In this document: positions 1-64,000 of the stretch, in pieces
Layout: the number at the start of each line of letters is the position of its first letter
Position numbering within the stretch: position 1 is the stretch's first letter
From: Streptococcus oralis
GTDB lineage: Bacteria; Bacillota; Bacilli; Lactobacillales; Streptococcaceae
DNA: 64,000 nucleotides
Reading direction: 5' to 3'
Assembly: GCF_021497945.1 (NCBI RefSeq)
Contig: NZ_CP046524.1
Span: 717,501-781,500, forward strand
Notes under the pieces: generated by a model
What the model was told of the DNA's origin: nothing
The model's input: only the letters and a program-made list of their open reading frames with translations
Database searches by the model: none
Made by a program: the position numbers and the translations under genes

Positions 1-69
1 TCTCTTGCGTTTGTAGCTCATATTCGTTAGAATAATGGTGTAGATGAGTGGTCGGCTCATGGTCAATCT

Positions 70-177
70 GATAGTAATCTTGGACATAAGGGCCAAGCGG
101 TGGCGGACACCAGAACAAAATCCGATAGCAATCTTGGACGTAATGGCCAAGCGGTGGCAGACACCAGAATAAACCGA
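70..177. repeat. 54-bp tandem repeat, two copies
   Basis: Two head-to-tail 54-bp units (70-123 and 124-177) share GCCAAGCGGTGGC and most other bases, differing at only a few positions. In one forward frame they would encode an 18-residue repeat without stops, but there is no convincing start or ribosome-binding site, and all forward frames carry a stop before position 50. It may be the relic of a repeat protein or a noncoding spacer upstream of the terminators at 190-278. Confidence 0.75.
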
Positions 178-189
178 CTGACTAGGTGG

Positions 190-218
190 CTTACAGATTC
201 TGTAAGTCATCTTTTTAC
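190..218 (+). terminator. Rho-independent terminator
   Basis: A hairpin formed by CTTACA and TGTAAG (extended by flanking pairs) is followed by ATCTTTTT. It closes the region upstream of the Ca-binding-repeat gene. Confidence 0.6.
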
Positions 219-246
219 TTTGATAATAATGTTTTATCATTTTAAG

Positions 247-278
247 GAGAACGCAGTTTTGGCTCGTTCTCTTTTTTG
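247..278 (+). terminator. Rho-independent terminator
   Basis: GAGAACG (247-253) pairs with CGTTCTC (265-271) around an 11-base loop and is followed by a T run. This second terminator in tandem isolates the downstream operon starting at 352. Confidence 0.75.
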
Positions 279-351
279 TTGTGATACTTCTTTCAAGGAA
301 TATTTGGTAGGATTGGAGTGAAAAAAGATTAACTAGGAAAGAAGGAAGTAT

Positions 352-762
352 ATGGAAGCCATTTATCAACGTGATTCGGATCAAGATGGATTAACTGATG
401 CTCAAGAATTGGCGCTAGGAACCAATCCTCTTAGCGCAGATTCTGATGGTGATGGACGTTCAGATTTAGTGGAAATAGAAGAAGGAACCAATCCCTTAGA
501 AAAGGATTTACAAGACATAGACCAAACAAGTATCACTGAACCGTCCTCAGTATTAATGGAAATGAAACAAAAGATTTCAGATATGATGGAGAGTCACTAC
601 AAGGAATTTATACAGGCTCTGATTAGTATTGAAACAGGGATTGAAAACCAACAAGACCTAGAAGACTTATATACTTACTACATGAGAACGGATGCCGTTT
701 CTCTTTTATCTAGTGATTTAGAAATCAGTCCTCAAGAGGTTGAAATGGAGATAGAGTTGTAG
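352..762 (+). CDS. Thrombospondin type-3-like calcium-binding repeat protein
   Basis: 136 residues. The N-terminal third has two acidic repeats of the thrombospondin type-3/EF-hand-like kind: DSDQDGLTDAQELALGTNP, then DSDGDGRSDLVEIEEGTNP. These chelate calcium in known families. The rest is acidic and helical with no signal peptide or membrane segment. A ribosome-binding site (GGAAG) precedes the ATG. It lies 47 bp upstream of the giant methylase-helicase gene and probably shares its transcript. Such small proteins are common in Tn5252-type ICEs; their role is unknown. Confidence 0.75.
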   Translation: MEAIYQRDSDQDGLTDAQELALGTNPLSADSDGDGRSDLVEIEEGTNPLEKDLQDIDQTSITEPSSVLMEMKQKISDMMESHYKEFIQALISIETGIENQQDLEDLYTYYMRTDAVSLLSSDLEISPQEVEMEIEL

Positions 763-809
763 GGAAATCATGTGATTCTCCTATTTTCGTATAGATGAAA
801 GGAGCGAGT

Positions 810-3800
810 ATGGAAGTAATACAATTATTGGCTATGTTTCGTGGAACAATTCCAAAAGATAGAGAGAAAATGGACTTATTTCTTCGTTATCAAGCGCAAC
901 ATTTTGATGAGAAATGGCAGGATTTGGTAGAGAGTTTTTTGACTAAAGAGGGCAAAATAGAAGAGATACCTCATGTCTATTCGTTTCATCAAGATATTGT
1001 TTCTTTCCTAGAGGCCAGTTCTGAAAATAATGACCAAGATTTAGAAAGTTACACAAGAAAATTTGGACAAGCAGGTCTAAGTAAATTATCTCAATTAAGT
1101 AATTTTGAGAAAAACTTGGTGCTAGAAGTCGCAACCTATAACCTTTCCACTCGATTTTATATCCAATCTGAAAAAGAGAAGCTAACACCATTAAGTGAGC
1201 TTGTATTTCATCAGAATCAGGATGTCAATTTAGTCAATGTCTATCGGGTTGCGAATAATCTATCTGACCGTATTAGTAGAGATATAGAGGAATTTCTTCT
1301 AATGGTTGATTCCAAAGAACTAAAAAAAGAACTTCTTGAGATTCATTTTGAAGAAAAAGAGGGAGATGTTCTAGCCTATTTGGGTTCAGAATTGATGGCT
1401 ACTTTAGATACCGTTACGGATCTTGTCCATCATGAAGAAAACTACACACAACTCCCACTGACACAAAAGCTGAAGATTATTACTCATTTTGATGAAGTGA
1501 AAGCTATAAGAGAAAAGTCTAATCAAGTAGAGGAATCTTTATCTCCTTCAAGTGATATTGAACAGGAAACGGAAGAAACGAACCCTTTTTCTAATGTCGA
1601 TAAAATTGTAGAAGAAGCTTTGAGGGAATATCCAATTGGTTCACAAGTAAGTTATAAAGGACAAGTATTTCAGTTGGTTTCGATTGAAAATGCTCAGTTA
1701 AATGGCTTAGTTCGCCTAGAGCTATTCAATGATTCCAACCAGTTATTTGAAGAGAATCCTATCTTATACTTGAACAGTTTAGAAGAGATTGAACGAGTAT
1801 TGTCTCATGTAGAACTTGAAAAAGAAGATTCAGAGATTGAGATGGATTCATCAAGTGAAAGTCAGGAAATAGATTTGTTTTCCTATCTGGAAGAAGAAAA
1901 GGAAAAGTTTAATGAAACAGAATCAACACCACTTATTTCAAGTTTAGAAGAGTTGGATATTCCTGTTCAAGATTTTGTTTTTCCAGATGATTTAGAGAAC
2001 TTTTATCCTAAGACAAATCGAGAAAAAATTGAAACGAATATCGCCGCAATTGAACTTGTTAAAAGATTAGAAAAAGAGGGACGACAAGCGAATCCAGAAG
2101 AACAAGAGCTACTAGCCAAGTATGTCGGCTGGGGTGGTCTTGCCAATGAATTTTTCGATGAACTCAATCCAAAGTATGAAGCAGAACGTTTAACTCTTAA
2201 GAGTTTAGTAAGTAAATCAGAATACTCCGCCATGAAACAAAGTTCTCTCACAGCCTATTATACAGACCCAATGATTATTCGCCAGATTTGGCAAAAATTA
2301 CTGGATGATGGTTTTGAGGGAGGGAGGATATTAGATCCTTCTATGGGGACTGGGAACTTCTATGCGGCTATGCCTAGAAGGATACGAGAGAAATCAGAAC
2401 TCTATGGGGTTGAATTAGACAGCGTGACAGGCGCAATCGCAAAACAACTCCACCCCAATACCCATATTGAAGTGCGAGGATTTGAAGAAGTTTCCTATCA
2501 AAATAATAGTTTTGATTTAGTCTTAACGAATGTCCCATTTGGAAATTTTCGCATTGCAGATAAAAACTATGATAAACCTTATATGATTCATGATTACTTT
2601 GTCAAACACTCACTTGATTTAGTAAGAGATGGAGGACAAGTTTCGATTATCTCTTCTATTGGCACAATGGATAAACGGACAGATAATGTCTTACAAGAGA
2701 TTAAATCCAACACTCATTTTTTAGGGGGAGTTCGGTTGCCAGATACGGCTTTTAAAAGCATTGCAGGTACTCGTGTAACCACAGATCTCCTCTTCTTTCA
2801 AAAGGATCAAGCAAAGAATCTTAATGAAGAGGAACTTGTTTTTAGTGGTTCTATTCCCTTTGAGGAGGATAAGCGTGTCTGGATCAATCCTTATTTTGAT
2901 GGGAAATACAATACACAAGTTTTGGGTCAATATGAGGTACGTAATTTTAATGGAGGAACCCTCAATGTTAAGGGGGAATCAGAAACATTAGCTACTGACA
3001 TAATGAAAGCATTAGAGAATGTAGAAGCTCCTAAACAAATTGACAATTCTTTGAAAGCACCTGTTTTTATCCAAGAAGAAGTGGATAATTCTATCCCAAG
3101 TCGTATACGTGAGGACTTAACGCTCTATTCTTTTGGATATGAGGGAAATCAAATTTATTACCGAGATACGCATGGCATTCGGAAAAGTTCAAAAGTTGAC
3201 GAAATTAGTTATTATGTAGATGAGAAGGGAGATTTTAAAGCTTGGGACAGTTCTTTGTCTGAACATAAAATAGACCGATTCGTGCAACTTCATTTGACTG
3301 ATGAGGAAGCACTAGATGTTTACAAGTCAGAAGAAGCGAGTAAAAGGGGGAAATATAAGGGACTGTTCAAAAAAACTATCTTTTATGAAAGTCCCTTATC
3401 GGATAAGGATATTAGTCGCATTAAGGGCATGGTTGATTTGAGAGAGACCTATCAATCCTTAATTGAAATTCAACGTCATCCAGATTATAGTCGGACAGAT
3501 TTTCAGGTATTACTTAGTAAACTCAATCGTGACTATAATCGCTTTGTAAGTCAATTTGGATACTTGAATGCCTCAGTCAATCGGAACTTATTTGATAGTG
3601 ACGATAAGTATTCTTTATTAGCAAGTTTAGAAGATGAATACATTGATTCTAAAGATCAGAAAGTAAAATATAAAAAATCTTTAGCCTTTGAGAAAGCATT
3701 GGTTAGGCCGGAGAGAGTGATTACAAGAGTATCAACGGCTTTAGATGCCTTAAACTCTAGTTTATCGGATGGTAGAGGGGTTGATTTAGACTATATGGTA

Positions 3801-6800
3801 TCAATTTATCCCGAACATAGCCAAGCTGCTATTTTAGATGAGTTAGGTGACCAGATTTTAATGGATCCAGAAAGCTATTTAAGAGGGGAAAGAAAATACC
3901 TTTCTAAGAACCAGTTTTTATCAGGAGATATTCTCAACAAGATAGAAGTAGTTCAACTATTAGTGGAGGAAAACAACCAAGAATATGATTGGAACCATGC
4001 TTTAGATTTGTTAGAATCTGTTCGCCCTCCAAGGATTCATCTGGCAGATATTGAGTTTAAAATAGGGTCACGTTGGATTCCTCAATCCGTTTATGGTAAA
4101 TTTGCCTTTGAATGTTTTACCAATCGTGAATTTGAATTGTCTTCGCCAGATGTTGAACAAGTCATTGAAGTGAATCCTGTCGATGGCCAGGTTCATTTAA
4201 GGACATCATTTGCTTATCGCTATCCAAGTGCCAAAGATAGTAGTCTTGGAGTTAGTGGGTCACGTTATGATACAGGAAGAAAGATTTTTGAGAATTTACT
4301 TAATTCGAACCAACCGACGATTACCATGACTGTTACGGAAGGAGAAAAGAAAAAGACCATCACAGATTTGGAAAAAACCTCTGTTCTAAGAGCAAAAGAG
4401 CAGCATTTACAAGAGCTCTTTCAAGAATTTGTCTCACAGTATCCAGAAGTCCAACAAGTCATTGAAGAAAGTTACAATCGTCTTTATAATCGGACGGTTA
4501 GTCGAGAGTATGATGGTAGCCATCTAGTCATTGATGGCTTGGCACAAAACATCAGTCTTCGTCCTCACCAAGAGAATGCCATTCAAAGAATTATAGAAGA
4601 AAAAAGAGCCTTATTAGCTCATGAGGTAGGTTCAGGAAAGACCTTGACCATGCTTGGTGCTGGGTTTAAATTAAAGGAGTTGGGGATGGTTCATAAGCCC
4701 TTGTATGTGGTGCCCTCTAGTTTGTCTGCTCAGTTTGGCCAAGAAATCATGAAATTTTTCCCTACTAAAAAAGTCTTTGTGACCACTAAGAAAGATTTTG
4801 TGAAGGCGAGAAGAAAACAATTTGTTTCTCGTATTATTACAGGAGATTACGATGCCATTGTCATTGGGGATTCTCAATTTGAAAAAATCCCTGTCAGTAA
4901 GGAAAGACAGATGAACTATATAGAGGATAAACTCAATGAACTACGAGAGATTAAAACACATTCTGAAAATAAGTATACCGTTAAAGAAGCAGAGCAATCA
5001 ATAAGTGGTCTAGAGAAACAATTGGAAGAACTCCAACGCTTTAATCGTGATAGTTTTATTGATTTTGAGAACTTAGGAATTGATTTTCTCTTTGTGGATG
5101 AAGCACATCACTTTAAAAATATTCGTCCAATTACTGGACTTGGAAATGTAGCAGGGATTACCAATACAACCTCTAAGAAGAACGTGGATATGGAAATGAA
5201 GGTTCGACAGATTCAGGAAGAACATGATTATAAAAATATTGTCTTTGCGACAGGAACACCTGTTTCCAATTCTATTAGTGAGTTATATACTATGATGAAC
5301 TATATTCAACCAGATATTTTAAAACGCTATCAAGTTGATTATTTTGACTCTTGGGTAGGTGCTTTTGGAGAAATTCAAAACTCTATGGAATTAGCTCCTA
5401 CAGGGGATAAGTACCAACCTAAGAAACGATTCAAAAAGTTTGTCAATCTACCTGAGTTGATGAAAATCTATAAAGAAACAGCCGACATTCAAACACAAGA
5501 TATGTTGGATTTACCTGTTCCAGAAGCTCATATTATCCCTATTGAGAGTGAGTTAACTGAAAACCAGAAACTCTATTTAGAAGAATTGGTTATGAGGTCA
5601 GATATGGTCAAATGTGGAACAGTTGATCCGAGCCAGGATAACATGTTAAAGATAACAGGTGAGGCACGAAAACTAGCAATTGATATGCGTTTATTGGACT
5701 CTAGTTATAGTCTAGCAGACAATCATAAATTGCTTCAGGTAGTGGATAATGTTGAAAGAATTTATCGTGAGGGAATGGAAAATAAGGCTACTCAGATGAT
5801 TTTTTCAGATATTGGAACACCTAAGAAAAAGGACAATGGCTTTGATGTTTATTCTGAGATTAAGGCTTTATTAGTTGATAGAGGAGTCCCTAGTAAGGAA
5901 ATTGCCTTTGTACATGATGCCAATAGTGATGAAAAGAAGAATAGCTTGTCTCGAAAGGTCAATGCAGGAGAGGTGCGGATTCTTCTTGCCTCAACTGAAA
6001 AAGGAGGAACAGGTTTAAATGTTCAGAGCAAGATGAAAGCAGTTCATCATCTGGATGTACCGTGGAGACCAAGTGACATTCAGCAACGCAATGGACGGAT
6101 TATCCGACAAGGAAATGAAAACAAGGAAGTGGATATTTACCACTATATTACCAAAGGTTCGTTTGATAATTATCTATGGGCAACTCAGGAGAACAAACTC
6201 CGTTATATTAAGCAGATTATGACTTCTAAGGAGCCGATTCGTGCTGCAGAAGACATTGATGAGCAGACCATGACAGCTTCTGATTTTAAGGCACTAGCAA
6301 CAGGTAATCCTTATCTCAAATATAAGATGGAACTAGAGAATGATCTAACCCTATTAGAAAATCAAAGACGCGCCTTTCAACGTAGCAAGGATCACTATCG
6401 TCATACAATCTCTTACTGTGAAGAAAATATTCCCATTCTTGAGAAACGATTAAGCAAGTATGAAGGCGACATTCAACAGTCTGAAATGTCGAAAGACCAA
6501 TCATTTTCTATGACGGTAGGCAAGCAAGCTTTTGAGCAACGAGCTGAAGCAGGGGAATCCCTACACCGTCTTATCCGTCATAATCAAGCTGATATTAAAG
6601 AATTACGTACCCTAGCCAGTTATCGAGGATTTGACATTAAAATGCTTAGTCTTCCAACAAATCAACCTCTTCCTGAAACTTTCTCTGTTAAGATTGTAGG
6701 AGAAAATCGGTATTCTGTCAGTTTAGATTTGTATTCTCCTTTGGGGACAATTCAAAGACTCCAACATACGATAGACCACATTAAAGATGACCAAGTGAAA

Positions 6801-7028
6801 ACTCAGAACTTATTGGATGAATTAAAGGATAAATGGACTACTGCTAAGATAGAAATTGAGAAAAATTTTCCAAAGGAAGAGGATTATCAAACTAAAAAGG
6901 CCGAATACGATGTACTCGCGCCATTGATTGAAACAGAAACGGATTTAGATATTATTGATCAGGCCTTACGACAATTCCACGAAAAAGGAAAAGAAAAGCA
7001 AGAACAACTTTCTTTTGAATTGGATTAA
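810..7028 (+). CDS. Giant ICE polyprotein: N6-adenine methylase-like plus SNF2-type helicase
   Basis: 2072 residues from the ATG at 810, chosen because AAAGGAG sits just upstream; an in-frame ATG at 795 lacks a site. The N-terminal ~380 residues are acidic and of unknown role. A SAM-binding motif (LDPSMGTGNFYAAMP, ~residue 507) and NVPFGNF (~573, in the position of the usual NPPF/Y) mark an adenine-methylase domain. The helicase part has HEVGSGKTLTM (Walker A, ~1270), FLFVDEAHHFKN (Walker B, ~1426) and EKGGTGLNVQ...QQRNGRIIRQGN (motifs V-VI, ~1728-1765). A coiled-coil-rich tail follows. The family is typical of Tn5252-like ICEs and is thought to protect or process element DNA, but its exact role is not established. 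Valine replacing the first proline of the catalytic motif makes methyltransferase activity uncertain. Confidence 0.85.
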   Translation: MEVIQLLAMFRGTIPKDREKMDLFLRYQAQHFDEKWQDLVESFLTKEGKIEEIPHVYSFHQDIVSFLEASSENNDQDLESYTRKFGQAGLSKLSQLSNFEKNLVLEVATYNLSTRFYIQSEKEKLTPLSELVFHQNQDVNLVNVYRVANNLSDRISRDIEEFLLMVDSKELKKELLEIHFEEKEGDVLAYLGSELMATLDTVTDLVHHEENYTQLPLTQKLKIITHFDEVKAIREKSNQVEESLSPSSDIEQETEETNPFSNVDKIVEEALREYPIGSQVSYKGQVFQLVSIENAQLNGLVRLELFNDSNQLFEENPILYLNSLEEIERVLSHVELEKEDSEIEMDSSSESQEIDLFSYLEEEKEKFNETESTPLISSLEELDIPVQDFVFPDDLENFYPKTNREKIETNIAAIELVKRLEKEGRQANPEEQELLAKYVGWGGLANEFFDELNPKYEAERLTLKSLVSKSEYSAMKQSSLTAYYTDPMIIRQIWQKLLDDGFEGGRILDPSMGTGNFYAAMPRRIREKSELYGVELDSVTGAIAKQLHPNTHIEVRGFEEVSYQNNSFDLVLTNVPFGNFRIADKNYDKPYMIHDYFVKHSLDLVRDGGQVSIISSIGTMDKRTDNVLQEIKSNTHFLGGVRLPDTAFKSIAGTRVTTDLLFFQKDQAKNLNEEELVFSGSIPFEEDKRVWINPYFDGKYNTQVLGQYEVRNFNGGTLNVKGESETLATDIMKALENVEAPKQIDNSLKAPVFIQEEVDNSIPSRIREDLTLYSFGYEGNQIYYRDTHGIRKSSKVDEISYYVDEKGDFKAWDSSLSEHKIDRFVQLHLTDEEALDVYKSEEASKRGKYKGLFKKTIFYESPLSDKDISRIKGMVDLRETYQSLIEIQRHPDYSRTDFQVLLSKLNRDYNRFVSQFGYLNASVNRNLFDSDDKYSLLASLEDEYIDSKDQKVKYKKSLAFEKALVRPERVITRVSTALDALNSSLSDGRGVDLDYMVSIYPEHSQAAILDELGDQILMDPESYLRGERKYLSKNQFLSGDILNKIEVVQLLVEENNQEYDWNHALDLLESVRPPRIHLADIEFKIGSRWIPQSVYGKFAFECFTNREFELSSPDVEQVIEVNPVDGQVHLRTSFAYRYPSAKDSSLGVSGSRYDTGRKIFENLLNSNQPTITMTVTEGEKKKTITDLEKTSVLRAKEQHLQELFQEFVSQYPEVQQVIEESYNRLYNRTVSREYDGSHLVIDGLAQNISLRPHQENAIQRIIEEKRALLAHEVGSGKTLTMLGAGFKLKELGMVHKPLYVVPSSLSAQFGQEIMKFFPTKKVFVTTKKDFVKARRKQFVSRIITGDYDAIVIGDSQFEKIPVSKERQMNYIEDKLNELREIKTHSENKYTVKEAEQSISGLEKQLEELQRFNRDSFIDFENLGIDFLFVDEAHHFKNIRPITGLGNVAGITNTTSKKNVDMEMKVRQIQEEHDYKNIVFATGTPVSNSISELYTMMNYIQPDILKRYQVDYFDSWVGAFGEIQNSMELAPTGDKYQPKKRFKKFVNLPELMKIYKETADIQTQDMLDLPVPEAHIIPIESELTENQKLYLEELVMRSDMVKCGTVDPSQDNMLKITGEARKLAIDMRLLDSSYSLADNHKLLQVVDNVERIYREGMENKATQMIFSDIGTPKKKDNGFDVYSEIKALLVDRGVPSKEIAFVHDANSDEKKNSLSRKVNAGEVRILLASTEKGGTGLNVQSKMKAVHHLDVPWRPSDIQQRNGRIIRQGNENKEVDIYHYITKGSFDNYLWATQENKLRYIKQIMTSKEPIRAAEDIDEQTMTASDFKALATGNPYLKYKMELENDLTLLENQRRAFQRSKDHYRHTISYCEENIPILEKRLSKYEGDIQQSEMSKDQSFSMTVGKQAFEQRAEAGESLHRLIRHNQADIKELRTLASYRGFDIKMLSLPTNQPLPETFSVKIVGENRYSVSLDLYSPLGTIQRLQHTIDHIKDDQVKTQNLLDELKDKWTTAKIEIEKNFPKEEDYQTKKAEYDVLAPLIETETDLDIIDQALRQFHEKGKEKQEQLSFELD

Positions 7029-7102
7029 AAAATAGATATAAATAGCGGACAAGAAAAGAAAAGCGCGGTAGAATAAAGATAGAAAGAAACGAGGTAACGA
7101 TT

Positions 7103-7387
7103 ATGATGGAAGATACCTATTATCAATTAGAAGAGGCTTTGGTACAGGGATTTCAAACACCTGAAGAATACCAAGCCTACAAGGAGTTAAAGGAACATTA
7201 TGAGGAAGTGACAGGCGATTACAGCTTTTCTATACGAGAACTTACTAGTCAATTGGAAATCGCTCTTCAGAATCATCGAGGTGTGGACTTTGAAGAACAT
7301 GAGAAAGAGGAGTATTTGGACTTAGTTCAAAAATTAGAAGAGTTTGATTCCTCTCTTGCCACCCATTATCGTCAATTGATTGACTAG
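7103..7387 (+). CDS. Small acidic conserved ICE protein
   Basis: 94 residues, very acidic and helical, with no membrane segment and no recognised catalytic motif. GAGGTAACG precedes the ATG as ribosome-binding site; a second in-frame ATG follows immediately. It lies 74 bp after the helicase polyprotein and 13 bp before the next membrane protein gene, so all three are probably co-transcribed. I do not recognise a function; proteins of this size and composition are constant members of Tn5252-type backbones. Confidence 0.7.
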   Translation: MMEDTYYQLEEALVQGFQTPEEYQAYKELKEHYEEVTGDYSFSIRELTSQLEIALQNHRGVDFEEHEKEEYLDLVQKLEEFDSSLATHYRQLID

Positions 7388-7400
7388 AAAGGAGAAAGTC

Positions 7401-7697
7401 ATGAATGATTTACTCCTTATCCCAGTAATTTTTTTAGCAGTAGGAGGAATTCTCATTCTTTTATGGAGACTCTTTCTTATTGCCAGTGGACTTTTCCTTA
7501 TTGGTTTTATCAGTTTTCTTATTTTCGTGGAGGTCTATGGAATTTATCTGTTCTTTACTGAACCGACTTTATACTTCGATGATATCAGACAACATGGTTT
7601 AACTAGTTTTACGGCTGTGTACCTTTTCATCAATCTGATGTTGGTTCTAGGATTCAGTTGGCGTTTAATAAACTCCAAAACTAAGGAAAGTATGTAA
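7401..7697 (+). CDS. Small integral membrane protein of the ICE backbone
   Basis: 98 residues from the ATG at 7401, preceded by GAAAGGAG. Two closely spaced hydrophobic stretches cover roughly residues 3-50 and another covers ~70-90, so about three membrane passes are likely. It ends at the bidirectional hairpin at 7713-7752. Its position suggests an accessory role in conjugation, but no motif supports a specific function. Confidence 0.7.
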   Translation: MNDLLLIPVIFLAVGGILILLWRLFLIASGLFLIGFISFLIFVEVYGIYLFFTEPTLYFDDIRQHGLTSFTAVYLFINLMLVLGFSWRLINSKTKESM

Positions 7698-7710
7698 ACT
7701 TGTTAGATGG

Positions 7711-7908
7711 TTAAAAAACTTTATCTGAATCTAAATTCGGATAAGGTTTTTTATTAGCCTTGATTCTTTCATATACTTCATAGCTAAATTGGAGCAGTAA
7801 TTTATGAAAATCATTATCCTCACTGTTATTACTTGTATTTATGGCTTGTCTATGTCGTTCAATATGAGAAAGAGCTCTTCTCAAATTTTCTTCTTTTAAA
7901 TTTTTCAT
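7711..7908 (-). CDS. Possible small protein on the opposite strand
   Basis: 65 residues, charged and helical. There is no clear ribosome-binding site, but a TATAAT box lies on the minus strand only ~5 bases before the ATG, which would give a leaderless transcript. Its last codons coincide with the hairpin at 7713-7752. It is the only gene candidate on this strand in the first 13 kb, and it may be spurious. Confidence 0.4.
   Translation of the reverse strand: MKNLKEENLRRALSHIERHRQAINTSNNSEDNDFHKLLLQFSYEVYERIKANKKPYPNLDSDKVF
7713..7752. terminator. Bidirectional terminator hairpin
   Basis: An A-rich arm containing TTATC.GAAT pairs with ATTCGGATAAGG and ends in six T on the plus strand and A/T runs on both sides. 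It closes the helicase operon from the left and the small minus-strand ORF from the right. The remaining sequence up to 8067 holds no other gene. Confidence 0.7.
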
Positions 7909-8067
7909 AGTTACATTATAAGCTGAAGACAGATAGTTTTGATATTTTTCTCTGAACTGTACGATTTTGCTTCTTAAATGTAGGAATCACCTTTTATTAT
8001 GGTGTGATAAAACTTACAAGTCCTTTTTGTTATTCTTGACCTAGTTTTTATAGAAAGAAGGTCTAAG

Positions 8068-8709
8068 ATGTTAAATAAAGTCAAAACTAAAGCCTTAATT
8101 AGTGTTGGAGCAGTGGCTGCAACTAGCTTTATTCTCATGATGGGATATACTGCTGGTCAACACTCGACTGCTAAACAAAGTCGTAAAGAGATTGAATTGG
8201 CTGCAGCTAAACTTGTAGAGAATAAACAAGCAGAAGATAAAGCCAGCATTTTGTCATCGGATACTGTAAAAGAATTTTTGACGCAGTACTATACGAAAGA
8301 AAAGCTCGGAGAAAATAATACACGTATTCAACCTTATATGACTGAATCGGCTTATTCTCAAGAATTGTCAAGTCAAAATGATGCCATGAACCAAGTGTAT
8401 AAGGATTATATTTTAGATTATCATTTTGAAAAAGCTGATATCTTTGTCAATCAGACTACGAATCAAGCCATTGCCATGGTCTCATATAATGTAACCTATG
8501 TATCCGATTTAAAGAATGCAAACCAATCAAAGACCAATCAGACAGAAACCAGAACGGTTAAATTGTCCTATTCTAAACTACCTGGTAAGTTATTGGTCAA
8601 TCAAGTACAGGTTTGGAAATCTGGATTAGATGATTTAGATAAGGCCACTCCCAAAACTTTAGAAGAATCATCATCAATACCATCACTGCCAAATACTACG
8701 ACAAAATGA
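8068..8709 (+). CDS. Membrane-anchored VirB8/TcpC-like conjugation protein (probable)
   Basis: 213 residues. A short basic N-terminus is followed by one transmembrane segment (~residues 10-27), a coiled linker, then a ~130-residue extracytoplasmic domain with alternating strands and a helix. This layout resembles the NTF2-like domain of VirB8/TcpC channel proteins, and tcpC of the inner transposon has the same layout. The Ser/Thr-rich tail ends LPNTTTK but has no hydrophobic segment after it, so it is not a sortase signal. GAAAGAAGG precedes the ATG. The family assignment is inference from topology. Confidence 0.55.
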   Translation: MLNKVKTKALISVGAVAATSFILMMGYTAGQHSTAKQSRKEIELAAAKLVENKQAEDKASILSSDTVKEFLTQYYTKEKLGENNTRIQPYMTESAYSQELSSQNDAMNQVYKDYILDYHFEKADIFVNQTTNQAIAMVSYNVTYVSDLKNANQSKTNQTETRTVKLSYSKLPGKLLVNQVQVWKSGLDDLDKATPKTLEESSSIPSLPNTTTK

Positions 8710-8718
8710 TGATATTGC

Positions 8719-9804
8719 ATGGAAATAGAAGAATGTAGGCAAATTTCAATTCTTGATGTAGCAAGTCGTTTAGGTATCTCCTTTAAACAAGTTTCGACCA
8801 GTGTCTATGAGCATTCTGAACACGATTCATTTCGGATTTTTTCAACTACCAATACTTTTAAATGGTTTTCAAGAGATATTCAAGGTGATGTCATTGATTT
8901 TGTTCGACTTGTTAAGGGAATTTCCTTTAAAGAAGCTCTAGCCTTTCTTTCTGAAGAACCTTTTCAAAAAGAAGCTGTTCAAGAAAAAAGAGAGAGACCA
9001 TTTTATTATCCTTTAAAGAGAGTAGAAGATTCTAACTGCAGTCTGGCTAGATATTATTTAACAGAATGTAGAGGAATCTCAGAAGAAATCATACAAAAGA
9101 TGATTCAACAAGGTTTGATAGCCCAAGCTAGTTGGAAAACAAATGAAACAGTTGAACCTGTTATCGTTTTTAAAAGCTATGATCATCGTCACAAGCTGCA
9201 GGCAGCAAGCTTACAAGGGATTTATAAGAATCACTCTCTTCCTAGAGAGAGGCTGAAAACGATTCTAAAAGGAAGCCATGGACATATTGGAATATCTTTT
9301 GATATTGGTAAACCAAATAGACTGGTTTTTTGTGAATCGTTCGTCGACTTGATAAGCTATTACGAACTTCATCAACAAAGTCTAACTGATGTTCGTTTGG
9401 TATCTATGGAAGGATTAAAAAGGTCTGTTGTTGCTTATCAAACTTTACGACTAATAGCTGAAGAAAATCAGAAGTTGGAATTTTTAGATACAGTAACACC
9501 TTCAAAGTTATTGCATTTGATCAATACAATTCGTGATACCACCACCTATTTCGATAATCATCCTGATTTATTGACACTTGCGGTAGATTGTGATGATGCA
9601 GGAAAAGATTTTTCTGATAAGTTATCTCAATCAGGATTTCCTGTTTTACTGGATTTACCTAATAATGAATCTGGGAAAGAAAAAATAGACTGGAACGATA
9701 TTCTTAGAGAAAAGAAATCAGATTTACAATTGATGATCGAGAATGTAAAAGAGACATTGAGGAATCAACCAGTAAGACAAACCTCTCAATGTTTAGAATT
9801 GTGA
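8719..9804 (+). CDS. TOPRIM-domain primase-like protein
   Basis: 361 residues. The N-terminal ~70 residues resemble the fold before the zinc finger of DnaG-type primases but lack the cysteines (WFSRDIQGDVIDFVRLVKG). The TOPRIM domain is visible as LVFCESFVDLISYYE (~200) and LAVDCDDAGKDF (~287), which supply the conserved Glu and Asp-x-Asp metal ligands. It starts 9 bp after the previous gene with only a weak ribosome-binding site, suggesting translational coupling. Such proteins (DUF3991/TOPRIM type) accompany relaxases in mobile elements and probably help second-strand synthesis after transfer. Confidence 0.75.
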   Translation: MEIEECRQISILDVASRLGISFKQVSTSVYEHSEHDSFRIFSTTNTFKWFSRDIQGDVIDFVRLVKGISFKEALAFLSEEPFQKEAVQEKRERPFYYPLKRVEDSNCSLARYYLTECRGISEEIIQKMIQQGLIAQASWKTNETVEPVIVFKSYDHRHKLQAASLQGIYKNHSLPRERLKTILKGSHGHIGISFDIGKPNRLVFCESFVDLISYYELHQQSLTDVRLVSMEGLKRSVVAYQTLRLIAEENQKLEFLDTVTPSKLLHLINTIRDTTTYFDNHPDLLTLAVDCDDAGKDFSDKLSQSGFPVLLDLPNNESGKEKIDWNDILREKKSDLQLMIENVKETLRNQPVRQTSQCLEL

Positions 9805-9854
9805 TAACAAAATCAAGATGTTTTAGCTAATATTAGAATGAAGGAGGATCGTAT

Positions 9855-10088
9855 ATGACCATAATCGAGCGCTTAGAAGAAAAGGTCACTAGGCAAGAAA
9901 GCAAGGTAGCAAGAGAGACAGAAAAACTAGCTGCTTACAGAGAGCAACTGGAGACAGCGATGTTTGCGACGTTCAAAAGGCGTCAAAGCATCAGTCACAT
10001 GAGTTTTGAAGAAGCTCTTGACCATGCCTTTGGTAAAGAAAGACAATTCGATGATTCTGAATTTAGAAAGGATGAAATGAGTGAATGA
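9855..10088 (+). CDS. Small coiled-coil ICE protein
   Basis: 77 residues, almost wholly helical and charged; residues 1-40 look like a coiled coil rich in Glu, Lys and Arg. AAGGAGG lies 9 bp before the ATG. The end overlaps the next gene by 4 bp (ATGA), so translation is coupled. Function unknown; the gene is typical of the Tn5252 backbone. Confidence 0.65.
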   Translation: MTIIERLEEKVTRQESKVARETEKLAAYREQLETAMFATFKRRQSISHMSFEEALDHAFGKERQFDDSEFRKDEMSE

Positions 10089-10468
10089 CAAAAGATTGGA
10101 ATTTTAATCAACCATTAGAAAGTAAATCAGAAAATCAAGGGGATTCAGATAAAATTGCGGCCTTATTTGGAAATCATCAAGGAGGTAATGAAGTAAATTA
10201 TGAAGCAGCTTTTCAAAAGCGAAAACAAGCGCCTGTGACGGAATCAAATTCTAGTTCTAAACCTAAAGTCACAGAGGTTAGAACAGGAAAAGAGACAGAT
10301 ATCACTACAAGTTATCAGCAACATCTTAAAAGACTTATTGCGGATAACAATAGCGATATTCAAAGCAGTCAAAAGAAAATTGAAGAGCTACATACGTTGA
10401 TTGACACAAAGAATAAAGATAATAAGAAATTGCAGTCCATTTATGATGCGATTTCGGAATTACACTAA
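10085..10468 (+). CDS. Conserved ICE protein with C-terminal coiled coil
   Basis: 127 hydrophilic residues. The first ~75 are low-complexity and Asn/Gln/Ser rich, and the last ~50 form a predicted coiled coil. Its ATG overlaps the stop of the preceding gene (coupling). It is followed directly by the terminator at 10468-10493. No catalytic motif is visible and the function is unknown. Confidence 0.65.
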   Translation: MTKDWNFNQPLESKSENQGDSDKIAALFGNHQGGNEVNYEAAFQKRKQAPVTESNSSSKPKVTEVRTGKETDITTSYQQHLKRLIADNNSDIQSSQKKIEELHTLIDTKNKDNKKLQSIYDAISELH

Positions 10469-10493
10469 GCAGTCTTAAAAGGCTGCTTTTTTT
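10468..10493 (+). terminator. Rho-independent terminator
   Basis: AAGCAG(T)C and GGCTGCTT pair around a short A-rich loop and are followed by a run of T. It closes the primase-like operon. Confidence 0.8.
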
Positions 10494-10505
10494 GAGAGGT
10501 TATAG

Positions 10506-10778
10506 ATGTTTACAAAACTTTTTAAGAAAAAACAAGACAATAGTGATGTATTTAAGAAGCTAATTCATAGACTATCTGATATGCCCGTCCAAAATCTTGA
10601 AAAAATTGACAGACTGTTAGATATCATTTTCACTCCAGATCAAGAATCAGAACAAGTAAAAACAGAATCAATTTATAGGGAAGAAACATTGGACGACACA
10701 TTAAAGGAAGCTAAAAATCAACTTCATAAGGAACAATTGGAGAAGAATTTAGAGAGATTTAGGAAAAATAGTCAATAA
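10506..10778 (+). CDS. Small charged protein upstream of pezAT
   Basis: 90 residues, Lys/Glu/Asp rich and helical throughout, with no signal or membrane segment. A GAGAGG ribosome-binding site precedes the ATG. It begins just after a terminator and ends inside the hairpin at 10775-10800, so it is probably transcribed by read-through or from its own weak promoter. Function unknown. Confidence 0.6.
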   Translation: MFTKLFKKKQDNSDVFKKLIHRLSDMPVQNLEKIDRLLDIIFTPDQESEQVKTESIYREETLDDTLKEAKNQLHKEQLEKNLERFRKNSQ

Positions 10779-10800
10779 CGCACCAAAATTGGTGCGTTAT
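10775..10800. terminator. Perfect 12-bp-stem palindrome: terminator and likely PezA operator
   Basis: ATAACGCACCAA is mirrored exactly around AA and followed by ACTTTTTT. It can terminate the upstream gene. It also overlaps the -35 of the pezAT promoter, where a palindromic operator for PezA autoregulation would be expected. The dual role is inference. Confidence 0.7.
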
Positions 10801-10818
10801 ACTTTTTTATGCTATAAT
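10789..10818 (+). promoter_or_regulatory. pezAT promoter
   Basis: TTGGTG (10789-10794), an 18-bp spacer and an extended -10 (TGC-TATAAT, -10 at 10813-10818) lie 28 bp before pezA. The -35 lies within the right arm of the palindrome at 10775-10800, which fits repression by the PezA/PezT complex. Confidence 0.75.
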
Positions 10819-10845
10819 TGAATTATAAAAATAAAGGAGTTTGCC

Positions 10846-11322
10846 ATGATTGGAAAGAACATAAAATCCTTACGTAAAACACACGACTTAACACAACCCG
10901 AATTTGCCCAAATTATAGGAATTTCTCGAAATAGCTTGAGTCGTTATGAAAATGGAACTAGTTCAGTCTCTACGGAGCTAATAGACATCATTTGTCAAAA
11001 GTTTAATGTATCTTATGTCGATATTGTAGGAGAAGACAAAATGCTTAATCCTGTTGAAGATTATGAACTGACTTTAAAAATTGAAATAGTGAAAGAAAGA
11101 GGTGCTAATCTATTATCTCGACTTTATCGTTATCAAGATAGTCAGGGAATTAGCATTGATGATGAATCTAATCCTTGGATTTTAATGAGTGATGATCTAT
11201 CTGACTTGATTCATACGAATATCTATTTAGTTGAAACTTTTGATGAAATAGAGAGATATAGCGGCTATTTGGATGGAATTGAGCGCATGTTAGAGATATC
11301 TGAAAAACGGATGGTAGCTTAA
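10846..11322 (+). CDS. pezA: PezA antitoxin, XRE-family repressor
   Basis: 158 residues, the usual PezA length. Residues 1-65 are an XRE helix-turn-helix (LTQPEFAQIIGISRNSLSRY) that binds the operator; the C-terminal half forms the helical domain that neutralises PezT. AAAGGAG precedes the ATG. The stop overlaps the pezT start (TAATG), giving coupled translation. PezAT stabilises pneumococcal ICEs and islands by killing or arresting cells that lose them. A decayed second copy lies at 16125-16400. Confidence 0.93.
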   Translation: MIGKNIKSLRKTHDLTQPEFAQIIGISRNSLSRYENGTSSVSTELIDIICQKFNVSYVDIVGEDKMLNPVEDYELTLKIEIVKERGANLLSRLYRYQDSQGISIDDESNPWILMSDDLSDLIHTNIYLVETFDEIERYSGYLDGIERMLEISEKRMVA

Positions 11323-12074
11323 TGGAAATCCAAGATTATACTGATAGTGAATTCAAACATGCTCTAGCACGGAATCTTCGTTCTCTGACAAGAGGAAGAA
11401 AGTCCAGTAAGCAACCTATAGCGATTTTGCTTGGAGGGCAAAGTGGTGCTGGCAAGACTACAATTCATCGTATTAAACAGAAAGAATTTCAAGGAAATAT
11501 TGTTATCATAGATGGCGATAGTTTTCGTTCTCAGCATCCACACTATTTAGAACTGCAGCAAGAATATGGCAAAGATAGTGTAGAATACACCAAAGATTTT
11601 GCAGGGCAAATGGTAGAGTCTTTAGTAACAGAATTGAGTCATTTGGGATACAATCTTTTGATAGAGGGAACTTTACGAACGATTGATGTTCCAAAGAAAA
11701 CAGCACAACTCTTGAAAAGTAGGGGATATGAAGTACAATTAGCCTTGATTGCGACAAAGCCTAAGCTGTCCTATCTGAGCACCCTTATCCGATACGAAGA
11801 ACTATACGCTATCAATCCAAATCAAGCACGTGCAACTCCAAAAGAACATCATGATTTCATTGTAAATCATCTAGTTGATAATACACGGCAATTGGAAGAA
11901 CTAGCTATCTTTGAAAGAATTCAAATTTACCAACGAGATAGAAGTTGTGTATATGATTCAAAAGAAAATACAACTTCAGCAGCAACCGTTCTTCATGATT
12001 TACTATTTGGAGAATGGAATCAAGTGGAGAAAGAGATGTTGAAGGTGGGGGAAGAAAAATTGAGAAAATTTTAA
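11322..12074 (+). CDS. pezT: PezT zeta-type toxin, UDP-GlcNAc kinase
   Basis: 250 residues, close to the ~253 of characterised PezT. The P-loop GGQSGAGKT places Lys45 in the expected position, and Asp66 (IIDGDSFR) matches the known catalytic base. Zeta/PezT toxins phosphorylate UDP-N-acetylglucosamine and so poison peptidoglycan synthesis. No frameshift or missing catalytic residue is visible, so the toxin should be active and held by PezA. It overlaps pezA by one base. Confidence 0.93.
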   Translation: MEIQDYTDSEFKHALARNLRSLTRGRKSSKQPIAILLGGQSGAGKTTIHRIKQKEFQGNIVIIDGDSFRSQHPHYLELQQEYGKDSVEYTKDFAGQMVESLVTELSHLGYNLLIEGTLRTIDVPKKTAQLLKSRGYEVQLALIATKPKLSYLSTLIRYEELYAINPNQARATPKEHHDFIVNHLVDNTRQLEELAIFERIQIYQRDRSCVYDSKENTTSAATVLHDLLFGEWNQVEKEMLKVGEEKLRKF

Positions 12075-12122
12075 TCAGTCATGTTTTATGTTAATATCAA
12101 ATAGAAAGAATAGGTGAAAACT

Positions 12123-12401
12123 ATGGAATTAAGAGCAATATTAGGAAAAGAATTTGAGGGGATTGTTATAGAGTTTCAAAATAGAGGAATAATATTTGAA
12201 GGTCAATTTAAAATAATGACTTCAATGTTTTGTAAGAAATATTCAACGGAGTTCTGTAAATTATTGGAAAAGGAAACAGGATTGAACGTGTGGTATGGTT
12301 ATCAGGTTCCTTATTTTTTCTATTACGATAGTGAAAGGTACGATAAAAAAACAGCTTCTCTTGTTGCAGAAGAGTACCAAATTAAAAAAGGGAATTTGTA
12401 A
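12123..12401 (+). CDS. Small unknown cargo protein with WYG motif (first of three)
   Basis: 92 residues from the ATG at 12123, preceded by AGGTG; an in-frame GTG at 12114 is an alternative. The C-terminal half reads KLLEKETGLNVWYGYQ, similar in spacing to KISRLLIERNYWYGKR in the next gene, so the two may be distant paralogs. There is no membrane segment. It lies directly downstream of pezT in low-GC DNA typical of cargo. Function unknown. Confidence 0.5.
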   Translation: MELRAILGKEFEGIVIEFQNRGIIFEGQFKIMTSMFCKKYSTEFCKLLEKETGLNVWYGYQVPYFFYYDSERYDKKTASLVAEEYQIKKGNL

Positions 12402-12458
12402 TAATTTCCGTAGAGGAGTTATAAAACAGTAAATATTTATTATGAGGTTGCAGATTAT

Positions 12459-12671
12459 ATGGGCAAAGTAATGAGACAATATAATGAATTTTATATAAAA
12501 TTGCAAAAAGAGTTTAAACTGGCTCATAATATGACCATAGAAGCTATGCCAGCAAAATTTTCCAACAAAGATTATGTTAAAAAATTTACTTATATGTTTC
12601 CTGATAAAATTTCTAGACTGTTAATAGAAAGAAACTATTGGTATGGTAAACGTATTATTAAAAAAATTTAG
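12459..12671 (+). CDS. Small unknown cargo protein with WYG motif (second of three)
   Basis: 70 basic residues. It shares a WYG tripeptide and a preceding Leu-rich helix with the gene just upstream, suggesting a tandem duplication. The ribosome-binding site is weak (GAGG, far from the ATG). It is possibly a fragment of a longer protein. No function can be proposed. Confidence 0.4.
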   Translation: MGKVMRQYNEFYIKLQKEFKLAHNMTIEAMPAKFSNKDYVKKFTYMFPDKISRLLIERNYWYGKRIIKKI

Positions 12672-12691
12672 TTAAAATTCAGAGTAAAAGG

Positions 12692-12898
12692 ATGTCTTTA
12701 GAAACTAATGATTTTATTCTTGAAACATCTAAATATATAAGAAGACGAGTAAGAAAAAATATTTCGAGTATTGAAGAGAGAAAAACTCAGGCAGATGAAA
12801 TTCGAAAAAAATCTTTAGCAAAATTAAAGCTGCAAACTATAATGGGAAGATTTACTCCATTTTCTTCAGGAATTGAGATTTTGCCCATCTCTTTTTAA
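12692..12898 (+). CDS. Small basic unknown protein (third of three)
   Basis: 68 residues, strongly basic and helical in the middle (Arg/Lys-rich, ~20-50). AAAAGG lies immediately before the ATG at short spacing. It is the last of three small same-strand ORFs between pezT and the invertible cassette. The following 195 bp to the recombinase gene are AT-rich with no recognisable feature. Confidence 0.35.
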   Translation: MSLETNDFILETSKYIRRRVRKNISSIEERKTQADEIRKKSLAKLKLQTIMGRFTPFSSGIEILPISF

Positions 12899-13094
12899 TA
12901 TATTTAAGGATACTTGAAAGTTATATTTTAGAAAAACAATTATGGAGTTCTTAATACGGAATATAGTATAAATGCTGATTTAAAGTGGAGTTTTGTATGC
13001 TTTTTACTTTTGTTGAGTATAAAATCTATTAACTTAAGTCGAACTACAAACATTAATTTAAGATGAAGTAAACTGTAACCTTCGGAAATGTCTC

Positions 13095-13991
13095 TTACTC
13101 GATTTCAGAATGAATCACTGACATAGGATTGAAAGAACTAAGTATTTCTTTTTGTTTTGAATGAGATACGTGAGTATAGATTTGTGTGATTGATATAGAA
13201 CTGTGTCCAAGAATTTGTTGAATATATCGAATATCTACATCATTATCTAGAAGCATTGTTGCAAAGCTATGTCTAAACATATGTGGTGTAATAGTTTTAG
13301 ATAAGCTATTTTGTTCAACGATTTTCTTTAAAATTAAACGTACACTTTGCTCTGACAATGGTTTAGGCGAATATTTTCCTGGGAATAGGAAATCATTAGA
13401 TTCCTTTCCGTTTTTATTTATATATGTTTCTAATAAATTGAAGGTTGTTTGATCTCCTAAAAATAGGATACGCTCTTTCTTACCTTTTCCTATAATATGG
13501 AGTGTCTTATTGGAAAGATTAATATCTTTGAGATGAATGTGACAAAGTTCAGAAATTCTGATACCTGTTGAAAGTAATAGGGAAATAATTAGTAGATTTC
13601 TTTCAGCTTTTTGTTTTTGATAGTCAGTTTTAGATATAACTACTCTCTGCTCTAAATATGAAAAAATATTTTTCAGAATATCATACGGAATCGTTTTAGG
13701 CAATATTTTTTCAGTTCTAAATTGAAAGCGTAATTGATTGAAGGGACTCTCTTCAATTATGTGCTGGTATTTTAGATAATTATAAAACACCTTTATACAA
13801 GCAATTTTTCTTCTTAATGTATTCGTTTTTATGTTAGATTGTGTCAACTCTTCGATATAGGATTCGACATTATCATAGTTTGAATTATAAAATTGCATAA
13901 GATCATTCTTATAAGCTCGAATCGTGTGTGAACTCAAACGCTTATGAGTTTTGCAATAATCTAAGTAAGTAGAAATAAGTTTATAATCCAT
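13095..13991 (-). CDS. XerD-like tyrosine recombinase, probable invertase of the adjacent cassette
   Basis: 298 residues from the ATG at 13991, which is preceded by AAAGGAG on the minus strand. An N-terminal SAM-like core-binding domain (~1-90) precedes a catalytic domain with STGIRISEL (first Arg), KGKKERI (Lys on the beta-hairpin), HMFRHSFATML (His/Arg) and LGHSSISITQIYTHVS (His and nucleophilic Tyr), so the catalytic set is complete. Its 5' end is 56 bp from a 27-bp inverted repeat that recurs in reverse 1.74 kb away. By analogy with recombinases beside hsdS switches it most likely inverts that segment. Its own promoter (minus-strand TATACA, 17 bp, TATAAT) overlaps the repeat. Confidence 0.85.
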   Translation of the reverse strand: MDYKLISTYLDYCKTHKRLSSHTIRAYKNDLMQFYNSNYDNVESYIEELTQSNIKTNTLRRKIACIKVFYNYLKYQHIIEESPFNQLRFQFRTEKILPKTIPYDILKNIFSYLEQRVVISKTDYQKQKAERNLLIISLLLSTGIRISELCHIHLKDINLSNKTLHIIGKGKKERILFLGDQTTFNLLETYINKNGKESNDFLFPGKYSPKPLSEQSVRLILKKIVEQNSLSKTITPHMFRHSFATMLLDNDVDIRYIQQILGHSSISITQIYTHVSHSKQKEILSSFNPMSVIHSEIE

Positions 13992-14046
13992 AAAAATCTC
14001 CTTTATCAATAATCATGCTATTATAAACCTATTTGAGTGCTTTGTA

Positions 14047-14073
14047 TAGTGATAATAAATTGTTATCGGTAGG
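14047..14073 (+). repeat. Left inverted repeat of invertible cassette (27 bp)
   Basis: It is an exact inverted copy of 15786-15812. Inside it GATAA and TTATC face each other across 7 bases, the layout of a tyrosine-recombinase core (two arm-binding half sites around a 6-8 bp crossover). The inner end, GGTAGG, continues as the ribosome-binding site of the gene at 14084. Confidence 0.9.
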
Positions 14074-14083
14074 AGAAACAAAA

Positions 14084-15067
14084 ATGAATAACCTGTATCT
14101 TGAAAACAACTACAAAATAAAATTAATTAAGTCATCTTCCGATATTGACTATGCCGATTCTCTTAAAATTTATTCAAGAGTAACCCCTTCTGACATCATA
14201 ACGAATACAAACGAACTAACATATTGGTTAGATAATAAAACTGAAGGGTTTGATAGTTACTTTTTCTCTCTTTTCTTAAACGATCAAAATATAGGTTTAG
14301 CAATGTGCACTTATTTAAGTTCTGTTAAAACAGTTGTAATTGAATATATAGCCGTTGAGGATGGATACAGAAAAAATAATACTTATCTTAGTTATTTAAA
14401 TGAATTAAGAATGTATATATCGAATTTGTTAGAAGTTACTTATTTCATCTGTGAAATTAGTAATAAAAATGACGGAAGTGAAATTGATGATGAGAGTAAA
14501 ATTTTTAAGATTATTTTATCAATAGAAAATTTTTTTACAGTAGATGCTGTCTACCATACACTACCTTTAGGTATTAACAATGAGTTTAGTAGCTTTGAAG
14601 CAAGATTAATGATTAATTCAAATACTAATATAAAGACTATTTCAAAAGATACTTATATAAGAATTATCCAATCTTTATATTTTGAATACTATGTAAAATG
14701 GTATGAACATTTTTTTAGTGAAAGTGAGAAACTTCAATACATTAATCAAATTCAAAATACTTTTACTGATTTAAAAAATAACCTTGTTGCTTTATCTGAA
14801 CCATTGCAGTTTATTGAAGTTAATAAAGATAAAATCAAAAGTGCAGGTAATATTGAGAAGCTACCTGCATCAAAAAAGAAACTAAACAATGGTTTAATTT
14901 CAATGTTTATATCAATTGTCGTCTTTCCAATTATTATTGTTTCTTATTATAAAATATTTAATGTTTTTGGAATTGATACAAGTACAAATTTTACTCCTAT
15001 AATTGGTGGAATTTCTAGCATAATTGTTAGCATACTCCCGTTCTTACTAAAAAAAGATAATGTCTAG
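14084..15067 (+). CDS. GNAT acetyltransferase-like protein with C-terminal membrane anchor
   Basis: 327 residues from the ATG at 14084, preceded by GGTAGGAG from the inverted repeat; an upstream in-frame TTG at 14033 is less likely. Residues ~10-160 resemble a GNAT N-acetyltransferase (…VVIEYIAVEDGYRKNNTYLSYLNELRMYI, split here as strand then acetyl-CoA-loop-like helix), though the classic Q/RxxGxG/A loop is degenerate. Residues ~265-285 and ~300-318 are hydrophobic, so the protein is probably anchored with the catalytic part in the cytoplasm. It converges on the methyltransferase gene. No substrate can be named. Confidence 0.55.
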   Translation: MNNLYLENNYKIKLIKSSSDIDYADSLKIYSRVTPSDIITNTNELTYWLDNKTEGFDSYFFSLFLNDQNIGLAMCTYLSSVKTVVIEYIAVEDGYRKNNTYLSYLNELRMYISNLLEVTYFICEISNKNDGSEIDDESKIFKIILSIENFFTVDAVYHTLPLGINNEFSSFEARLMINSNTNIKTISKDTYIRIIQSLYFEYYVKWYEHFFSESEKLQYINQIQNTFTDLKNNLVALSEPLQFIEVNKDKIKSAGNIEKLPASKKKLNNGLISMFISIVVFPIIIVSYYKIFNVFGIDTSTNFTPIIGGISSIIVSILPFLLKKDNV

Positions 15068-15783
15068 TGAATTTTAGTACATTTCAAAATTATATTACTA
15101 GAACAGTTTCGGATTCCTGGAAAAAATTTAAAAATCTTATCTAGTCCAGTGAACTTTGTTGCAAAATCGTAGTTATTTGTTATTCTCAGAATGATAGAAC
15201 TTATTATATGAAATTGCTGTTTTTTATTAATTTGAAGTCCTTGTGATTTCAATAAATTTTCAATATATTTTATAGAAAAGATCCAATTACGATGTCTAGT
15301 CTTTAAGTAATCCGTTTCAATTATAGAGACGGATTTTTTATACTTATTACTTCCAAAATACTCAAAACTATTGCTAGGTTCAAATTCTAAATATAAAGTA
15401 CCATCAACTTTTAACACACGTTCAAATTCACTAATCACTTTGCTGGCATCACAATAATTTATCACAGAGCCTACACAGATAATATGATTAAAGTACTCAT
15501 CGATAACAGGAATATTCTCTATATTTCCAATAATTTTGTTAGAAATTGTACTTAATGTTTTTTCAGCAATATCCATATGGATTGTGTTCCCTGATAGCCC
15601 GTAAGTATTCCCTCCTGATCCTGCATTTAGAATAATTTCCTCATTAGAAAAACTACAATTTTTCTGTAAAAATAATTTAATTGACTTATTCGTATATCTA
15701 TACCAACTGTTATACCAGATAACTTCATGTTCATTATAAAACTTTTCTATTTCAACTAAATCTACTTTATCATTCACTTTCAA
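15064..15783 (-). CDS. SAM-dependent methyltransferase (class I)
   Basis: 239 residues from a TTG at 15783 (a GTG at 15777 is an alternative), with GGTAGGGA from the inverted repeat as ribosome-binding site. Motif I appears as ILNAGSGGNTYGL (~residue 52), the acidic residue of motif II as HMDIA (~70), and NHIICVGSVINYCD with LKVDGTLYLEFEPS matches motifs IV-VI of class I methyltransferases. The C-terminal ~60 residues may set the substrate. In the present orientation it follows a good extended -10 outside the right repeat, so it is probably the expressed gene. Confidence 0.7.
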   Translation of the reverse strand: MKVNDKVDLVEIEKFYNEHEVIWYNSWYRYTNKSIKLFLQKNCSFSNEEIILNAGSGGNTYGLSGNTIHMDIAEKTLSTISNKIIGNIENIPVIDEYFNHIICVGSVINYCDASKVISEFERVLKVDGTLYLEFEPSNSFEYFGSNKYKKSVSIIETDYLKTRHRNWIFSIKYIENLLKSQGLQINKKQQFHIISSIILRITNNYDFATKFTGLDKIFKFFPGIRNCSSNIILKCTKIH

Positions 15784-15785
15784 TC

Positions 15786-15812
15786 CCTACCGATAACAAT
15801 TTATTATCACTA
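15786..15812 (-). repeat. Right inverted repeat of invertible cassette (27 bp)
   Basis: This is the exact reverse complement of 14047-14073, including the GATAA/TTATC half sites. On the minus strand it runs directly into the start of the methyltransferase gene. Confidence 0.9.
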
Positions 15813-15820
15813 GTATACCA
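15812..15820 (-). promoter_or_regulatory. Extended -10 promoter facing into the invertible cassette
   Basis: On the minus strand TGG-TATACT lies immediately outside the right repeat. No clear -35 is visible, as is usual for extended -10 promoters. Transcription would start within the repeat and read the methyltransferase gene as drawn, or the acetyltransferase-like gene after inversion. The left repeat has no equally good promoter pointing inward. Confidence 0.55.
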
Positions 15821-15830
15821 TAAAGTCATT

Positions 15831-16124
15831 TTTAGTAGCTTGATTTGTATAATGATTTTTTTAGTTAGAATTAAATGTTATTGGTCAACTATAAAGTAAA
15901 ATACTGTTTTGAAATTATATCTAATACTTTTGAGTCAATTACAAACTTACAACAACTCGAGAATTGTGTAGTTTGAAGGAAATAAGTACAAGTTTATTAG
16001 AAATGTAGCATTTTATATGATTATCAAGAAAAATTCTAATTTTAGAATTATATTTTCTATTAGTTCAGAATCTGTTTTTATTTTTAAATGTTATAATAGT
16101 GTTATCAAGTAAAAAGAGCATGCT
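15831..16124. other. AT-rich spacer without recognisable genes
   Basis: This ~290-bp stretch between the cassette and the pezAT relic has no open frame of note, no hairpin with T run and no repeat that I can see. Confidence 0.6.
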
Positions 16125-16400
16125 ATAATTGGTAACAATATAAAATTCTACGAAAGACACATGGCCTGACAAAAACAGATTTGCTCGAATTGTATAAATT
16201 TTACGCAATAGCCCTTAGCTGTTATAAAAACGGAACAAGTACTATTTCAACTATTTGCTAGGAATTCATAGAAGATGTGTCTATGTTTCAAAAATAGATC
16301 AAGGTTAAGCTTCTGTCACTCTTCAATAATGCCTTTTTGGGTAATAGAGTAGGGTCGAGGAAGAGATGTAGAAGGTGGGACAGGAACGGTTGTGTGAATT
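16125..16400 (+). pseudogene. Relic of a second pezAT operon
   Basis: 16125-16260 aligns base by base with the start of pezA at 10846: the start codon is ATA, one base is missing after codon 8, and after that shift the frame reads LTKTDLLELYKFYAIALSC then YKNGTST where pezA has LTQPEFAQIIGISRNSLSRYENGTSS. 16353-16400 matches the 3' end of pezT (VEEEM, stop, KVGQERL against VEKEMLKVGEEKL). About 950 bp of the middle are deleted, and several stops are present. It is non-functional and marks an old duplication or a junction of two elements. Confidence 0.8.
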
Positions 16401-16424
16401 AGTTTCAGGTAATGGAGATAAGAA

Positions 16425-18494
16425 ATGAAGTTAACAAAAGTAATTATTAATAATTTTAGATCATTCGGTGAAAGTCAAATTATTGAATTAAACAATCAAA
16501 CTGTACTGATTGGGAATAATAGTTCGGGAAAAACAACTGTATTACAAGCATTGAGTAAGCTGTTTTCGGACAAACAAAATGATAGAATAATTAAAAAAAG
16601 TGATTTTCACCTTCCAAAAGGTTCAAGGCCCGGAGAAAATACTAGAAACCTCTTTATAGAAACTATTTTTGAGTTTGATGAACTTGATGGAACTCCCTAT
16701 AGTCCAGCAATTCCATCGTTTTTCGAACACTTTACAGTTTCTAAAGATGGTGCCAAACCATTTCTACGAATCAGGTTAGAATCTTCTTGGGAAGATGATG
16801 GAACAGTTGAAGGAAGTATTGATACTCAATTCTATTATATTTCATCTGATGAAGATACTATTAGAGATGAAGACAAACATCGTGCTCCTAGAAAGGATTT
16901 GGATAAAATTAGGGTACTTTATGTACCTGCTTCAAGAACGCCTGAGAAGGAGTTGGGTAATGCTTCAGGTAGTATGTTAAGTAGGTTGGTAAATAGTATA
17001 AATTGGACCGAAGATGAGATAAATGAAATTACAGATAAAATTGATGAGTTGAATAACACCTTTTTATCTGAAAATGGAGCATTGAATCAGATCAACAATG
17101 AGATTCAGAAGTCATGGGAATTATATCATGAAGATAACCGTTTTTCTCAAGCAGAGTTGATTATTAATTCTTCTGAGATGGCGGCAGCACTTAGACAGAT
17201 TGCCTTAAAATTTTCACCAACAACCACTGAAGAAGCATTTACAGTTTCAGATCTAGGAGATGGACTGAGATCTATTTTTTATTTTTCACTTGTTGATTCG
17301 ATACTTGATATTGAGTTAGAAATTACCAAAGACCGTGAAGAAAATCCTAATAATCCAAGATTTAAGTTGATTCCACCAGTACTAACTATCCTAGCAATAG
17401 AAGAACCAGAAAATCATATTGCTCCACACCACATTGGAAAACTGATAAAAAGGTTTAAGCAATTAGGCAATAATGACAACTCTCAAGTAATTTTAACGTC
17501 ACATTCTCCAGCTATTGTAAAAAGAATTGACCCAGAAGATTTGAAGTATTTAAGAATAGAAAATAATGACAGAGTTCTTCAAACCATTGTTTCTGATATA
17601 CAGCTACCTCTAGCTATAGATGAATCTTATAAATATATTAAAGGAGCAATTCAAGCTTATCCTGAACTATATTTTGCGAAGTTAGTAGTTTTAGGTGAAG
17701 GCGACAGTGAGGAACTGCTATTACCAAAGTTTTTTGATTTACTTGGGAAAGAGGTAGATAGCTCTCAGATTTCAATTGTCCCTTTAGGGGGCAGACATGT
17801 CAACTATTTTTGGAAATTATTGAATGCTCTCAGAATTCCTCATATTACCTTGTTGGATTTTGATAATGAGAGATACGGAGGTGGTTGGGGAAGAATAAAA
17901 TACATTTCTCAACATCTGTATGAGCTGAACACAGAGTTTCAAGAATGGTTCAATACTCAGAGACTTGATTTTAATGAAATTGGGTCACGAGGTTGTGAAT
18001 CGATAGGAGCTCAACGTCTGATTAATTGGTTTAATAAACTCGAAGAATTTAATGTCTACTTTTCATCGCCTTTAGATATTGATTTCTTGATGCTACAACA
18101 TTATAAAGACAATTATCTGAATACTTTATCCCCAATAGAAGGACCAGTTGTTTCATATAATGATTCGGATGGAAGTAGTAAAAAAGTGAAATTGAGTGAT
18201 TTAGACTGTCTTGATAGATTGCAGTTAGAAGGTTTCAACAAACGTAAAGAGGAAGCAATAAGAGCTACTTTAAAAGATAAGAGTGGGTCAGGTGATAGTT
18301 TTACTGAAGAGGAAAAGAAACTCATGATTTGGTATCAATATTTCTTTTTAGGTAGAGGAAAACCAACAACTCATATGCAATTTTTATCATCTATTAGCGA
18401 TGATGAATTAACAAGAAATCTACCTCCTGTGTTTGAAAAAATGGTTAAACGTGCTGAAGAATTACTTGGAGATATTGAACATGATGAGGAGTGA
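16425..18494 (+). CDS. gajA: Gabija GajA: OLD-family ATPase with TOPRIM nuclease
   Basis: 689 residues; GGAG precedes the ATG. The ATPase domain has GNNSSGKTT (Walker A, residues 30-38), LGDGLRS (signature-like, ~280), LAIEEPENHIAPH (Walker B, ~323-335) and LTSHSPAIV (His switch, ~357). The TOPRIM domain follows with LGEGDSEELLLP (~422-433, catalytic Glu) and LLDFDNERYGGG (~477, Asp-x-Asp). Class 2 OLD nucleases paired with a UvrD-like helicase form the Gabija anti-phage system, in which GajA nicks DNA when nucleotide pools fall. It overlaps gajB. It is about 110 residues longer than the Bacillus prototype, mostly C-terminal. Confidence 0.85.
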   Translation: MKLTKVIINNFRSFGESQIIELNNQTVLIGNNSSGKTTVLQALSKLFSDKQNDRIIKKSDFHLPKGSRPGENTRNLFIETIFEFDELDGTPYSPAIPSFFEHFTVSKDGAKPFLRIRLESSWEDDGTVEGSIDTQFYYISSDEDTIRDEDKHRAPRKDLDKIRVLYVPASRTPEKELGNASGSMLSRLVNSINWTEDEINEITDKIDELNNTFLSENGALNQINNEIQKSWELYHEDNRFSQAELIINSSEMAAALRQIALKFSPTTTEEAFTVSDLGDGLRSIFYFSLVDSILDIELEITKDREENPNNPRFKLIPPVLTILAIEEPENHIAPHHIGKLIKRFKQLGNNDNSQVILTSHSPAIVKRIDPEDLKYLRIENNDRVLQTIVSDIQLPLAIDESYKYIKGAIQAYPELYFAKLVVLGEGDSEELLLPKFFDLLGKEVDSSQISIVPLGGRHVNYFWKLLNALRIPHITLLDFDNERYGGGWGRIKYISQHLYELNTEFQEWFNTQRLDFNEIGSRGCESIGAQRLINWFNKLEEFNVYFSSPLDIDFLMLQHYKDNYLNTLSPIEGPVVSYNDSDGSSKKVKLSDLDCLDRLQLEGFNKRKEEAIRATLKDKSGSGDSFTEEEKKLMIWYQYFFLGRGKPTTHMQFLSSISDDELTRNLPPVFEKMVKRAEELLGDIEHDEE

Positions 18495-20298
18495 AGAGTG
18501 GCATCCTAAAGGAGATATTGAATTAGAGAAGGCTGCTTTAGGAGCTGTCAAGGATGTGACCAACAGTCTAGTCATTGCTGGACCAGGTTCGGGGAAAACT
18601 GAATTACTAGCTCAAAAGTTAGACTATCTATTCTCTACAAATAAATGCATTTCTCCGAAAAAAATTTTAGCATTAAGTTTTAAGACAGACGCCGCATCAA
18701 ACTTGAAAGAAAGAGTGAAAAAACGGTATGGTGAGGAGTATGCTTCTCGATTTACCTCTTTAACCTATTCAGCATTTGAAAAGAGAATTTTAGATCAGTT
18801 TAGAGATGCCCTCCCTGAAGATATAAGACCAGCAAGAGACTACCTGATTGATGATTGGGATGTTATAAAAGAAACACTTTATGAAAATGACATTAATGTT
18901 CATGGGATGAGAATGTCAGATATAAGAAGATATGTCGAAAACATCATACTTAACAATGGGGATAATCACAAGTTTAAAACTGACTTACTAAAAGGAACAC
19001 AAGATAATAAGCCGGTCCTCTTGTATAGGCAAATAACAAAGTTGAGTACTCAAATAATAGATACTAACGAATACATCCGTAAAGCACTTCAAATGACATA
19101 CGATTTTGTATTTCTAGATGAATTTCAGGATACTACATATGCCCAGTATGATTTATTAAAAACTTGTTTTTTAGGTTCGTCTTGTAAATTAACAGCAGTT
19201 GGAGATGATAAGCAAGCCATTATGAGATGGGCAGGTGCAAAGCCTGATATTTTTCCAGACTATATTCGAGACTTTAATTCAAATGAATATCAATTGTTGA
19301 TGAATCATCGCTCTGTACCTAAGCTTGTAGAATTTCAAAAAGAGGTTCATCAGATATTAAATAGTAATCACAGTTCTATTCAGACAAATAATTATCCAGA
19401 ATTTCAAGAGGGTGAAATAACATTATTTGAATTTGAAAATGAAAGTTTAGAAGCTAAGTTAATTGCAAATGATATAGAATCAAAAATTCAAGGAGGTATA
19501 CGACCATCAGAAATTTGTATCCTAGCAAAACAAAAGGTTGGTATTTATAGTTTCGAATTGATATCTATATTAAATAGCAAAGGGATTAAAGCAAGAATTG
19601 AAAATGAATATCAGGATATTTTAAAAGATCCTACGTGTAACCTATTATTAGATTTAATATCATGCAGTCAAGGAAAACGAGATCCTTTAATTTGGGAAAA
19701 TATTAGTAATTTTTATGGAAATATCAATGGAATAGATGAGTTAACTGATGAATTAATTTTAGCAAAATCCTATAAGGAGATTGACAATATAGTTAGTGAT
19801 ATTACTTACCTAATTTCAAATTTTATTCCCAATGAAGAAAGTATGCTAAAATTAATTGATTGTATTATTGAAAAAATAGATGAAAAAAGAATTATTTCCA
19901 ATTTTTCAACATACAATGGAAAAAGTGACCTAGATATCATTGTCAAGAACTTTTCAAAGATATTATACATAGAATATTCTCAAACACAAGGTGAATGGCT
20001 AGATACAGTCTCTAGTTTCAAGGGTGAAAACTCAATTCCAATTATGACTATCCATAAGAGTAAAGGATTAGAATATGAGGTAGTCTATTTTCTAGGCTTG
20101 GAGGATTCTGCATTCTGGAGTTTTAATGATCAGCCGGAAGAAGATAAAAGTGCATTCTTTGTCGCACTTTCAAGAGCAAAAAGTCACTTAATATTCACAT
20201 ATTGTAAATTGAGAAATAATAGTCCGCAAAATAATAGAAATATTAATGAGATATATTCATTGCTGACTCAATCCAATTTAGTTAATGTTATTAATTAA
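18481..20298 (+). CDS. gajB: Gabija GajB: UvrD/PcrA-like superfamily 1 helicase
   Basis: 605 residues from the ATG at 18481 (ATG at 18484 also possible), overlapping the gajA stop by 14 bp, so the two are translationally coupled. Superfamily 1A motifs are complete: AGPGSGKTE (I, ~34-42), FLDEFQD (II, ~211-217), GDDKQAIMRWAGA (III, ~241), MNHRS (IV, ~277), TIHKSKGLEYE (V, ~523) and FVALSRAKSHL (VI, ~561). In Gabija, GajB senses DNA ends and works with GajA to block phage. It ends at the terminator at 20307-20351. Confidence 0.85.
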   Translation: MMRSEEWHPKGDIELEKAALGAVKDVTNSLVIAGPGSGKTELLAQKLDYLFSTNKCISPKKILALSFKTDAASNLKERVKKRYGEEYASRFTSLTYSAFEKRILDQFRDALPEDIRPARDYLIDDWDVIKETLYENDINVHGMRMSDIRRYVENIILNNGDNHKFKTDLLKGTQDNKPVLLYRQITKLSTQIIDTNEYIRKALQMTYDFVFLDEFQDTTYAQYDLLKTCFLGSSCKLTAVGDDKQAIMRWAGAKPDIFPDYIRDFNSNEYQLLMNHRSVPKLVEFQKEVHQILNSNHSSIQTNNYPEFQEGEITLFEFENESLEAKLIANDIESKIQGGIRPSEICILAKQKVGIYSFELISILNSKGIKARIENEYQDILKDPTCNLLLDLISCSQGKRDPLIWENISNFYGNINGIDELTDELILAKSYKEIDNIVSDITYLISNFIPNEESMLKLIDCIIEKIDEKRIISNFSTYNGKSDLDIIVKNFSKILYIEYSQTQGEWLDTVSSFKGENSIPIMTIHKSKGLEYEVVYFLGLEDSAFWSFNDQPEEDKSAFFVALSRAKSHLIFTYCKLRNNSPQNNRNINEIYSLLTQSNLVNVIN

Positions 20299-20306
20299 TA
20301 ATGATT

Positions 20307-20351
20307 AAGGCATAGAAATTAGTTTTTTAGATAAACTAATTTCTATGCCTT
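20307..20351. terminator. Strong bidirectional terminator
   Basis: A 19-bp stem (AAGGCATAGAAATTAGTTT and its complement) around a 7-base loop is followed by TGTTTTATCTTTTTT. It separates gajB from the convergent AlbA_2 gene and can serve both. Confidence 0.9.
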
Positions 20352-20383
20352 GTTTTATCTTTTTTACTAGTTAAAAAGATTGA

Positions 20384-21559
20384 TTATAGTGGGTTATCAA
20401 GATATGTTTTTTGAAAACTTTTCAATAACCTAACTAAGTTTAATTCAGTTAGATTTACTTGATTTTCTTGGATACTATAATCAGGATTTTTATGTCTAGC
20501 TTTTTTATAGTAAAAATCGAAATCTTTTTCTGTAACTTCAAGTTGCTTCATTATCTCTTCTGTTGAAAAATTACTTTTTATTAAGTTGTGAGTCTTTTCT
20601 AATTCTATTTTATCATCATAAATTACTATATTATTTTTAAATCTATCTAAAGGATATTTTTCGAGACCAGATATTGAAGAGAAAACTTTCAGCAATTGGT
20701 ATTTTAAAGTATTTTTGTATAAACAGTGGTAATAAATAGTGTCAGAATAACCACATTCAAAATCTTCTAAATCAGGGGAGGGCACTAGACAATTTCCCTG
20801 ATCTAAATACAAAGCCATAAAGTCGATAATTGTAAGGTGTCGATAACGAAGTTGTACTAATTGCCAATCAACATTGGTTTGGTATTGATTTAAACTATAA
20901 GGCATAGTTTTGAAACGATTTGCATCATCGTCGGTAAGTTTAATATAAAAATCGGGATTAGGATTATAAATAAAAAATCTTCCGTCTTCATTTTCAACGA
21001 AGAACCAATTTTTATAGTCTTTTAAAACATGAAAATATTGCTCTTTGATATTTAAGTCGGTATGATTAAACTTTTGAAACAACTTATTTATTAACTCAAA
21101 TGGAGCAGAGGAGTCTTTAGGAGTATTTATAGAGCCATTTCTAGCATATATTAATCCTTTTTGTAATGCAGTATCTTTCTTAGGCTTATAATCTTTTGTT
21201 AAAAATACAGGAACTTTATCTGTATCATGAATAATTAAGATGTCAATTTCTTTGTTGTCTATAGTTTCAGTTTGTATGCTAATTCTAATTTGATTATTTG
21301 TTGATGTAAAGAGTTTATGTAGTAAATCTGTTAGATCTTCTTCATTTCTTCTATTATCATCATTTTTTACACCGATTATATCTAAAGTGATATTATCAAT
21401 TCCAAAGATGATATAACAATCTTCGTGATGTGATGTATTGACAAAATTTAAGATATCACGCACCAATTCAGTTTTTGAATGATGCCATTTTTGTTTAAAA
21501 TCATGAAACTCATCTTCGGGAGTATTCAATAGTAAATGTATTTGATCTAGACTCAGCAT
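20384..21559 (-). CDS. AlbA_2/Schlafen-like putative DNA- or RNA-binding protein
   Basis: 391 residues; GGAG precedes the ATG. The N-terminus (EDEFHDFKQKWH…LVRDILNFVNT…YIIFGID, residues ~15-60) is typical of the AlbA_2 (Schlafen-type, often annotated ATP-binding) domain, with the conserved E/D-F-K segment near residue 20. The middle and C-terminal ~230 residues match nothing I recognise; the last ~60 look helical with an LxxTExDFDFYYKKAR segment. It is monocistronic and convergent with Gabija. AlbA_2 proteins occur in phage-defence loci, so a defence role is possible but not shown. Confidence 0.7.
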   Translation of the reverse strand: MLSLDQIHLLLNTPEDEFHDFKQKWHHSKTELVRDILNFVNTSHHEDCYIIFGIDNITLDIIGVKNDDNRRNEEDLTDLLHKLFTSTNNQIRISIQTETIDNKEIDILIIHDTDKVPVFLTKDYKPKKDTALQKGLIYARNGSINTPKDSSAPFELINKLFQKFNHTDLNIKEQYFHVLKDYKNWFFVENEDGRFFIYNPNPDFYIKLTDDDANRFKTMPYSLNQYQTNVDWQLVQLRYRHLTIIDFMALYLDQGNCLVPSPDLEDFECGYSDTIYYHCLYKNTLKYQLLKVFSSISGLEKYPLDRFKNNIVIYDDKIELEKTHNLIKSNFSTEEIMKQLEVTEKDFDFYYKKARHKNPDYSIQENQVNLTELNLVRLLKSFQKTYLDNPL

Positions 21560-21689
21560 TTTTATTTCTCCAAATATTAGTTTACAGAAATTTTATCATA
21601 GAATCAGAGAAAGTCAATCATAACTATATTAGCTGTGATAACTTTTCCAAATCTTCCCTGTTATCCTAATATCACTCTAAGAAAATCAA

Positions 21690-21894
21690 TCCTCAATTTT
21701 TAACTGGGGTTTGGGGGCGGAGCCACCAAGTTATCTTATCGTTGGCTGTCAAAACTAGAAGGTTTTGGTAGGCTGGCGATATGATTTTTGGGATATTGTG
21801 GACACAATATCTGAGCTCGCAAAGCCTTACAAGAATGAAAATCAGTTGGTGTAAAAGTGTACTGACATTGTACGGTAGCAGACATTGTCAGTAC
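21690..21894. other. Probable oriT of the outer ICE
   Basis: The gap before the mobilisation genes holds the palindrome GATATTGTG-GA-CACAATATC (21792-21811) and an inverted repeat GTACTGACA...TGTCAGTAC (21859-21894), plus the G-rich TGGGGTTTGGGGGCGGAGCC motif (21706-21725) often seen near streptococcal oriT sites. Position and structure fit the relaxase nick region; the exact nick site cannot be fixed by reading. 21560-21690 shows nothing else. Confidence 0.6.
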
Positions 21895-21920
21895 AGGTAT
21901 TTTGGAAAGGAAGTAGTAGT

Positions 21921-22277
21921 ATGAAACGAGACGTGCGTGATATTCGAAAACAATTTCGCCTAACAGATGAAGAGGAAAAGCAAATTTTAGCTTTGATGAG
22001 AGAGCAGGGAGATACTAATTTTTCAGATTTTCTCCGTAAAAGTTTACTCTCCTCTGATTTACAAAAACAGATAGAGATATGGTTCACCCTTTGGCAATCT
22101 CAAAAACTAGAACAAATCAGCCGTGATGTTCATGAGATTTTAATTTCGATCCAGTCAGAACGTCAAGTCACCCAGGAACATGTATCTATTCTCTTAACCT
22201 GCGTACAGGAATTGATTAAAGAAGTTGGCAACTCCATTCCTCTCAGTCAAGACTTCCAAGACAAATATATGAGGTAG
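21921..22277 (+). CDS. Accessory mobilisation protein
   Basis: 118 residues from the ATG at 21921, preceded by GGAAAGGAAG; upstream in-frame starts at 21885 lie in the oriT repeat and are unlikely. The N-terminus (VRDIRKQFRLTDEEEKQIL…SDFLRKSLL) resembles the ribbon-helix-helix part of MobC-like relaxosome proteins. It is the first gene of a three-gene mobilisation operon and lies next to oriT. It probably binds oriT and helps the relaxase to nick. Confidence 0.75.
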   Translation: MKRDVRDIRKQFRLTDEEEKQILALMREQGDTNFSDFLRKSLLSSDLQKQIEIWFTLWQSQKLEQISRDVHEILISIQSERQVTQEHVSILLTCVQELIKEVGNSIPLSQDFQDKYMR

Positions 22278-22281
22278 ACAC

Positions 22282-22647
22282 ATGGAACATCGTTACCGAA
22301 TCAATCTCAAGAAAGTGTTTTTGTCTGATATTGAGTTGAACCAACTAAATAGAAATATCGACCAAAGTAGCTGCCAATCTTTTTCTGAATATGCGAGACG
22401 CACCCTACTTGACCCTGGAATGAATTTCATCACCATTGATACAAATGGCTACCAAGACTTAGTGTTTGAGTTGAAGAGGATTGGCAATAACATCAATCAG
22501 ATTGCTCGAAGTGTGAACCAATCTCAGTTGATTTCTAGCGAAGAATTGCAAGAGTTGAAAAAGGGAATCGCTGAATTGATAAAAGAAGTTGAGAAAGAAT
22601 TTACAATACAAGCTCAAAAGCTGAGGGAGTTCCATGGTCATCACTAA
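22282..22647 (+). CDS. MobC-like relaxosome protein
   Basis: 121 residues, starting 4 bp after the previous gene and overlapping the relaxase gene by 14 bp. An N-terminal ribbon-helix-helix (SDIELNQLNRNIDQSSCQSFSEYARR, read in parts) is followed by the MobC signature ELKRIGNNINQIARSVNQ. The C-terminal part is a coiled coil. In MOBP systems such proteins melt or mark oriT for the relaxase. Confidence 0.88.
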   Translation: MEHRYRINLKKVFLSDIELNQLNRNIDQSSCQSFSEYARRTLLDPGMNFITIDTNGYQDLVFELKRIGNNINQIARSVNQSQLISSEELQELKKGIAELIKEVEKEFTIQAQKLREFHGHH

Positions 22648-24457
22648 GCATTTTGCCATTCATGGAAAGAGTTATCGCAGAAAGCTCATCAAGTATATTC
22701 TCAATCCTGATAAAACAAAAAATCTTACCTTAGTGTCGGATTATGATATGAGGAATTTTCTGGACTTTCCTAGCTATGAGGAAATGGTGCAGATGTATCA
22801 TGAAAATTTTATCAACAATGACACGCTTTACAATTTTCGACACGATAGGCTGGAGGAGAAACAACGACAAATCCATGCTCACCATATTATTCAGTCCTTT
22901 TCGCCAGAGGACAATCTCACTCCTGAACAAATCAATCAGATTGGTTATGAGACCATGAAAGAATTGACTAGTGGAAAGTTTCGCTTTATCGTTGCGACCC
23001 ACGTTGATAAAGACCATCTGCATAATCACATCATTATAAACTCGGTTGACAGCAATTCTGACAAAAAACTTAAGTGGGATTATAAAGTGGAGCGAAATCT
23101 TCGAATGATTTCAGATAGATTTTCTAAAATTGCAGGGGCGAAAATTATAGAGAATCGCTATTCTCACCAGCAGTATGAAGTTTATCGCAAGACCAATCAC
23201 AAGTATGAACTCAAGCAGCGACTCTATTTTTTGATGGAACATTCTAGAGACTTTGAGGATTTCAAAAAGAATGCTCCACTACTACATGTAGAAATGGATT
23301 TTAGCCACAAGCATGCGACCTTTTTTATGACGGACTCATCCATGAAACAGGTGGTGCGTGGCAATAAACTCAATCGCAAGCAACCTTATACAGAAGAATT
23401 TTTTAAGAATTACTTTGCCAAAAGGGAAATGGAAGAACTCATGGAATTTCTCTTATCAAAGGCTGAGAATATAGATGACTTGATTGAAACTGCGAAACTT
23501 TTTGATCTAACTATCATTCCCAAACAAAAGCATGTGTATTTCCAGTTGGCAGGAGTGGAGGTGAAAGAGACAGAACTAGACCAGAAAAATCTTTATGGTG
23601 TAGAATTTTTCCAAGATTATTTTGAGAGTAGAAAAGATTGGCAAAATCCAGAAATTGAGGATTTGGTTCAATTTTATCAAGAAGAAAAATTTTCCAAAGA
23701 AAAAGAACTCCCAAGAGATGAGAAGTTCTGGGAATTCTATCAAGAGTTCAAGAGCAACAGAGATGCCGTTCATGAGTTTGAGGTAGAGTTGTCACTCAAT
23801 CAAATTGAAAAAGTAGTAGATGATGGTATTTACATCAAGGTCAAGTTTGGTATTCGTCAGGAGGGGCTTATCTTTGTGCCGAATATGCAGCTCGATATTG
23901 AAGAGGAGAAGGTGAAAGTTTTTATTAGAGAAACTAGCTCCTACTATGTCTATCATAAAGACGATCCTGAGAAGAATCGCTACATGAAAGGTCGAACCTT
24001 GATTAGACAGTTCAGCTCTGAAAATCAAACGATTCCATTCCGCAGAAAAACGACAGTCGATATGATTAAAGAGAAGATTGAGGAAGTGTATACTTTACTT
24101 GAGCTGGATATGGATAAGCACTCTTATATTACAATTAAAGATGATTTAATTCATGAATTGGCAGCTTCAGAATTGAGAATCAATGCTTTGCAAGAACGAG
24201 TGACAACCTTAAATCAAGTAGCAGAATATTTACTGGCTTCAGTTGAAAATAAGCAAAAAATGAAATTGAATCTTTCAAAATTGAATATAACTGATAAAAT
24301 TGGCATTGATGTTGTTGAGAAGGAATTGAATGAGTTAGGTATCCAGATAGAATTAGAGAGCAATAGATATGAGAATATCGTATTTAAAGTGAATAAGTTT
24401 ATCAATCGTTTGAGTAAGAAAATTTCAAAAGAAGAAGGGATATGTTTTCAAAAATAG
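22634..24457 (+). CDS. Relaxase, MOBP/VirD2-like (Tn5252 type)
   Basis: 607 residues; GAGGGAG lies upstream of the ATG, inside mobC. The relaxase domain covers ~1-220, with the catalytic Tyr probably among the N-terminal tyrosines (GKSYRRKLIKYIL) and the three-histidine metal motif HVDKDHLHNHIIINS (~125-140). The rest is helical and coiled coil. It nicks oriT and pilots the single strand during conjugation of the outer ICE. It ends in a short AT-rich stretch (24458-24636) that holds no gene. Confidence 0.92.
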   Translation: MVITKHFAIHGKSYRRKLIKYILNPDKTKNLTLVSDYDMRNFLDFPSYEEMVQMYHENFINNDTLYNFRHDRLEEKQRQIHAHHIIQSFSPEDNLTPEQINQIGYETMKELTSGKFRFIVATHVDKDHLHNHIIINSVDSNSDKKLKWDYKVERNLRMISDRFSKIAGAKIIENRYSHQQYEVYRKTNHKYELKQRLYFLMEHSRDFEDFKKNAPLLHVEMDFSHKHATFFMTDSSMKQVVRGNKLNRKQPYTEEFFKNYFAKREMEELMEFLLSKAENIDDLIETAKLFDLTIIPKQKHVYFQLAGVEVKETELDQKNLYGVEFFQDYFESRKDWQNPEIEDLVQFYQEEKFSKEKELPRDEKFWEFYQEFKSNRDAVHEFEVELSLNQIEKVVDDGIYIKVKFGIRQEGLIFVPNMQLDIEEEKVKVFIRETSSYYVYHKDDPEKNRYMKGRTLIRQFSSENQTIPFRRKTTVDMIKEKIEEVYTLLELDMDKHSYITIKDDLIHELAASELRINALQERVTTLNQVAEYLLASVENKQKMKLNLSKLNITDKIGIDVVEKELNELGIQIELESNRYENIVFKVNKFINRLSKKISKEEGICFQK

Positions 24458-24660
24458 GAACCCAGACAACCATTATATAAAATGTGTATCTTTTATAAAA
24501 CATATTTGGAATTATGATATTTTTTATTGCATCAGTCGTAGATTTAGTTATCACATACGATACAAAAAAATCATCATTTTGAGCAAATATCTCCTTATAT
24601 TTATTCACTTATTTCCTTACTAGTTTTTTTATTGATTTGTTGGATAAATTCAACTGCTCA

Positions 24661-24909
24661 ATGGTTTTATCTTATCGTTTACTCTTATTTATCATTTTTC
24701 TTTTCAATCTCTTTGCCAAGATGAACCTGACTTCAACTATCAAACTGGAGCAGGTGGAGAAAGAAATCGAAGAAAATCAAAGATTTATGACTAAATGGAT
24801 AGATGATTACGAATATAAGGTTAGGAGATTAGAGAATTTTATCAATATACTTGATAATACAAGAAATCAAAATGTTACCAAATTAGAACGGGAAACAAAA
24901 TCAGTATAG
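24661..24909 (+). CDS. Small protein after the relaxase, start uncertain
   Basis: Up to 82 residues from the ATG at 24661; an ATG at 24721 would give 62. If the longer form is real, residues 1-20 form a membrane segment followed by a charged coiled coil. No ribosome-binding site is convincing. It ends just before the terminator at 24937. Function unknown. Confidence 0.4.
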   Translation: MVLSYRLLLFIIFLFNLFAKMNLTSTIKLEQVEKEIEENQRFMTKWIDDYEYKVRRLENFINILDNTRNQNVTKLERETKSV

Positions 24910-24936
24910 TTATTGGAGATACCATGGAAAAATTAT

Positions 24937-24969
24937 AAGGCTGATAGTATTAATATCACTATCAGCCTT
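24937..24969. terminator. Terminator between mobilisation operon and tprA
   Basis: AAGGCTGATAGT and its complement pair around a 9-base loop. T/A-rich flanks allow use on both strands by the converging mob operon and tprA. Confidence 0.75.
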
Positions 24970-25013
24970 ACAGGTTATTTAACGTTTCAGAAAAACTATA
25001 ATGTCAAGATTAA

Positions 25014-25877
25014 CTATACAGTATCTAATTCCTTCAAATAATTTTCTATCTTCATCAACATTAAAGGATTGTTATAAATCTTACATAACTCTCTTGCTTC
25101 TATATAATAATTTTTGACTTGTTCTTTGTCTAGAAATTTGGCTCCAGCATTTCCTACAAGAATAAGTAGGGGAGCCAGTTGGTAGCTTGTCTGTCTTTGT
25201 TTACAGAGTTCAATCGTCTCAAGAGCTTCTTGGATAGCTTCGTTATATTTTTCCTTTGACACTAGGTAGTGAGAGTAGTTGTAACGAACTCTGATGTAGC
25301 CAAATAAAAACTCTTGATGCTCAAAATTTTTTGTCTGATATAACTCCATTAAATGAGAGTAGTTTGCCTCATATTCTTGTTCACGACCCACTAAGGAATA
25401 GAAATTAGATAGAGTATTCAATGCCTTTAAATAAATCAGAGTATTTGAGGAGACTTTTAATAATATATTTTCCAATGAAGAAATAGCCTCACACTTACTG
25501 TCATATTGATAGAAGTCAATAATAGCTTTAATCCATTCAAGGTAAGTTCGGTCTTCTAGTGTTAGAAAAGTACTTCGTTCAATCTCTATTCTATAAATAT
25601 ATTCCAAATCTTCATAATTTCTGTCATCTAATAGTCGAGCAGATAATTGCTTGAAATTAGAGAGGTTAGATTTAATTTCAATTTGTTCATTAAAAAAATA
25701 ATCTAATGGTACTTCAAGTCGTTGTGAGAGTTTGAACAAAAGGTCTGCGGAGGGAATGAAATGCCCTCTCTCAATTTTACTAATCTGGCTTTGTTCACAA
25801 ATTCCTTCTGCAAGAGTTTGTTGGGAGAGTCCTAGCTCTTTTCTTTTTAATCTGAATTTCTCTGCGAGTGTATTCAT
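25014..25877 (-). CDS. tprA: TprA, peptide-responsive transcriptional regulator (PlcR/Rgg-like)
   Basis: 287 residues. An N-terminal XRE helix-turn-helix (ELGLSQQTLAEGICEQSQIS) is followed by ~220 residues of helical TPR repeats that in this family bind a short signalling peptide. It is divergent from phrA at 26069, whose C-terminus LDVGKAD is the known pneumococcal PhrA peptide, so it is the TprA partner. TprA represses phrA and lanthipeptide genes until PhrA peptide is imported. An AGGAAGG ribosome-binding site lies 12 bp upstream of the ATG. Confidence 0.88.
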   Translation of the reverse strand: MNTLAEKFRLKRKELGLSQQTLAEGICEQSQISKIERGHFIPSADLLFKLSQRLEVPLDYFFNEQIEIKSNLSNFKQLSARLLDDRNYEDLEYIYRIEIERSTFLTLEDRTYLEWIKAIIDFYQYDSKCEAISSLENILLKVSSNTLIYLKALNTLSNFYSLVGREQEYEANYSHLMELYQTKNFEHQEFLFGYIRVRYNYSHYLVSKEKYNEAIQEALETIELCKQRQTSYQLAPLLILVGNAGAKFLDKEQVKNYYIEARELCKIYNNPLMLMKIENYLKELDTV

Positions 25878-26007
25878 TAAAGATAATAAACCTTCCTATT
25901 TGCTTAATTTCATTATAAAATTTTTAGTTCAAAATAGCAAGTTAAAAGAATAAATAATTCTTTATAGTAATAAAAAAAAAAAAAAGTTCAAAATGCAATA
26001 AAAATAA

Positions 26008-26036
26008 TTGACTGAATAAACTACATATGTTAGAAT
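26008..26036 (+). promoter_or_regulatory. phrA promoter
   Basis: TTGACT (26008-26013), a 17-bp spacer and TAGAAT (26031-26036) lie 32 bp before phrA. The 190-bp gap to the divergent tprA also has an A15-type tract at ~25971-25985. TprA is expected to bind over this promoter. Confidence 0.75.
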
Positions 26037-26068
26037 AAAAACAAGGAAAAAGAAAGGGGTTTCATTGC

Positions 26069-26239
26069 ATGAGAAAAAAACGTGGAATTAAAAAATTAGT
26101 TACATTTGCATTACTAGGTGTTTTTATGTTTAGTAATACAATTCCTTACCAACAGTTTATTCAGAAGAATAAACAATTGGAGATTCGAGTGCAATCACAA
26201 AAGGAGTCCAATGGTCTTGATGTTGGGAAGGCTGATTAG
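26069..26239 (+). CDS. phrA: PhrA signalling peptide precursor
   Basis: 56 residues; AAAGGGG precedes the ATG. A basic start and a hydrophobic export signal (KKLVTFALLGVFMFSN, ~8-23) are followed by a spacer and the C-terminal peptide SNGLDVGKAD. The last seven residues are the reported active PhrA pheromone, which is exported, cleaved and re-imported to relieve TprA repression. It is divergent from tprA. The Tn916-like element begins ~60 bp downstream and separates it from any target genes that once followed. Confidence 0.9.
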   Translation: MRKKRGIKKLVTFALLGVFMFSNTIPYQQFIQKNKQLEIRVQSQKESNGLDVGKAD

Positions 26240-26299
26240 TTGATTAAATGATGAAAATACTAATTAACTATATGGTATTTCTGTTTTATCTAATTTTTA

Positions 26300-26420
26300 A
26301 TTAGAAAAATAGCATAAAAATCTAGTTATCCGCATAAAAACTGGACTTATCACACTTTATCAAGGTCAAAACCACTCAATTTACTACTAATTTACTACTT
26401 ATGAATGAGCTTTGATACGA
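26300..26420. other. Tn916 left end with Int arm-binding repeats
   Basis: The terminal sequence is followed by TTTACTACT repeats (26380-26400) that match those beyond int at 49451-49470; the Int N-terminal domain binds such DR-2 repeats. No gene lies between here and 26544. Confidence 0.7.
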
Positions 26421-26483
26421 CGATTTATCCTTGAAAAGTGAAGATATAAAGATACTTCCAATAAAATTTGAATATTTAATAGG

Positions 26484-26518
26484 TAGACACTTCAAAAAAT
26501 GAGGTGTCTATTTTTTTA
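26484..26518 (+). terminator. Terminator in Tn916 left region
   Basis: TAGACAC(TTC) pairs with (GAG)GTGTCTA and is followed by seven T. In Tn916 it lies upstream of the conjugation operon, which is read mainly through the joined ends of the excised circle. Confidence 0.75.
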
Positions 26519-26543
26519 CCCGATTTTGAAAGGAAGTGAACTT

Positions 26544-26618
26544 ATGAAAACAAAAAATCAAGAATCAAAAGGTCGTTCCCCACTCTTTAAGACCATCAAA
26601 CATTCATTCAGCCAATAA
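26544..26618 (+). CDS. Tn916 Orf24-like short peptide
   Basis: 24 basic residues with a good ribosome-binding site (GAAAGGAAG). It stands first in the conjugation operon, directly before orf23. Function unknown; it may only aid translation of the operon. Confidence 0.5.
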   Translation: MKTKNQESKGRSPLFKTIKHSFSQ

Positions 26619-26640
26619 AAAAGAAAGGATAGGTAAAAAT

Positions 26641-26955
26641 ATGGAACTTAAATTTGTGATTCCCAACATGGAAAAAACATTCGGCAATTTAGAATTTGCT
26701 GGCGAGGATAAAGTCGTTCAGCGAAGAATCAACGGACGGCTAACTGTCTTATCAAGAAGCTATAATCTCTATTCTGATGTTCAAAGAGCAGATGATATTG
26801 TGGTGGTGCTTCCTGCTGAAGCTGGCGAAAAACATTTCGGCTTTGAGGAACGTGTGAAGTTAGTCAATCCACGTATTACCGCAGAGGGCTACAAAATCGG
26901 CACTCGTGGTTTTACAAATTACCTTTTACATGCTGACGACATGATAAAAGAATAA
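26641..26955 (+). CDS. Tn916 Orf23 (YdcP-family)
   Basis: 104 residues; GAAAGGATAGG precedes the ATG. It matches the small conserved YdcP-family protein at the start of Tn916/ICEBs1 conjugation operons. It is soluble, with mixed strand and helix, and has a paralog in the next gene (shared TFGELKF/FGNLEF and AD-rich end). The exact role in transfer is not known. Confidence 0.88.
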   Translation: MELKFVIPNMEKTFGNLEFAGEDKVVQRRINGRLTVLSRSYNLYSDVQRADDIVVVLPAEAGEKHFGFEERVKLVNPRITAEGYKIGTRGFTNYLLHADDMIKE

Positions 26956-26970
26956 AGAAAGAGAGGAAAA

Positions 26971-27357
26971 ATGATGAGATTAGCAAATGGCATTGTATTA
27001 GATAAAGACACGACTTTTGGAGAATTGAAATTCTCTGCTCTACGTCGTGAAGTGAGAATCCAAAATGAAGACGGGTCGGTTTCAGATGAAATCAAGGAAC
27101 GTACCTATGACTTAAAATCCAAAGGACAAGGACGCATGATTCAAGTAAGTATTCCTGCCAGCGTGCCTTTGAAAGAGTTTGATTATAACGCACGGGTGGA
27201 ACTTATCAATCCCATTGCGGACACCGTTGCTACTGCCACCTATCAAGGAGCAGATGTTGACTGGTATATCAAGGCAGACGATATTGTGCTGACAAAGGAT
27301 TCTAGTTCATTCAAAGCTCAACCACAAGCAAAGAAAGAACCGACACAAGACAAATAG
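26971..27357 (+). CDS. Tn916 Orf22 (YdcP-family)
   Basis: 128 residues, 15 bp after Orf23 and paralogous to it (same FGELKF start region and ADD near the end). It has GAGAGG upstream and two in-frame ATG codons in a row. It is a conserved ICE protein of unknown biochemical role. Confidence 0.88.
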   Translation: MMRLANGIVLDKDTTFGELKFSALRREVRIQNEDGSVSDEIKERTYDLKSKGQGRMIQVSIPASVPLKEFDYNARVELINPIADTVATATYQGADVDWYIKADDIVLTKDSSSFKAQPQAKKEPTQDK

Positions 27358-27385
27358 TCGCTAGGTAGAAAGGAGACTTTTTCGC

Positions 27386-28771
27386 ATGAAACAGCGTGGT
27401 AAAAGGATTCGCCCATCTGGTAAAGATTTAGTCTTTCATTTTACGATAGCGTCACTCCTGCCTGTTTTCCTGCTGGTTGTCGGACTGTTTCATGTGAAGA
27501 CAATCCAGCAGATCAACTGGCAGGATTTTAACCTATCACAAGCAGATAAGATTGACATTCCCTATTTAATTATCAGTTTCAGTGTCGCAATTCTTATCTG
27601 CTTGCTGGTAGCGTTTGTATTCAAACGGGTTCGCTATGATACGGTTAAACAACTTTACCACCGTCAAAAACTGGCAAAGATGATACTTGAAAACAAGTGG
27701 TATGAATCTGAACAGGTCAAAACAGAGGGTTTCTTTAAAGATAGTGCTGGTCGTACAAAGGAAAAGATAACCTACTTCCCTAAAATGTATTATCGACTTA
27801 AAAATGGCTTGATACAGATACGGGTGGAAATCACGCTGGGAAAATATCAAGACCAACTCTTACACTTGGAAAAGAAATTAGAGAGTGGCTTGTACTGTGA
27901 GCTGACGGATAAAGAGTTAAAGGATTCCTATGTGGAATATACTTTGCTCTATGACACCATAGCCAGTCGTATTTCTATTGATGAAGTAGAAGCTAAAGAT
28001 GGTAAACTTCGCTTAATGAAAAACGTATGGTGGGAATATGATAAGCTCCCTCATATGTTGATTGCTGGTGGTACAGGTGGCGGTAAAACTTACTTTATAC
28101 TGACACTGATTGAAGCCTTGCTTCATACAGATTCAAAACTGTATATTCTTGACCCGAAAAATGCTGACCTTGCGGACTTAGGTTCTGTGATGGCAAATGT
28201 CTACTATAGAAAAGAAGACTTGCTTTCTTGCATTGAAACATTCTATGAAGAAATGATGAAACGTAGTGAGGAAATGAAGCAGATGAAGAACTATAAGACT
28301 GGCAAAAATTATGCTTACTTAGGTCTCCCGGCACACTTCTTAATCTTTGATGAATACGTCGCTTTCATGGAAATGCTGGGAACAAAAGAAAACACCGCAG
28401 TTATGAATAAGCTGAAACAGATTGTCATGTTAGGTCGTCAAGCTGGCTTCTTTCTAATACTGGCTTGTCAACGTCCAGACGCAAAATATTTAGGCGACGG
28501 AATCCGTGATCAGTTTAATTTCAGAGTGGCTTTAGGTCGTATGTCTGAAATGGGCTATGGCATGATGTTTGGCAGTGACGTACAAAAGGATTTCTTCTTA
28601 AAGCGAATCAAAGGTCGTGGCTATGTTGATGTAGGAACAAGTGTCATATCAGAGTTTTATACTCCCCTTGTACCAAAAGGATATGATTTCTTGGAGGAAA
28701 TTAAAAAGTTATCCAACAGCAGACAGTCCACGCAGGCGACGTGCGAAGCGGAAGTCGCAGGTGTGGACTGA
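27386..28771 (+). CDS. Orf21/TcpA, FtsK-SpoIIIE-type coupling protein
   Basis: 461 residues. Two N-terminal membrane segments (~18-38 and ~55-75) precede an FtsK-like motor with IAGGTGGGKTYF (Walker A, ~226-237) and FLIFDEYVAFME (Walker B, ~317-328). As the coupling protein it delivers relaxase-bound DNA to the conjugation channel. GAAAGGAG lies before the ATG. It lies directly upstream of the Tn916 oriT. Confidence 0.93.
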   Translation: MKQRGKRIRPSGKDLVFHFTIASLLPVFLLVVGLFHVKTIQQINWQDFNLSQADKIDIPYLIISFSVAILICLLVAFVFKRVRYDTVKQLYHRQKLAKMILENKWYESEQVKTEGFFKDSAGRTKEKITYFPKMYYRLKNGLIQIRVEITLGKYQDQLLHLEKKLESGLYCELTDKELKDSYVEYTLLYDTIASRISIDEVEAKDGKLRLMKNVWWEYDKLPHMLIAGGTGGGKTYFILTLIEALLHTDSKLYILDPKNADLADLGSVMANVYYRKEDLLSCIETFYEEMMKRSEEMKQMKNYKTGKNYAYLGLPAHFLIFDEYVAFMEMLGTKENTAVMNKLKQIVMLGRQAGFFLILACQRPDAKYLGDGIRDQFNFRVALGRMSEMGYGMMFGSDVQKDFFLKRIKGRGYVDVGTSVISEFYTPLVPKGYDFLEEIKKLSNSRQSTQATCEAEVAGVD

Positions 28772-28948
28772 TCTTGCTGGCTGGTGTGGCAATAGCCACG
28801 CCAGCACTTAACCCCCCGTATCTAACAGGGGGGTACAAATCGACAGGAAACAGTCAAAAAAACATTAGAAAATCCTTTGGTTACAAGGGATTTACAAAAT
28901 TTCAGCGTATGTCAAATGGGCTTTAAAAGTTGACATACGCCTTTTTGA
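28772..28948. other. Tn916 oriT region
   Basis: The orf21-orf20 gap is the mapped oriT of Tn916. It holds the hairpin ACCCCCC (28811-28817)...GGGGGGT (28828-28834) and the adjoining AATCGACAGG, where Orf20 relaxase acts. Smaller inverted repeats also occur (GCTGGTGTGGC...GCCACGCCAGC at 28780-28805). Confidence 0.8.
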
Positions 28949-28963
28949 TTGGAGGGATTTTTA

Positions 28964-30154
28964 CTGAATGAACAAACTTGGTTACAGCATTTAAAAGAAA
29001 AACGCTTGGCTTATGGACTATCTCAAAACCGTTTAGCTGTTGCGACTGGTATTACAAGGCAGTATCTAAGCGATATTGAAACAGGAAAAGTCAAGCCATC
29101 AGAGGATTTACAGCAGTCCCTTTGGGAAGCTCTGGAACGCTTCAATCCCGACGCTCCCCTTGAAATGCTGTTTGATTATGTAAGGATTCGCTTTCCGACA
29201 ACAGACGTACAGCAGGTGGTCGAAAACATCTTACAACTGAAACTGTCCTATTTTCTTCATGAGGACTATGGTTTCTATTCTTATTCAGAGCATTATGCTT
29301 TAGGCGACATATTCGTCCTTTGCTCCCATGAACTGGACAAAGGAGTTCTGGTGGAATTGAAAGGTCGTGGGTGCAGACAATTTGAAAGCTATCTTCTGGC
29401 ACAACAAAGAAGCTGGTATGAGTTCTTTATGGACGTTTTGGTGGCTGGCGGTGTGATGAAACGCCTTGACCTTGCCATTAACGATAAGACAGGGATTTTG
29501 AATATCCCTGTACTCACTGAAAAGTGCCAACAGGAAGAATGTATCTCCGTCTTCCGCAGTTTTAAAAGCTATCGCAGTGGCGAACTGGTACGCAAAGAGG
29601 AAAAGGAATGTATGGGAAACACCCTCTATATCGGTTCATTACAAAGTGAAGTTTATTTCTGTATCTATGAAAAGGACTACGAGCAGTACAAGAAAAATGA
29701 TATTCCCATTGAAGACGCAGAAGTAAAAAACCGTTTTGAGATTCGATTGAAAAATGAGCGTGCCTATTATGCAGTCCGTGATTTACTCGTCTATGACAAT
29801 CCAGAGCATACCGCCTTTAAAATTATCAATCGGTATATCCGTTTTGTAGATAAAGACGATTCCAAACCTCGTTCTGATTGGAAACTGAATGAAGAATGGG
29901 CTTGGTTTATTGGGAACAATCGTGAACGATTAAAACTAACCACAAAACCAGAGCCTTACTCCTTCCAAAGGACGCTGAACTGGCTATCTCATCAAGTTGC
30001 CCCGACCTTAAAGGTTGCGATTAAACTTGATGAAATCAACCAGACGCAGGTTGTAAAAGACATTCTCGACCATGCGAAACTGACAGACCGACACAAGCAG
30101 ATTTTGAAGCAACAGTCAGTAAAAGAACAGGACGTGATAACAACAAAAAAATAA
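28964..30154 (+). CDS. Orf20, MobT/Rep-type relaxase of Tn916
   Basis: 396 residues from a CTG at 28964, chosen because GGAGGG ends 7 bp before it; the in-frame TTG at 28949 would put that site inside the gene. The N-terminal XRE helix-turn-helix (YGLSQNRLAVATGITRQY) is followed by a Rep_trans domain related to rolling-circle initiators (~90-330; RLDLAINDK contains the acidic metal site). It nicks oriT upstream and allows plasmid-like replication of the circle. Confidence 0.9.
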   Translation: MNEQTWLQHLKEKRLAYGLSQNRLAVATGITRQYLSDIETGKVKPSEDLQQSLWEALERFNPDAPLEMLFDYVRIRFPTTDVQQVVENILQLKLSYFLHEDYGFYSYSEHYALGDIFVLCSHELDKGVLVELKGRGCRQFESYLLAQQRSWYEFFMDVLVAGGVMKRLDLAINDKTGILNIPVLTEKCQQEECISVFRSFKSYRSGELVRKEEKECMGNTLYIGSLQSEVYFCIYEKDYEQYKKNDIPIEDAEVKNRFEIRLKNERAYYAVRDLLVYDNPEHTAFKIINRYIRFVDKDDSKPRSDWKLNEEWAWFIGNNRERLKLTTKPEPYSFQRTLNWLSHQVAPTLKVAIKLDEINQTQVVKDILDHAKLTDRHKQILKQQSVKEQDVITTKK

Positions 30155-30196
30155 CTCAAATACAAATTCATTGAATATAGAGAGGAGAACATTTTT

Positions 30197-30418
30197 ATGA
30201 ATTTTGGACAAAACCTTTATAACTGGTTTCTATCAAACGCTCAATCACTGGTGCTTTTAGCAATCGTTGTGATTGGCTTGTATCTTGGCTTCAAGCGTGA
30301 GTTTAGCAAACTGATTGGCTTTTTAATTATTGCGATTATTGCGGTTGGCTTAGTCTTCAACGCTGCTGGAGTAAAAGACATTTTACTAGAGCTATTCAAT
30401 CGCATTATTGGTGCTTAA
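30197..30418 (+). CDS. Tn916 Orf19, small membrane protein
   Basis: 73 residues with two hydrophobic segments (~15-35 and ~44-66), consistent with the small TcpD-like membrane component of Tn916-type conjugation systems. AGAGGAG precedes the ATG. The following 116 bp to ardA hold a short dyad but no gene. Confidence 0.85.
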   Translation: MNFGQNLYNWFLSNAQSLVLLAIVVIGLYLGFKREFSKLIGFLIIAIIAVGLVFNAAGVKDILLELFNRIIGA

Positions 30419-30534
30419 ATAAAACCGTTCTTTTGTGGAATATAAGTGGTTTTCTTATGTTCCGCAAAGGAATGGTACACCAAACGAAGTGCGGTAGGGA
30501 TTTTTGAATCTCTACAAAGAAAGGACGTGAATAT

Positions 30535-31032
30535 ATGGACGATATGCAAGTCTATATTGCGAATTTAGGCAAATACAATGAGGGCGAATTGGTCGGTGCG
30601 TGGTTTACCTTTCCCATTGACTTTGAGGAAGTCAAAGAGAAAATCGGCTTGAATGATGAATATGAGGAATACGCCATTCATGACTACGAGTTACCCTTTA
30701 CGGTTGACGAATACACTTCCATTGGCGAACTCAATCGACTATGGGAAATGGTATCGGAATTACCCGAAGAATTACAATCGGAGCTATCTGCTCTGCTCAC
30801 TCATTTTTCAAGCATTGAAGAACTAAGCGAACATCAAGAGGATATTATCATTCATTCCGATTGTGATGATATGTATGACGTGGCACGCTACTACATTGAA
30901 GAAACGGGTGCTTTAGGCGAAGTACCAGCTAGTCTTCAAAACTATATTGATTATCAAGCCTATGGTCGGGATTTAGACCTTTCAGGAACGTTTATCTCAA
31001 CCAATCATGGGATTTTTGAAATCGTCTATTAA
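30535..31032 (+). CDS. ardA: ArdA anti-restriction protein (Orf18)
   Basis: 165 residues, very acidic, matching Tn916 Orf18. ArdA mimics about 42 bp of B-form DNA by its surface carboxylates and inhibits type I restriction enzymes when the element enters a new host. AAAGGACG lies upstream of the ATG. It helps the ICE spread between strains with different hsd systems. Confidence 0.93.
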   Translation: MDDMQVYIANLGKYNEGELVGAWFTFPIDFEEVKEKIGLNDEYEEYAIHDYELPFTVDEYTSIGELNRLWEMVSELPEELQSELSALLTHFSSIEELSEHQEDIIIHSDCDDMYDVARYYIEETGALGEVPASLQNYIDYQAYGRDLDLSGTFISTNHGIFEIVY

Positions 31033-31120
31033 ATCTGTCGGTACATTACTACTGGCAGATTTTCTATTTTACGGGGTGGCTCAATCAGCTACCCCTATTT
31101 TTTATGAAAGGATTGATTAC

Positions 31121-31513
31121 ATGAAGAAAATACGAAGCTATACCAGTATCTGGTCTGTGGAAAAGGTACTGTATTCTATCAATGATTTTAGACTTCCGTT
31201 TCCCATAACCTTTACGCAAATGACATGGTTTGTCGTGTCACTCTTTGCAGTGATGATACTTGGCAACTTGCCCCCTCTTTCCATGATAGAGGGAGCATTT
31301 CTCAAATACTTTGGGATTCCTGTGGCTTTCACATGGTTTATGTCTACAAAAACTTTTGATGGTAAAAAGCCTTATGGATTTTTGAAGTCTGTCATTGCTT
31401 ATGCACTGCGACCAAAGCTGACCTATGCAGGAAAAAAAGTAACGCTTGGCAGAAACCAGCCACAAGAAGCCATTACAGCAGTTAGGAGTGAATTTTATGG
31501 CATATCCAATTAA
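31121..31513 (+). CDS. Orf17/TcpE-like conjugation membrane protein
   Basis: 130 residues from the ATG at 31121, with GAAAGGA upstream; an earlier in-frame ATG at 31007 overlaps ardA and lacks a site. Two adjacent hydrophobic segments (~30-50 and ~55-75) match TcpE-type channel components. The 3' end overlaps the start region of the ATPase gene by 17 bp. Confidence 0.85.
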   Translation: MKKIRSYTSIWSVEKVLYSINDFRLPFPITFTQMTWFVVSLFAVMILGNLPPLSMIEGAFLKYFGIPVAFTWFMSTKTFDGKKPYGFLKSVIAYALRPKLTYAGKKVTLGRNQPQEAITAVRSEFYGISN

Positions 31514-33944
31514 ATACATTGAAAACAATCTCGTCTGGAATAAAGACGGGGAATGTTATGCTTACTATGAGCTTGTTCCTTACAATTACTCATTTCTAAG
31601 TCCAGAACAGAAAATACAAGTGCATGATTCTTTCAGACAGCTTATCGCACAAAATCGTGATGGCAAAATTCATGCTTTACAAATCAGTACAGAATCCAGC
31701 ATACGTTCTGCACAAGAGCGTTCCAAAAATGAAGTCACTGGCAAGCTCAAAGCGGTTGCCTATGACAAAATCGACCAACAGACAGACGCTTTAATATCCA
31801 TGATTGGCGAAAATCAAGTGAACTACCGTTTCTTTATCGGCTTTAAGTTGCTTCTCAACGATCAGGAGTTTTCTATGAAAAGTCTTACCGTTGAAGCAAA
31901 AAATGCTTTGTCTGATTTTGTCTATGATGTGAACCATAAGCTGATGGGCGATTTTGTTAGTATGAGTAATGATGAAATCCTGCGTTTTCAGAAGATGGAA
32001 AAGCTCTTAGAAAATAAAATCTCTCGTCGTTTCAAAATCCGCAGGTTAGATAAGGACGACTTCGGCTATCTGATTGAACACCTTTACGGACAGACAGGCA
32101 CTGCCTATGAAGAGTATGAGTACCATCTATCAAAGAAAAAGCTGGATAATGAAACGCTGATTAAATACTATGACTTGATTAAGCCTACTCGCTGTTTGGT
32201 GGAAGAAAAACAGCGATATTTGAAAATCCAGCAGGAAGATGAAACCGTCTATGTAGCTTACTTTACCATTAACAGCATTGTCGGAGAACTGGACTTCCCG
32301 TCCTCTGAAATCTTCTACTACCAGCAACAGCAATTTACATTCCCGATTGATACGTCAATGAATGTGGAAATTGTAGCGAATCGTAAAGCCCTATCTACTG
32401 TCCGCAATAAAAAGAAAGAACTGAAAGACTTGGATAACCACGCTTGGCAAAGTGATAATGAAACCAGCTCCAATGTGGCGGAAGCTCTGGAAAGTGTGAA
32501 TGAGCTGGAAACCAATTTAGACCAAAGCAAGGAATCTATGTACAAGCTGTCTTATGTGGTAAGGGTATCAGCAAATGATCTTGACGAACTCAAACGTCGT
32601 TGTAATGAAGTGAAAGATTTTTATGACGATTTAAGCGTAAAACTGGTACGACCATTTGGGGATATGCTCGGCTTACATGAAGAATTTTTACCTGCCAGCA
32701 AGCGTTATATGAATGATTATATTCAATACGTGACCTCTGATTTCCTCGCTGGTTTAGGTTTTGGTGCTACTCAAATGCTGGGGGAAAATGAGGGGATTTA
32801 TGTTGGCTACAGCTTAGATACTGGACGCAATGTCTATCTGAAACCTGCTCTTGCCAGTCAAGGGGTTAAGGGTTCAGTAACCAATGCGTTAGCGTCGGCT
32901 TTTGTTGGTTCGCTGGGTGGTGGTAAATCCTTTGCGAATAACCTTATCGTCTATTATGCGGTGCTTTATGGGGCACAAGCAGTGATTGTAGACCCAAAAG
33001 CAGAACGTGGCAGATGGAAAGAAACCTTGCCAGAGATTTCCCATGAAATCAATATCGTCACTCTGACTTCTGATGAGAAAAACAAAGGCTTACTTGACCC
33101 TTATGTGATTATGAAAAATCCCAAAGATTCTGAATCACTGGCTATTGATATTCTGACATTCCTTACGGGGATTTCCTCTCGTGATGGGGAACGCTTCCCA
33201 ATCCTTAGAAAAGCCATTCGTGCAGTAACCAATAGTGAAGTACGAGGGTTGATGAAAGTGATTGAGGAATTACGGGTTGAGAATACGCCACTAAGTACCA
33301 GTATAGCCGACCATATCGAAAGTTTTACAGACTATGACTTTGCACATTTATTATTCAGTAATGGTTATGTGGAGCAGTCTATCAGCTTAGAAAAACAACT
33401 GAACATTATACAGGTTGCGGACTTGGTACTTCCCGACAAGGAAACTTCCTTTGAGGAATATACCACTATGGAGCTTTTATCCGTTGCTATGCTGATTGTC
33501 ATTAGTACCTTTGCTTTAGACTTTATCCATACAGACCGAAGCATTTTCAAGATTGTAGATTTAGACGAAGCATGGAGCTTTTTACAGGTAGCACAAGGAA
33601 AAACACTATCTATGAAGCTGGTTCGGGCTGGTCGTGCTATGAACGCTGGGGTATATTTCGTGACCCAAAATACAGACGACCTCTTAGATGAAAAACTGAA
33701 AAATAACCTCGGCTTAAAATTTGCATTTCGTTCCACTGACCTTAACGAGATTAAAAAGACCTTAGCCTTTTTTGGTGTAGACCCAGAGGACGAAAACAAT
33801 CAGAAGCGATTGCGTGATTTGGAAAACGGGCAATGCCTTATCAGTGATTTATATGGTCGTGTCGGTGTGATACAGTTCCACCCTGTATTTGAAGAACTGC
33901 TCCATGCCTTTGATACCAGACCACCTGTGCGAAAAGAGGTGTAA
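31497..33944 (+). CDS. Orf16/TcpF-type VirB4-like conjugation ATPase
   Basis: 815 residues from the ATG at 31497, preceded by TTAGGAG. The C-terminal motor has SLGGGKSFANN (Walker A, ~471-481) and IVDLDEAWSFL (Walker B, ~686-696), with a TQN motif downstream, as in VirB4/TraC proteins that power assembly of type IV secretion channels. It is the largest gene of the Tn916 transfer operon. Confidence 0.93.
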   Translation: MAYPIKYIENNLVWNKDGECYAYYELVPYNYSFLSPEQKIQVHDSFRQLIAQNRDGKIHALQISTESSIRSAQERSKNEVTGKLKAVAYDKIDQQTDALISMIGENQVNYRFFIGFKLLLNDQEFSMKSLTVEAKNALSDFVYDVNHKLMGDFVSMSNDEILRFQKMEKLLENKISRRFKIRRLDKDDFGYLIEHLYGQTGTAYEEYEYHLSKKKLDNETLIKYYDLIKPTRCLVEEKQRYLKIQQEDETVYVAYFTINSIVGELDFPSSEIFYYQQQQFTFPIDTSMNVEIVANRKALSTVRNKKKELKDLDNHAWQSDNETSSNVAEALESVNELETNLDQSKESMYKLSYVVRVSANDLDELKRRCNEVKDFYDDLSVKLVRPFGDMLGLHEEFLPASKRYMNDYIQYVTSDFLAGLGFGATQMLGENEGIYVGYSLDTGRNVYLKPALASQGVKGSVTNALASAFVGSLGGGKSFANNLIVYYAVLYGAQAVIVDPKAERGRWKETLPEISHEINIVTLTSDEKNKGLLDPYVIMKNPKDSESLAIDILTFLTGISSRDGERFPILRKAIRAVTNSEVRGLMKVIEELRVENTPLSTSIADHIESFTDYDFAHLLFSNGYVEQSISLEKQLNIIQVADLVLPDKETSFEEYTTMELLSVAMLIVISTFALDFIHTDRSIFKIVDLDEAWSFLQVAQGKTLSMKLVRAGRAMNAGVYFVTQNTDDLLDEKLKNNLGLKFAFRSTDLNEIKKTLAFFGVDPEDENNQKRLRDLENGQCLISDLYGRVGVIQFHPVFEELLHAFDTRPPVRKEV

Positions 33945-33946
33945 AT

Positions 33947-36124
33947 GTGAAACCATCAATAGTAAACAGAATAAAATCAAACTGGACGCTGAAACGTCTA
34001 GGTAAAGTGGCAATGACAGTGGCTTTCACACTTGTGATTGCCATTTTTCTTTTAGCCATGCTGGGAACGGTGGTTCAAGCTGCGGGCTTGGTAGATGATA
34101 CGGTCAATGTGGCAAATGAATACAGCCGATACCCACTTGAAAACTATCAACTGGATTTTTATGTGGATAATAGCTGGGGCTGGCTTCCGTGGAACTGGTC
34201 GGACGGGATTGGAAAACAGGTCATGTATGGACTATATGCCATTACCAATTTTATTTGGACAATCAGTTTGTATGTTTCCAATGCGACAGGTTACTTAGTA
34301 CAGGAAGCCTATTCCTTAGACTTCATTTCCGCTACAGCAGATTCCATTGGTAAGAATATGCAGACCTTAGCTGGTGTGAGTGCAAACGGATTTTCAACAG
34401 AGGGTTTCTATGTTGGATTCCTCTTACTCTTGATTTTGGTTCTTGGGGTTTATGTTGCCTATACGGGACTGATAAAGAGAGAAACCACAAAGGCAATTCA
34501 TGCCATTATGAATTTTGTGCTGGTGTTTATCCTATCGGCTTCCTTTATTGCCTACGCTCCCGACTACATTAAAAAAATCAATGACTTTTCATCAGACATC
34601 AGTAATGCCAGTTTATCACTTGGCACGAAGATTGTCATGCCCCATTCCGATAGTCAAGGCAAGGACAGCGTGGACTTAATCAGAGATAGCCTGTTTTCCA
34701 TACAGGTTCAGCAACCGTGGCTACTGCTTCAATACAACAGTTCAGACATTGAAAGTATCGGTATTGACCGTGTGGAAAGCCTGCTCTCCACCAGCCCAGA
34801 TTCCAACAATGGCGAAGACAGAGAAAAAATTGTTGCGGAAGAAATTGAAGACAGAAGCAATACCAATCTAACCATTACAAAGACCATTAACCGTTTAGGT
34901 ACAGTCTTCTTCCTATTTGTCTTCAATATTGGGATTTCCATATTTGTATTCCTATTAACAGGAATCATGATTTTCTCGCAGGTACTTTTTATCATCTATG
35001 CTATGTTTCTGCCTGTGAGCTTTATTTTAAGCATGATTCCATCATTTGATGGTATGTCAAAACGAGCCATAACAAAGCTCTTTAATACCATTTTGACACG
35101 AGCTGGAATCACATTGATTATTACGACAGCATTTAGTATTTCAACCATGCTCTATACCTTATCGGCTGGTTATCCGTTCTTTTTGATTGCTTTTCTACAG
35201 ATTGTGACCTTTGCAGGAATCTACTTCAAGCTGGGCGATTTAATGAGTATGTTTTCTCTACAGAGTAACGATTCTCAAAGTGTGGGAAGTCGTGTGATGA
35301 GAAAACCTCGTATGCTTATGCACGCTCACATGCACCGTCTACAGCGGAAACTTGGACGTTCCATGACTACTCTAGGGGCTGGGTCTGCCATTGTTACAGG
35401 TAAAAAAGGACAGTCGGGTTCGGGGAGTTCTGCAAGGACACAAGCAGATCACTCCCGACCAGACGGAAAGGAAAAATCAACACTTGGAAAACGTATCGGT
35501 CAAACCATCGGTACAGTAGCTGATACCAAAGACAGAATGGTAGACACTGCTAGTGGTTTGAAAGAACAGGTTAAAGATTTGCCGACCAATGCAAGATATG
35601 CAGTATATCAAGGAAAATCCAAAGTAAAAGAGAATGTCCGTGATTTAACCAGTAGTATTTCTCAAACCAAAGCGGACAGAGCCAGTGGACGCAAGGAACA
35701 GCAGGAACAAAGGCGAAAAACCATTGCGAAGCGTCGCTCTGAAATGGAACAGGTCAAACAGAAAAAACAGCCTGCTTCTTCTGTTCATGAAAGACCGACT
35801 ACAAGACAAGAACAATATCATGATGAACAGACCTCAAAACAGTCTAATATTCAGACTTCATATAAGGAATCTCAACAAGCCAAACAAGAGCGTCCAGCAG
35901 TTAAGTCCGATTTTTCAAGTCCAAAAGTGGAACGCCAAGGCAATACCGTTCAAGAAAAAACCGTTCAAAAGCCAGCAACTTCAACCACTACAGCAGATAG
36001 AACTTCACAACGTCCAATCACAAAAGAACGTCCGTCTACTGTTCAAAGAGTACCACTACAAAATACAAGAAGTAGACCACCAATCAAAACCGCCACCATT
36101 AAGAAAGTCGGTAAGAAACCATGA
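33947..36124 (+). CDS. Orf15/TcpH-type polytopic channel protein
   Basis: 725 residues with a GTG start 2 bp after the previous stop. Membrane segments occur at ~25-45, 90-110, 150-175, 190-210, 310-335, 340-365 and 380-420, followed by a long basic, Gln/Lys/Ser-rich tail. This VirB6-like layout forms the inner channel with TcpE and TcpC. It overlaps orf14 by 4 bp. Confidence 0.92.
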   Translation: MKPSIVNRIKSNWTLKRLGKVAMTVAFTLVIAIFLLAMLGTVVQAAGLVDDTVNVANEYSRYPLENYQLDFYVDNSWGWLPWNWSDGIGKQVMYGLYAITNFIWTISLYVSNATGYLVQEAYSLDFISATADSIGKNMQTLAGVSANGFSTEGFYVGFLLLLILVLGVYVAYTGLIKRETTKAIHAIMNFVLVFILSASFIAYAPDYIKKINDFSSDISNASLSLGTKIVMPHSDSQGKDSVDLIRDSLFSIQVQQPWLLLQYNSSDIESIGIDRVESLLSTSPDSNNGEDREKIVAEEIEDRSNTNLTITKTINRLGTVFFLFVFNIGISIFVFLLTGIMIFSQVLFIIYAMFLPVSFILSMIPSFDGMSKRAITKLFNTILTRAGITLIITTAFSISTMLYTLSAGYPFFLIAFLQIVTFAGIYFKLGDLMSMFSLQSNDSQSVGSRVMRKPRMLMHAHMHRLQRKLGRSMTTLGAGSAIVTGKKGQSGSGSSARTQADHSRPDGKEKSTLGKRIGQTIGTVADTKDRMVDTASGLKEQVKDLPTNARYAVYQGKSKVKENVRDLTSSISQTKADRASGRKEQQEQRRKTIAKRRSEMEQVKQKKQPASSVHERPTTRQEQYHDEQTSKQSNIQTSYKESQQAKQERPAVKSDFSSPKVERQGNTVQEKTVQKPATSTTTADRTSQRPITKERPSTVQRVPLQNTRSRPPIKTATIKKVGKKP

Positions 36125-37122
36125 AGTTGAAAACTTTAGTGATTGGTGGTTCTGGATTATTCTTGATGGTCTTCTCACTGCTTCTGTTTGTTGCCATTTT
36201 ATTTTCAGATGAACAGGACAGCGGAATTTCCAATATTCATTATGGAGGTGTGAATGTTTCCGCAGAAGTGCTGGCTCATAAGCCTATGGTAGAAAAATAT
36301 GCCAAAGAATATGGCGTTGAAGAATATGTCAACATACTTCTTGCGATTATACAGGTGGAATCGGGCGGTACTGCGGAAGATGTTATGCAGTCCTCGGAAT
36401 CCCTCGGTCTTCCACCTAATTCATTGAGTACAGAAGAATCCATTAAGCAAGGTGTGAAGTATTTCAGTGAATTATTAGCCAGTAGCGAAAGGCTCAGTGT
36501 AGATTTAGAATCGGTTATCCAGTCCTACAATTATGGTGGTGGTTTCTTAGGGTATGTGGCTAATCGTGGAAATAAATATACCTTTGAACTGGCTCAAAGT
36601 TTCTCAAAAGAGTATTCAGGTGGCGAAAAAGTGTCTTACCCCAATCCCATAGCCATACCTATCAATGGGGGCTGGCGATACAACTATGGCAATATGTTTT
36701 ATGTGCAACTGGTAACGCAGTATCTTGTCACAACAGAGTTTGATGATGATACGGTACAAGCCATCATGGACGAAGCACTGAAATATGAGGGCTGGCGATA
36801 CGTTTACGGTGGAGCTTCCCCGACTACTTCTTTTGATTGTAGCGGACTGACACAATGGACGTATGGAAAAGCTGGAATTAACTTACCACGAACCGCACAA
36901 CAGCAATATGATGTGACCCAGCATATCCCACTATCGGAAGCACAAGCTGGCGATTTGGTTTTCTTTCATTCTACCTATAACGCTGGCTCTTATATTACTC
37001 ATGTTGGGATATACCTTGGCAATAACCGTATGTTTCATGCAGGCGACCCAATCGGTTATGCCGACTTAACAAGCCCCTACTGGCAACAGCATTTAGTGGG
37101 AGCAGGACGAATCAAACAATGA
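36121..37122 (+). CDS. Orf14, bifunctional cell-wall hydrolase (lysozyme-like plus NlpC/P60)
   Basis: 333 residues. One N-terminal membrane anchor (~5-27) precedes a lysozyme-like domain (IIQVESGGTAEDVMQSSES, ~78-97, with the catalytic Glu) and a C-terminal NlpC/P60 domain: TSFDCSGLTQWTYG (catalytic Cys ~240), THVGIYLG (His ~293) and MFHAG. Such enzymes open peptidoglycan for the conjugation channel. It overlaps its neighbours at both ends (ATGA-type), so it is coupled. Confidence 0.93.
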   Translation: MKLKTLVIGGSGLFLMVFSLLLFVAILFSDEQDSGISNIHYGGVNVSAEVLAHKPMVEKYAKEYGVEEYVNILLAIIQVESGGTAEDVMQSSESLGLPPNSLSTEESIKQGVKYFSELLASSERLSVDLESVIQSYNYGGGFLGYVANRGNKYTFELAQSFSKEYSGGEKVSYPNPIAIPINGGWRYNYGNMFYVQLVTQYLVTTEFDDDTVQAIMDEALKYEGWRYVYGGASPTTSFDCSGLTQWTYGKAGINLPRTAQQQYDVTQHIPLSEAQAGDLVFFHSTYNAGSYITHVGIYLGNNRMFHAGDPIGYADLTSPYWQQHLVGAGRIKQ

Positions 37123-37136
37123 GAAAGGAAGATTTA

Positions 37137-38054
37137 ATGATGAAATTTAGAAAAAATCAGAATAAAGAAAAACAGATACCAAAGGAAAAGAAACCTCGTG
37201 TCTACTATAAGGTCAATCCTCATAAAAAGGTTGTGATTGCCTTGTGGGTACTTTTAGGGCTTAGTTTCAGCTTTGCGATATTCAAGCACTTTACAGCTAT
37301 AGATACTCATACTATTCACGAAACAACTATCATAGAAAAGGAATACGTTGATACTCATCATGTAGAAAATTTTGTAGAGAACTTTGCGAAAGTCTACTAT
37401 TCATGGGAGCAATCCGATAAGTCCATTGATAATCGAATGGAAAGTCTAAAAGGCTATCTGACAGATGAACTTCAAGCTCTCAATGTTGATACAGTACGCA
37501 AAGATATTCCTGTATCGTCTTCTGTAAGAGGATTTCAGATATGGACGGTAGAGCCAACTGGCGACAATGAGTTTAATGTAACCTACAGTGTAGACCAGCT
37601 CATTACAGAGGGAGAAAATACAAAGACCGTCCACTCTGCTTATATAGTGAGTGTCTATGTAGATGGTTCTGGAAATATGGTACTGGTTAAGAATCCGACC
37701 ATTACCAACATACCTAAGAAATCAAGTTATAAACCAAAAGCCATTGAAAGTGAGGGGACGGTTGATTCCATTACAACCAATGAAATCAATGAGTTTTTAA
37801 CGACGTTCTTCAAGCTCTATCCTACAGCGACAGCCAGTGAACTTTCCTACTATGTGAATGACGGGATATTAAAACCAATCGGAAAAGAGTACATCTTTCA
37901 AGAACTGGTAAATCCTATTCACAATCGTAAGGATAATCAAGTCACGGTATCGCTGACAGTGGAGTATATCGACCAGCAGACCAAAGCAACGCAGGTATCT
38001 CAATTTGATTTGGTACTTGAAAAGAACGGGAGTAATTGGAAGATTATAGAATAA
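37137..38054 (+). CDS. Orf13/TcpC, VirB8-like channel protein
   Basis: 305 residues from the ATG at 37137, preceded by GAAAGGAAG. A basic cytoplasmic start and one membrane segment (~33-52) lead to two extracellular NTF2-like domains (~75-185 and ~210-305), as in the TcpC structure. It is the last gene of the transfer operon before the tet(M) regulatory region. Confidence 0.9.
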   Translation: MMKFRKNQNKEKQIPKEKKPRVYYKVNPHKKVVIALWVLLGLSFSFAIFKHFTAIDTHTIHETTIIEKEYVDTHHVENFVENFAKVYYSWEQSDKSIDNRMESLKGYLTDELQALNVDTVRKDIPVSSSVRGFQIWTVEPTGDNEFNVTYSVDQLITEGENTKTVHSAYIVSVYVDGSGNMVLVKNPTITNIPKKSSYKPKAIESEGTVDSITTNEINEFLTTFFKLYPTATASELSYYVNDGILKPIGKEYIFQELVNPIHNRKDNQVTVSLTVEYIDQQTKATQVSQFDLVLEKNGSNWKIIE

Positions 38055-38123
38055 CAAATATTGGTACATTATTACAGCTATTTTGTAATCACGTACTCTC
38101 TTTGATAAAAAATTGGAGATTCC

Positions 38124-38152
38124 TTTACAAATATGCTCTTACGTGCTATTAT
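38124..38152 (+). promoter_or_regulatory. tet(M) promoter
   Basis: TTTACA (38124-38129), a 17-bp spacer and TATTAT (38147-38152) with an upstream TG form the known promoter of the tet(M) leader transcript. Confidence 0.85.
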
Positions 38153-38183
38153 TTAAGTATCTATTTAAAAGGAGTTAATAAAT

Positions 38184-38400
38184 ATGCGGCAAGGTATTCT
38201 TAAATAAACTGTCAATTTGATAGTGGGAACAAATAATTGGATGTCCTTTTTTAGGAGGGCTTAGTTTTTTGTACCCAGTTTAAGAATACCTTTATCATGT
38301 GATTCTAAAGTATCCGGAGAATATCTGTATGCTTTGTATGCCTATGGTTATGCATAAAAATCCCAGTGATAAAAGTATTTATCACTGGGATTTTTATGCC
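38184..38400 (+). promoter_or_regulatory. tet(M) leader with attenuator hairpins
   Basis: A tiny ORF MRQGILK (38184-38207) overlaps one arm of a 14-bp stem (38191-38204 with 38279-38292). A second perfect 19-bp stem (38352-38370 with 38381-38399) lies inside orf12 and ends in T5. The published model is transcriptional attenuation: when tetracycline slows ribosomes on the leader, read-through into tet(M) and beyond rises. Confidence 0.8.
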
Positions 38401-38415
38401 CTTTTGGGTTTTTGA
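38329..38415 (+). CDS. Orf12, tet(M) leader peptide
   Basis: 28 residues ending WDFYALLGF, identical in kind to Tn916 Orf12. It is translated across the attenuator hairpin and stops 15 bp before the tet(M) ATG. Its role is regulatory. Confidence 0.85.
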   Translation: MLCMPMVMHKNPSDKSIYHWDFYALLGF

Positions 38416-38430
38416 ATGGAGGAAAATCAC

Positions 38431-40350
38431 ATGAAAATTATTAATATTGGAGTTTTAGCTCATGTTGATGCAGGAAAAACTACCTTAACAGAAAGCTTAT
38501 TATATAACAGTGGAGCGATTACAGAATTAGGAAGCGTGGACAAAGGTACAACGAGGACGGATAATACGCTTTTAGAACGTCAGAGAGGAATTACAATTCA
38601 GACAGGAATAACCTCTTTTCAGTGGGAAAATACGAAGGTGAACATCATAGACACGCCAGGACATATGGATTTCTTAGCAGAAGTATATCGTTCATTATCA
38701 GTTTTAGATGGGGCAATTCTACTGATTTCTGCAAAAGATGGCGTACAAGCACAAACTCGTATATTATTTCATGCACTTAGGAAAATGGGGATTCCCACAA
38801 TCTTTTTTATCAATAAGATTGACCAAAATGGAATTGATTTATCAACGGTTTATCAGGATATTAAAGAGAAACTTTCTGCCGAAATTGTAATCAAACAGAA
38901 GGTAGAACTGTATCCTAATATGTGTGTGACGAACTTTACCGAATCTGAACAATGGGATACGGTAATAGAGGGAAACGATGACCTTTTAGAGAAATATATG
39001 TCCGGTAAATCATTAGAAGCATTGGAACTCGAACAAGAGGAAAGCATAAGATTTCAGAATTGTTCTCTGTTCCCTCTTTATCATGGAAGTGCAAAAAACA
39101 ATATAGGGATTGATAACCTTATAGAAGTGATTACGAATAAATTTTATTCATCAACACATCGAGGTCAGTCTGAACTTTGCGGAAAAGTTTTCAAAATTGA
39201 GTATTCGGAAAAAAGACAGCGTCTTGCATATATACGTCTTTATAGTGGCGTACTGCATTTGCGAGATTCGGTTAGAATATCGGAAAAGGAAAAAATAAAA
39301 ATTACAGAAATGTATACTTCAATAAATGGTGAATTATGTAAAATCGATAAGGCTTATTCCGGGGAAATTGTTATTTTGCAGAATGAGTTTTTGAAGTTAA
39401 ATAGTGTTCTTGGAGATACAAAGCTATTGCCACAGAGAGAGAGAATTGAAAATCCCCTCCCTCTGCTGCAAACGACTGTTGAACCGAGCAAACCTCAACA
39501 AAGGGAAATGTTACTTGATGCACTTTTAGAAATCTCCGACAGTGACCCGCTTCTGCGATATTATGTGGATTCTGCGACACATGAAATCATACTTTCTTTC
39601 TTAGGGAAAGTACAAATGGAAGTGACTTGTGCTCTGCTGCAAGAAAAGTATCATGTGGAGATAGAAATAAAAGAGCCTACAGTCATTTATATGGAAAGAC
39701 CGTTAAAAAAAGCAGAGTATACCATTCACATCGAAGTTCCACCGAATCCTTTCTGGGCTTCCATTGGTCTATCTGTAGCACCGCTTCCATTAGGGAGCGG
39801 AGTACAGTATGAGAGCTCGGTTTCTCTTGGATACTTAAATCAATCGTTTCAAAATGCAGTTATGGAGGGGATACGCTATGGCTGTGAACAAGGATTGTAT
39901 GGTTGGAATGTGACGGACTGTAAAATCTGTTTTAAGTATGGCTTATACTATAGCCCTGTTAGTACCCCAGCAGATTTTCGGATGCTTGCTCCTATTGTAT
40001 TGGAACAAGTCTTAAAAAAAGCTGGAACAGAATTGTTAGAGCCATATCTTAGTTTTAAAATTTATGCGCCACAGGAATATCTTTCACGAGCATACAACGA
40101 TGCTCCTAAATATTGTGCGAACATCGTAGACACTCAATTGAAAAATAATGAGGTCATTCTTAGTGGAGAAATCCCTGCTCGGTGTATTCAAGAATATCGT
40201 AGTGATTTAACTTTCTTTACAAATGGACGTAGTGTTTGTTTAACAGAGTTAAAAGGGTACCATGTTACTACCGGTGAACCTGTTTGCCAGCCCCGTCGTC
40301 CAAATAGTCGGATAGATAAAGTACGATATATGTTCAATAAAATAACTTAG
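38431..40350 (+). CDS. tet(M): Tet(M) ribosomal protection protein
   Basis: 639 residues, the standard length, from the ATG at 38431 with GGAGG upstream (an ATG at 38416 is inside the ribosome-binding site). It is an EF-G-like GTPase: AHVDAGKTT (G1, ~10-18), DTPGH (G3, ~74) and NKID (G4, ~128), followed by EF-G domains II-V with the C-terminal loop that displaces tetracycline from the 30S subunit. It confers tetracycline/minocycline resistance. No truncation or frameshift is visible. Confidence 0.98.
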
Positions 40351-40447
40351 TGTATTTTATGTTGTTATATAAATATGGTTTCTTGTTAAATAAGATGAAA
40401 TATTTTTTAATAAAGATTTGAATTAAAGTGTAAAGGAGGAGATAGTT

Positions 40448-40636
40448 ATTATAAACTACAAGTGGATATTGTGTCCTGTATGTGGAAATAAAACACGATT
40501 AAAGATAAGGGAAGATACTGAATTAAAAAAATTCCCCCTCTATTGTCCGAAATGCAGACAAGAAAATTTAATTGAAATAAAGCAGTTCAAAGTAACTGTG
40601 ATTACAGAGCCAGACGCAAAGACGCAGAGCCGATAA
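40448..40636 (+). CDS. Orf6, cysteine-rich KTR-type small protein
   Basis: 62 residues. Two CPxC pairs (CPVCGNKTRLKIR and CPKC) form a probable zinc ribbon. AAGGAGGA at 40433-40440 is followed 7 bp later by ATT (40448) and ATA, with no ATG/GTG/TTG nearby, so a non-canonical ATT start is assumed. The stop lies inside a 20-bp terminator stem. It matches Tn916 orf6; function unknown. Confidence 0.65.
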   Translation: MINYKWILCPVCGNKTRLKIREDTELKKFPLYCPKCRQENLIEIKQFKVTVITEPDAKTQSR

Positions 40637-40670
40637 AATGAGATTAATACAATCTCATTTTATCGGCTCT
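40626..40670. terminator. 20-bp perfect-stem terminator after orf6
   Basis: 40626-40645 pairs completely with 40651-40670 around AATAC. It lies between the tet(M)/orf6 transcript and the convergent orf9 remnant and probably serves both. Confidence 0.85.
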
Positions 40671-40695
40671 TTCCGTTATGTATGGATTCTTTTAA

Positions 40696-40832
40696 TTAGT
40701 CTTCGATGTTTCTTGCTTCGTTGATACCGCTGGCTAAAGATTCCATTAAGGATAGTTCTTTGTCTGTAAAGCTATCCATGTATTTCTCTATCTGTAATCG
40801 TCGGGTGCTTTTTACCAAGTTATTAGCAGGTA
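40696..40832 (-). pseudogene. orf9 3' part, split by Tn917-like insertion
   Basis: Read on the minus strand this encodes the C-terminal ~45 residues of the Tn916 Orf9 repressor, ending NEARNIED. The N-terminal part is at 46100-46321. The two halves share the duplicated AGGTA and would join into an ~117-residue XRE protein once the insert is removed. Confidence 0.9.
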
Positions 40833-40870
40833 GGGGTCCCGAGCGCCTACGAGGAATTTGTATCGATAAG
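40833..40870 (+). repeat. Tn917 left terminal inverted repeat
   Basis: 38 bp, GGGGTCCCGAGCGCC...ATCGATAAG, matching the right end with a few mismatches in the middle. Confidence 0.93.
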
Positions 40871-40905
40871 AAATAGATTTAAAAATTTCGCTGTTATTTT
40901 GTACA
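40833..40905 (+). repeat. 73-bp direct repeat, copy 1 (Tn917 end)
   Basis: The left 73 bp of the element recur almost exactly in the same orientation at 42295-42367, bracketing erm(B). Confidence 0.9.
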
Positions 40906-41183
40906 TTTAACTTGACGGTGACATCTCTCTATTGTGAGTTATTAGTGGTACAGTTTTCAACCGTTTTAATTATAAAAAAGTGGTGCATTTTTAAATTGGC
41001 ACAAACAGGTAACGGTTATTGCAGGTGTATTTCTTATCTATGGGTTTAACATGGATTTTATCATTAAAATCATGAGTATTGTCCGAGAGTGATTGGTCTT
41101 GCGTATGGTTAACCCTAAAGTTATGGAAATAAGACTTAGAAGCAAACTTAAGAGTGTGTTGATAGTGCATTATCTTAAAATTT
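40906..41183. other. Noncoding stretch upstream of erm(B) leader
   Basis: It contains only short broken frames (one reads AGVFLIYGFNMDFIIKIMSI) and no gene I recognise. It precedes the erm(B) promoter. Confidence 0.6.
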
Positions 41184-41192
41184 TGGTATAAT
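41184..41192 (+). promoter_or_regulatory. erm(B) promoter (extended -10)
   Basis: TGG-TATAAT with -10 at 41187-41192 lies 58 bp before the leader peptide. No good -35 occurs at 17 bp. Confidence 0.75.
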
Positions 41193-41249
41193 AGGAATTG
41201 AAGTTAAATTAGATGCTAAAAATTTGTAATTAAGAAGGAGGGATTCGTC

Positions 41250-41333
41250 ATGTTGGTATTCCAAATGCGTAATGTAGATAAAACATCTACTGTTTTGAAA
41301 CAGACTAAAAACAGTGATTACGCAGATAAATAA
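41250..41333 (+). CDS. erm(B) leader peptide
   Basis: 27 residues starting MLVFQMRNVDK and ending NSDYADK; AAGGAGGG precedes the ATG. Ribosome stalling here in the presence of macrolides exposes the erm(B) ribosome-binding site (translational attenuation). The leader is intact, so inducible expression is possible. Confidence 0.9.
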   Translation: MLVFQMRNVDKTSTVLKQTKNSDYADK

Positions 41334-41457
41334 ATACGTTAGATTAATTCCTACCAGTGACTAATCTTATGACTTTTTAAACAGATAACTAAAATTACAA
41401 ACAAATCGTTTAACTTCTGTATTTATTTATAGATGTAATCACTTCAGGAGTGATTAC

Positions 41458-42195
41458 ATGAACAAAAATATAAAATATTCTCAAAACTTTTTAACGAGTG
41501 AAAAAGTACTCAACCAAATAATAAAACAATTGAATTTAAAAGAAACCGATACCGTTTACGAAATTGGAACAGGTAAAGGGCATTTAACGACGAAACTGGC
41601 TAAAATAAGTAAACAGGTAACGTCTATTGAATTAGACAGTCATCTATTCAACTTATCGTCAGAAAAATTAAAACTGAACATTCGTGTCACTTTAATTCAC
41701 CAAGATATTCTACAGTTTCAATTCCCTAACAAACAGAGGTATAAAATTGTTGGGAATATTCCTTACCATTTAAGCACACAAATTATTAAAAAAGTGGTTT
41801 TTGAAAGCCATGCGTCTGACATCTATCTGATTGTTGAAGAAGGATTCTACAAGCGTACCTTGGATATTCACCGAACACTAGGGTTGCTCTTGCACACTCA
41901 AGTCTCGATTCAGCAATTGCTTAAGCTGCCAGCGGAATGCTTTCATCCTAAACCAAAAGTAAACAGTGTCTTAATAAAACTTACCCGCCATACCACAGAT
42001 GTTCCAGATAAATATTGGAAGCTATATACGTACTTTGTTTCAAAATGGGTCAATCGAGAATATCGTCAACTGTTTACTAAAAATCAGTTTCATCAAGCAA
42101 TGAAACACGCCAAAGTAAACAATTTAAGTACCGTTACTTATGAGCAAGTATTGTCTATTTTTAATAGTTATCTATTATTTAACGGGAGGAAATAA
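41458..42195 (+). CDS. erm(B): Erm(B) 23S rRNA adenine-N6-methyltransferase
   Basis: 245 residues, full length. SAM motif I is YEIGTGKGH (~residues 37-45) and the catalytic motif IV is [10 protein letters not shown] (~100-109). It dimethylates A2058 of 23S rRNA, giving macrolide, lincosamide and streptogramin B resistance. It is preceded by its attenuating leader and lies between 73-bp direct repeats within the Tn917-type element. Confidence 0.98.
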
Positions 42196-42199
42196 TTCT

Positions 42200-42331
42200 A
42201 TGAGTCGCTTTTGTAAATTTGGAAAGTTACACGTTACTAAAGGGAATGTAGATAAATTATTAGGTATACTACTGACAGCTTCCAAGGAGCTAAAGAGGTC
42301 CCTAGCGCCTACGGGGAATTTGTATCGATAA
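42200..42331 (+). CDS. Small ORF after erm(B), truncated by repeat
   Basis: 43 residues starting MSRFCKFGKLHVTKGNVDK, with GGGAGGAAA upstream. It is the short peptide usually found behind erm(B). Its last ~13 codons are supplied by the 73-bp repeat, so the original longer gene was cut when the transposon end sequence was joined. Function unknown. Confidence 0.7.
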   Translation: MSRFCKFGKLHVTKGNVDKLLGILLTASKELKRSLAPTGNLYR

Positions 42332-42367
42332 GGAATAGATTTAAAAATTTCGCTGTTATTTTGTACA
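42295..42367 (+). repeat. 73-bp direct repeat, copy 2 (internal)
   Basis: Nearly identical to 40833-40905, differing at a handful of positions, and including a full internal copy of the 38-bp terminal repeat. Confidence 0.9.
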
Positions 42368-42385
42368 ATAAGGATAAATTTGAAT

Positions 42386-42417
42386 GGTACCATAAACGAC
42401 CGTTTATGGTACCTTTT
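42386..42417 (+). terminator. Terminator after erm(B) operon
   Basis: GGTACCATAAACG and its exact complement pair around AC and are followed by TTTTC. The remaining ~130 bp to tnpR contain the expected res recombination region, with AT-rich dyads. Confidence 0.8.
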
Positions 42418-42549
42418 CATTTTCCTGCTTTTTCTAAATGTTTTTTAAGTAAATCAAGTACCAAAATCCGTTCCTTTTTCATAGTTCCTATATAGTTATA
42501 CTTAATGAGTTATGGTACATTTAAATTATAAAATTAAGGAGGTTTTTTT

Positions 42550-43104
42550 ATGATTTTTGGCTATGCTCGAGTGAGTACGGATGATCAAAATCTTAGTTTA
42601 CAAATTGATGCACTTACTCATTATGGAATTGATAAATTATTTCAAGAAAAAGTAACTGGTGCGAAAAAAGACCGACCGCAATTAGAAGAAATGATCAACC
42701 TACTACGTGAAGGAGATTCTGTTGTCATTTACAAGTTAGATCGAATTTCACGATCAACTAAACATTTGATTGAACTTTCTGAATTATTTGAAGAACTTAG
42801 TGTCAATTTTATATCTATTCAAGATAACGTAGATACTTCAACGTCTATGGGAAGATTCTTTTTCCGAGTTATGGCTAGTTTAGCAGAACTGGAACGGGAT
42901 ATTATTATTGAACGAACTAACTCTGGTCTTAAGGCAGCCAGAGTCCGAGGAAAAAAAGGGGGCCGTCCAAGTAAAGGTAAGCTATCAATTGATTTAGCTT
43001 TAAAAATGTATGACAGCAAAGAGTATTCTATTCGTCAAATTCTTGATGCCTCTAAATTAAGCAAAACAACCTTTTACCGTTACCTCAATAAAAGGAATGC
43101 TTAA
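42550..43104 (+). CDS. tnpR: TnpR serine resolvase of Tn917-type element
   Basis: 184 residues. The catalytic domain begins FGYARVSTDDQN with Ser9 as nucleophile, and YKLDRISRS supplies active-site arginines. A C-terminal helix-turn-helix (~145-180) follows. It resolves cointegrates at res upstream and starts 8 bp after AAGGAGG. tnpA follows after 3 bp. Confidence 0.95.
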   Translation: MIFGYARVSTDDQNLSLQIDALTHYGIDKLFQEKVTGAKKDRPQLEEMINLLREGDSVVIYKLDRISRSTKHLIELSELFEELSVNFISIQDNVDTSTSMGRFFFRVMASLAELERDIIIERTNSGLKAARVRGKKGGRPSKGKLSIDLALKMYDSKEYSIRQILDASKLSKTTFYRYLNKRNA

Positions 43105-43107
43105 GAT

Positions 43108-46026
43108 ATGGCTATGAAAAGAATTTTAACTACTTCACAGCGTGAACAACTTCTTTCTGTAGACCACTTATCAGAAGAGGATTTTAAAGCGTATTTTAGT
43201 TTTTCTGATTATGATCTGGAGGTTATTAATCAACACCGTGGAAAGGTCAATAAACTAGGATTTGCGATACAACTTTGTTTGGCCCGGTATCCTGGGTGTT
43301 CTTTAAGTAATTGGCCGATTAAATCAACCAGACTAACTTCTTATGTGAGTCGACAGCTCCATCTTGATGCAATTGATTTAAATTCATATGATCATAGAAA
43401 TACACGTGCAAATCACTTCAACGAGATCTTAGAAGTATTCAACTATCATCGATTCGGTAGTGCTAATACACAAAAACAGTTAATAGAATATTTAATTGAA
43501 CTAGCTTTAGAAAATGATGACTCTATCTATCTAATGAAAAAAACAATTGATTTCTTAACTCGAAAAAGAATTATTTTTCCATCTATAGCTACACTTGAAG
43601 ACATTATAAGCCGCTGTCGAGATAAAGCAGAAAACAACTTATTTTCAATATTACTCTGTTCATTAACAGATATACAAATTGAAAAACTAGAGAGTTTGTT
43701 TCAAATTTATGAAGAGACGAAAATAACTAAACTCGCTTGGCTAAAAGACATTCCAGGTAAGGCAAATCCAGAAAGCTTTATGAGTATTTGTAAAAAAGTG
43801 GAAGTGATTGCTTCCATGGGACTCGGGACAATTAATGTCTCCCATATTAATCGGAACAGGTTTCTTCAGCTAGCTAGACTAGGGGAAAATTATGATGCAT
43901 ATGACTTCTCCCGTTTTGAGCTTGAAAAAAGATACTCTTTACTTATTGCTTTTTTAGTCAATCATCATCAATATCTGATCGATCAACTGATTGAGATTAA
44001 TGACCGCATTTTAGCAAGTATTAAACGCAAAGGGACACGTGATTCACAAGAACAGTTAAAAGAAAAAGGAAAATTGGCTACTAAAAAATTGGAACATTAT
44101 GCTTCTTTAATTGATGCTCTTCACTTTGCAAAAGATAATGATAGTAATCCTTTTGACGAAATTGAACGAATCATGCCTTGGGAAGATTTAGTACAAGATG
44201 GAGAAGAAGCTAAAAAAATTACAGGTAATAAAAATCATGGCTATTTAGAAATGGTTCGAAATAAAGCTAATTACCTCCGAAGATACACGCCAATGTTATT
44301 GAGGACCCTTTCGTTCAAAGCAACTCCGGCAGCAAATCCAGTCCTCATGGCCCTAACTCAACTAACTGATTTACACAATAGTGGTAAAAGAAAAATACCG
44401 GCAGATACTTCTACTGATTTTGTGAGTAAAAAATGGAAAAGCCTTGTTCGGCCAGAAGAGGGGAAAATAGATCGGTCTTACTATGAGTTAGTAGCTTTCA
44501 CCGAGCTAAAGAACAATATTCGATCAGGAGATATTTCAGTTGAAGGAAGTATGATCCATCGAAATATTGATGATTACTTAGTTGATTTATCTGCTTGTAT
44601 TGATTCAGAAACTATTCCAGACACGTTTGAGGACTATTTAAAGGATCGGGAAATAATTTTAGATTTACAGCTTCAATTTTATTCGACAGTTGATAAGAGA
44701 ATTTCAAGAGCAAACCTTAAAAAGTTGGAAAAAGTTACACCTAGCGAAGCAGAAATATATAGAAAAAAACTTTATTCAATAATTCCTAAGATAAGGCTTA
44801 GTGATCTTTTAATTGAGGTGGACAGTTGGACCAACTTTTCACAAGAATTTAGTCATGATTCTACAGGGAAACCGCCGAGTGAACAAGAAAGAAAAATTAT
44901 TTTTGCTGCTTTGCTGGGTTTAGGGATGAATATTGGTCTTGAAAAAATGGCCCAATCAACTCCTGGAATTTCTTATTCTCAGTTAGCCAATGCCAAACAA
45001 TGGCGCTTTTATAAAGAAGCTCTGACTCGTGCTCAATCTGTTTTGGTTAATTATCAGTTAAAGCTTCCTGTTGCAGACTTTTGGGGTGAAGGAAAAACCA
45101 CTGCTTCAGACGGAATGCGCGTCCCAGTGGGCGTCTCAGCTCTAAAATCCGATGTTAATCCACATTACAAAAGTATGGAAAAAGGAGCTACAATGATTCG
45201 ATCAATAAATGATAGGCATACGACTCATCATATCGAGGTTGCTTCAACTAATACAAGGGAAGCTACTCATACCCTTGATGGCCTACTTTATCATGAAACA
45301 GATCTAGATATTGAGGAACATTTTACTGATACAAATGGGTATTCTGATCAGGTGTTTGGAATGACCGCATTACTAGGCTTTGATTTTGAACCTCGCATCA
45401 GAAATATAAAAAAATCACAATTATTTTCTATCAAATCACCTTCCTACTACCCTAACTTATCAGAAGATATAAGCGGAAAAATCAATGTAAAAATTATTGA
45501 AGAAAACTATGATGAAATTAAACGAATCGCCTATTCGATTCAAACAGGAAAAGTATCTAGTTCTTTACTATTAGGAAAGCTAGGCTCATACGCACGTAAG
45601 AATAGAGTAGCTCTTGCACTGAGAGAACTAGGTCGCATTGAAAAGAGCATTTTTATGATAGATTATATTACAGATAGTGAGCTACGGCGAAGGATCACTC
45701 ATGGACTAAATAAGACAGAAGCGATTAATGCTTTAGCTAGAGAACTATTTTTTGGGCGACGCGGAAAATTTATGGAGCGCGATATTCGCCGACAACTTCA
45801 AAGTGCTAGTGCGCTTAATGTGTTAATAAATGCAATAAGTATATGGAACGCCGTCTACTTACAAGCAGCTTATAATTATCTCGTCAAAATAGATCCCGAA
45901 GTAACTAAGTATATGAAGCATGTATCTCCTATTAATTGGGAGCATATCACTTTTCTTGGAGAGTATAAATTTGACTTGTTATCTATTCCTAAACACTTAA
46001 GAGAATTGAATATAAAAAATAAATAG
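43108..46026 (+). CDS. tnpA: TnpA Tn3-family transposase
   Basis: 972 residues, full length for the family. The N-terminal DUF4158-type DNA-binding region is followed by the Tn3 DDE domain with TTASDGMRV (first Asp, ~ residue 670) and LLYHETDLDIEEHFTDTNG in parts (second Asp), and ALRELGRIEK. It acts on the 38-bp terminal repeats to give replicative transposition with 5-bp duplications. It ends 36 bp before the right repeat. No frameshift is visible, so the element may be active. Confidence 0.95.
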   Translation: MAMKRILTTSQREQLLSVDHLSEEDFKAYFSFSDYDLEVINQHRGKVNKLGFAIQLCLARYPGCSLSNWPIKSTRLTSYVSRQLHLDAIDLNSYDHRNTRANHFNEILEVFNYHRFGSANTQKQLIEYLIELALENDDSIYLMKKTIDFLTRKRIIFPSIATLEDIISRCRDKAENNLFSILLCSLTDIQIEKLESLFQIYEETKITKLAWLKDIPGKANPESFMSICKKVEVIASMGLGTINVSHINRNRFLQLARLGENYDAYDFSRFELEKRYSLLIAFLVNHHQYLIDQLIEINDRILASIKRKGTRDSQEQLKEKGKLATKKLEHYASLIDALHFAKDNDSNPFDEIERIMPWEDLVQDGEEAKKITGNKNHGYLEMVRNKANYLRRYTPMLLRTLSFKATPAANPVLMALTQLTDLHNSGKRKIPADTSTDFVSKKWKSLVRPEEGKIDRSYYELVAFTELKNNIRSGDISVEGSMIHRNIDDYLVDLSACIDSETIPDTFEDYLKDREIILDLQLQFYSTVDKRISRANLKKLEKVTPSEAEIYRKKLYSIIPKIRLSDLLIEVDSWTNFSQEFSHDSTGKPPSEQERKIIFAALLGLGMNIGLEKMAQSTPGISYSQLANAKQWRFYKEALTRAQSVLVNYQLKLPVADFWGEGKTTASDGMRVPVGVSALKSDVNPHYKSMEKGATMIRSINDRHTTHHIEVASTNTREATHTLDGLLYHETDLDIEEHFTDTNGYSDQVFGMTALLGFDFEPRIRNIKKSQLFSIKSPSYYPNLSEDISGKINVKIIEENYDEIKRIAYSIQTGKVSSSLLLGKLGSYARKNRVALALRELGRIEKSIFMIDYITDSELRRRITHGLNKTEAINALARELFFGRRGKFMERDIRRQLQSASALNVLINAISIWNAVYLQAAYNYLVKIDPEVTKYMKHVSPINWEHITFLGEYKFDLLSIPKHLRELNIKNK

Positions 46027-46061
46027 GCCTTGAAACATTGGTTTAGTGGGAATTTGTACCC

Positions 46062-46825
<764 letters not shown>

Positions 46826-47248
46826 ATGAAACCATCTTCTTTTCAGACCACAATAGAAAATCAGTTTGACTATATCTGTAAACGTGCTATGGAAGACGAG
46901 CGAAAGAATTATATGCTTTATCTTTCAAGGATTGCAAAGCGTGAGGTGTCCTTTTCGGATGTTGGCGATTATCTTGTTAGCCAGTTTGCGACAACAGATA
47001 ACTATTCAACTGACTTTCAGATTTTTACACTCAATGGGTTATCAGTAGGCGTTGAAAATGATTTGTTGAGTGAAGCATTACGTGAGTTGCCAGACAAGAA
47101 ACGTGAAATTCTACTGCTGTTTTACTTTATGGACATGAGCGATTCAGAAATTGCAGACCTGTTGAAATTGAACCGTTCTACTGTCTATCGGCATAGAACC
47201 AGTGGACTAGCCTTAATTAAAAAGTTTATGGAGGAATTTGAAGAATGA
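46826..47248 (+). CDS. Orf7, sigma-70-like regulator of Tn916
   Basis: 140 residues from the ATG at 46826, preceded by AAAGGGGGTGAG. The C-terminal region 4-type helix-turn-helix (MSDSEIADLLKLNRSTVYRH) follows a short helical region; the layout is that of ECF-like sigma factors. With Orf8 it promotes transcription through xis/int and the transfer genes after excision. It overlaps orf8 by 4 bp. Confidence 0.88.
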   Translation: MKPSSFQTTIENQFDYICKRAMEDERKNYMLYLSRIAKREVSFSDVGDYLVSQFATTDNYSTDFQIFTLNGLSVGVENDLLSEALRELPDKKREILLLFYFMDMSDSEIADLLKLNRSTVYRHRTSGLALIKKFMEEFEE

Positions 47249-47475
47249 AAACACAATATCCTATGATTCCCTTTCCTCTCATTGTAAAGGCAACAGATGG
47301 CGATACCGAAGCGATTAACCAGATTCTACATCATTACAGAGGGTACATAACGAAGCGTTCCCTACGACTTATGAAAGATGAATATGGCAATCAAAGTATG
47401 GTCGTTGATGAAGTCTTACGTGGAAGAATGGAAACCAGACTGATTACAAAGATTTTGTCATTTGAAATTAAGTAA
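47245..47475 (+). CDS. Orf8, helix-turn-helix conjugative transposon protein
   Basis: 76 residues, coupled to orf7 by an ATGA overlap. It resembles region 2 of sigma factors and other short conjugative-transposon regulators (AINQILHHYRGYITKRSLR). It acts together with Orf7 in known models. Confidence 0.88.
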   Translation: MKTQYPMIPFPLIVKATDGDTEAINQILHHYRGYITKRSLRLMKDEYGNQSMVVDEVLRGRMETRLITKILSFEIK

Positions 47476-47935
47476 TATCCTCTCTCCTTTCGTGGAAGCG
47501 TGCTAAACCATTCCACGCTTCCCGAACAGGGAGGTTTGTTATTCCACCAAAGCATATTGAGCTTTCAATGTGTTTTGATAGGCTAACGAGCCATTGTTCT
47601 TTGAAAACTGAATAAAAGTAATCGAATACGTTTCGATAAGAAAAGAGCCAACGGAACTAACCGCCATGACCTATCTTATAAAGATAGCGAGCGATTCATG
47701 TTAGTGATCCGAGAAGCAATCTTTAGCAGGATTGCCTGCAACGACATTCTTATCGTGATAATGATACTCCCATACAGTCAATAGTCCGAGCGTGATAAAA
47801 CCGTCGCAGGCAATGAGTATGGCTACATGAGAACCATGCAGGGGTGGAACTCCCGTGAGCTTTGCTAAAGCTGTTCGATTGCTGGTAAAACAACTTTTAT
47901 GAAATCCAAATAAGTGATTTGGAAAGGAGGATTTT
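47476..47935 (+). other. orf8-xis intergenic region
   Basis: 460 bp with several dyads and AATCATT-like Int/Xis arm motifs expected here. Tn916 annotations list very small ORFs (orf10, orf5) in this stretch; an 83-residue minus-strand frame at 47701-47952 is open but overlaps xis and has no ribosome-binding site, so I do not call it. Confidence 0.5.
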
Positions 47936-48139
47936 ATGAAGCAGACTGACATTCCTATTTGGGAACGTTATACCCTAACCATTGAAGAAGCGTCAAAATA
48001 TTTTCGTATTGGCGAAAACAAGCTACGACGCTTGGCAGAGGAAAATAAAAATGCAAATTGGCTGATTATGAATGGCAATCGTATTCAGATTAAACGAAAA
48101 CAATTTGAAAAAATTATAGATACATTGGACGCAATCTAG
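47936..48139 (+). CDS. xis: Xis, Tn916 excisionase
   Basis: 67 residues; GGAAAGGAGG lies before the ATG. It is a winged-helix excisionase ([20 protein letters not shown]) that bends DNA and directs Int to excise the element. It is 81 bp upstream of int. Confidence 0.95.
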
Positions 48140-48220
48140 CGTCGCCAAAGGGTCTTGTATATGATAAAATAGTATTAAGTCGTATCAAGGCTCTTTCCAT
48201 AAAGGAAAGGAGCAAATGCC

Positions 48221-49438
48221 ATGTCAGAAAAAAGACGTGACAATAAAGGTCGAATCTTAAAGACTGGAGAGAGCCAACGAAAAGACGGAAGATACTTATA
48301 CAAATATATAGATTCATTTGGAGAACCGCAATTTGTTTACTCGTGGAAACTTGTGGCTACAGACCGAGTACCAGCAGGAAAGCGTGATTGTATCTCACTT
48401 AGAGAGAAAATCGCAGAGTTACAGAAAGACATTCATGATGGTATTGATGTTGTAGGAAAGAAAATGACACTCTGCCAGCTTTACGCAAAACAGAACGCTC
48501 AAAGACCAAAGGTTAGAAAAAACACTGAAACTGGACGCAAATATCTTATGGATATTTTGAAGAAAGACAAGTTAGGTGTAAGAAGTATTGACAGTATTAA
48601 GCCATCAGACGCTAAAGAATGGGCTATTAGAATGAGTGAAAATGGTTATGCTTATCAAACCATCAATAACTACAAACGTTCTTTAAAGGCTTCATTCTAT
48701 ATTGCTATACAAGATGATTGTGTTCGGAAGAATCCATTTGACTTTCAACTGAAAGCAGTTCTTGATGATGATACTGTCCCTAAGACCGTACTAACAGAAG
48801 AACAGGAAGAAAAACTGTTAGCCTTTGCAAAAGCTGATAAAACCTACAGCAAAAATTATGATGAAATTCTGATACTCTTAAAAACAGGTCTTCGTATTTC
48901 AGAGTTTGGTGGTTTGACACTTCCAGATTTAGATTTTGAGAATCGTCTTGTCAATATAGACCATCAGCTATTGAGAGATACTGAAATTGGGTACTACATT
49001 GAAACACCAAAGACCAAAAGTGGCGAACGTCAAGTTCCTATGGTTGAAGAAGCCTATCAAGCATTTAAGCGAGTGTTAGCGAATCGAAAGAATGATAAGC
49101 GTGTTGAGATTGATGGATATAGTGATTTCCTCTTTCTTAATAGAAAGAACTATCCAAAAGTGGCAAGTGATTACAACGGCATGATGAAAGGTCTTGTTAA
49201 GAAATACAATAAGTATAACGAGGATAAATTGCCACACATCACTCCACATAGTTTGCGACATACATTCTGTACCAACTATGCAAATGCAGGAATGAATCCA
49301 AAGGCATTACAGTACATTATGGGACATGCTAATATAGCCATGACGCTGAACTATTACGCACATGCAACATTCGATTCTGCAATGGCAGAAATGAAACGCT
49401 TGAATAAAGAGAAGCAACAGGAGCGTCTTGTTGCTTAG
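48221..49438 (+). CDS. int: Int, Tn916 tyrosine integrase
   Basis: 405 residues, full length. The N-terminal arm-binding domain recognises DR-2 repeats. The catalytic domain has LKTGLRISEFG (Arg), HSLRHTFCTN (His-x-x-Arg), MGHANIAM (His) and NYYAHAT (Tyr). AAAGGAG precedes the ATG. It mediates excision and insertion at AT-rich sites with 5-6 bp coupling sequences. Confidence 0.97.
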   Translation: MSEKRRDNKGRILKTGESQRKDGRYLYKYIDSFGEPQFVYSWKLVATDRVPAGKRDCISLREKIAELQKDIHDGIDVVGKKMTLCQLYAKQNAQRPKVRKNTETGRKYLMDILKKDKLGVRSIDSIKPSDAKEWAIRMSENGYAYQTINNYKRSLKASFYIAIQDDCVRKNPFDFQLKAVLDDDTVPKTVLTEEQEEKLLAFAKADKTYSKNYDEILILLKTGLRISEFGGLTLPDLDFENRLVNIDHQLLRDTEIGYYIETPKTKSGERQVPMVEEAYQAFKRVLANRKNDKRVEIDGYSDFLFLNRKNYPKVASDYNGMMKGLVKKYNKYNEDKLPHITPHSLRHTFCTNYANAGMNPKALQYIMGHANIAMTLNYYAHATFDSAMAEMKRLNKEKQQERLVA

Positions 49439-49787
49439 TAGTACAAATGAATTTACTACTTATTTACCACTTCTGACAGCTAAGACATGAGGAAATATGC
49501 AAAGAAACGTGAAGTATCTTCCTACAGTAAAAATACTCGAAAGCACATAGAATAAGGCTTTACGAGCATTTAAGAAAATATAAAAAGATAATTAGAAATT
49601 TATACTTTGTTTATTTTAAAGAAGTGATTCTAATGTACAAGGGTGTAATTTGTTAGAATTTCAAAAATTTAGAGCATTTTTGGCTTAGTAATATGTGTTG
49701 AAGGCTCAAAATCTATGGTAAAAAAGTAGCTTTGAAAACGTATTACCTCCAAAGATTTAGTTTAATAATGAATTAACATAAAAAGAA
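49439..49787. other. Tn916 right end and junction with ICE cargo
   Basis: TTTACTACTTATTTACCACT (49452-49471) is the right-hand Int arm repeat. The element ends within ~49575-49595 after GGCTTTACGAGCATTTAAG. Beyond it the sequence drops to the AT-rich composition of the cargo and carries no gene up to 49788. Confidence 0.7.
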
Positions 49788-50115
49788 ATGATTGAAGTTC
49801 TGGAAAGATGTTGTTTCAGTATTGAAATCATTGAGAAAAAGTGGGAAAAATTTGCGATTTTCACAGAGAAAGGAAGAAAAAGTATAGAAATAAGTCTTGA
49901 AAAACTGGATTTGAAGAATTATTTTGATTATATTGTTTCGGATGACAATTGCTATTGAAGATTTGTACTCAGGGATACAGGTATCAACTAGTGCTGGTAT
50001 TGATACTATTGGATATTACGATTACCCATTGCCTTTATTTAATGCTAAGGCAAATTGGAAGGCTGGAAGTATGCAAGAAGTATTGAACGTAATTCAATCA
50101 CAACATGAGTTTTAA
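49788..50115 (+). pseudogene. HAD-family phosphatase relic
   Basis: One frame gives LEKLDLKNYFDYIVSDDN, and after a frame change and deletion another gives TIAIEDLYSGIQVSTSAGID. These are consecutive conserved parts of beta-phosphoglucomutase-like HAD hydrolases, with the lysine-bearing segment between them missing. It is non-functional. Confidence 0.6.
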
Positions 50116-50172
50116 AACGTCTAGACGTACTTAGAAAAATTAAAAATATACTTTTCGGGAATCTGTCCATAG

Positions 50173-50295
50173 ATGAACAAAAGAAGCTTCAAAAAAATGT
50201 TTCTAATATTTATTTTAGGTCTATTTGTAGGTCGATTCTTAATCCCATTACTTAGACCACATATAGTTGGTTGGCTAAAAACTATATTTGGTTAA
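50173..50295 (+). CDS. Small hydrophobic peptide
   Basis: 40 residues, basic at the start with one hydrophobic segment (MFLIFILGLFVGRFLIPLL, ~9-27). The ribosome-binding site is weak. It could be a real small membrane protein or the end of a decayed gene. Confidence 0.3.
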   Translation: MNKRSFKKMFLIFILGLFVGRFLIPLLRPHIVGWLKTIFG

Positions 50296-50506
50296 TAGTA
50301 ACGATAACCTTATTTAACAAAAAAGTTTTCCCTTTTATTTTTTAATAGCATTGTTTTGACAAATTAACTTCCACGTTTATTGGCGGTAGAAGTTGGTTTG
50401 AGAATTTAGCACTTTGATGACCTTAGATCCTTATAATCCTACACGTACAGGTATGACTTTTAGTTTTAGATATTCTCATTAGTTTAATTAAAGGAGGGAC
50501 TGTGTT

Positions 50507-50737
50507 ATGGTAACTAAGTATTACAAGTATATTCCTTGGTTGATCTTAGGAGCTATTGGATCTTATGAGTCCGCAACTTATTTTGGACATAGCACATTTG
50601 ATACGCTGTATTTATCTATTGTTTTTATGATTGTTTACGTAGCTTTATTCATTCTACACGAAAAATATCTGAAATATAAATATAAAGAAATATTTACACA
50701 TATTATGAGCAATTCTGAAAAAGATCATCATCCCTAG
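50507..50737 (+). CDS. Small two-pass membrane protein
   Basis: 76 residues; AAAGGAGGG precedes the ATG. Hydrophobic segments cover ~9-22 and ~31-52, and the tail is charged. No family recognised. It lies just upstream of the phrA relic and may belong to the same former peptide-regulated operon. Confidence 0.55.
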   Translation: MVTKYYKYIPWLILGAIGSYESATYFGHSTFDTLYLSIVFMIVYVALFILHEKYLKYKYKEIFTHIMSNSEKDHHP

Positions 50738-50755
50738 TAAGATACAGCATAATAA

Positions 50756-50866
50756 AGCCCTAGCAACCAGATTGTACTGACCCCAAAATACTTAGATTAC
50801 CAATATGAAAAACAGGTGAGAACCCAAGGTAATTCTGGAGGGCTTGATGTCGGTAAGGCAGATTAA
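50756..50866 (+). pseudogene. Relic of a second phrA gene
   Basis: An open frame without start codon or signal peptide ends NSGGLDVGKAD-stop. The last seven residues equal those of PhrA at 26069, although the codons differ at several third positions, so it is a diverged paralog and not a recent copy. The export signal has been lost, making it non-functional as a pheromone precursor. Confidence 0.7.
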
Positions 50867-50915
50867 TTATTTGGGATAGGAGTGCATACATTTTTATATA
50901 TTAGGAGGGATTATA

Positions 50916-51608
50916 ATAAATAATATTGTTGGTTTATATACTACTATTGATGATATCGGAAATCATGAGCGTCACTACACAAAACTTGGTGATTTCCAAA
51001 AAGGAAACAATCCTTGTATTGTAAGGTATGTCTCAGGCAGTGATGCAACTGTGAGATATCAAGATGAGGTTTATTCGCTTGAAGCAGGGATGATTCTTGG
51101 TGCGGATGCCCTAGTTGATACAAATAATTCATTTGTTGAGATTGCTGACTCATATGAAAATATTTATAGACTTGCACCTGAAAGTCAATTCTGTTTAGAA
51201 ATGACAGTTAAGGGAGTAATTCCAGTTCATTTTGGACATGTTCATGTTATTCCTTCTTATCAGACAATTGAAGCAGGAGCTAAATATAGAACAAGTTGTT
51301 TTACAGCTCGTAGTCAAGTTACTATTGAAGTGGTTGCGAATAATATAGATGTATATTATTCATATGATAAACCCGTTGAAGTATTTGAGTTTGATGAGTT
51401 AGGAAATAAATTTACTTTGTTTACGTTGGCACCGTATCAGAAATGTATTCTTCAAGACCAAGGTGGTAGTATGCGAGATAGATACCATGTTTTAGAACAA
51501 TCTAACTTGGAAAATAGTGAAGTCATAAGATTGTATGAAACTTATTGTATGCCATTTAATTGGAGATTACAAGCTGAAGAGGTGCAACTAAGTGCACAGG
51601 CTAATTAG
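50916..51608 (+). CDS. Unknown beta-rich protein, start codon ATA (possibly mutated)
   Basis: 230 residues if read from ATA at 50916, which sits 6 bp after a strong AGGAGGG; no ATG/GTG/TTG occurs in this frame until GTG 51051, which lacks a site. The frame is open and protein-like (NNIVGLYTTIDDIGNHERH at the start). Alternating strands and several His and Cys (HFGHVHVIP) recall a cupin or double-stranded beta-helix, but I recognise no family. It follows the phrA relic and precedes an ABC exporter, so a role in a peptide product pathway is possible. Loss of ATG may have silenced it. Confidence 0.5.
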   Translation: MNNIVGLYTTIDDIGNHERHYTKLGDFQKGNNPCIVRYVSGSDATVRYQDEVYSLEAGMILGADALVDTNNSFVEIADSYENIYRLAPESQFCLEMTVKGVIPVHFGHVHVIPSYQTIEAGAKYRTSCFTARSQVTIEVVANNIDVYYSYDKPVEVFEFDELGNKFTLFTLAPYQKCILQDQGGSMRDRYHVLEQSNLENSEVIRLYETYCMPFNWRLQAEEVQLSAQAN

Positions 51609-51667
51609 TATTGTGTTGTTGTATTCTGGCTAAACGCTTAGAAATTAAAGTATGCACTTATATAATT

Positions 51668-51698
51668 TAGGCTAGAGTTTATTCTAGCCTAAAATTTT
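51668..51698 (+). terminator. Rho-independent terminator
   Basis: TTAGGCTAGA pairs with TCTAGCCTA(A) and is followed by an AT-rich tail. It lies between the beta-rich gene and the ABC exporter. Confidence 0.65.
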
Positions 51699-51717
51699 AT
51701 TAAAAGGTAGATTGAAC

Positions 51718-53493
51718 ATGGAAAAAATATTTAACTATTTAAATTTATATCTAAAAAGTTTGAATTTTGTGTGGAAAACATCAAAGTCTATAATGTTGTG
51801 GATGATTTTAATGGTTCCTATACAATCTATTCTTCCTTCTATCAGTATTTTTATTACTAACATAGTTGTCAATAAAATATCCTCTTTGAATTCCATAAAT
51901 CTTACTATGCTTATTGCGGTTTGGGGGGTATCTTTCTTTCTTAACAATCTAATATCCCCACTGCTCGTGATGATACAAGGTCGCATGACTGATTTATTGA
52001 CGTATCAATTAAATACGGAGTTGATGCGTAAATCAGAGAGATTACAGAATATTAGTTATTTTGAAGATAGCGAATTCTATAACGATATACAGTTGCTTAG
52101 TTCAGAAGCAAGTTGGCGTCCAGTAAATTTATTAGTATTTGGAACTAGCCTTATCTCCAATGCAATTGTATTTGCTTCTATGCTGTTAATGGTTAGCTCT
52201 GTGAATATACTAGTAAGTTTACTACTGTTTGTTGTATTGATTCCACAAGGTATCATAGCTTATAGAATTCAGCAACAGGCATTTGAAACACTTGTGTCTA
52301 ATAGTGAAGAATCTCGTAAGTTAGATTATTATAGTCAGGTTCTTTTGAGTAACAATCACATTAAAGATATTCGGCTTTATAATTTATATATCTTTTTTAT
52401 TACAAAATATACAGATGTATTTACATCAATAACTGACAAGCTCCAAGTTGATCGGAGAAAAAAATTTACCACTTCAGCTTTATTTATAACTCTTAATAGT
52501 ATCGTCATAATTTTAATGTTTGGATATGTTATTATTCAAATCAAAAAAGGTGTTTTAGATTTAGGTGTTATTTTTGTGTTTTCTACTAGTATTATCTACT
52601 CAATAAATAGTATGGCTAGACTTGTAGAAGATAGTTCACTCCTCTATGACACTCTCCTCTACATGGAAAACTTTTTTAAGTTTATTGAAATTGAAGATGA
52701 GCTAAGTACAGAAGTACCAATTACTAAAACTGAAAATAATTTTGGTGATGATATCATAGAATTTAGAAATGTTAACTTTTCTTATTCAAACAATTCTGAT
52801 TTGGTATTAAGTAACGTTAGCTTTAAAATAGCTGAGGGAGAGAAAATTGCAATAGTTGGGGAAAATGGAGCTGGAAAAACGACTCTAGTCAAATTGCTAT
52901 GTGCTTTCTATCCTAACTATTCGGGTGATATAATAGTAAACAATAAGTCACTTAGAGAATATGAATTGACAGATTATAGAAAGCAGATTACTTCAATTTT
53001 CCAAGATTTTTCTAAATTTGATATTTCATTAAGAGAGAATGTTGCACTGTCCGATTTATCTAGGATATTTAAAAATGAAGATATAACTAAAGCGCTTGAT
53101 AAAGGTCGGTTTAATATGAAAGATATGTCATTAGACCAAGTTTTGGGAAGAAAATTTGATGGTGGGAAAGAATTATCTGGCGGGGAGTGGCAGAAAGTTG
53201 CACTGTCAAGAGCGTTTTTTTCAAATGCACCAATCTTAATATTAGATGAGCCGACGGCATCAATTGATGCCAAAGCAGAATATGAATTATTTCAAGATTT
53301 TCTGCAATTGACACAAGGAAAAACTGTTTTCTATATTACTCACAGACTTGCGAGTGTAAAATTTGCTGATAAAATTTTGGTGTTAAAATCCGGAGAAATT
53401 CATTCATTCGGAACTCATAATGAGTTAATGAATAAGGATGAGTATTATAGAAAATTGTATAAAATGCAATCGTCAATGTACGCTGAAGAATAG
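51718..53493 (+). CDS. ABC exporter, fused permease-ATPase
   Basis: 591 residues from the ATG at 51718, with AAAAGG upstream. Six membrane segments lie within ~20-320 and the nucleotide-binding domain has GENGAGKTT (Walker A, ~382), LSGGEWQK (signature, ~486) and ILILDEPTASID (Walker B, ~506), plus ITHRLA. It is a half-size exporter of the ABCB/lipid-peptide type and lacks a C39 peptidase domain, so it would not process double-glycine leaders. It is followed after 20 bp by the ABC-F gene, so both are probably one operon exporting or resisting an antimicrobial compound. Confidence 0.85.
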   Translation: MEKIFNYLNLYLKSLNFVWKTSKSIMLWMILMVPIQSILPSISIFITNIVVNKISSLNSINLTMLIAVWGVSFFLNNLISPLLVMIQGRMTDLLTYQLNTELMRKSERLQNISYFEDSEFYNDIQLLSSEASWRPVNLLVFGTSLISNAIVFASMLLMVSSVNILVSLLLFVVLIPQGIIAYRIQQQAFETLVSNSEESRKLDYYSQVLLSNNHIKDIRLYNLYIFFITKYTDVFTSITDKLQVDRRKKFTTSALFITLNSIVIILMFGYVIIQIKKGVLDLGVIFVFSTSIIYSINSMARLVEDSSLLYDTLLYMENFFKFIEIEDELSTEVPITKTENNFGDDIIEFRNVNFSYSNNSDLVLSNVSFKIAEGEKIAIVGENGAGKTTLVKLLCAFYPNYSGDIIVNNKSLREYELTDYRKQITSIFQDFSKFDISLRENVALSDLSRIFKNEDITKALDKGRFNMKDMSLDQVLGRKFDGGKELSGGEWQKVALSRAFFSNAPILILDEPTASIDAKAEYELFQDFLQLTQGKTVFYITHRLASVKFADKILVLKSGEIHSFGTHNELMNKDEYYRKLYKMQSSMYAEE

Positions 53494-53513
53494 TTTGAAA
53501 TATAGGAGCTGAT

Positions 53514-54914
53514 ATGGAAGTTCTCCGCATGAAAAATATCGAAAAACAAATTAATTCACGACATATCCTTCAAATACCTGAGTTAATTCTTCATCATGGT
53601 GAACGGATAGGCATTGTGGGGAGTAATGGTGTAGGAAAAACAACTTTGCTAAGAATGATTATCCAGGAAGATAATGATTACAAAGGTATGATAACAGTGA
53701 ATGGAGATATTGCTTATGTTCCTCAAGTTAAGGAGATTAGAGATGGATCAGGAGGAGAGATTTCTTTAAAGTTATTAAAGGAGGCCTTTTCTTCAAGAAC
53801 CTCTATACTAATTTTAGATGAGCCGACATCTCATTTGGATCAGCATAATGTTCAATGGTTAATTCATAGAATATCGAAATTTGATGGTACAATAATTTTG
53901 GTTAGTCACGATCGTTTTTTACTAGATAATATTATAGAAAAAATTGTTTTCATTGAAAGGAGTCAAATAGGAGTTTTCAAAGGAAATTTTACGGAATTTG
54001 AAAATGAAAGAAATCAAATAGAAGAGCAATGTTGGAAAAATATTGCTCAATATAACAATGAGGTGGCTAGGTTAACTAAAGAATTAGAAAATAAAAAGAT
54101 AAGATCAAAAAAAATTAGTAAGAAAAGTTCTAATAGAATCAGCAACTCAGACTGGAAAGCGCGTTCAAAAATGGGGAGCTACGATAGTCAAGAAAAAGCC
54201 ATGGCCAAATCAGCCAAAGCTATTGAAAAAAGATTAAGTAGATTGACTGCACCTTCCCGACCTTCACCTAAAACACAAATTAAGTTTAAAACAATAAGCT
54301 CCACATTAGAGTATTCTTCTAATACAATGATCGAATTAAAAGAAAGCAAGCTAAGTACAAATTTTATAGATCTTTATATACCTCAAATAAAAATGAGGTT
54401 TGGAGAAAAATGGTTGTTAACTGGAAGAAATAAATCTGGAAAGACTACATTATTAAAAAGTATAGTAAATCAAGAAATAGATGGATATTTTTCAAAAGGT
54501 TTAAAAATTGGGTATTTTAGTCAAGAATTAAATACACTAGACCAAGATAAAACACTCTTTGATAATATATATGAAACAAGTAGTCATAATAAACAATTAA
54601 TTATAAACTTTCTTGCAATGCTAGATTTAAAATTTGATAAAATATTTGTTCCGTTTGGCAAGCTCTCTGGGGGTGAGCAAGTTAAAGGCCAACTTGCATC
54701 AGTCCTTCTGAGCGATTCAAATTTTCTTATTTTAGATGAACCAACAAACTTTCTTGATATTACCTCACTTAATGCACTAGAAAAATTCTTATTAAGTTAT
54801 CCAGGTTCGATACTTTTGGTTTGTCATGACACATATTTTCAAGAAAGATTACATTTTAAAAAGTTATGCATTCTAAATAATAACTTGCTTCTAGAGGATT
54901 ACTTTGAAGATTGA
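53514..54914 (+). CDS. ABC-F protein of Vga/Msr type (putative ribosomal protection)
   Basis: 466 residues; TAGGAG precedes the ATG. It has two ABC domains and no membrane segment: GSNGVGKTT (~35), GSGGEIS, ILDEPTSHLD (~100), then GRNKSGKTT (~308), LSGGEQVK and ILDEPTNFLD (~410). The first domain is very short (about 45 residues from Walker A to signature), as in Vga, Msr and Lsa resistance proteins. A charged interdomain linker (~155-250) is long, as in proteins that reach into the peptidyl transferase centre. It could protect ribosomes from macrolide, lincosamide, pleuromutilin or streptogramin A drugs, or from the product of the linked exporter. Spectrum unknown. Confidence 0.75.
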   Translation: MEVLRMKNIEKQINSRHILQIPELILHHGERIGIVGSNGVGKTTLLRMIIQEDNDYKGMITVNGDIAYVPQVKEIRDGSGGEISLKLLKEAFSSRTSILILDEPTSHLDQHNVQWLIHRISKFDGTIILVSHDRFLLDNIIEKIVFIERSQIGVFKGNFTEFENERNQIEEQCWKNIAQYNNEVARLTKELENKKIRSKKISKKSSNRISNSDWKARSKMGSYDSQEKAMAKSAKAIEKRLSRLTAPSRPSPKTQIKFKTISSTLEYSSNTMIELKESKLSTNFIDLYIPQIKMRFGEKWLLTGRNKSGKTTLLKSIVNQEIDGYFSKGLKIGYFSQELNTLDQDKTLFDNIYETSSHNKQLIINFLAMLDLKFDKIFVPFGKLSGGEQVKGQLASVLLSDSNFLILDEPTNFLDITSLNALEKFLLSYPGSILLVCHDTYFQERLHFKKLCILNNNLLLEDYFED

Positions 54915-54976
54915 TTTAGTAAACTAAATAGGTGAACCATTTTATTTTTTTGATAGCTAATCAATATCCATGATGT

Positions 54977-55007
54977 AAAAAGCAGCGTAAAATCGTTGCT
55001 TTTTTTC
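54977..55007 (+). terminator. Terminator after the ABC-F gene
   Basis: AAAAAGCAGCG pairs with CGTTGCTTTTT around TAAAAT and runs into T7. The following ~155 bp up to the IS relic hold no gene. Confidence 0.85.
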
Positions 55008-55163
55008 TTTGTACGACTTATCCCGTGAGGTCTCATGGGAGTAAATAAGACGTAGTAACAACTAATCATAAGAAGTACCCTCGCCTATTGTTGTTATCAA
55101 CTTATTCTTCGTTGAATAACAATGGCTGGGGCAGGCTCTCAGCCGAAGCCATAGTAGTGATGA

Positions 55164-55430
55164 AATTTCTGTAATGGAAAGGAATTCTCTTGTTACCCTT
55201 TGATAGAAGATCTTGGTATTGATTTTTACTTTGAGGATACCTATGCTTCTTGGCAAAGGGGAAATAACGAAACCTCCAATGGTTTACTCAGAGAATATTC
55301 CCCTAAGAAGGCTGATTTAACAAGCTTTAGTGATGAAGACTTGTTCTCAGCACTGTTTCATATCAACCATCTACCACGCAAATGTTTAGGTTACAGAACA
55401 CCCTTCGAGGTACTTTCAAATAAGTGGTAA
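55164..55430 (+). pseudogene. IS30-family transposase relic (C-terminal part)
   Basis: The frame reads NGKEFSC...IEDLGIDFYFEDTYASWQRG, then NNETSNGLLREYSPKK with the last catalytic Glu, and RKCLGYRTPFEVL at the end, all typical of IS30/IS1239 transposases. The N-terminal two thirds and both terminal repeats are missing. The relic lies between the ABC-F and MFS genes and may mark a past rearrangement. Confidence 0.85.
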
Positions 55431-55493
55431 AAATGTTGCACTTATTCTTGCAATTTATCTTTTTAAAAAATAGGGGTAATCAGAGAAACATGG

Positions 55494-55835
55494 GTGCTTC
55501 ATACTAGAAAAAACTTGCAAAGATTGAAAAAAAGATGTAAAATGTTTGAAAATAAAAATCAACATTTAGATGATAGGGAGATTATGAGGTTTATGATACC
55601 ATTGGATGCTAGTGTATTTATTTTAGGTGTAGTTAAAAATATTGACTATAATACCAAAAATGTAGAAAAAGCTTTATATTCACTTCCATAATTATCAAAA
55701 ATCAATTTTTATGGTACTTCTTGAAAAGACAGACAATGCATTTGAAATTAGTATTACTAGCGACTCACAACACTATTCACTAGAATTCATGGAAGAGTTT
55801 TGTAAACTAGTCAAACAAGAATTTGAGAATTTTTT
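55494..55835 (+). pseudogene. Decayed gene fragment of unknown type
   Basis: Two short frames (55494-55691 and 55704-55842 region) read in different phases, the second giving ISITSDSQHYSLEFMEEF. They look like broken parts of one protein, perhaps the end of a condensation-like domain, but the evidence is thin. No start with ribosome-binding site is present. Confidence 0.3.
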
Positions 55836-55864
55836 ATCTTGAATACCATGGGAGGGATATTTAG

Positions 55865-57046
55865 ATGGAATCAAAAAACAACAAATTAGAAAAAAAGAAT
55901 ATTTTTCTATTAATTATCAGTAGTCAATTAAATGAATTTGGCACTACAATTTATGATTATGCCAATAAATTGGTTATAGCTTCTTCGGAGAGTAAATCAA
56001 ATTACTACATGAGGATTTATCAATTTTCAGAGATCATTATACAATTGTTATTCAGCCTTTTTGGAGGTGTATTTGCGGACAGTAAGAATAAGAAAAAAAT
56101 ATTAATTGTTACTGATTTTATAGCTAGTTTACTTACCTTTATAGTTTTTATGTTTTATAGTGAAAGTAATGTATATATGTTGATAGTTACAAATATTTGT
56201 TTAGCAATTCTATATGCATTTAATGCTCCTGCTTATAGAGCAATAGTAGGAGATTTATTAAGTAAAAATAACATTATTAAATATAATTCTTATTCAAAAT
56301 CAATTTCGGAATTTTTGAGTATCCTATCTCCAGTTATTGGGATGCTCACGATAGCATTAGTAGGATATAAATATGGAATGCTAGTTAATTCTCTTAGTTT
56401 TTTATTATCTGGGTGTTTATCAGTTTTTTTCACTGAATTAAATTTTTTTGATAACTCTCCCCAAAAATCTGACGCCTTTTCAATAAAGTATGGATTTAGT
56501 TACATTTATAACAATAAAGAGTTACTTCTTTTACTGATTTCAAGTTCGATGATTAACTTCTTTTCATCAGGAATAAACTTTTATTTACCGTTTATTAATA
56601 AAATGTACGATTTGGATAAGTTATATGGCATGATTTTAATTGGTCAAGCAGTTGGGAATATTATTGGGGCTGTATCGAATAATTTTTTTAAAAGAAGTTT
56701 TTCGTCAAACCAATATAGTACATTCCTTTTGATATCATCTTTACCACTGATTATGATTCCTTTAGTGAAGATCTGGTCGATTACTTTACTTTTGTTTTCA
56801 TTATCATCATTAGCTATGACAATTTTTAATGTTCAAATGTTATCGTATTTACAGTCTACAATTGAAAAGGAATATTTAGGAAGGGTATTTAGTATAATTG
56901 CATTTTTTGCTTTAATGTTAATGCCTTTAGGAACGGTTGTATTTTCATATTTTAACTTTAAAACATTACTTGTTTTTGGAGTTGTAGGAGTAGGTGACTT
57001 ACTAACTTGTATACTCTTAAAATTTGCATTGAAGAGTTTAAAATGA
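55865..57046 (+). CDS. MFS efflux transporter, Mef-like
   Basis: 393 residues with about 12 hydrophobic segments; GGGAGGGAT precedes the ATG. Motif A is GGVFADSKNKKKIL between the second and third segments, and the C-terminal EKEYLGRVFSIIAFFAL resembles the same region of Mef macrolide pumps. Mef pumps work with Msr ABC-F proteins; here an ABC-F gene lies 950 bp upstream, split off by an IS30 relic. Drug efflux or export of an endogenous product is plausible, and identity to mef(A/E) is low by eye. Confidence 0.75.
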   Translation: MESKNNKLEKKNIFLLIISSQLNEFGTTIYDYANKLVIASSESKSNYYMRIYQFSEIIIQLLFSLFGGVFADSKNKKKILIVTDFIASLLTFIVFMFYSESNVYMLIVTNICLAILYAFNAPAYRAIVGDLLSKNNIIKYNSYSKSISEFLSILSPVIGMLTIALVGYKYGMLVNSLSFLLSGCLSVFFTELNFFDNSPQKSDAFSIKYGFSYIYNNKELLLLLISSSMINFFSSGINFYLPFINKMYDLDKLYGMILIGQAVGNIIGAVSNNFFKRSFSSNQYSTFLLISSLPLIMIPLVKIWSITLLLFSLSSLAMTIFNVQMLSYLQSTIEKEYLGRVFSIIAFFALMLMPLGTVVFSYFNFKTLLVFGVVGVGDLLTCILLKFALKSLK

Positions 57047-57200
57047 ATTCGAAATGGCATTGAAGTAATTACTATGATGAGTTATTCAATCGGTGTTGAT
57101 TTTTGTAAAAAATAGACAGATAAAAAACTTCTGTCATATTATGACAATTTCCCAGCTTTTTCTGAAAGTGACATATACTTTTCTTAGGAGATAGCTAGAT

Positions 57201-57429
57201 GTACTAACGGATAAGAGATTTGAGAGAAGATCATGATTTCACCCAAAAATTTGTTGCAAATTTACTTTCCTTCCCTCATACAAATTATGCAAAAATTGAG
57301 AGAGGAGAGGTTGCCCTAACGGCAGATGTCCTTGTGCAGCTTTCTAAACTCTATAACGTTAGTACGGATTACCTATTAGGGTTAACAGATTGTCCAGATA
57401 TGATAAAACATAAAAAAATGCTAAACTAG
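57201..57429 (+). pseudogene. XRE regulator copy with nonsense codon 3
   Basis: Aligned with the intact gene at 58569, codon 3 is TAA instead of AGA, and the rest reads RIRDLREDHDFTQ... to YLLGLTDCP. Downstream in-frame starts lack a ribosome-binding site, so it is likely dead. AGGAG lies 8 bp before the original ATG. Confidence 0.7.
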
Positions 57430-57611
57430 AAACTGATAAATTGTGTCCTCAAAACCGTGACGAGGATAAAAAATTGATTTCTCGAGGGATAGACAACACA
57501 TATATGTATGATGTGATAAAGAACTAGAGTTTCGTAGTTGGTACATAAAAACAGGAATACCGTCTAAAATATATATGATTGGAAAAATATTGAGAAATTT
57601 CAAATAAAAAA

Positions 57612-58000
57612 CAGGGATATTTTTTGAAAAAATTATACGTGAATTAGCTTTTTTATTAGTCTCAAAAACTATCTCCAATTTATCAAAGAAAAAATTAGTT
57701 GATTTATCTTTTAATATTGTTCACAGTTTAGATTATACTGATTTGAACGTTCAGCAGAAGAGACAGCTTGAGGAAAGTATAGAAAAAATAAATTATTTCT
57801 CTATTTACATAGCTAAGAGATTGAATAAAGTTGAAAACATGCTTAGGAATCAAGAGGTTAATTCTATTGATTTCAGAAAACTAAAAGATGAATACGGAAT
57901 ATTTCATGAATGGATAGTAGCAAAATATTCTTATATTCTCAAGGATAGAGGTATTCATATAGAAATAAAAAACGGAATTCTATTCGAATTTTCTCCTTAG
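57612..58000 (+). pseudogene. Unknown ORF lacking a start
   Basis: An open frame of ~129 codons has only a TTG (57743) as possible start and no ribosome-binding site. It encodes a charged, helical sequence (e.g. RQLEESIEKINYFSIYIAKR). It may be the body of a regulator-linked gene fused out of frame from the XRE copy upstream. Not recognised. Confidence 0.35.
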
Positions 58001-58568
58001 AAAACGATGATAGAACTGTAGATATTGATGAACTATTAGGAGAAAAAATGTCTAAAACACTTGATATTGTTGGTTTTTCTGAAATACACAGAATAATTGT
58101 AAGTAAACATTGATTTGTGAATCTTCGAAGATAAAACAATATAAAATCTTATTAATTGCTTTGAATCGATGGAGTGGCTTATCTACATCTGTTAATGCAA
58201 CGGATAATTTTATTGTTAAATCGTGCCTATTATAAAATTTTTATGTTCTGAAAGTAAGAGATTCACAATCAAAATATCATGTTGATCTTTTTTCAATTTG
58301 CTGGTTTACAGAAATCTGTACATCATTAATTCCTTCCATAACAAAATTATGTGACTTTTGTTACCGGATTACTGCTGATTTTTTAATAGCTTATAACATT
58401 TTTAGACGGTTAATAGATTTTGACCGTCTTTCTTAATATTGTCTTACCTATAATAGATGAGCTTATGAGAAGTGTTTAATAAATTAACTTTAGTTCAAAA
58501 TGTCCAATTTGGACACTTTGAATGATTTCTTAGTTTTATATATTATACTTTTCTCAGGAGAAAGCTGT
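58001..58568. other. AT-rich stretch with decayed sequence
   Basis: 568 bp with only very short frames (one from ATG 58049 of 21 codons after GGAG). No terminator, tRNA or repeat is evident. It probably is decayed cargo between the two XRE copies. Confidence 0.55.
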
Positions 58569-58787
58569 ATGTACAGACGATTAAGGGATTTGAGGGAAGA
58601 TCGTGATTTAACCCAAAAAGAATTAGCAAAATTACTTTCATTTACAACTTCAGCATATTCAAAGATAGAGCGCGGAGAACGAACTCTCACTGCAGAAGTC
58701 TTAATCGATCTCTCAAATTTTTATAATGTAAGTACAGATTATTTATTGGGTATTACAGATTATCCTAATAAAATTCACATTAAATAA
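58569..58787 (+). CDS. XRE-family transcriptional regulator, short
   Basis: 72 residues from the ATG at 58569, with CAGGAG upstream. It is almost wholly a Cro/CI helix-turn-helix: DLTQKELAKLLSFTTSAYSK then ERTLTAEVLIDLSNFYNVST. The end YLLGITDYP is typical of phage/ICE repressors. It lies upstream of the excisionase-integrase pair and may regulate ICE excision. A broken paralog is at 57201. Confidence 0.8.
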   Translation: MYRRLRDLREDRDLTQKELAKLLSFTTSAYSKIERGERTLTAEVLIDLSNFYNVSTDYLLGITDYPNKIHIK

Positions 58788-59093
58788 AATTGTCCATATT
58801 TCATATCTCGTGAAATTAAGAAGAATTTAATTAGAACATTGACAATTGAATAGTCCAAAATGGTACTTTCCTCATTTGTGGAGCAGTTTTGAATGGCTCG
58901 CCATGATAAGAGCGACATTAAAACCATCAATAAAATAGAGCGATACTTTATATGCCATGATACAAATGATATACAATGATACTTCTGACCGTTCAGGCTG
59001 CCACCGTAAAAGAGCAGCAAGTGTAATTCTTATGATGACTTCATCAGTCATGCCATGGAGGTGAAAAAATCTAAGAAAGGAAGTAGTAAAATC
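58788..59093. other. Region upstream of ICE xis-int
   Basis: 306 bp without a gene. It carries short near-repeats (CCATGATACAAATGATA, ACAATGATAC; 58956-58981) that could be integrase or excisionase binding sites. Confidence 0.4.
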
Positions 59094-59363
59094 ATGGAAA
59101 CAGTAAACTATAAAGATTTAGTTGCGATTGGTTTTCCAGAGCACACATCTAGAAATATTATTAGACAAGCAAAAAAGATTGCTGTAAAAAAGTTTGAAGA
59201 AGCTAGAAAAAATGATAAGAATGCGGTACAATTAGGATGTTCACCTTTCGATAATAAAAGGTTAGGCATTGCTCCTAAAAATATTGTAGAAAATTTAATT
59301 GGTATTTCTTTTTCAGATATAGAAGGTGAGAAAAATGGTTATATCAAAGACAAAGAAATATAA
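59094..59363 (+). CDS. DUF3173-type excisionase-like protein of the outer ICE
   Basis: 89 residues from the ATG at 59094, preceded by AAAGGAAGTAG; an in-frame ATG at 59055 has no site. The N-terminus (LVAIGFPEHTSRNIIRQAKK) is a helix-turn-helix-like segment, and the family is found directly before integrases of Tn5252-type ICEs, overlapping them as here (29 bp). It probably sets the direction of recombination at rplL. Confidence 0.8.
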   Translation: METVNYKDLVAIGFPEHTSRNIIRQAKKIAVKKFEEARKNDKNAVQLGCSPFDNKRLGIAPKNIVENLIGISFSDIEGEKNGYIKDKEI

Positions 59364-60522
59364 AGGTGTATACAAAGATTCAAAAGGAAAAATTTACTTT
59401 CAAATTGAATTAGGAGTTGATCCAATAACTGGGAAAAGAATTCAAAAGAAAGGAAGGAAAAATCAACAGGGACTACCGTTTAATTCTTTTAAGGAAGCTT
59501 ATGAAGAGATACTTCGTTTAAAACATGAATTTGTGAACTCTACTATTAATAATAGTTTTCTAACTTTTAGAGAGTTCATGGAAGAGATTTATTTAAAATA
59601 TTATCAACAAAAAGTTCAATTTGTAACTTATCAGACCGCTTTACCACATCATCAGTTATTTATTAAGCAATTTGGTAGTAAAAAATTATCAGATATTAGT
59701 ACTATTGACTGTGAGAGATTTCGCTTAGCTATTATAGACAAGTATTCTAGTAACTATGCTAAAAATATGTGGTCTAGATTTAAAGCATGTCTGGGCTATG
59801 CAGAAAGATTGGGTTATATTGATAGAGTTCCTTTTAAAGGATTAGAAAATCCTAGAGGAAAGCACCCTGATACAAAATTTTGGACATTTGATGAATTTAA
59901 GAAGGTAATAAACTCTTTCGATATTAGTGAGTATGAGGGACTCCATAATTACATGACGATCTGGTTATATTTTATGACTGGCTTAAGAGTTAGTGAGGGT
60001 ATTGCTCTTAAATGGGAAGACATTGATTTTGAACGTAAATGGATTCATGTTCATTCGACAATTGAGAAAGACAAAAACGGTGTATGGTATGCTAAACAAC
60101 AAACAAAGACAGTAGCAGGGAATCGTAAAATTGATTTAGATGATTTTACGATTACAATACTTAAAAAGTGGCGAGAAGTTCAAATCAAGAATGATGATAA
60201 AGATTATGTAATATCACGTTTTGGTGCCCCCTTGTGTAAGTCTACAATTTCTAGGATAATAAAAAGGCATGCTAAGATTACTGGTGTACCAGAAATTACG
60301 GGGAAAGGATTAAGACATAGTCATGCATCTTATCTTATAAATGTGTTACATAAGGATACTTTATATGTTTCATATCGATTAGGACACGCTGATAAGTCAA
60401 CCACGTTGAATACATATAGTCATTGGTATTATTCAGGTGATTCAACAATTTCAGAAGAGATTACAAGCAGTTTAGATAATCTTGGATTATCAATTTACCT
60501 ACCAAATTCCTGCCAAAGTTGA
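59335..60522 (+). CDS. int: Tyrosine integrase of the outer ICE (Tn5252/ICESa2603 type)
   Basis: 395 residues from the ATG at 59335, with GAAGGTGAG upstream. An AP2-like arm-binding N-terminus (KKYKGVYKDSKGKIYFQIEL) and a SAM-like core-binding domain (~60-170) precede the catalytic domain: MTGLRVSEGIAL (Arg), GKGLRHSHASYL (His-x-x-Arg), YRLGHADKSTT and LNTYSHW (Tyr). All catalytic residues are present. The attR core lies 52 bp after the stop. It integrates at the rplL 3' end. Confidence 0.93.
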   Translation: MVISKTKKYKGVYKDSKGKIYFQIELGVDPITGKRIQKKGRKNQQGLPFNSFKEAYEEILRLKHEFVNSTINNSFLTFREFMEEIYLKYYQQKVQFVTYQTALPHHQLFIKQFGSKKLSDISTIDCERFRLAIIDKYSSNYAKNMWSRFKACLGYAERLGYIDRVPFKGLENPRGKHPDTKFWTFDEFKKVINSFDISEYEGLHNYMTIWLYFMTGLRVSEGIALKWEDIDFERKWIHVHSTIEKDKNGVWYAKQQTKTVAGNRKIDLDDFTITILKKWREVQIKNDDKDYVISRFGAPLCKSTISRIIKRHAKITGVPEITGKGLRHSHASYLINVLHKDTLYVSYRLGHADKSTTLNTYSHWYYSGDSTISEEITSSLDNLGLSIYLPNSCQS

Positions 60523-60573
60523 AAATGGAGGAATTAACCCACTAATACTGGGAGAAAATAAGATTAGCAAATT

Positions 60574-60588
60574 GTTACTCTTAAATAA
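60574..60588 (+). other. attR: attR core: rplL 3' end, right boundary of ICE
   Basis: GTTACTCTTAAATAA is the reverse complement of the 15-bp core known for ICEs that insert at rplL, and it encodes Val-Thr-Leu-Lys-stop, the end of ribosomal protein L7/L12. It lies 52 bp after the integrase and before a strong terminator. The matching attL with the rest of rplL should be beyond the left edge. Confidence 0.85.
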
Positions 60589-60623
60589 TAGAGCAACTAC
60601 ATTAGTAGCTTAAAAACATGATT

Positions 60624-60655
60624 AAACCGCTATTCTTAGGAGTAGCGGTTTTTCT
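60624..60655 (+). terminator. Terminator, originally of the rplL operon
   Basis: AAACCGCTA pairs with TAGCGGTTT around a 10-base loop and is followed by TTTCTTT. Its place 36 bp after the rplL stop remnant suggests it is the native rplJL terminator, now serving the ICE int transcript. Confidence 0.85.
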
Positions 60656-60960
60656 TTATAATTGAAAAGAGAAAATTTATAAAGTGTCTCCAGTTGTTCC
60701 ATAAGATTTTCATCATAAAGTTCTGGAGTTTGATTAGAGAACCATGTCAATCAAACTACAACGCTCGATAAAGCGATGATGTATCTGTGGAAGGAGATTA
60801 TGTTTGCTAAGGTATTTTTTGCAGAAATAGTGGTACAATATCCTTAGAATAGTTCAAAATTTATCTTTGCTAGGGAAAAGGGAGATTGAACTCCCTGATG
60901 CATCCGTCTTAGTATGGGATTAATGTCCTATAAAAAGGAAATGTTATAAAGGTGATATTG
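60656..60960. other. Chromosomal spacer with no gene found
   Basis: About 300 bp with short open frames only. A TTTGCTAGGGAAAAGGGAG segment near 60865 lies upstream of the next gene. I see no tRNA, BOX or RUP element. Confidence 0.5.
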
Positions 60961-61527
60961 ATGGAAAGATATGAATTTACAGCGACAACAGCAAAATCAG
61001 ATATAATAATTGGTATCCTTTTTCCCATGTTCCTCATGCTTCCTGTATTGGGAATACAGTTGGCTATATTCTATTTAAAACTGAATGATTTTTTAAAATC
61101 ACAACCTCTTTTTCTTTATACGATAGTATTAGTGTTTTTTGGTATTAGTTTTCTTTTAATTAAAAAAATACAAGGTAGTCTAGTGAAGAATTTTGTCGTA
61201 GAATTATCTGGAAGAAATATTAGGATTTGGTGTGATGGAAAGGAGATTGTATCAGGAGAAGTTGTTTTCTGTAAGATAAAAAATAAGGAGCCTAAACTGG
61301 GGGCGAGAACCTTAAATGTAGACATAGACACCAAGGAGGATAATATTAAATTTCGAGTTCGGTCTAAGGAATATGAAAATTTATCATCTTCTACTTGGAA
61401 TCCTCTCGGGACAAGCAAACCCTCTGATGTAGAAACGTTATTATCTTTGGGCAAAAAAATAAAAAATGCTATGGAAGAAGAAGTTTTGATAGAAGATGAA
61501 GCTTCAAAAAAACCTCGATCGTTTTGA
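60961..61527 (+). CDS. Membrane protein of unknown function
   Basis: 188 residues from the ATG at 60961, preceded by AAAGG; an in-frame GTG at 60952 is an alternative. Two hydrophobic segments (~18-41 and ~52-72) are followed by a soluble domain with alternating strands (VVELSGRNIRIWCDGKEIV). The layout resembles small PH-like membrane proteins of streptococci, though I cannot name the family. It converges on gdhA at a shared terminator. Confidence 0.7.
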   Translation: MERYEFTATTAKSDIIIGILFPMFLMLPVLGIQLAIFYLKLNDFLKSQPLFLYTIVLVFFGISFLLIKKIQGSLVKNFVVELSGRNIRIWCDGKEIVSGEVVFCKIKNKEPKLGARTLNVDIDTKEDNIKFRVRSKEYENLSSSTWNPLGTSKPSDVETLLSLGKKIKNAMEEEVLIEDEASKKPRSF

Positions 61528-61539
61528 TTGAGGTTTTTT
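61506..61539. terminator. Bidirectional terminator between membrane gene and gdhA
   Basis: AAAAAACCTCGATC and GATTGAGGTTTTTT pair around GTTTT (one wobble). It overlaps the stop region of the membrane-protein gene and serves both converging genes. Confidence 0.9.
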
Positions 61540-61548
61540 GCATATTTC

Positions 61549-62916
<1,368 letters not shown>

Positions 62917-63086
62917 TTATATTTTATTACATGAGCCATTATAACAGAATTCTTTTTCAGTGTAAAGAAAAAAACGAAAATTTTCTAAAAATTCTTTCAA
63001 TTTACATTCAGTCAATACTAAGAGCATTATCAAAAAACGAACGTTTTCTCTAGAAATAACTTTCTCAAAGAGAAAATCTTAAAGTA

Positions 63087-63095
63087 TGGTATAAT
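63087..63095 (+). promoter_or_regulatory. pyrDA promoter (extended -10)
   Basis: TGG-TATAAT with -10 at 63090-63095 lies 34 bp before the ATG; GGAGG follows at 63116. The -35 is poor. The rest of the 234-bp gap to gdhA is AT-rich. Confidence 0.7.
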
Positions 63096-63129
63096 ATTAG
63101 AAATAAAAGGAATCTGGAGGATCAGAATC

Positions 63130-64000
63130 ATGGTATCAACGAAAACACAAATTGCTGGTTTTGCGTTTGACAATTGCTTGATGAATGCAGCAGGTGTGGC
63201 TTGTATGACGGTAGAGGAACTTGAAGGGGTCAAAAACTCAGCGGCGGGTACTTTTGTTACGAAGACTGCGACCTTGGACTTTCGTCAGGGCAATCCTGAG
63301 CCACGTTATCAGGATGTTCCACTTGGTTCTATCAACTCCATGGGCTTACCAAATAATGGCTTAGACTACTATCTGGACTATCTTTTGGACTTACAGGAAA
63401 AAGAGCCAAACCGAACTTTCTTCCTATCTTTAGTTGGCATGTCTCCAGAAGAAACACATTCCATCTTGAAAAAAGTTCAAGAGAGTGAATTTAAAGGACT
63501 GACAGAGCTCAATCTCTCTTGTCCAAACGTTCCAGGAAAACCTCAGATTGCCTATGATTTTGAGACAACAGACCGTATCTTGTCAGAGGTATTTGCCTAC
63601 TTTACCAAACCTCTCGGGATCAAATTGCCACCTTATTTTGATATTGTTCACTTTGACCAAGCGGCTGCTATTTTCAACAAATATCCGCTCAAGTTTGTCA
63701 ACTGTGTTAACTCTATCGGAAACGGCCTTTATATAGAAGACGAGTCTGTCGTTATTCGTCCTAAAAATGGTTTTGGTGGGATTGGTGGAGAGTATATCAA
63801 ACCGACTGCTCTTGCTAATGTGCACGCCTTTTACCAACGCTTAAATCCGCAAATCCAAATCATCGGAACGGGTGGTGTTCTAACGGGTCGTGATGCCTTT
63901 GAACATATCCTCTGCGGAGCGAGTATGGTGCAAGTAGGGACTACCCTTCACAAAGAAGGTGTCGGTGCTTTTGAACGCATTACCAATGAACTGAAAGAAA
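63130..64000 (+). CDS. pyrDA: Dihydroorotate dehydrogenase class 1A (partial at window end)
   Basis: The first 290 of about 311 residues are present. [13 protein letters not shown] holds the catalytic cysteine of class 1A fumarate-dependent enzymes, and [20 protein letters not shown] and VQVGTTLH bind FMN phosphate. It oxidises dihydroorotate to orotate in cytosolic pyrimidine synthesis. CTGGAGG precedes the ATG. The gene is cut by the window end, not by mutation. Confidence 0.95.

Follow-up and report, generated by a model that had tools for sequence, protein, structure and literature searches.

Integrons combine a tyrosine recombinase with promoterless cassettes, which are exchanged at recombination sites, form an attI/attC array and are expressed from an outside promoter. 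The G segment of phage Mu and the C segment of phage P1 carry alternative tail-fibre genes that are inverted by Gin and Cin, respectively. The two Thoeris proteins (ThsA and ThsB) are both needed and act together, and their genes usually form one operon. In Streptococcus pneumoniae, the tyrosine recombinase PsrA is reported to invert hsdS between inverted repeats, changing methylation specificity (PMC7096588, PMC4948785). In Escherichia coli, inversion by the recombinase PinQ is tied to phage resistance in a study whose abstract describes the defence function of recombinases near defence islands as unknown (PMC12529663).

The window analysed here is a 64,000-nucleotide stretch of Streptococcus oralis DNA, in which two inverted arms enclose a pair of genes. 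Comparison with related loci makes it likely that the pair belongs to a cassette family in which a Xer-like recombinase would invert the cargo under a promoter at the distal arm, and cargoes would also be exchanged at the arms. Searches of the open-access literature turned up no account of such a cassette system. The locus and its neighbours comprise the following features:

10846–12074, plus strand: pezA-pezT toxin-antitoxin pair beside the recombinase gene (PezT, NCBIfam 486.6 bits, cut-off 470; PezA, Epsilon_antitox 115.7 bits).
13095–13991, minus strand: Xer-like tyrosine recombinase, 298 aa from ATG (Phage_integrase 152.4 bits, Phage_int_SAM_1 41.8 bits).
14020–14048, minus strand: probable recombinase promoter, TATACA-17-TATAAT (from a scan, 10/12 consensus matches), the -35 of which touches the left arm.
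14047–14073, plus strand: recombinase-proximal arm, 27-bp perfect inverted partner of 15786–15812; putative recombination site and half of a ribosome-binding site.
14084–15067, plus strand: GNAT-fold protein with a helical C-terminal tail, 327 aa (predicted model and Foldseek).
15064–15777, minus strand: class I methyltransferase, 237 aa from GTG (Methyltransf_11 31.3 bits, cut-off 21.2).
15786–15812, minus strand: distal arm, 27-bp perfect inverted partner of 14047–14073.
15812–15822, minus strand: predicted extended -10 promoter TATGGTATACT, directed into the cassette (12/12 dereplicated distal flanks).
16425–20298, plus strand: Gabija defence system, just past the distal arm (PADLOC; GajA 16425–18494, 1104.9 bits; GajB 18433–20298, 749.4 bits).

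The arms, 27 nt each and separated by 1,712 nt, are 100% complementary, in agreement with the perfect inverted repeats reported in the preliminary description. A chance origin was rejected: when the same 8 kb was simulated 60 times with a dinucleotide Markov model, no perfect inverted repeat was longer than 16 nt. Among the matches listed, these two are the only copies of the arm in the window's own 1.94-Mb genome. Each arm contains a near-symmetrical putative recombination site (GATAA-spacer-TTATC) and terminates in half a ribosome-binding site. As had been proposed, each gene takes this site from its repeat, the Shine-Dalgarno spanning the arm end with GGTAGG from the arm and the remainder from the first inner bases, which are AGA at 93 of 108 cassette ends; the methyltransferase end of the window reads GGTAGG followed by GATT. 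Columns 5–20 of the left and right arms are identical in 54 of 54 loci. The spacer base at position 15, which is A in 31 loci and T in 23, is concordant between the arms in all 54, a result never reached in 100,000 shuffles, in which kinship was ignored.

Exactly two convergent genes lie between the arms, with overlapping stop codons, as first described. The GNAT-like gene starts at the ATG at 14084, the program-called TTG at 14033 falling before the arm. Its product has no match in Pfam or NCBIfam, and no named relatives were confirmed in a search of genome contigs. A low-confidence predicted model (pLDDT 54.9) retrieved 3ey5 as its best Foldseek match (E 3.6e-7), and all 50 PDB matches listed are acetyltransferases, which supports the original term "acetyltransferase-like". 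PADLOC assigned no family to the GNAT-like protein, the methyltransferase or the recombinase of the window.

The recombinase gene starts, at its ATG, 55 nt outside the left arm. The protein contains the conserved Arg, Lys, His, Arg, His and Tyr of the tyrosine recombinase catalytic domain; Arg145, Lys169/Lys171, His237, Arg240, His263 and Tyr272, which we take to be the catalytic residues, do not vary among the 10 homologues aligned. The preliminary description was right in placing a recombinase just outside the repeats, but its term "XerD-like" is loose, as the scores are below the NCBIfam equivalog cut-offs of both XerC (223.6 versus 335.15) and XerD (208.8 versus 329.6). On the same scores, a housekeeping XerC/XerD of chromosome dimer resolution was discarded. 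Phage records gave only two partial matches to the recombinase stretch.

Relatives carry the same cargo in both orientations. The cargo of L042 is inverted in L043, with 100.0% identity over 3,522 bp and 100% in both 1-kb flanks. Two further pairs show the same arrangement: L034/L035, with inverted cargo 99.8% identical and flanks 99.9 and 99.8% identical, and L058/L059, with values of 100% for the cargo and 100 and 97.5% for the flanks. The window's own gene pair is flipped on S. salivarius plasmids (L093), with 85.2% identity over 1,698 bp and 96.2% in the recombinase-side flank. Both orientations were seen for eight of the ten streptococcal cargo types, and the invertible cassette proposed at the outset is borne out by these flipped relatives; a single orientation at all homologous loci, which would have spoken against it, is not what was observed. 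The locus thus presents inverted sites beside a recombinase gene and both orientations of one segment, as an inversion switch would. The recombinase and both arms are present in 49 of 60 fetched regions, in addition to the window, and the complete arm pair is missing in 11, some of them at contig ends. Inversion may be rare and slow, because most flipped pairs come from different genomes. Cargo with broken frames occurs in L053 and L062 only, which is too few to relate a silent gene to decay.

It is very improbable that the arms are ancestral repeats beside a recombinase that now serves something else, the flips being rare accidents. Decayed forms do exist, with recombinase fragments without arms in L075, L087 and L089 and a degraded second arm in L037, but pairs that differ in orientation between identical flanks speak against a static relic, as do the invariance of the arm cores and the conservation of the catalytic residues. 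In draft assemblies, 4 of 83 arms lie 3–27 nt from a contig end, which fits mixed orientations and also other causes. The invertible cassette resembles the Mu G and P1 C segments in having two oppositely oriented alternative gene sets, an outside promoter and an adjoining recombinase gene, whereas those phages use serine recombinases and related tail-fibre genes, and here a tyrosine recombinase accompanies two unrelated genes and a cargo that varies by locus. With the hsdS system, as reported for PsrA, the likeness lies in a streptococcal tyrosine recombinase and DNA inversion between inverted repeats; PsrA, however, recombines hsdS genes, whereas here non-hsdS two-gene cassettes would flip under a fixed promoter.

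Across 54 streptococcal loci, ten types of cargo are interchangeable, and the gene pair of the window represents one of them. Cargo replacement is precise at the arms: in 14 locus pairs, including L049 and the window, near-identical flanks surround unrelated cargo, and identity stops 0–6 nt inside the arms. Conversely, 24 pairs share a cargo that is 95–100% identical while both flanks are below 90%, the right flanks being 35–61% alike in 23 pairs and 89% in one, and outward identity ends after 5–11 nt. In L061 and L072, the cargo ends are 100% identical, and the 60-nt flanks 81.7 and 65%. The cargo kinds include the SIR2 and TIR proteins of Thoeris, a TIR protein with a caspase, large ATPase/TPR-like proteins with ATP-grasp or SHMT-like enzymes, and polyprenyl-synthase and glycosyltransferase pairs. 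The preliminary description had missed this interchangeability, with cargo changing exactly at the arms and some cargoes being immune modules.

Cassette exchange would be possible because the arms all share one site and the cargo lacks a promoter of its own; foreign cargo would replace the resident one via the sites used for inversion, and one locus type would become stocked with many cargoes. Alternatively, homologous recombination could move the cargo, the arms being merely the last sequence common to the loci. Streptococci are often naturally transformable, and some exchanged loci retain 79–89% similarity over 100 nt of their left flanks. Nevertheless, we consider this explanation unlikely, given the near-identical cargoes beside dissimilar right flanks, the loss of identity so close to the cargo and the shortness of 27 bp for RecA-type exchange. 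Site-specific exchange would be shared with integrons, as would the tyrosine recombinase, the promoterless cargo and its presumed expression from an outside promoter. In contrast to integrons, with their array of cassettes at attI and folded attC sites, the loci read have no array but a single invertible cassette of two convergent units between two fixed inverted arms.

An extended -10 promoter had been predicted to point inward from outside the right repeat. The element is present, as TATGGTATAC followed by T at 15822–15812 on the minus strand, and T-10, T-8, G-7, T-5, A-4, T-3 and C-1 are kept in all 12 dereplicated distal flanks. Its final T doubles as the outermost base of the distal arm. 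A simple -35/-10 scan, however, omitted the element because it has no good -35. In the orientation of the window, the methyltransferase gene adjoins this promoter and the GNAT-like gene faces away from it. Since the conserved element touches the distal arm, inversion probably swaps which cargo gene is strongly expressed. Acting on the two arms, the recombinase would flip the convergent units under the fixed promoter; the adjacent unit would be strongly expressed and the other weak or silent, so that the methyltransferase would be up and the GNAT-like protein down in the window, and the opposite on the S. salivarius plasmids. At the other arm, the scan located the probable recombinase promoter, such sites showing no excess (20, versus 25.5, sd 5.7, in shuffles), and its conservation is visible in the alignment of flanks. 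An inward promoter on this side (TATAGT at the left arm) was rejected, as the bases conserved there agree with the -35 of the recombinase promoter and are missing in L088. The recombinase-side flanks dereplicate to two only, so their conservation gives no independent test, and a weak divergent promoter may be present there.

Of the 41 loci examined that have distant recombinases, 14 follow the same plan, and one of these 14, from Lachnospiraceae, holds the window's gene pair. An adjacent -10 is clear by eye in five of the 14 (L142, L143, L217, L218 and L222), and in 13 the recombinase gene points to the proximal gene of the cargo. No cassette was found in 20 of 29 loci of one set and 7 of 12 of the other; three of those 20 contain only repeats of 15–16 nt, without the two-gene plan. 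Several of the cassette-less loci lie at the edge of a region or contig, and some of the rest may encode housekeeping Xer proteins.

The direction of the distant recombinases also bears on whether both cargo genes are always on, transcribed from the distal promoter and by weak divergent transcription from the recombinase side, inversion altering their ratio in a way that would suit two-part immunity. Although each gene has a ribosome-binding site at its arm, and Thoeris cargo, both proteins of which are needed, occurs in five streptococcal loci and in L191 and L222, the lack of a conserved inward promoter in the two dereplicated recombinase-side flanks makes this possible but rather doubtful. 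The mutually exclusive expression inferred in the preliminary description is favoured by the presence of a single conserved inward promoter, next to the distal arm; strict exclusion fits poorly with Thoeris cargo, which is understood to require its two proteins.

A SIR2-STALD/SLOG effector with a TIR protein, which defines Thoeris, is encoded by the five streptococcal type E cargoes (STALD 144.9, SIR2_2 102.1 and TIR_2 52 bits; ThsA 509.6 bits), by L191 (SIR2 and TIR; ThsA 324.1 bits) and by L222, the latter assigned solely by similarity to L191. Thoeris is not the cargo of the window, and in the cassettes that do carry it the genes are convergent and invertible, unlike the usual operon. All seven Thoeris-like cassettes have SIR2 distally, so this type may be fixed in a single state, a bias that is only a hint because five of the seven are close relatives. 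Strong PADLOC matches were limited to the SIR2, TIR and caspase cargoes, with none for the window's cargo or the others tested; these remaining cargoes, the window's pair included, may have an anti-phage or other conflict function. The Gabija genes beyond the distal arm give the window's cassette a defence system as neighbour, which favours such a role. The PinQ system likewise links a recombinase inversion to phage resistance, but PinQ is a serine recombinase that inverts a cryptic-prophage segment with an effect on adsorption. Cassettes that relatives have flipped, or exchanged for other two-gene combinations with known anti-virus genes among them, point to a switch into which bacterial immunity genes would be plugged.

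More tentatively, these loci might represent an unrecognised class of cassette machines in Bacilli and Lachnospiraceae, in which a dedicated Xer-like recombinase would maintain a single exchangeable slot between the arms. Two-part immune modules from other strains would be swapped in as in an integron, and flips would separate expression of a signal-making enzyme from that of its effector, so that a dangerous system would be armed in no more than part of the population or solely in the period following a flip. On this view, hitherto undescribed systems with a Thoeris-like organisation would be formed by the ATP-grasp, SHMT-like, polyprenyl-synthase, glycosyltransferase and methyltransferase/GNAT pairs. 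If the cassette model holds, an assembly would show one orientation only, and a Thoeris system that is apparently present may not be expressed. Immune genes of streptococci and their relatives would then be both hot-swappable and phase-variable via one small device, which would help to explain the turnover of defence repertoires at fixed sites and the tolerance of risky two-part systems, and anything found between such arms would be a candidate new system.

The inverted repeats of the window's cassette are real: they are 27 nt long, perfectly complementary and separated by 1,712 nt, and no inverted repeat longer than 16 nt arose when the same 8 kb was simulated 60 times with a dinucleotide-Markov model. 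A search of the window's own genome found no third arm copy among the matches listed. As the preliminary description had it, the arms enclose two genes and no others, which converge and overlap at their stop codons.

13095-13991, minus strand: recombinase; tyrosine-recombinase domain present, catalytic residues as expected
14047-14073: left, recombinase-proximal arm
14084-15067, plus strand: GNAT-fold protein, inside the arms
15064-15777, minus strand: Methyltransf_11 enzyme, inside the arms
15786-15812: right, distal arm

The description of the recombinase as XerD-like is loose; by the NCBIfam cut-off the protein is neither XerC nor XerD. The GNAT-fold protein matches nothing in Pfam or NCBIfam. 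Its structure model, built from four sequences, is poor (pLDDT 54.9); all 50 PDB matches listed are acetyltransferases (best E 3.6e-7), and the order of strands and helices is consistent with GNAT, with a helical C-terminus. At the methyltransferase end of the cargo (15783-15786) the window reads GGTAGG/GATTG, and another locus, L033, has an additional A (AGATTG); because this A is missing, the ribosome-binding site of the window's methyltransferase looks weaker.

When 284 genomes of the genus were searched at the DNA level, 76 gave matches at E <= 0.001; many of these matches span no more than about 140 nt of the recombinase and were left out of the cassette count. Sixty regions were fetched, and 49 contained the recombinase and both arms (at most 5 mismatches), a combination not found in the other 11 (L037, L041, L044, L052, L075, L085, L087, L089, L090, L091 and L092), several of which are at contig ends. 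Adding the window and four plasmid loci out of five (L094 was left out, being the same as L093 over 18,979 nt) brings the set to 54 loci. In draft assemblies, 4 of 83 arms (in L090, L092, L128 and L135) are 3-27 nt away from the end of a contig, a pattern that could arise if assemblies break where both orientations coexist. Ten cargo types were distinguished across the 54 loci.

Cargo types
A: polyprenyl synthetase and membrane-like protein
B, H: large ATPase/TPR-like protein and SHMT-like enzyme
C, F: large protein without Pfam match and ATP-grasp
D: ThsB-like TIR, caspase and two proteins without Pfam match (TIR and caspase genes absent from L039 and L046)
E: ThsA SIR2-STALD and TIR
G, W (the window): GNAT and methyltransferase
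I: 1,014-aa protein without Pfam match and glycosyltransferase 2

Types B and H are tentatively "STAND-like" from sub-cut-off AAA/nSTAND matches, as are, no more firmly, types C and F from weak similarity to the distant loci L190 and L194. Within the type D cassette of L058 (5637-7005), a caspase-domain protein (75.2 bits) comes after a ThsB-like TIR (24.3 bits), possibly a caspase-type relative of Thoeris.

Cargo is found inverted between closely similar flanks. L042 and L043 share a 3,522-bp cargo, 100.0% identical and inverted, with both 1-kb flanks at 100% and a single inner-base difference between their left arms; the inverted cargo is 99.8% identical in L034/L035 (flanks 99.9 and 99.8%) and 100% in L058/L059 (flanks 100 and 97.5%). 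In L034/L035 an outer-half arm variant stays with the distal flank despite the flipped cargo, as expected from a crossover within the arm. The flipped form of the window's own gene pair, sought in relatives, is present in L093, on the S. salivarius plasmid pSAL813, where the reversed cargo is 85.2% identical over 1,698 bp, the recombinase-side flank 96.2% identical and the right flank unrelated. Among the streptococcal loci both orientations are known for eight of the ten types, the exceptions being type E with 5 loci and type I with 2, each seen in one orientation. In all seven SIR2+TIR cassettes (L061, L066, L069, L070, L072, L191 and L222) the SIR2 gene sits next to the distal arm, in contrast to most other types, whose orientation is mixed.

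Arm columns 5-20 agree between the two arms at every one of the 54 loci. This holds too for the variable spacer base 15 (A in 31, T in 23), whose concordance was reached in 0 of 100,000 shuffles that ignore the kinship of loci; at outer column 3 the two arms differ in 12/54. The sequence TATGGTATAC/T, or a near variant of it, closes the distal flank; seven of its bases do not vary across 12 dereplicated flanks. The recombinase-side flank has no comparable promoter element, and its conserved bases match the recombinase's own -35. A promoter scan gave no excess of sites (20 vs 25.5 in shuffles) and did not list the distal promoter, the predicted extended -10 that abuts the distal arm and points into the cassette. 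With this promoter conserved and none on the recombinase side, methyltransferase expression should be up and GNAT protein expression down in the window's orientation, as judged from the sequence.

Cargo can also differ where flanks are closely similar. In fourteen locus pairs the cargo types differ but the 100-nt flanks are nearly identical (98 and 95% or more), and identity is lost 0-6 nt into the arms; L049 (type B) and the window form one such pair (flanks 100 and 97%). The flanks of L057 (type C) and L061 (type E) are 100% identical over 200 nt, and one S. salivarius plasmid locus is occupied by type W, A or B in turn on different plasmids. Recombinase flanks are at least 95% alike, with different cargo types, in 205 of 1,376 comparable pairs, which are not independent events. 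Conversely, 24 pairs share cargo with both flanks below 90%, identity running outward for just 5-11 nt, and in 36 pairs, again not independent events, the similarity of the cargo exceeds that of the recombinase flank by 10 points or more. The cargo ends of L061 and L072 are 100% identical, but over 60 nt their flanks are only 81.7 and 65% alike. Site-specific cassette exchange is the natural reading of the cargo replacement; recombination through partly similar flanks is a possible alternative.

Arms and the two-gene plan were also found in 9 of 29 loci with more distant recombinases (L142 and L143, from Lachnospiraceae MAGs, L189, L190, L191 and L193-L196) and, in a second set, in 5 of 12 (L217-L220 and L222, with three genes in L218 and L220). 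L193/L195 (96.2%) and L194/L196 (99.1%) are inverted pairs. ATP-grasp with a large partner recurs in L189, L190, L193 and L194 and, by similarity, in L195, L196 and L217-L220; SIR2+TIR cargo recurs in L191 and, by similarity, in L222. The window's own pair is found in L143 (compared with the window, GNAT E 3e-16 and methyltransferase E 1e-35), whose arms are just 17 nt. The cassette is at the 3' side of the recombinase, which therefore reads towards it, in all 14 distant loci but L217, and in five of the 14 a -10 adjoining the distal arm can be made out clearly by eye.

The window's cassette is flanked by pezAT and Gabija; pezAT-like and Gabija-like neighbours recur near cassettes, and some neighbours looked CBASS-like on visual inspection only. 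Directly past the distal arm is a complete Gabija (GajA, GajB; 16425-20298), followed on the minus strand (20384-21559) by an AlbA/Schlafen-domain protein that PADLOC matches to its phage-defence candidate PDC-S50 (402.2 bits). Adjoining the Lachnospiraceae cassette of L142 is a 1,030-aa SIR2-domain protein (11889-14981, minus strand) with a weak PADLOC LmuA match (92.4 bits). On the cargoes themselves PADLOC matched SIR2, TIR, caspase and little else, and nothing anywhere in the window's cassette. A description of this cassette family was not found among the matches listed in the open-access PMC literature; the closest statement among them, in PMC12529663, is that recombinases are often found next to anti-phage genes, with a role there that is unknown. 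In Thoeris, according to the abstract of PMC13232231, an enzyme produces a signal and its partner acts. By analogy, we infer that the cargo pairs other than Thoeris may be read as an enzyme and an effector.
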